Assembly: GCA_001872165.1 (NCBI GenBank)
Contig: MNXK01000146.1
Location: forward strand, 1 to 12,139
Direction of reading: 5' to 3'
DNA length: 12,139 bases
Source: Anaerolineae bacterium CG2_30_58_95
GTDB taxonomy: Bacteria; Chloroflexota; Anaerolineae; Anaerolineales; Villigracilaceae
The position numbers and the translations under genes were made by a program. Of the stretch, positions 1 to 12,139 are shown one piece after another. The number at the start of each line of letters is the position of its first letter. Positions within the stretch are counted from its first letter, which is position 1. The notes below the pieces were generated by a model. That model did not search any database, was not told the origin of the DNA, and saw nothing but the letters and a program-made list of their open reading frames with translations.

Positions 1-192
1 CGTTTACACCAAAGAACAAATGCCTGACAAAGTAATCAAGTCAGATGAAATTTTGGTTCTGTTCCAAAATAAAAGCGATCGGGATGTCTCCTGAGGAGTT
101 ACACCCAGTTCAGCCACCAGTGGTGTGCTGGCAGGTCCCTGGGCCACCCGATCACTGATACTATGATATAACATATCTCCCTGGAAGTCAAT
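1..192. other. Upstream region of the FAD oxidoreductase gene
   Basis: No gene is supported here. The left part is AT-rich and holds a hairpin at 50-70 (arms ATTTTGG and CCAAAAT). Further on there is a perfect 11-base palindrome CTCCTGAGGAG at 88-98, enclosed by a 7-bp inverted repeat (GATCGGG at 77-83, CCCGATC at 147-153). A TATGAT/TATAAC box at 162-172 lies just before the gene and could be its -10 element, but I see no convincing -35. If that box is used, the stems lie upstream of the transcript start and would act as DNA or belong to an upstream transcript. Confidence 0.35.
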
Positions 193-1491
193 ATGGAAAA
201 AATCGCGATCATTGGAGCAGGCTTCGGCGGCATGGCCGCCGCGTACGACCTGGCCAAGGCCAGACACAAGGTCACTATCTACGAAGCCGAGGACTACGTC
301 GGCGGGCTGGCGAGCGGGTTCAAAGAGCCGCATTGGGATTGGTGGGTGGAGAAGTATTACCACCACTGGTTCGCCAGCGACCGGCACATGCTCGGCCTGA
401 TCCGCGAGCTGGGCTGGGAAGATAAGGTGCTCTTCCCGCGCCCGTATACGGTCATGTACCACGAGGGGAAGTTCTACCCGTTCGATTCCATCCTCAAGGC
501 GATCCTCTTCCCCGGCCTGGGCTGGGGCGTGGACAAGATCCGCTTCGGACTGGTCGGGCTGTACCTGCGGCTGACGAACAACTGGAGGCCGCTGGAACAG
601 TTCACCGTAGACGCATGGATGCGCAAATGGGCCGGGGACAAGGTCTACGAGCTGATGTGGCAGCCGCTGGTGGTCGGCAAGTTCGGGGAGCGCTACTACA
701 AGCAGGTCACCATGGCCTGGATGTGGGCGCGGCTCAAGGCGCGGACGACGCGCCTGGGCACGTTCGAGGGCGGCTTCCAAAATTTCGCGGACATGTTCGC
801 GGATCGGTTGCGCGAGATGGGCGTCGAGATCCGCCTCCAGACGCCGGTCACGCGCATCGAGCGGGAAGCAGGCTCAAGTCAGGTGAGCGTCCGCAGTGAG
901 GTGACTGAGGTGTATGACCAAGCCCTGGTCACGCTCTCGCCCGAAGCGATGACTCGGCTTGTCCCGTCTTTACCCGAAGAATATTTACACGGGCTGCGGA
1001 GCATGAAGTCCATGGGCGCGGTGGTGATGGTACTGGCGCTCGAGCACCAACTCTCGGAGGAAGGCTACTACTGGTACAACCTGCCCAAGTCGGCGGGCTA
1101 CCCGTTCCTGGCGCTGGTGGAGCATACCAACTACGTGGGGGCGGAGCACTTCGGCGGCGACCGCATCGTTTACATGGGCGATTACCTGGAGCCGGAGCAC
1201 GAGTTCTTCCGCCTGAGCCAGGAGGAGCTGCTGGAACGGTTCCTGCCCGCATTGAAGAAGTTCAACCCGAAGTTCGAGCGGGACTGGGTGCGCAAGGCCT
1301 GGCTGTTCCGCACAGGTTACGCCCAGCCGGTGCCGCGGGTGGGACATTCGCAGAACATCCCGCCGATTGCAACGCCAGTAGAGGGAGTGTATTTTGCTTC
1401 GATGAGCCAGGTCTATCCCTGGGATCGGGGGACGAATTTTGCGGTGGAGATTGGGCGGCGGGCGGCGAGGATGATGAGCAGTGAACAGTGA
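193..1491 (+). CDS. FAD-dependent amine-oxidase/protoporphyrinogen-oxidase-like oxidoreductase
   Basis: A 432-residue flavoprotein of the NAD(P)/FAD-dependent amine oxidase superfamily. The N-terminus is a textbook FAD Rossmann site: a GAGFGG dinucleotide loop at residues 8-13, the ribose-binding acid E31 and the downstream GG pair at 37-38. The C-terminus (about 395-428, VYFASMSQVYPWDRGTNFAVEIG) matches the second FAD-contacting segment of this superfamily. The length is normal and there are no membrane segments or signal peptide, so it should be cytosolic. The substrate cannot be read from the sequence. Relatives act on porphyrinogens, carotenoids, hydroxysqualene or amines, and some sit in polysaccharide clusters. 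The ATG at 193 follows a GGAAG ribosome-binding site at 183-187 and the Rossmann strand begins immediately after it. The last codons and the stop lie inside a CAGT-type repeat, so the C-terminal tail may have been set by the repeat. Superfamily sure, function unknown. Confidence 0.88.
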   Translation: MEKIAIIGAGFGGMAAAYDLAKARHKVTIYEAEDYVGGLASGFKEPHWDWWVEKYYHHWFASDRHMLGLIRELGWEDKVLFPRPYTVMYHEGKFYPFDSILKAILFPGLGWGVDKIRFGLVGLYLRLTNNWRPLEQFTVDAWMRKWAGDKVYELMWQPLVVGKFGERYYKQVTMAWMWARLKARTTRLGTFEGGFQNFADMFADRLREMGVEIRLQTPVTRIEREAGSSQVSVRSEVTEVYDQALVTLSPEAMTRLVPSLPEEYLHGLRSMKSMGAVVMVLALEHQLSEEGYYWYNLPKSAGYPFLALVEHTNYVGAEHFGGDRIVYMGDYLEPEHEFFRLSQEELLERFLPALKKFNPKFERDWVRKAWLFRTGYAQPVPRVGHSQNIPPIATPVEGVYFASMSQVYPWDRGTNFAVEIGRRAARMMSSEQ

Positions 1492-1506
1492 TCAGTAATC
1501 AGTAAA
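1477..1506. repeat. CAGT-rich short repeat overlapping a stop codon
   Basis: A run of near-identical units of the type CAGTGAtCAGTaATCAGT begins inside the last four codons of the flavoprotein gene and supplies its TGA stop. The same kind of CAGT units fills the spacer between the two tRNA-Ala genes at 11715-11813. This suggests a dispersed repeat family in this genome rather than chance. Confidence 0.5.
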
Positions 1507-1510
1507 AGTT

Positions 1511-1540
1511 GAACGTCCTTTCCGAGAGGAGAGGGCGTTC
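1511..1540. terminator. Terminator-like hairpin after the flavoprotein gene
   Basis: A 13-bp stem including two G-T wobbles (GAACGTCCTTTCC at 1511-1523, GGAGAGGGCGTTC at 1528-1540) closes a GAGA loop, 19 bases after the stop. The following bases (TTCACCCTTC) are only moderately T-rich, so it may end the flavoprotein transcript inefficiently. It could also be a palindromic repeat, since a similar TCCGAG core recurs inside the glucosidase gene. Confidence 0.45.
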
Positions 1541-1563
1541 TTCACCCTTCAATGCTGACGAAG

Positions 1564-1576
1564 TAGTGTAAAATAA
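1564..1576 (+). promoter_or_regulatory. Putative -10 region for the ssb cluster
   Basis: The 13-mer TAGTGTAAAATAA carries a TAAAAT -10 box at 1569-1574. Exactly the same 13-mer carries the proposed -10 of the alpha-glucosidase at 5398-5410, which supports promoter function. No good -35 is visible 16-18 bases upstream. Transcription from here would give a leader of about 80 nt before ssb. Confidence 0.45.
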
Positions 1577-1593
1577 GCCCATCACACCTTTCA

Positions 1594-1610
1594 CCGCCGC
1601 GGCGCGGCGG
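1594..1610 (+). other. GC hairpin in the ssb leader
   Basis: A perfect 7-bp all-GC stem (CCGCCGC at 1594-1600, GCGGCGG at 1604-1610) with a 3-base GGC loop lies in the proposed 5' leader of ssb, 53 bases before the start codon. No T-run follows, so it is unlikely to be a terminator. It could stabilise the mRNA or affect expression, but nothing shows which. Confidence 0.5.
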
Positions 1611-1663
1611 CACCTGAACACGATCGAGATAAAAAAACATCTATCAAAAAGATTGGAGGAAAC

Positions 1664-2089
1664 ATGACTTACCACACTGTAATCCTTGCCGGCAATCTGG
1701 GACGTGACCCTGAAATGCGTTATACGCCGGCAGGCCAGGCTGTCACGAATTTTTCCGTTGCCGTCAACGATGATTATACAAATAATAACGGGGAACGCGT
1801 AAAAAGAACCATTTGGGTGCGCGTCTCCGCCTGGGGAAAACAAGCCGAAAATTGTAATCAATATCTCAAAAAAGGCTCCAAAGTACTCGTCGAAGGCCGC
1901 CTGACGGTGGATGCCAACACCGGCGGCCCGCGCATCTGGACCAGCCAGGATGGCACCGCCCGCGCCTCGTTCGAAGTCAGCGCCCAAACCGTGCGCTTCA
2001 TGGGTTCGCGCGGCGAAAGCAGCGAAGCTCCTGCAGCAGACGAAGCGGCCGGTTCCGCCCCTGCGGAAGACGAGAACATCCCCTTCTAA
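1664..2089 (+). CDS. ssb: Single-stranded DNA-binding protein
   Basis: A 141-residue bacterial SSB. Residues 1-112 form the OB fold, opening with YHTVILAGNLGRDPEMRYTP and continuing through the NFSVAVND strand, the WVRVSAWGKQAE core and the VLVEGRL strand, all classic SSB blocks. A low-complexity Ala/Glu/Pro linker (about 113-135) leads to the acidic tip DENIPF, the segment by which SSB recruits replication and repair enzymes. The protein is expected to bind ssDNA as a homotetramer. The start ATG has a strong GGAGGA site at 1655-1660. DUF3467 follows after 18 bases, so ssb is probably the first gene of a cluster running to 3589. Confidence 0.97.
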   Translation: MTYHTVILAGNLGRDPEMRYTPAGQAVTNFSVAVNDDYTNNNGERVKRTIWVRVSAWGKQAENCNQYLKKGSKVLVEGRLTVDANTGGPRIWTSQDGTARASFEVSAQTVRFMGSRGESSEAPAADEAAGSAPAEDENIPF

Positions 2090-2107
2090 CTTTATCTGGA
2101 GATCAAA

Positions 2108-2443
2108 ATGACTCTCCCCCCTCCCCGGCCAGCCTCGCCGACCCTGGAAGTGCCCGCCGACCTGAGAATGGTCTACGCCAACCTGGTACGCATTGCCCAC
2201 TCCCCGGCCGATCTGGTGTTCGATTTTGCCCACCTCTTACCCGGCGAGCTAAAAGCGACCGTGGGCGCCCGCATCCTGATGTCGCCCTTGAGCGCCAAGC
2301 TGCTTCACCGCGCCCTGACTGAGAACCTGGCGCGCTACGAGGCCTCCTTCGGCGAGATCGCTGTTCCAGGCAACACATCCTTGGCCGAACACCTTTTCCG
2401 TCCCATCCAGCCGCCGGAGCCGCCCAAGGAAGAAAAAGCGTAA
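2108..2443 (+). CDS. DUF3467 family protein
   Basis: A 111-residue protein matching DUF3467: the pattern VYANLVRIAHSPADLVFDFAHL, then ARILMSPLSAKLLHRAL and ENLARYEASFGEI, is the family signature of a short beta/alpha domain. No biochemical function is established for this family. It starts at an ATG preceded by GGAG (2098-2101), 18 bases after ssb, and ends 6 bases before the translin-family gene, so co-transcription is very likely. Proline-rich tails at both ends look disordered. No catalytic motif, metal site or membrane segment is visible. Its position between a ssDNA-binding and a translin-like protein suggests a link to nucleic acid handling, which is inference only. Confidence 0.8.
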   Translation: MTLPPPRPASPTLEVPADLRMVYANLVRIAHSPADLVFDFAHLLPGELKATVGARILMSPLSAKLLHRALTENLARYEASFGEIAVPGNTSLAEHLFRPIQPPEPPKEEKA

Positions 2444-2449
2444 CGAGCG

Positions 2450-3142
2450 ATGCACAAACTGGAAGAAATCGCCGATCAGATCCGGCAGGATTTTGACGTT
2501 AAGACTGCTGCGCGTGACAAGGCGCTGGCTCAAGCACGCGCCTTGACGCGTGCCTGTGCGCTGTCCATCCGGGCCGTCCACCGCGATGAGACGGATGTCA
2601 TGCAGGCGCACCTCGACGAGGCGCGCAAGCTGGCCGAGGCCCTGCGCAGCGACCTGGCGCAGTATCCTGATCTGTACTTCGCCGGTTATACCCAGGATGC
2701 TCTCAAAGAGTACGCCGAAGCCAGCATCACCTGCGCCTTGATCCAACACCAACCGCTGCCCACCCCCGACGAACTGGGCGTGATCCATCCCACCTACCTG
2801 AACGGCCTGGCGGAGGCGGTTGGCGAACTGCGCCGCCGCTGTCTCGACATTCTGCGGCACGGTTATTCCAATGAAGCCGAAAATCTGCTCGGTCACATGG
2901 ATGACATCTTTTCGGTGCTGGTGACGATGGATTATCCTGACGCCATCACCAATGGCCTGCGGCGCCAGACCGATGTAGCCCGCAGCATCCTCGAGCGCAC
3001 GCGCGGCGACATCACCTTCAGCCAACGCGGGGAACACCTCGAGCGCTCGCTTTCACGCTTGAGCCAGCAACTGCCCGGCGCAAATCCCCTCCCCGCAGGC
3101 CAGCCGATACCTTCGCCAATGAAGCCGGAGGATGAGAACTGA
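2450..3142 (+). CDS. Translin/TRAX family protein
   Basis: A 230-residue, almost entirely helical protein of the translin family, best known from eukaryotes (translin-TRAX, the C3PO ribonuclease) and archaea. Diagnostic blocks are LKEYAEASITCALI (residues 85-98), the YLNGLAEAVGELRRRCLDIL helix (116-135) and MDYPDAITNGLRRQTDVARSILERTRGD (160-187). E87 and E90 of the EYAEA motif, and D161, lie where TRAX-type nucleases carry catalytic acids, so it may be an active endoribonuclease and not just a binder. This is motif-level inference. The Pro-rich tail after residue 205 is probably flexible. It starts 6 bases after the DUF3467 stop with no clear ribosome-binding site, suggesting translational coupling. 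The family likely forms a multimeric, barrel-like RNA/ssDNA-binding particle. Confidence 0.85.
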   Translation: MHKLEEIADQIRQDFDVKTAARDKALAQARALTRACALSIRAVHRDETDVMQAHLDEARKLAEALRSDLAQYPDLYFAGYTQDALKEYAEASITCALIQHQPLPTPDELGVIHPTYLNGLAEAVGELRRRCLDILRHGYSNEAENLLGHMDDIFSVLVTMDYPDAITNGLRRQTDVARSILERTRGDITFSQRGEHLERSLSRLSQQLPGANPLPAGQPIPSPMKPEDEN

Positions 3143-3169
3143 TCGCGATGCCCAAGAGGGCCGCCATCA

Positions 3170-3589
3170 ATGAACCTGTACTTTGCCTGTTCCATCACCG
3201 GTGGACGTGCGTTCGAGACCGTTTACCAGGCTATCACCCGCGCCTTGCTGGAGGACGGGCATGAGGTTCCGACCGCGCACCTGGCCGACTCGGGGGTCAA
3301 GGCGCTGGAGATGATTGTCAGCCCGCGCCAGGTCTACGAGCGGGACGTGGCCTGGATGCGGGCCTGCGACGCGCTGATCGCCGAGGTCAGCACCCCCTCG
3401 CACGGGGTCGGGTACGAGGTCGCCTTCGCCTTGAGCCTGGGAAAACCAGTGCTGTGCTGCTACCAGGAAGGGCAGCCGGTCTCCAAAATGATCACCGGTA
3501 ACAACCACCCCAAACTACACGTCGCGACCTATCAAACCGCGAACGAGGCTGTGAAATTGGTACGCGCCTTTCTAACCGCCCAGCGGTAG
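3170..3589 (+). CDS. DNPH1-like 2'-deoxynucleotide N-hydrolase (nucleoside 2-deoxyribosyltransferase superfamily)
   Basis: A 139-residue protein of the nucleoside 2-deoxyribosyltransferase superfamily, closer to DNPH1/Rcl than to true transferases. Visible blocks are YFACSITGGR (4-13, phosphate loop), YERDVAWM (56-63, with D59), AEVSTPSHGVGYE (71-83, with the predicted catalytic E83) and S105 in the SKMITG segment, which in DNPH1 helps bind the 5'-phosphate. DNPH1 enzymes split deoxynucleoside 5'-monophosphates into base and deoxyribose 5-phosphate, cleaning modified nucleotides from the pool. That reaction is the best guess here. ATG at 3170 has GAGGG at 3156-3160 and lies 27 bases after the translin-family stop, so it is probably the last gene of the ssb cluster. 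Confidence 0.85.
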   Translation: MNLYFACSITGGRAFETVYQAITRALLEDGHEVPTAHLADSGVKALEMIVSPRQVYERDVAWMRACDALIAEVSTPSHGVGYEVAFALSLGKPVLCCYQEGQPVSKMITGNNHPKLHVATYQTANEAVKLVRAFLTAQR

Positions 3590-3603
3590 TATCCCCCGCG
3601 AAA

Positions 3604-3629
3604 TGGATTGTGAAGTTCATCACGATTTA
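3604..3629 (+). terminator. Weak terminator-like hairpin after the ssb cluster
   Basis: TGGATTGTGA (3604-3613) can pair with TCACGATTTA (3620-3629) over 10 positions, three of them G-U wobbles, around the loop AGTTCA, 14 bases after the last stop of the cluster. Only a short T-rich stretch lies at its 3' side. It could attenuate the cluster transcript ahead of the stronger terminator at 3739-3776. Confidence 0.35.
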
Positions 3630-3681
3630 TCCGTGACTTTCCGCGCTATCTTTACCTGCCAATGTAGGCTATGATGTTTGC

Positions 3682-3776
3682 GGAGACGGGAATTGGACAC
3701 CTCCAACTTGCTCATCACTGTCTCCTCCTTTGGCGAACGCCTCCGCCGGGTGCTTACCCAGCGGAGGCTGTTTTTT
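3682..3776 (+). ncRNA. Candidate small non-coding RNA with intrinsic terminator
   Basis: Seven bases after a TATGAT -10-like box (3670-3675), a run starting GGAGAC shows consistent secondary structure. GGAGAC at 3682-3687 pairs with GTCTCC at 3720-3725. Inside that, TTGGA at 3693-3697 pairs with TCCAA at 3702-3706 around CACC. A linker follows, then an intrinsic terminator. It lies in the gap between two converging genes, with no plus-strand gene for another 1.6 kb, so it is not an obvious riboswitch leader. The -35 is weak. It resembles no RNA family I recognise: it lacks the 4.5S/SRP tetraloop core and is too short for 6S or tmRNA. Alternative: it is merely the 3' end of the ssb-cluster transcript. 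Confidence 0.45.
3739..3776 (+). terminator. Strong intrinsic terminator
   Basis: GCCTCCGC (3739-3746) pairs with GCGGAGGC (3761-3768). Across one C/A mismatch the stem continues as GGGT (3748-3751) with ACCC (3756-3759) around a GCTT loop. TG and then six Ts (3771-3776) follow. This is a textbook rho-independent terminator for plus-strand transcripts. It ends either the proposed sRNA or read-through from the ssb cluster 150 bases upstream. Confidence 0.85.
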
Positions 3777-3802
3777 ATGGTAGCCCGAAGTCAGGCTACC
3801 AT
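3777..3802. repeat. Hairpin repeat, copy 1
   Basis: A perfect 9-bp inverted repeat (ATGGTAGCC at 3777-3785, GGCTACCAT at 3794-3802) encloses CGAAGTCA. It directly abuts the T-run of the terminator. Four relatives occur in this window (10718, 11201, 11614, 11746). Copy 2 at 10718 differs at only two of 26 bases. Confidence 0.8.
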
Positions 3803-3846
3803 TACTGGAGGGTTCCCCTTCGCATGTGGATGCTCGAATCCAGGGT

Positions 3847-5310
3847 CTAAGAAGAGCGGGCCATTACAGCCTCTGTGCGATAAGCTGGCAGTACGACCGT
3901 AAACGTGGTGCCCTGCCCGATGACCGAATCCACCCAGATGCGGCCTTCGTGATTATCCACAATTGACTTGACAATGGCCAGGCCGAGGCCTGATCCTGGC
4001 ACAGCCACCGCAACGTTGCTGGCGCGGTAGAACTTGTCGAAGATGTGCGGCTGGTCGGCAGGTGGAATGCCCGGGCCGGTATCCGAGATGCGCAGGATAA
4101 CTTGTTCGCCTTTCGCCTCGACGCTCACCGAGATGTCGCCTCCCTCGGGTGTATATTTTATGGAATTTCCTATCAGGTTATCGAGCATCTGCCGCAAGTG
4201 GATTGGGTCGCCTTGCAGAGAGGGGAGATGAGGAGCCAGATCGAGATGCAGGTGCTGCTTCTTTGCAGCGATCTGGTTGTTCAGGTTGTCCAGGGTGTAG
4301 TTGAGAATGCCATCCAGCGGGACGATCTCCTTCTGACCCTCGAACCCGCTCTCGATGCGGCCCAGGTCCAGCAAATCGTTGACCAGACCGGTGATGTTGT
4401 GCACGCTGATCCGTACACGTTGGATGAATTCCCGCTGCTGGTCGGTGAGCGGCCCGACGCGATCCAGCAGGTCAACATAGCCCAGAATAGCCGTCAACGG
4501 CGAGCGCAGATCGTGCGAAACGGTGTGAACGAAATCGCTCTTCATCTGGTCAATTCGCTTGAAATAGGTGATATCCTGCATCGTAATGGCAACACCGATG
4601 TCAGGGATGCGTGTGTATTGGGCATTGAAGACGCGGCCATCTTCGAAGCCAATCTCGTAGAACTGCAACGGATTGGTTGAAGTAGAATCGAGCAGCGAGC
4701 GCAAGTCGGGATGCGCGATCACCTCCAGAACGTTTTGACCTGAAATTTCCTTCTGCCCTAAATCAAATGCCCTCCTCACGACCGGGTTCATCAGGAGAAT
4801 CCGGTTGTCGCTATCCAGGATCATCACTCCATCTTCGATGTGCGTGAAGATGGTTTCCAGTTTTTGCAGTTCGTTGATGCGTTTCTCCAGCGAAGCAGTC
4901 GTGCGCCGGACCTCGCGCCGGGTCCAGTCACCGATGCGCTGGGCACGCTTGAGGCTGTTTTCCACGATGCGCATGATGTCGTCAATCCGCAGCGGCGGGG
5001 TAAGGATGTCGCTGACTCCCACCCGCAGCGCATCTTTGATGAACGTCGGCGAGTCCTGAGTGGCGAACAGAAGAATGGGCAGGGTTGGGAAACGTTCGAG
5101 CAGGTTGGAAGAGATTTCTATCCCACTGGCATCTTTGAACTTATCACTGATGATCAACAACGCTGGAGAGGTTTCCTGCAACACCTTATCAAGCGCGGCC
5201 CGGTCGCGGGCGAATGCCACCTGATAGGATGCAGCCGCCAGCGCCCGTTCGAATAACGGCAAAATATCAGGATTATCCAGGGCCAGCAAAACGAGGTCAG
5301 ATTTCGGCAT
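3847..5310 (-). CDS. Soluble hybrid sensor histidine kinase (receiver-PAS-HisKA-HATPase)
   Basis: A 487-residue kinase with no membrane segment, so it should sense an intracellular or partner signal. Order: receiver-like domain (about 1-120), coiled-coil linker (130-152), PAS domain (about 152-250), HisKA with phospho-accepting H266 in SHDLRSP, and HATPase_c with N-box N378/N382, G1 box DTGPGI (410-415), F-box around F424-F427 and G2 box GSGLG (439-443). The catalytic half looks fully active. The receiver looks degenerate: the usual phospho-Asp position reads S55 (with D56 next to it), the usual Lys reads P105, and the N-terminal acidic pair is reduced. It may therefore be a phosphorylation-independent interaction module. 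ATG at 5310 has GGTGAG just upstream. No response regulator gene is adjacent. The divergent glucosidase is the only nearby candidate target. Confidence 0.93.
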   Translation of the reverse strand: MPKSDLVLLALDNPDILPLFERALAAASYQVAFARDRAALDKVLQETSPALLIISDKFKDASGIEISSNLLERFPTLPILLFATQDSPTFIKDALRVGVSDILTPPLRIDDIMRIVENSLKRAQRIGDWTRREVRRTTASLEKRINELQKLETIFTHIEDGVMILDSDNRILLMNPVVRRAFDLGQKEISGQNVLEVIAHPDLRSLLDSTSTNPLQFYEIGFEDGRVFNAQYTRIPDIGVAITMQDITYFKRIDQMKSDFVHTVSHDLRSPLTAILGYVDLLDRVGPLTDQQREFIQRVRISVHNITGLVNDLLDLGRIESGFEGQKEIVPLDGILNYTLDNLNNQIAAKKQHLHLDLAPHLPSLQGDPIHLRQMLDNLIGNSIKYTPEGGDISVSVEAKGEQVILRISDTGPGIPPADQPHIFDKFYRASNVAVAVPGSGLGLAIVKSIVDNHEGRIWVDSVIGQGTTFTVVLPAYRTEAVMARSS

Positions 5311-5367
5311 TGGCTCACCAGTTTGTCAAAGGTTTATTCGTGGCCTTCATACCTCAATGATAGCACG

Positions 5368-5395
5368 CTTATACAAAAATTGGTGAAAGTGTCAT
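5368..5395 (-). promoter_or_regulatory. Promoter of the sensor kinase gene
   Basis: Read on the minus strand, ATGACA (5395-5390) and TATAAG (5373-5368) each match the sigma-70 consensus at 5 of 6 positions, with a 16-base spacer. Transcription would start near 5361 and give a leader of about 50 nt. The -35 region interleaves with the opposite promoter for the glucosidase. Confidence 0.6.
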
Positions 5396-5410
5396 CTTAG
5401 TGTAAAATAA
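5380..5410 (+). promoter_or_regulatory. Promoter of the alpha-glucosidase gene
   Basis: TTGGTG (5380-5385) and TAAAAT (5403-5408) are spaced 17 bases apart. The -10 lies in TAGTGTAAAATAA, identical to the 13-mer before ssb. The -35 is weak (3 of 6), so an activator may be needed. The leader would be about 30 nt. Confidence 0.5.
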
Positions 5411-5443
5411 TATCACATTTGCCAAGAACCCCGAAAGGAAAAT

Positions 5444-7075
5444 ATGGACGATTATCTCTGGTGGCGCGACGGCATCATCTACCAAATCTACCCGCGCTCC
5501 TTCGCTGACAGCAACGGCGACGGCCTCGGCGACCTGCCCGGCATCACGGCGCGTCTCGATTACCTTGCCGAGCTTGGCATTGACGCCATCTGGCTTTCCC
5601 CTTTCTATCCCACGCCCGATGCTGATTTCGGTTACGATGTCAGCGATCACACCGCCGTGGACCCGCGTTTCGGCACGCTGGAGGACTTCGACCGGCTGGC
5701 GGCCGAGTCGCACCGGCGCGGCATCCGCGTCGTTCTGGACCTGGTGCTGAATCACACCTCCGACCGGCATCCCTGGTTCCGCGAATCCCGCGCCAGCCGC
5801 GATAATCCGAAGCGCGACTGGTATATCTGGCAGCCCCCCTCCCGCTCTCCGAGGGGGGGCCCCAACAACTGGCAGGCTGCCTTCGGCGGCCCCGCCTGGG
5901 ACTACGACGAAACCACCGGCCAGTACTACTTGCACATGTTCCTGGCCGAACAGCCGGATGTCAACTGGCGCAACCCGGAGGTGCGCAAGGCGCAGCTCGA
6001 CGTGGTGCGCTTCTGGCTGGCGCGCGGCGCGGACGGCTTCCGCCTGGACGTGTTCAACGCCTACTTCAAGGATGCCCAATTTCGGAATAACCCTCCCAAG
6101 TTCGGCTTGCGCGGCTTCGACCGCCAGCGTCACCTCTACGATTGCGACCAGCCGGAAATGATCCCGTTGCTCAACGAGCTGCGCACCATCCTGGATGCTT
6201 ATCCTGAGCGCTACGCCGTCGGTGAGACATTTTTCGCCACGCCCGAAAAAGTGCTGCACTACAGCGGCCCTGACCGCCTTCACGCCGCTTTTAGCTTCGA
6301 TTTCAACTCCTCCGGCTTACGCTACCCGTGGAATCCTGCCTGGCTGCTCAAACAGATCCAACGCCGGGAAGCGCTCTTCACTGGCGAGCACTGGCCCACG
6401 ACCGTCCTCAGCAACCACGACATCTCGCGCACAGCGACGCGTTACACGCATGGCGAGCAGGATGCGCTCGCCAAAATCGCCATGGCGCTGTTGCTCACCT
6501 TGCGCGGCACACCTTTCTTGTACTATGGCGAGGAGATCGGCATGCGCGATGTTCCCCTGCGCCGCGGCGAGATCATGGATCCGCCCGGCAAGCGCTACTG
6601 GCCGATTTTCAAAGGCCGGGACGGCTGTCGCTCTCCCATGCAGTGGGATGACACGCCTTTCGCCGGTTTCTCGCTTAGCAAAGTTCAGGGCAGGCCTTGG
6701 CTGCCCGTGCACCCGAATTACCATCAGCGCAACGTGGCCGCTCAAAACGAAGACCCAGACTCGCTGCTCAATTTCACCCGGAAACTGATCGCCTTGCGAA
6801 AAGAGTGCCCGGCCCTGCGGCGCGGCGAATTCGTTCCATTGACAACCAGGCCGCGCGATGCCCTCGTCTATCTACGCCGCACAGATGATCAAACCGTGCT
6901 AGTGGCCTTGAATTTTGCAAACAAAACAATCAGGGCCGCGTGTACGCCCCCTCTACCAGAGGATTGGCAGCTCCTCTTTTCCACTTCCGGCGCAGACCTG
7001 CCGCATGTGAATGGAAAAAACATCGAATTGGCCCCTTATGAGGTGTGTATTCTGGAAGTAAAAACGGGGCGTTGA
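5444..7075 (+). CDS. GH13 alpha-glucosidase (oligo-1,6-glucosidase type)
   Basis: A 543-residue glycoside hydrolase family 13 enzyme that releases glucose from the non-reducing ends of short alpha-glucans. It opens with the exo-glucosidase signature WWRDGIIYQIYPRSFADSNGDG. The catalytic triad is visible: nucleophile D202 in GFRLDVFN, acid/base E261 in VGETF and transition-state D326 in SNHD. Region I is DLVLNH at 99-104. Valine directly after the nucleophile is typical of enzymes accepting alpha-1,6 links, so isomaltose-type substrates are possible, though alpha-1,4 activity cannot be excluded. No signal peptide is seen, so it is cytosolic and needs imported oligosaccharides, but no transporter is in the window. 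The ATG follows AGGAA at 5436-5440. The loop around residues 131-140 is encoded by a GC palindrome and may be repeat-derived. Confidence 0.94.
   Translation: MDDYLWWRDGIIYQIYPRSFADSNGDGLGDLPGITARLDYLAELGIDAIWLSPFYPTPDADFGYDVSDHTAVDPRFGTLEDFDRLAAESHRRGIRVVLDLVLNHTSDRHPWFRESRASRDNPKRDWYIWQPPSRSPRGGPNNWQAAFGGPAWDYDETTGQYYLHMFLAEQPDVNWRNPEVRKAQLDVVRFWLARGADGFRLDVFNAYFKDAQFRNNPPKFGLRGFDRQRHLYDCDQPEMIPLLNELRTILDAYPERYAVGETFFATPEKVLHYSGPDRLHAAFSFDFNSSGLRYPWNPAWLLKQIQRREALFTGEHWPTTVLSNHDISRTATRYTHGEQDALAKIAMALLLTLRGTPFLYYGEEIGMRDVPLRRGEIMDPPGKRYWPIFKGRDGCRSPMQWDDTPFAGFSLSKVQGRPWLPVHPNYHQRNVAAQNEDPDSLLNFTRKLIALRKECPALRRGEFVPLTTRPRDALVYLRRTDDQTVLVALNFANKTIRAACTPPLPEDWQLLFSTSGADLPHVNGKNIELAPYEVCILEVKTGR
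5834..5858. repeat. GC palindrome inside the glucosidase gene
   Basis: CCCCCCTC (5834-5841) is the reverse complement of GAGGGGGG (5851-5858), leaving a 9-base loop. It encodes the PPSRSPRGG stretch at a surface loop where family members vary in length. It shares the TCCGAG core with the hairpin at 1511-1540. Confidence 0.5.
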
Positions 7076-7184
7076 TTCTATCGCTGAATGTGCCGCCTCC
7101 AGAACCAGGCCTGCGGTTAAACGTTGGGGCGAGGCAGCCCCCTTTGGGTGTGCTTCACGAAGATCACGCTCCAATAAACCGATT

Positions 7185-7206
7185 TGTGTTACAATTGCAA
7201 TACACA
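7185..7206. promoter_or_regulatory. Putative operator/promoter of the toxin-antitoxin pair
   Basis: TGTGT (7185-7189) and ACACA (7202-7206) form an inverted repeat symmetric about 7195.5. Between them lie the small palindromes CAATTG (7192-7197) and ATTGCAAT (7194-7201). TACAAT at 7190-7195 could be the -10. It sits 17 bases before the antitoxin start, where RelB/DinJ proteins commonly bind to repress their own operon. The preceding gap from 7076 holds only a GGGGC/GCCCC hairpin (7126-7141) of no clear role. Confidence 0.45.
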
Positions 7207-7222
7207 CAGAAACGGAGGAAGT

Positions 7223-7483
7223 ATGACCAAGACCGCTGCCATTACCGTGCGCTTGGATCAGCAGGTGAAGAAGGAAGCTCAGGCCGTGCTGGATGAATTG
7301 GGGTTGACCACCACGCAAGCGGTAAGCCTGTTCTTCAAGCAGATCAGTTTGAACAAGGGCCTGCCCTTCGCAGTGGAAATCCCCAACGAGGAAACCATCC
7401 AGGCCATCGAGGACGGGTTGAACAGGCGCAACGTAAGAACCTTCGAAGACGCTGAAGCTGCGCTCGCTTACCTGGGACTGTAA
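7223..7483 (+). CDS. Type II antitoxin, RelB/DinJ family
   Basis: An 86-residue antitoxin. Residues 5-50 form a ribbon-helix-helix domain of RelB/DinJ type: the DNA-contacting strand AAITVRLD, a helix with VKKEAQAVLDELG, then TTTQAVSLFFKQI, followed by the family hallmark LPF. The C-terminal half (PNEETIQAIEDGLNRRNVRTFEDAEAAL) matches the part that wraps the toxin. I place the start at 7223, not at the longer in-frame option at 7184, because GGAGGA at 7214-7219 precedes it and the family begins at this point. The upstream extension would cover the operator. The protein should neutralise the adjacent toxin and repress the operon. Confidence 0.92.
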   Translation: MTKTAAITVRLDQQVKKEAQAVLDELGLTTTQAVSLFFKQISLNKGLPFAVEIPNEETIQAIEDGLNRRNVRTFEDAEAALAYLGL

Positions 7484-7485
7484 TC

Positions 7486-7755
7486 ATGCGTAAGGTCACG
7501 ATTACGTCGCAGTTCGAGAAAGATGTCGAACGCGCCAGGAAGCGCAACTACGATAGGTGCAAGCTGAGCGCTGTCATCCGGTTGCTGGGCCAGGGGAACC
7601 TGGAAAATCGTCAATACCGGGACCACCCGCTGAAAGGGAAGTATAACGGTTTGCGCGAGTGCCACTTGACTCCGGACTGGTTGTTGATCTACCAATCTTT
7701 CACCGATCACGTCATTTTAGTCAGAACCGGCACGCACGCGGACTTGTTTCGGTAA
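7486..7755 (+). CDS. yafQ: Type II toxin, YafQ-family mRNA interferase
   Basis: An 89-residue RelE-fold ribonuclease toxin. The residues that define the YafQ active site are all present at the expected spacing: H47 (DHPLKG), H60 and D64 (CHLTPDW), H84 and F88 (THADLF). YafQ enzymes cut mRNA on translating ribosomes. It begins two bases after the antitoxin stop with no strong ribosome-binding site of its own, so translation is probably coupled to the antitoxin. The gene looks intact, with full family length and no frameshift. Converging with the lipoprotein gene, it ends 44 bases before that gene's stop. Confidence 0.93.
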   Translation: MRKVTITSQFEKDVERARKRNYDRCKLSAVIRLLGQGNLENRQYRDHPLKGKYNGLRECHLTPDWLLIYQSFTDHVILVRTGTHADLFR

Positions 7756-7783
7756 GTTCTGGGGCGCAAAAAGACACCCTGGG

Positions 7784-7799
7784 AGTGGAAATTTCCACT
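7784..7799. terminator. Perfect 16-base palindrome between converging genes
   Basis: AGTGGAAATTTCCACT is perfectly self-complementary and lies directly next to the lipoprotein stop (7800-7802). On the minus strand a TCTTTTT tract follows about 10 bases later, so it could act as part of a terminator for the lipoprotein. On the plus strand only TTTA follows. Confidence 0.45.
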
Positions 7800-9011
7800 T
7801 TACGGACATATATCTTCCAGCGTGTAATCTGGATTAGCGTAACCAAATGCTGCTGAACCGAGCGGGAACAGGATTTGACCGGCATGGGTCTCGGCGAAAT
7901 AACGCGCCGCCGGGCAACCGTGACCGGCGATTGCAACCCCTTGCAGGTAAGTATCGGCCATTTCGGTGTAATCACGCCAATTGCCGGCTGTTGGGCCGGC
8001 TTTCAACTCACTGAAGCAGCGCTCTGCCTCGTCCGGTTGACCAGACTGCGTGTAAAGCACGATCAGCTTGAAACGCGCGTATGCGCCCAGGTCCGCCTGC
8101 TCGAGCGGTGGATCAATCCAATCCAGCAATGTCCGGTCGTTGATGACGCGCTGGTACAAAACGATGGCAGTCTCATAGTCCCCTACCTCGAAAGCCGCGT
8201 CGGCGTCGTGCAGGGCATGGATGCGGTAGCGCGGCGGCTCCAGCGTCTCGCCGCTCACCTTCCAGCGGCCGCTGGCCGGGTCGTAGCTCCAGGCGCGGGT
8301 GCGGACACGGTACGGCCCCGCCCCAACCGAGCCGAAGCCGGTACCGGTCACGTCCAAGGCATAAATCCCGTCTCCCGTGTCGCGCATCTTTACGTCTGGA
8401 TAGGGCAGATCGTCGCTCGCGCCCTCCAGCAAATTCTCATACGTCGCCCCGTTCCAGGCCAGAACCTGTTCCTGCTCGAAGCAGGTGGACGCGCCGCAGG
8501 TGCTGGTGCTCACCACCGCCTCGGCCTTGCCATCCGCGTTCATATCCTGCACGAAATGAATGGTAGGCGCGCCGTAATAGGCAGAATCGGGCGTCAGGTC
8601 AAAAGTCAGCACATACTGCCCGGCCTGGCAGTTATAGATCAACAACGTGCCAAGCGGTGGTACAGTCTCGCCATCTGATGAAGTCACCGCGACGAGCACA
8701 TCGCCCTTCCCATCGCCGGTCAGGTCGCCTGCCTCTGCATGGCTGCGATCCGTGTTCAGGGCAACAAGTTCCCCACCACTGTTCAGATAGTTCAAGACTG
8801 CCTGCGGGTATTCTGCAAAACCGGCTGGGGAGGGTGGTTCGTGCGCCTGGGCAGGGACACACAACCCCTCGTCCGGCGTGGACCGGATCGGGGTCGAAGA
8901 AGGCAGCAGCGAAGCATTCGTTGGCGGCGAAGCAGTCGGCACGGGAAGCAACTTTGGCGACCCGCAAGCCGTCAAAACGGCCAAAAGAGCGAGGGCAAGA
9001 ATACGTCTCAT
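7800..9011 (-). CDS. Lipoprotein with FG-GAP-like Ca-binding loops and TPR-like tail
   Basis: A 403-residue predicted lipoprotein. The start has a short basic end (MRR), a hydrophobic core and the lipobox LTAC with lipidated C16. A Pro/Ser/Thr-rich stalk (about 20-62) then spaces the domain from the membrane. Two calcium-loop motifs, DLTGDGKGD (96-104) and DMNADGKAE (156-164), mark FG-GAP/VCBS-type blades as found in extracellular adhesion or lectin-like proteins. The region 264-336 (AAFEVGDYETAIVLYQRVI, LIVLYTQSGQPDEAERCF) reads like two TPR helix pairs. I do not recognise a defined function. A surface scaffold or binding role is likely. The start at 9011 is favoured by an AGGAGG site (9016-9021 on the plus strand) and by the signal peptide. 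A longer in-frame start at 9062 lacks both. Confidence 0.85.
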   Translation of the reverse strand: MRRILALALLAVLTACGSPKLLPVPTASPPTNASLLPSSTPIRSTPDEGLCVPAQAHEPPSPAGFAEYPQAVLNYLNSGGELVALNTDRSHAEAGDLTGDGKGDVLVAVTSSDGETVPPLGTLLIYNCQAGQYVLTFDLTPDSAYYGAPTIHFVQDMNADGKAEAVVSTSTCGASTCFEQEQVLAWNGATYENLLEGASDDLPYPDVKMRDTGDGIYALDVTGTGFGSVGAGPYRVRTRAWSYDPASGRWKVSGETLEPPRYRIHALHDADAAFEVGDYETAIVLYQRVINDRTLLDWIDPPLEQADLGAYARFKLIVLYTQSGQPDEAERCFSELKAGPTAGNWRDYTEMADTYLQGVAIAGHGCPAARYFAETHAGQILFPLGSAAFGYANPDYTLEDICP

Positions 9012-9045
9012 AATGCCTCCTGCGGAGCATTCGTTGTCAGGGGGG

Positions 9046-9073
9046 TTGCATTTTTCTCCCAAACCATTATACT
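9046..9073 (+). promoter_or_regulatory. Promoter of the methylase-like gene
   Basis: TTGCAT (9046-9051) and TATACT (9068-9073) with a 16-base spacer form a good sigma-70 type promoter. The expected start of transcription (about 9080) falls at the ATG at 9082, implying a leaderless mRNA. The absence of any ribosome-binding site before 9082 agrees. Confidence 0.55.
9066..9071 (-). promoter_or_regulatory. -10 box of the lipoprotein gene
   Basis: Reading the minus strand gives a perfect TATAAT at 9071-9066, 54 bases before the lipoprotein start. It shares four bases with the plus-strand -10 box TATACT. No good minus-strand -35 is visible. Confidence 0.5.
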
Positions 9074-9081
9074 AAGAATTG

Positions 9082-11454
9082 ATGAATATTCTCTCGGCCT
9101 TGCCTTTCATTCCAGGGGATGAAACAGGACATCCAGAGCCGCTGGCGCGTTACCTGCCGCCCGTGCCGGAGGGCGTCGCCGCGGCGTTCCTGGCGGAACA
9201 TGCCCGACCCCTCGACAGCACTTCGGCAGGGTTTCGACAGGCCTTCGGCGTGAGCGCTCAGGCGAACGCTCAACCTGCCAACTCAGTGCAACGGCTCGGG
9301 GCAACGCCTGGCGCCTGGGTGCTGGACCCGTTCGGGGCCTCCCCCCGGCTGGCGGTCGAGATGGCGCGCGCCGGTTATCGCGTGCTGGTAGCCGTCAACA
9401 ACCCGGTGACGCGCTTCCTGCTGGATTTAGCTGCCGCGCCGCCTCCCAGGTCCGAGCTGCAGGCCGCGCTGGCCGACCTGGCTGATTCCCGCAAAGGCGA
9501 AGAACGGCTGGAAACCCATCTACAATCCCTGTACCTTACCGATTGCCCCAGCTGCCAGCGCAGCATCCCGGCAGAGACCTTCGTCTGGGAACACGGCGGC
9601 GAAGCGCCGGTGGCGCGCATTTTCCGTTGCCCACAATGCGGGGAAAGCGGCGAGCGAGGCGTCACGCAGGCAGACCGGGAACGCGCCGGTCAACTGGCTG
9701 CCACGGCGGCCCTGCACCGTTCGCGCGCCCTCGAACGGGTGGCCGCCCGCGACGACCCCGACCGGGAGCACGCCGAAGAAGCCCTGGCATGTTACCTGCC
9801 GCGCGCCGTCTATGCCCTGATCACCATCATCAACAGGCTGGACGGCCTGGCGCTCTCGCCCGAACGGCGCCGCTGCCTGCTGGCCCTGACCCTGACCGCC
9901 TGCGACGAGGGCAACACCCTCTGGCCGCATCCGGCGGAACGGCCGCGCCCGAAGCAGTTGACCATCCCGCCGCGCTTCCGCGAGAACAATCTCTGGCTGG
10001 CGCTCGAAAGGGGCGTGGATGTCTGGGCTGGCGAGGCGCCGCCCGTGCCAGTAACGATCTGGCCTGCGCCGCCTCCCGAAAGCGGGGGCATTTGCCTGTT
10101 CGAAGGCCCGCTGCGTGAGCTGGCGCCGCGCCTCAAAGAGACACCCATCCAGGTCGTCTTGACCGCCCTGCCGCGCCCCAACCAGGCCTTCTGGACCCTC
10201 TCGGCTTTGTGGTCTGGTTGGCTGTGGGGGCGCAAAGCGGTCGGCCCGTTCAAGCACGTTCTGCGCCGCCGCCGTTATGACTGGAACTGGCACGCCGGCG
10301 CGCTGTACGCGGCGTTCAAAAACCTTGCCCCGCACATTCCACTCGGCGCGCCGCTCTTTATGCTGACCGCCGAGCCGGAACCATCCTTCCTCTCCGCCGT
10401 GATGCTGGCAACCGCCTCCGCCGGTTTCGATTTGCAAGGCATCGCCATCCGCACCCGGCACGACCCGATCCAACTCCTCTGGCAGCGGCGAGCCTTCACG
10501 CTCCGACCTACAGAAGGGTTTGACCCCTCTTCAGCCGGCCAAGCCATGCAAGCCTATCTGAAGGAACGCGGCGAACCGGTCACTTATCTGCACCTGCACG
10601 CGGCCGGCCTCTCCGCTTTGGCTGAGAATCACGCCCTGGCCTGGCGCGAAGAGGCGCTAGCGCAAATCCACGCGCCGATCCAGGAGGCGCTTGCCTCGAA
10701 GGCTTACGTCCGCCACGATGGTAGCCCGAAATCAGGCTACCACGTTGGTAGTCCGCACAGCCTGGAGGTCGGGTTATGGGGATTGCACGAATATGCCCAG
10801 GAGAGTGACTCGTTGCCTGACCGGGTGGAAATGGCTGCCGTCCAATTCCTGCAAAAGCATCCCGTGTGCACACAGCGCGAACTGGAAACAAGCCTGAACG
10901 CTGAATTCCCCGGCTTGTTCACCCCCTCGCTCGGACTGATCAAGGAAATACTGGCTTCCTATGCGACCGAATCGAATGGACGGTGGCACCTGCGCCCCGA
11001 AGATTCCGCCTCGGTGCGCCACGCCGACCTGGAGGCGGCCGGCCGCGCATTGGAGGCCCTCGCCGCCCAACTGGAATATCGCCTCGTCCGGCCCGAAGGT
11101 GCTCATCGCTTGTTGCTGTGGCAGGAAAAAGGGAAAACGGCCTATGCCTTCACCCTGTTGGCCTCAGCGGTCGTCGGCCGGATCCTGCGTGAGAACCTTT
11201 ATGGTAGCCGATTGCGCTACCATTATCCACCCGAGCGCAGTCTGCTGGTAATCCCTGGCGGGCGCGTTGGCCTGCTGACCTGCAAGTTGCACCGCGATCC
11301 TGCGTTGGATCAAATCTGGCAGGGAGGCTGGCGCGTGCTCAAATTCCGTCACCTGCGGAGGCTGGCTGAGATAGCGAGTCTAACGCGCGAGAACTGGGGG
11401 CGAGAACTGAGCAGCGATCCCATCGAGCCTCCGGAGCAGATGAAGATGTTCTGA
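9082..11454 (+). CDS. DNA adenine-methylase-like protein with zinc ribbon, catalytic motif degenerate
   Basis: A 790-residue protein organised like large N6-adenine/COG1743-type DNA methylases. LDPFGASP (81-88) replaces the SAM-binding DPFAGSG motif. VNNP (about 105-108) stands where the ribose-binding acidic motif is expected. A four-cysteine zinc ribbon is formed by C155, C158, C183 and C186. The segment VLTALPRPNQAFW (about 359-371) takes the place of VTDPPYxD, so the catalytic Asp-Pro-Pro-Tyr is lost. The part after about 530 is unrecognised and contains winged-helix-like stretches. Three palindromic elements lie inside the reading frame (9218-9289, 10718-10751, 11201-11223), yet the frame stays open. 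ATG 9082 is preferred to TTG 9079. Possible roles: a dead methylase used as a DNA-binding scaffold, or a diverged enzyme. No restriction gene is adjacent. Methylase ancestry moderately sure, activity doubtful. Confidence 0.6.
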   Translation: MNILSALPFIPGDETGHPEPLARYLPPVPEGVAAAFLAEHARPLDSTSAGFRQAFGVSAQANAQPANSVQRLGATPGAWVLDPFGASPRLAVEMARAGYRVLVAVNNPVTRFLLDLAAAPPPRSELQAALADLADSRKGEERLETHLQSLYLTDCPSCQRSIPAETFVWEHGGEAPVARIFRCPQCGESGERGVTQADRERAGQLAATAALHRSRALERVAARDDPDREHAEEALACYLPRAVYALITIINRLDGLALSPERRRCLLALTLTACDEGNTLWPHPAERPRPKQLTIPPRFRENNLWLALERGVDVWAGEAPPVPVTIWPAPPPESGGICLFEGPLRELAPRLKETPIQVVLTALPRPNQAFWTLSALWSGWLWGRKAVGPFKHVLRRRRYDWNWHAGALYAAFKNLAPHIPLGAPLFMLTAEPEPSFLSAVMLATASAGFDLQGIAIRTRHDPIQLLWQRRAFTLRPTEGFDPSSAGQAMQAYLKERGEPVTYLHLHAAGLSALAENHALAWREEALAQIHAPIQEALASKAYVRHDGSPKSGYHVGSPHSLEVGLWGLHEYAQESDSLPDRVEMAAVQFLQKHPVCTQRELETSLNAEFPGLFTPSLGLIKEILASYATESNGRWHLRPEDSASVRHADLEAAGRALEALAAQLEYRLVRPEGAHRLLLWQEKGKTAYAFTLLASAVVGRILRENLYGSRLRYHYPPERSLLVIPGGRVGLLTCKLHRDPALDQIWQGGWRVLKFRHLRRLAEIASLTRENWGRELSSDPIEPPEQMKMF
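9218..9289. repeat. Nested inverted repeat inside the methylase-like gene
   Basis: GCACT/AGTGC (9218-9222, 9285-9289) enclose GGCAGG/CCTGCC (9225-9230, 9274-9279), which enclose TGAGCG/CGCTCA (9251-9256, 9267-9272). The block encodes a low-complexity Ser/Ala/Gln stretch (about residues 46-70) just before the SAM-site motif. TTCGACAGG-type words in it resemble common dispersed bacterial repeats. Confidence 0.5.
10718..10751. repeat. Hairpin repeat, copy 2 (in coding sequence)
   Basis: TGGTAGCC (10719-10726) pairs with GGCTACCA (10735-10742) around CGAAATCA. A third arm TGGTAG (10746-10751) can instead pair with CTACCA (10737-10742). Over its 26 core bases it matches copy 1 except at two positions. 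In the reading frame it encodes GSPKSGYH followed by VGS. Confidence 0.75.
11201..11223. repeat. Hairpin repeat, copy 3 (in coding sequence)
   Basis: A perfect 8-bp inverted repeat (ATGGTAGC at 11201-11208, GCTACCAT at 11216-11223) with loop CGATTGC. It encodes YGSRLRYHY in the methylase-like protein. Copy 4 at 11614 is nearly its exact reverse complement, loop included. Confidence 0.75.
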
Positions 11455-11470
11455 CAGGCGCATTCGGGAG

Positions 11471-11515
11471 GCGCGGCAGGATGTAGAGCGAAATTAATTT
11501 CGCATTACGCCGCGC
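11471..11515. terminator. Compound palindrome after the methylase-like gene
   Basis: GCGCGGC (11471-11477) pairs with GCCGCGC (11509-11515). Between them lies the perfect 16-base palindrome GCGAAATTAATTTCGC (11488-11503). No T-run follows, so it is a structured 3' end or an extruding palindrome more than a classical terminator. Confidence 0.45.
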
Positions 11516-11571
11516 GGCATCCATGATTTTCGCACATTTCGTGTGATATACTTTCCCTGCGCGGCGTTTAC

Positions 11572-11600
11572 TTGACAGGCCACTAGCCCTCAAGTAGAAT
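11572..11600 (+). promoter_or_regulatory. Promoter of the tRNA-Ala pair
   Basis: A perfect -35 TTGACA (11572-11577), a 17-base spacer and TAGAAT (11595-11600) form the strongest promoter in the window. Transcription should start near 11607, 35 bases before the first tRNA. Confidence 0.85.
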
Positions 11601-11613
11601 ACCCGCACCCGAA

Positions 11614-11636
11614 ATGGTAGCGCAATCGGCTACCCT
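11614..11636. repeat. Hairpin repeat, copy 4 (tRNA leader)
   Basis: GGTAGC (11616-11621) pairs with GCTACC (11629-11634) around GCAATCG. The outer bases have decayed (CCT in place of CCAT). It lies wholly in the 5' leader of the pre-tRNA, ending five bases before the mature tRNA. Confidence 0.7.
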
Positions 11637-11641
11637 AAACC

Positions 11642-11714
11642 GGGCCTGTAGCGCAGTTGGGAGCGCGCTTCAATCGCACTGAAGAGGTCGCGGGTTCGAA
11701 TCCCGCCAGGTCCA
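11642..11714 (+). tRNA. tRNA-Ala(CGC)
   Basis: The full 73-nt cloverleaf folds: acceptor GGGCCTG with CAGGTCC, D stem GCGC/GCGC, anticodon stem CTTCA/TGAAG, T arm GCGGG-TTCGAAT-CCCGC, discriminator A. The anticodon CGC is at 11675-11677. The G3-U70 wobble, the main alanine identity element, is present, confirming Ala. The 3' CCA is not encoded. The 32/38 pair is A/C, an unusual combination. Confidence 0.95.
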
Positions 11715-11813
11715 CTGTTCAGTGACCAGTATTCAGTCATCAGTAATGGTTGCGCAGTCAGCAACCATAATCAGTCATTGAACACTGGCGACTGAAAACT
11801 GATTACTGGAAAT
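11715..11813. repeat. Palindromic CAGT-repeat spacer between the tRNAs
   Basis: The whole 99-base spacer is an imperfect inverted repeat. Its outer arms (11716-11736 against 11778-11798) match at 16 of 21 positions, and the centre is hairpin copy 5. The arms consist of CAGT units like those at 1477-1506. Confidence 0.7.
11746..11768. repeat. Hairpin repeat, copy 5
   Basis: A perfect 8-bp stem, ATGGTTGC (11746-11753) with GCAACCAT (11761-11768), loop GCAGTCA. Relative to the other copies an A-T pair is changed to T-A on both arms, a compensatory change that preserves the hairpin. Confidence 0.75.
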
Positions 11814-11886
11814 GGGCCCATAGCGCAGTTGGGAGCGCGTCTCAATGGCATTGAGAAGGTCGAGAGTTCGAATCTCTCTGGGTCCA
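11814..11886 (+). tRNA. tRNA-Ala(GGC)
   Basis: A 73-nt cloverleaf: acceptor GGGCCCA with TGGGTCC, D stem GCGC/GCGC, anticodon stem TCTCA/TGAGA, T arm GAGAG-TTCGAAT-CTCTC, discriminator A. The anticodon GGC is at 11847-11849. G3-U70 is present. Positions 32/38 are A/U, the pair known to be conserved in tRNA-Ala(GGC) for decoding accuracy. CCA is not encoded. It is probably co-transcribed with the CGC tRNA 99 bases upstream. Confidence 0.95.
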
Positions 11887-11894
11887 CACAGCAT

Positions 11895-11989
11895 AGACCC
11901 TAAAGGTTTTTCTGGCAAGCCGGTAAGCATTTTGCCGGGAAAACCTGCTTGAAAAGAGCATGAGATCTCTAAGGAAACCTTTAGGGTCT
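11895..11989. repeat. 95-bp element with perfect 15-bp inverted ends
   Basis: AGACCCTAAAGGTTT (11895-11909) and AAACCTTTAGGGTCT (11975-11989) are exact reverse complements. The 65-base interior has further pairing (CCGG/CCGG, GGCAA/TTGCC). TTTCT follows the right arm, so it could terminate the tRNA transcript, but the length and perfect ends suggest a miniature mobile or REP-like element. No clear target duplication flanks it. Confidence 0.65.
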
Positions 11990-12139
11990 TTCTAAAGTCA
12001 CAGCAGGAGTAGTAGGTCATCCCGCCAGCGAGAAGGGAGAGTGAGGTGGAAGCCCTTCGACGGTATCCACGGGAATACCAGAAGATCGAACTCGCCTGCT
12101 GCCCGCAAGGGAGACTGCGCTGGTGAACATTCACGTAAG
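11990..12139. other. Unassigned window end
   Basis: I recognise no gene here. Several short inverted repeats are present: GTGGA/TCCAC (12046-12050, 12066-12070), GGTAT/ATACC (12062-12066, 12075-12079) and CAGCAGG/CCTGCTG (12001-12007, 12095-12101). One plus frame is open from 11996 to the end without an ATG. A 26-codon frame starts at GTG 12046 and stops at 12126. It could be the start of a repeat, a structured RNA or a gene continuing outside. Confidence 0.3.

Follow-up and report, generated by a model that had tools for sequence, protein, structure and literature searches.

The short hairpins scattered through the 12,139-nt stretch of Anaerolineae bacterium CG2_30_58_95 analysed here (hereafter the window) are very probably mobile palindromes, ultra-short, non-coding and non-autonomous, which an enzyme acting in trans inserts at TWA with a 3-bp stagger. 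They belong to a genus-wide family, present in the window's own genome (G000) and in G001 to G003, with the consensus T-GGTHGC-interior-GCDACC-A. The pairing unit, TGGTHGC..GCDACCA, has fixed ends and an interior of variable length; most palindromes measure 18–24 bp (range 18–25 bp), and rare members reach 38–45 bp (38, 39 and 45 bp among them). As in MITEs, they have terminal inverted repeats and no coding capacity. A first-pass annotation had pointed out five copies in the window, and all five were found where it placed them. These copies and the genes around them are:

Copy 1: 3775..3804, no strand assigned; 24-bp palindrome TGGTAGCC-CGAAGTCA-GGCTACCA at 3778-3801, intergenic; flanked by TTA (3775-3777) and TTA (3802-3804).
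791-aa ORF: 9079..11454, + strand; contains copies 2 and 3.
Copy 2: 10716..10745, + strand; 24-bp palindrome TGGTAGCC-CGAAATCA-GGCTACCA at 10719-10742; flanked by an imperfect repeat, CGA (10716-10718) and CGT (10743-10745).
Copy 3: 11199..11225, + strand; 21-bp palindrome TGGTAGC-CGATTGC-GCTACCA at 11202-11222; flanked by TTA (11199-11201) and TTA (11223-11225).
Copy 4: 11612..11638, + strand; TGGTAGC-GCAATCG-GCTACCC at 11615-11635, with C in place of the terminal A; the flanks, AAA and TAA, do not match as triplets; 5' of tRNA-Ala(cgc).
Two tRNA-Ala genes: 11642-11715 and 11814-11887, + strand; copy 4 before the first, copy 5 between the two.
Copy 5: 11744..11770, + strand; 21-bp palindrome TGGTTGC-GCAGTCA-GCAACCA at 11747-11767, within CAGTGATCAGT-type repeats; flanked by TAA (11744-11746) and TAA (11768-11770).

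Copies 1 and 2 represent a 24-bp form and copies 3–5 a 21-bp form; as a DNA hairpin, copy 1 has a free energy of -7.2 kcal/mol. The shared arms ATGGTAGC and GCTACCAT that had been described are complete in copies 1 and 3, but copies 2, 4 and 5 differ, the right arm being GCTACCAC in copy 2 and GCTACCCT in copy 4, and copy 5 carrying the T arm. Between 6-bp core arms, the loops measure 7 nt in copies 3–5 and 10 nt in copies 1 and 2 (8 nt in the latter two if the arms are read as GGTAGCC/GGCTACC).

Copy number is far above control in both the window and the genome. The pattern GGTAGCN{4,14}GCTACC has four matches in the window against 0.01 in shuffled sequence, copy 5 being the fifth hairpin. 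The 1.47-Mb G000 holds 70 exact GGTNGCGYNNTYRGCNACC 19-mer cores and 15 more with one mismatch, against none for a backward-pattern control, and 94 sites of the looser GGTWGCN{4,14}GCWACC against 22. Shuffles and backward-pattern controls thus rule out chance palindromes. Loose-pattern counts in G000 to G003 are 94, 30, 36 and 109; 97 other genomes have 0–29 each (G005 29, G072 24 and G027 23 at the top), with the control usually exceeding the count, and the T..A-bounded pattern has no match in G005. These low counts and high controls rule out an Anaerolineae-wide repeat. Across 396 genomes of the class, a draw without G001 and G003, the 21-bp form occurs 68 times in G000, 19 times in G002 and once in each of ten others, the control totalling 7. 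Nine of those ten matches have G-type or unpaired arms, and the tenth, in G030 of the same family, has T arms that pair; of the 396 genomes, those outside the genus carry the 21-bp form at control level. A tandem match in Frigoribacterium (L114) was rejected, as it resembles coding sequence and the arms of its first unit are unpaired. When 782 kb of G002 and G003 were scanned for hairpins de novo, the counts were 280 and 294, with 287 and 208 for shuffled sequence; the scan says little on the family because its outward-extension rule hides TGGTHGC palindromes. As a separate observation, hairpins of G002 that start with GCGG have equal triplets in 5 of 8 cases; these look like a longer repeat, not a target-site duplication, because their flanks are fixed across copies.

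The palindromes carry the marks of insertion. An identical triplet lies on both sides of 73 of the 118 isolated copies (permutation mean 20.4, sd 3.6, maximum 38 in 20,000 permutations), a few of the 118 being orthologous pairs and so not all independent; a perfect match is absent in the other 45, and an inverted match occurs in only 6 of 118. The 73 triplets comprise TAA (27), TTA (24), TGA (8), TCA (3) and eight others (11), so that TAA or TTA makes up 51 of 73, usually in a CNATWATNG-like context; the palindromic counts around the target follow of necessity when both strands are counted, which does not apply to the TWA centre. In window copies 1–3 and 5, the A preceding the palindrome forms the third base of the target triplet.

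Empty sites add to this picture. They were found in 20 of 62 comparisons, at 16 distinct sites, and in all 20 the empty site is without the palindrome plus about one triplet. Net of the palindrome, the difference is -3 in 17 comparisons, -4 in two, -6 in one (an array of two) and 0 in none; flank alignments in some of these rows end up to 11 nt short, and two further rows with a net -9 were excluded from the tally. One row of the comparison (L235/L308) probably reflects a chance likeness of coding sequence and not a copy at an orthologous site. Among the window copies, copy 1 is empty in G003 with a net -4, the triplet plus one base of a T-run, and copies 2 and 3 are missing from G001, G002 and G003 with a net -3 in each; at copy 3, the window reads CCTTTA-(21 bp)-TTATCC and G003 reads CCTTTATCC. 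Copy 4 is common to the window and G003, with its left arm and loop altered in the latter, and the stretch around copy 5 aligns poorly with G003 and gives no clean empty site. Fixation at orthologous sites, which the first-pass annotation had held to be the mark of ordinary regulatory stems, is therefore not what we see, since copies 1, 2 and 3 are cleanly empty in G003 and copy 4 is altered. Its suggestion of an active or formerly active palindromic element is supported by the excess of copies and the empty sites, to which our analysis adds the duplication of 3 bp of target, a unit of 24/27 bp that keeps the reading frame, arrays in tandem and restriction to the genus.

Target-site duplication and empty sites are again as in MITEs, and one subset looks different. 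Members of the AAG subset with T/C arms (L015:1501, L099:2361 and the second unit at C11) look as if they arrived as 24-nt units with AAG on one side and no duplication, and the subset may insert without duplicating its target. AAG-type entries also yield a net -3, and a single simple duplication mechanism does not cover them.

Within genes, copies 2 and 3 form in-frame insertions of 27 bp (9 codons) and 24 bp (8 codons) in the same 791-aa ORF, which has no Pfam match and is matched in 35 of 40 other genomes searched. A conserved ORF has here gained 8 and 9 codons in frame from the family. Further copies lie inside ORFs, one of them in a GidA-type gene, within its GIDA domain match, at a site that is empty in G003. 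These positions bear on the reading of the palindromes as regulatory operators or RNA structures under selection, which might appeal to copies near tRNA genes or ribosomal-protein-like ORFs and to two sites with identical palindromes shared by two species (L013/L227, L096/L136). As copies lie within ORFs, position is often not conserved, triplets are duplicated, arms covary and an Rfam search of the window returned the two tRNAs and nothing else, we regard such a role as extremely improbable. A host function is not needed by the mobile-element explanation, under which coding insertions of 24 and 27 bp keep the frame and can be tolerated.

The arms change in pairs while the interiors change freely. 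The compensatory change noticed in copy 5 (GGTTGC/GCAACC) proves to be general: the N positions are complementary in every one of the 70 exact cores of G000, though the search pattern leaves both free, and arms are complementary in 16 of 18 cores of G003 and in 198 of 216 units of the sequence stretches examined. The outer T..A beyond GGTHGC/GCDACC is paired in 196 of 203 copies. Between relatives, some shared sites show a flipped loop or a different interior. Tandem arrays with a period of 24 occupy 26 of 173 sites, with 3-nt spacers in 41 of 44 cases and identical copies in 14 of 26 arrays, and their copy number varies between relatives at orthologous sites (4/2, 3/1, 2/1/0, 3/2). Of 118 distinct palindrome sequences, 28 recur at two or more of the 173 sites, and 17 do so within one genome (up to five sites in G000). 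Palindromes arising de novo by replication template switching (quasi-palindrome mutagenesis), with no movement, would have complementary arms and loop flips, and copy 2 does lie beside a resident TGGCAGC. Such an origin is nevertheless distinctly improbable, since the same loops turn up in several genomes and at sites unrelated to one another, and since what is added amounts to the palindrome and 3 bp, with TWA preferred; template switching may act as a secondary process.

The recurrence of interiors also speaks to the view that a larger insertion sequence with identical ends left the palindromes behind, as excision scars or through internal deletion. Fixed ends, variable interiors (18–25 and 38–45 bp) and the 3-bp duplication would all be expected of such remnants, yet the same interior appears at several sites within one genome for 17 of 118 sequences, and therefore the short form itself multiplies. 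Nor was a full-length parent seen: in about 1.12 Mb examined (overlaps included), no longer element of up to 4 kb combined the same ends and a perfect triplet with a gene of its own. The 21 longer candidates are mostly arrays, with two single palindromes (39 and 45 bp) and six pairs more than 1 kb apart, which were rejected, three having mini-copies at both ends and three only a 7-bp match. We consider this derivation unlikely. No recurrent transposase-like gene adjoins the copies in the 15 largest neighbour-gene clusters, and the 14 rve and DDE_Tnp_1 loci scanned have no TGGTHGC-type ends paired with a matching triplet; the 11 DDE_Tnp_1 matches are only weak, partial or interrupted. The search for an enzyme or parent applies to the stretches and loci examined, and the G000 assembly is 67% complete.

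Movement as REP family members by a RAYT, a Y1 tyrosine transposase, was also weighed. The size is similar, the A-type arm contains GTAG, Y1_Tnp occurs in all four genus members, and stem-loops with alternative complementary stem bases are described for REPs too; GTAG repeats in Chloroflexi and tolerated variation of the GTAG tag appear in passages of PMC3733652. In the present family, GTAG sits inside the paired stem and many copies have GTTG or GTCG in its place, no unpaired GTAG/CGTC tag lies outside the stem, and the flanking triplet is duplicated. Y1_Tnp is found in 21 of 21 genomes searched and the palindrome family is not, and none of the 4 of 14 genus Y1_Tnp matches inspected (one per genome) is flanked by copies. 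These four loci also have no such ends with a matching triplet, apart from a 39-bp member inside the Y1_Tnp gene of G000. Taken together, a RAYT is a very improbable agent.

We suggest instead that the mobile palindromes are moved by an enzyme, most likely a DDE-type transposase with a 3-bp stagger, that would join the two identical ends to the target. Arrays would lengthen when the 24-bp direct repeat slips and when new copies insert next to resident ones. Hairpin extrusion could let one arm correct the other and the loop flip, so that arms would stay complementary while interiors change. Transposase ends are usually longer than a bare 18–24-bp substrate, which counts against this explanation. 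A possible, if doubtful, alternative is a bare hairpin with no larger parent transposon, carried by phages and moving as a folded single strand. Its arms would template each other, remaining complementary despite base changes, the loop could flip or be exchanged at a site, gap filling would produce the 3-bp duplication, and phages would carry the hairpin between hosts. Members are present in three IMG/VR contigs (predicted phage) with phage structural genes, which counts among the evidence for mobile palindromes moved in trans. Two other 24-mer viral matches (L348, L349) have loops unlike the family and were not counted, and a 20-mer viral scan gave no matches.

No account of the family, nor of six exact element sequences, was found in the open-access papers searched, which leaves absence from print unproven. 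Among known systems, MITEs are likewise non-coding, with inverted repeats and a target-site duplication, and presumably moved in trans. They are several times longer, and the palindromes here are essentially two inverted repeats and a loop. PIF/Harbinger-IS5 elements prefer TWA or TNA within a palindromic target. Canonical Harbinger elements have 3-bp target-site duplications and are treated together with the IS5 family in passages of PMC12730594. The 3-bp TWA duplication in a palindromic target is matched here, a resemblance of target only, as ends and size differ and neither a transposase nor a longer element was found.

The cyanobacterial SDRs, by citation, are repeats of about 20 bp and possibly mobile (Elhai et al. 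2008, as cited in PMC2884548), and the TGGTHGC family also consists of dispersed mobile repeats of about 20 nt, single or in tandem. On the points cited, it differs in being a Chloroflexota palindrome with paired arm variation and a variable interior. SDR5 is cited as inserting at a precise point within HIP1 (PMC4390886); the target here, duplicated over 3 bp, is mostly TWA and not HIP1 (GCGATCGC). Like REP/REPIN and RAYT systems, as described in parts of PMC3733652 and PMC3116915, the family has short palindromes, genus- or species-restricted distribution, clusters and complementary stem variants, but it is a single hairpin and not a REP doublet, its triplet is duplicated, and it has no unpaired tag and no RAYT flanked by repeats among the four inspected. 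Mitochondrial hairpin elements are also tiny and probably mobile: within the account in PMC2800124, the movement of yeast GC clusters is believed to resemble that of DNA transposons, and the double-hairpin elements of Allomyces have no flanking duplications. The present family, by contrast, has a bacterial host, defined ends, a 3-bp duplication and members on phage contigs. If our explanation holds, some 20 bp of palindrome, close to the smallest size expected for transposition, suffices as a mobile element with a clean target-site duplication, and because we can define its empty sites, its preferred target and the length it duplicates, the family offers a tractable case for the spread of SDRs, REPs and mitochondrial hairpins.

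All five hairpins described in the window by the first-pass annotation were recovered, and each folds as a DNA hairpin, at -4.7 to -7.2 kcal/mol:

3778-3801, copy 1
10719-10742, copy 2
11202-11222, copy 3
11615-11635, copy 4
11747-11767, copy 5

The pattern GGTAGCN{4,14}GCTACC has four exact matches in the window (copies 1-4) against 0.01 expected from shuffled sequence, and copy 5 carries the compensatory change claimed for it, A to T on both arms, still paired. The window is contig C242 of the assembly G000 (1.47 Mb, 243 contigs, 67% complete), where GGTWGCN{4,14}GCWACC occurs at 94 sites, versus 22 for the reversed motif used as a control for chance matches, and where GGTNGCGYNNTYRGCNACC occurs exactly at 70 sites and with one mismatch at 15 more, versus 0 for the reversed motif.

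Gathering 203 copies from G000 and three other members of its genus (G001, G002 and G003) gave the unit T-GGTHGC-interior-GCDACC-A, with the outer T and A in 196. Including these two bases, 125 copies are 21 bp long, 29 are 24 bp and 22 are 20 bp, the remaining 20 being 18, 19, 22, 23 or 25 bp; the family further includes longer palindromes, of 38, 39 and 45 bp. At the variable arm position A, T and C are usual and G is rare, and the base is paired between the arms, which are complementary in 70/70 exact cores of G000 (both positions having been left free by the search pattern), in 16/18 cores of G003, and in 198/216 TGGxyGC..GCyxCCA units from sampled stretches picked around copies.

The triplets flanking the palindrome are identical left and right in 73 of 118 isolated copies, which are not fully independent, a few being orthologues sampled from two genomes; when right flanks were permuted between copies, 20.4 ± 3.6 identical triplets resulted (maximum 38 in 20,000 permutations), and inverted identity was seen in 6/118. 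The duplicated triplets are TAA (27), TTA (24), TGA (8), TCA (3) and eight others (11 copies), the target context being cNA-TWA-TNg, counted on both strands, and 45/118 copies have no perfect triplet match. We also searched 169 sites, each flank separately, against sampled parts of the genomes of the other three genus members, with empty sites limited to a net length of -8 to +6 (two rows at -9 lie outside). The 62 comparisons comprised 20 empty (16 distinct sites), 13 occupied with the same length and 29 others, and net length at the 20 empty comparisons was -3 in 17, -4 in 2, -6 in 1 and 0 in none.

The activity proposed for the hairpins, past or present, finds a counterpart in occupied and empty sites among relatives, and within the window the sites of copies 1-3 are empty in G003. 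Copy 3 is the clearest, with CCTTTA-[TGGTAGCCGATTGCGCTACCA]-TTATCC in the window and CCTTTATCC in G003; together with copy 2 it lengthens a 791-aa ORF, which has matches in 35/40 other genomes searched, by 9 (copy 2) and 8 (copy 3) codons. Copy 4 is present in G003 too, with a different left arm and loop, and copy 5 lies within a repeat-rich stretch that has no clean alignment to G003. In the N-terminal part of the same ORF (window 9200-9300), G000 has a CCTTCGACAGGC...AACCTGCC-like stretch that aligns to different sequence in G001 and G002 and to none in G003.

A subset of copies, with T or C arms and with AAG as the triplet 5' of a GYNNTYR loop, appears to have inserted as 24-nt units with the target not duplicated (L015:1501 versus L258, L099:2361 versus L293 and, at C11, the second unit versus L125). 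Insertion of that kind would likewise give a net length of -3, so this value does not by itself prove duplication; the proof is the repeated triplets.

Arrays occupy 26/173 sites, with spacers of 3 nt in 41/44 and identical copies in 14/26 arrays, and their copy number differs between orthologous sites (4 versus 2 at L002/L140, 3 versus 1 at L055/L146, 3 versus 2 at L150/L078, and 2, 1 and empty at L058, L305 and L245). At L145:1000-1037 in G001, a 38-bp member adjoins an ORF read as ribosomal protein S12, and the equivalent place holds three 21-bp copies in G000 and one in G002. Shared sites have the same palindrome in two cases (L013/L227, L096/L136), a reversed loop at L212/L134 and L145/L057 (the latter with altered arms too), and a replaced interior in the same position at L142/L265, L058/L305 and L241/L078; flipped loops and replaced interiors could reflect either change within a resident copy or renewed insertion into a favoured target. 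Within single genomes, 17/118 distinct palindromes are found at more than one site, the maximum being five in G000, some with similar flanks, such as four on G003 contig C183, which may be parts of longer repeats.

Pfam searches of ten copy-containing ORFs (eight from G000, two from G003) gave matches above the cut-off in seven, a sub-threshold match only in one and none in two, the seven being GIDA, glycosyltransferase, trimethylamine methyltransferase, trigger factor, DnaB_2, transglycosylase and UvrD-helicase. Where the copy was placed relative to the domain (four ORFs), it falls within the match for GIDA, and outside the matched domains for the other three (glycosyltransferase, methyltransferase, trigger factor). 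A Y1_Tnp-domain gene holds a 39-bp copy in frame.

The loose pattern, run on 101 genomes, gave 109 matches in G003, 94 in G000, 36 in G002, 30 in G001 and 0-29 in the other 97; with the outer T and A included, a further genome, G005, fell from 29 to 0, versus 31 in G001 and 39 in G002. A 21-mer search of 396 genomes from the class gave 68 matches in G000, 19 in G002 and one in each of 10 others, 9 of these with G-type or unpaired arms; the reversed motif gave 7. In the genome collection the tandem pattern matched two Anaerolineales MAGs, PFL50 and Yes70-19 (presumably G003 and G002), plus one unrelated match. Three IMG/VR contigs carry members adjoining phage structural genes:

L334, member beside the major head protein
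L335, members at two locations amid head and tail genes
L347, member in the terminase-portal-head module

A second repeat family, of CAGTGATCAGTAATCAGT type, occurs at window 1475-1507 and 11717-11810 and around the palindrome of phage contig L347 (4880-5010), with the palindrome nested inside. The window also holds a long inverted repeat, AGACCCTAAAGGTTT...AAACCTTTAGGGTCT, at 11890-11990, 3' of the second tRNA-Ala gene, and a RelB/YafQ-type toxin-antitoxin pair at 7223-7755 (Pfam matches). A second hairpin repeat of G002, GTTGCGGAATGAATTCCGCGTTAC-like, has five copies with fixed flanks and no sequence relation to the palindrome family:

L273:18273
L274:2999
L281:7967
L283:15248
L283:15304

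Turning to the mover, Y1_Tnp was found in 21/21 genomes searched, and none of the 4 loci inspected among 14 in the genus is flanked by copies. G000-G003 gave 3 rve matches and 11 weak, partial or interrupted DDE_Tnp_1 matches, and none of these 14 loci has a pair of TGGYNGC ends separated by 300-3000 bp and sharing a triplet. No longer element with palindrome ends and its own gene was recognised in approximately 1.12 Mb of sampled sequence, nor did a transposase-like gene recur beside copies in the 15 largest gene clusters.

There is good support for a mobile palindrome that duplicates 3 bp of its target, whereas its enzyme, an intermediate of one or two strands and what causes the arms to co-vary are inferred. 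By the tag test it is not a REP. The palindrome is a MITE in the broad sense and agrees in full with no named family; its movement works like that of SDRs and MITEs, and its target resembles that of Harbinger/IS5.
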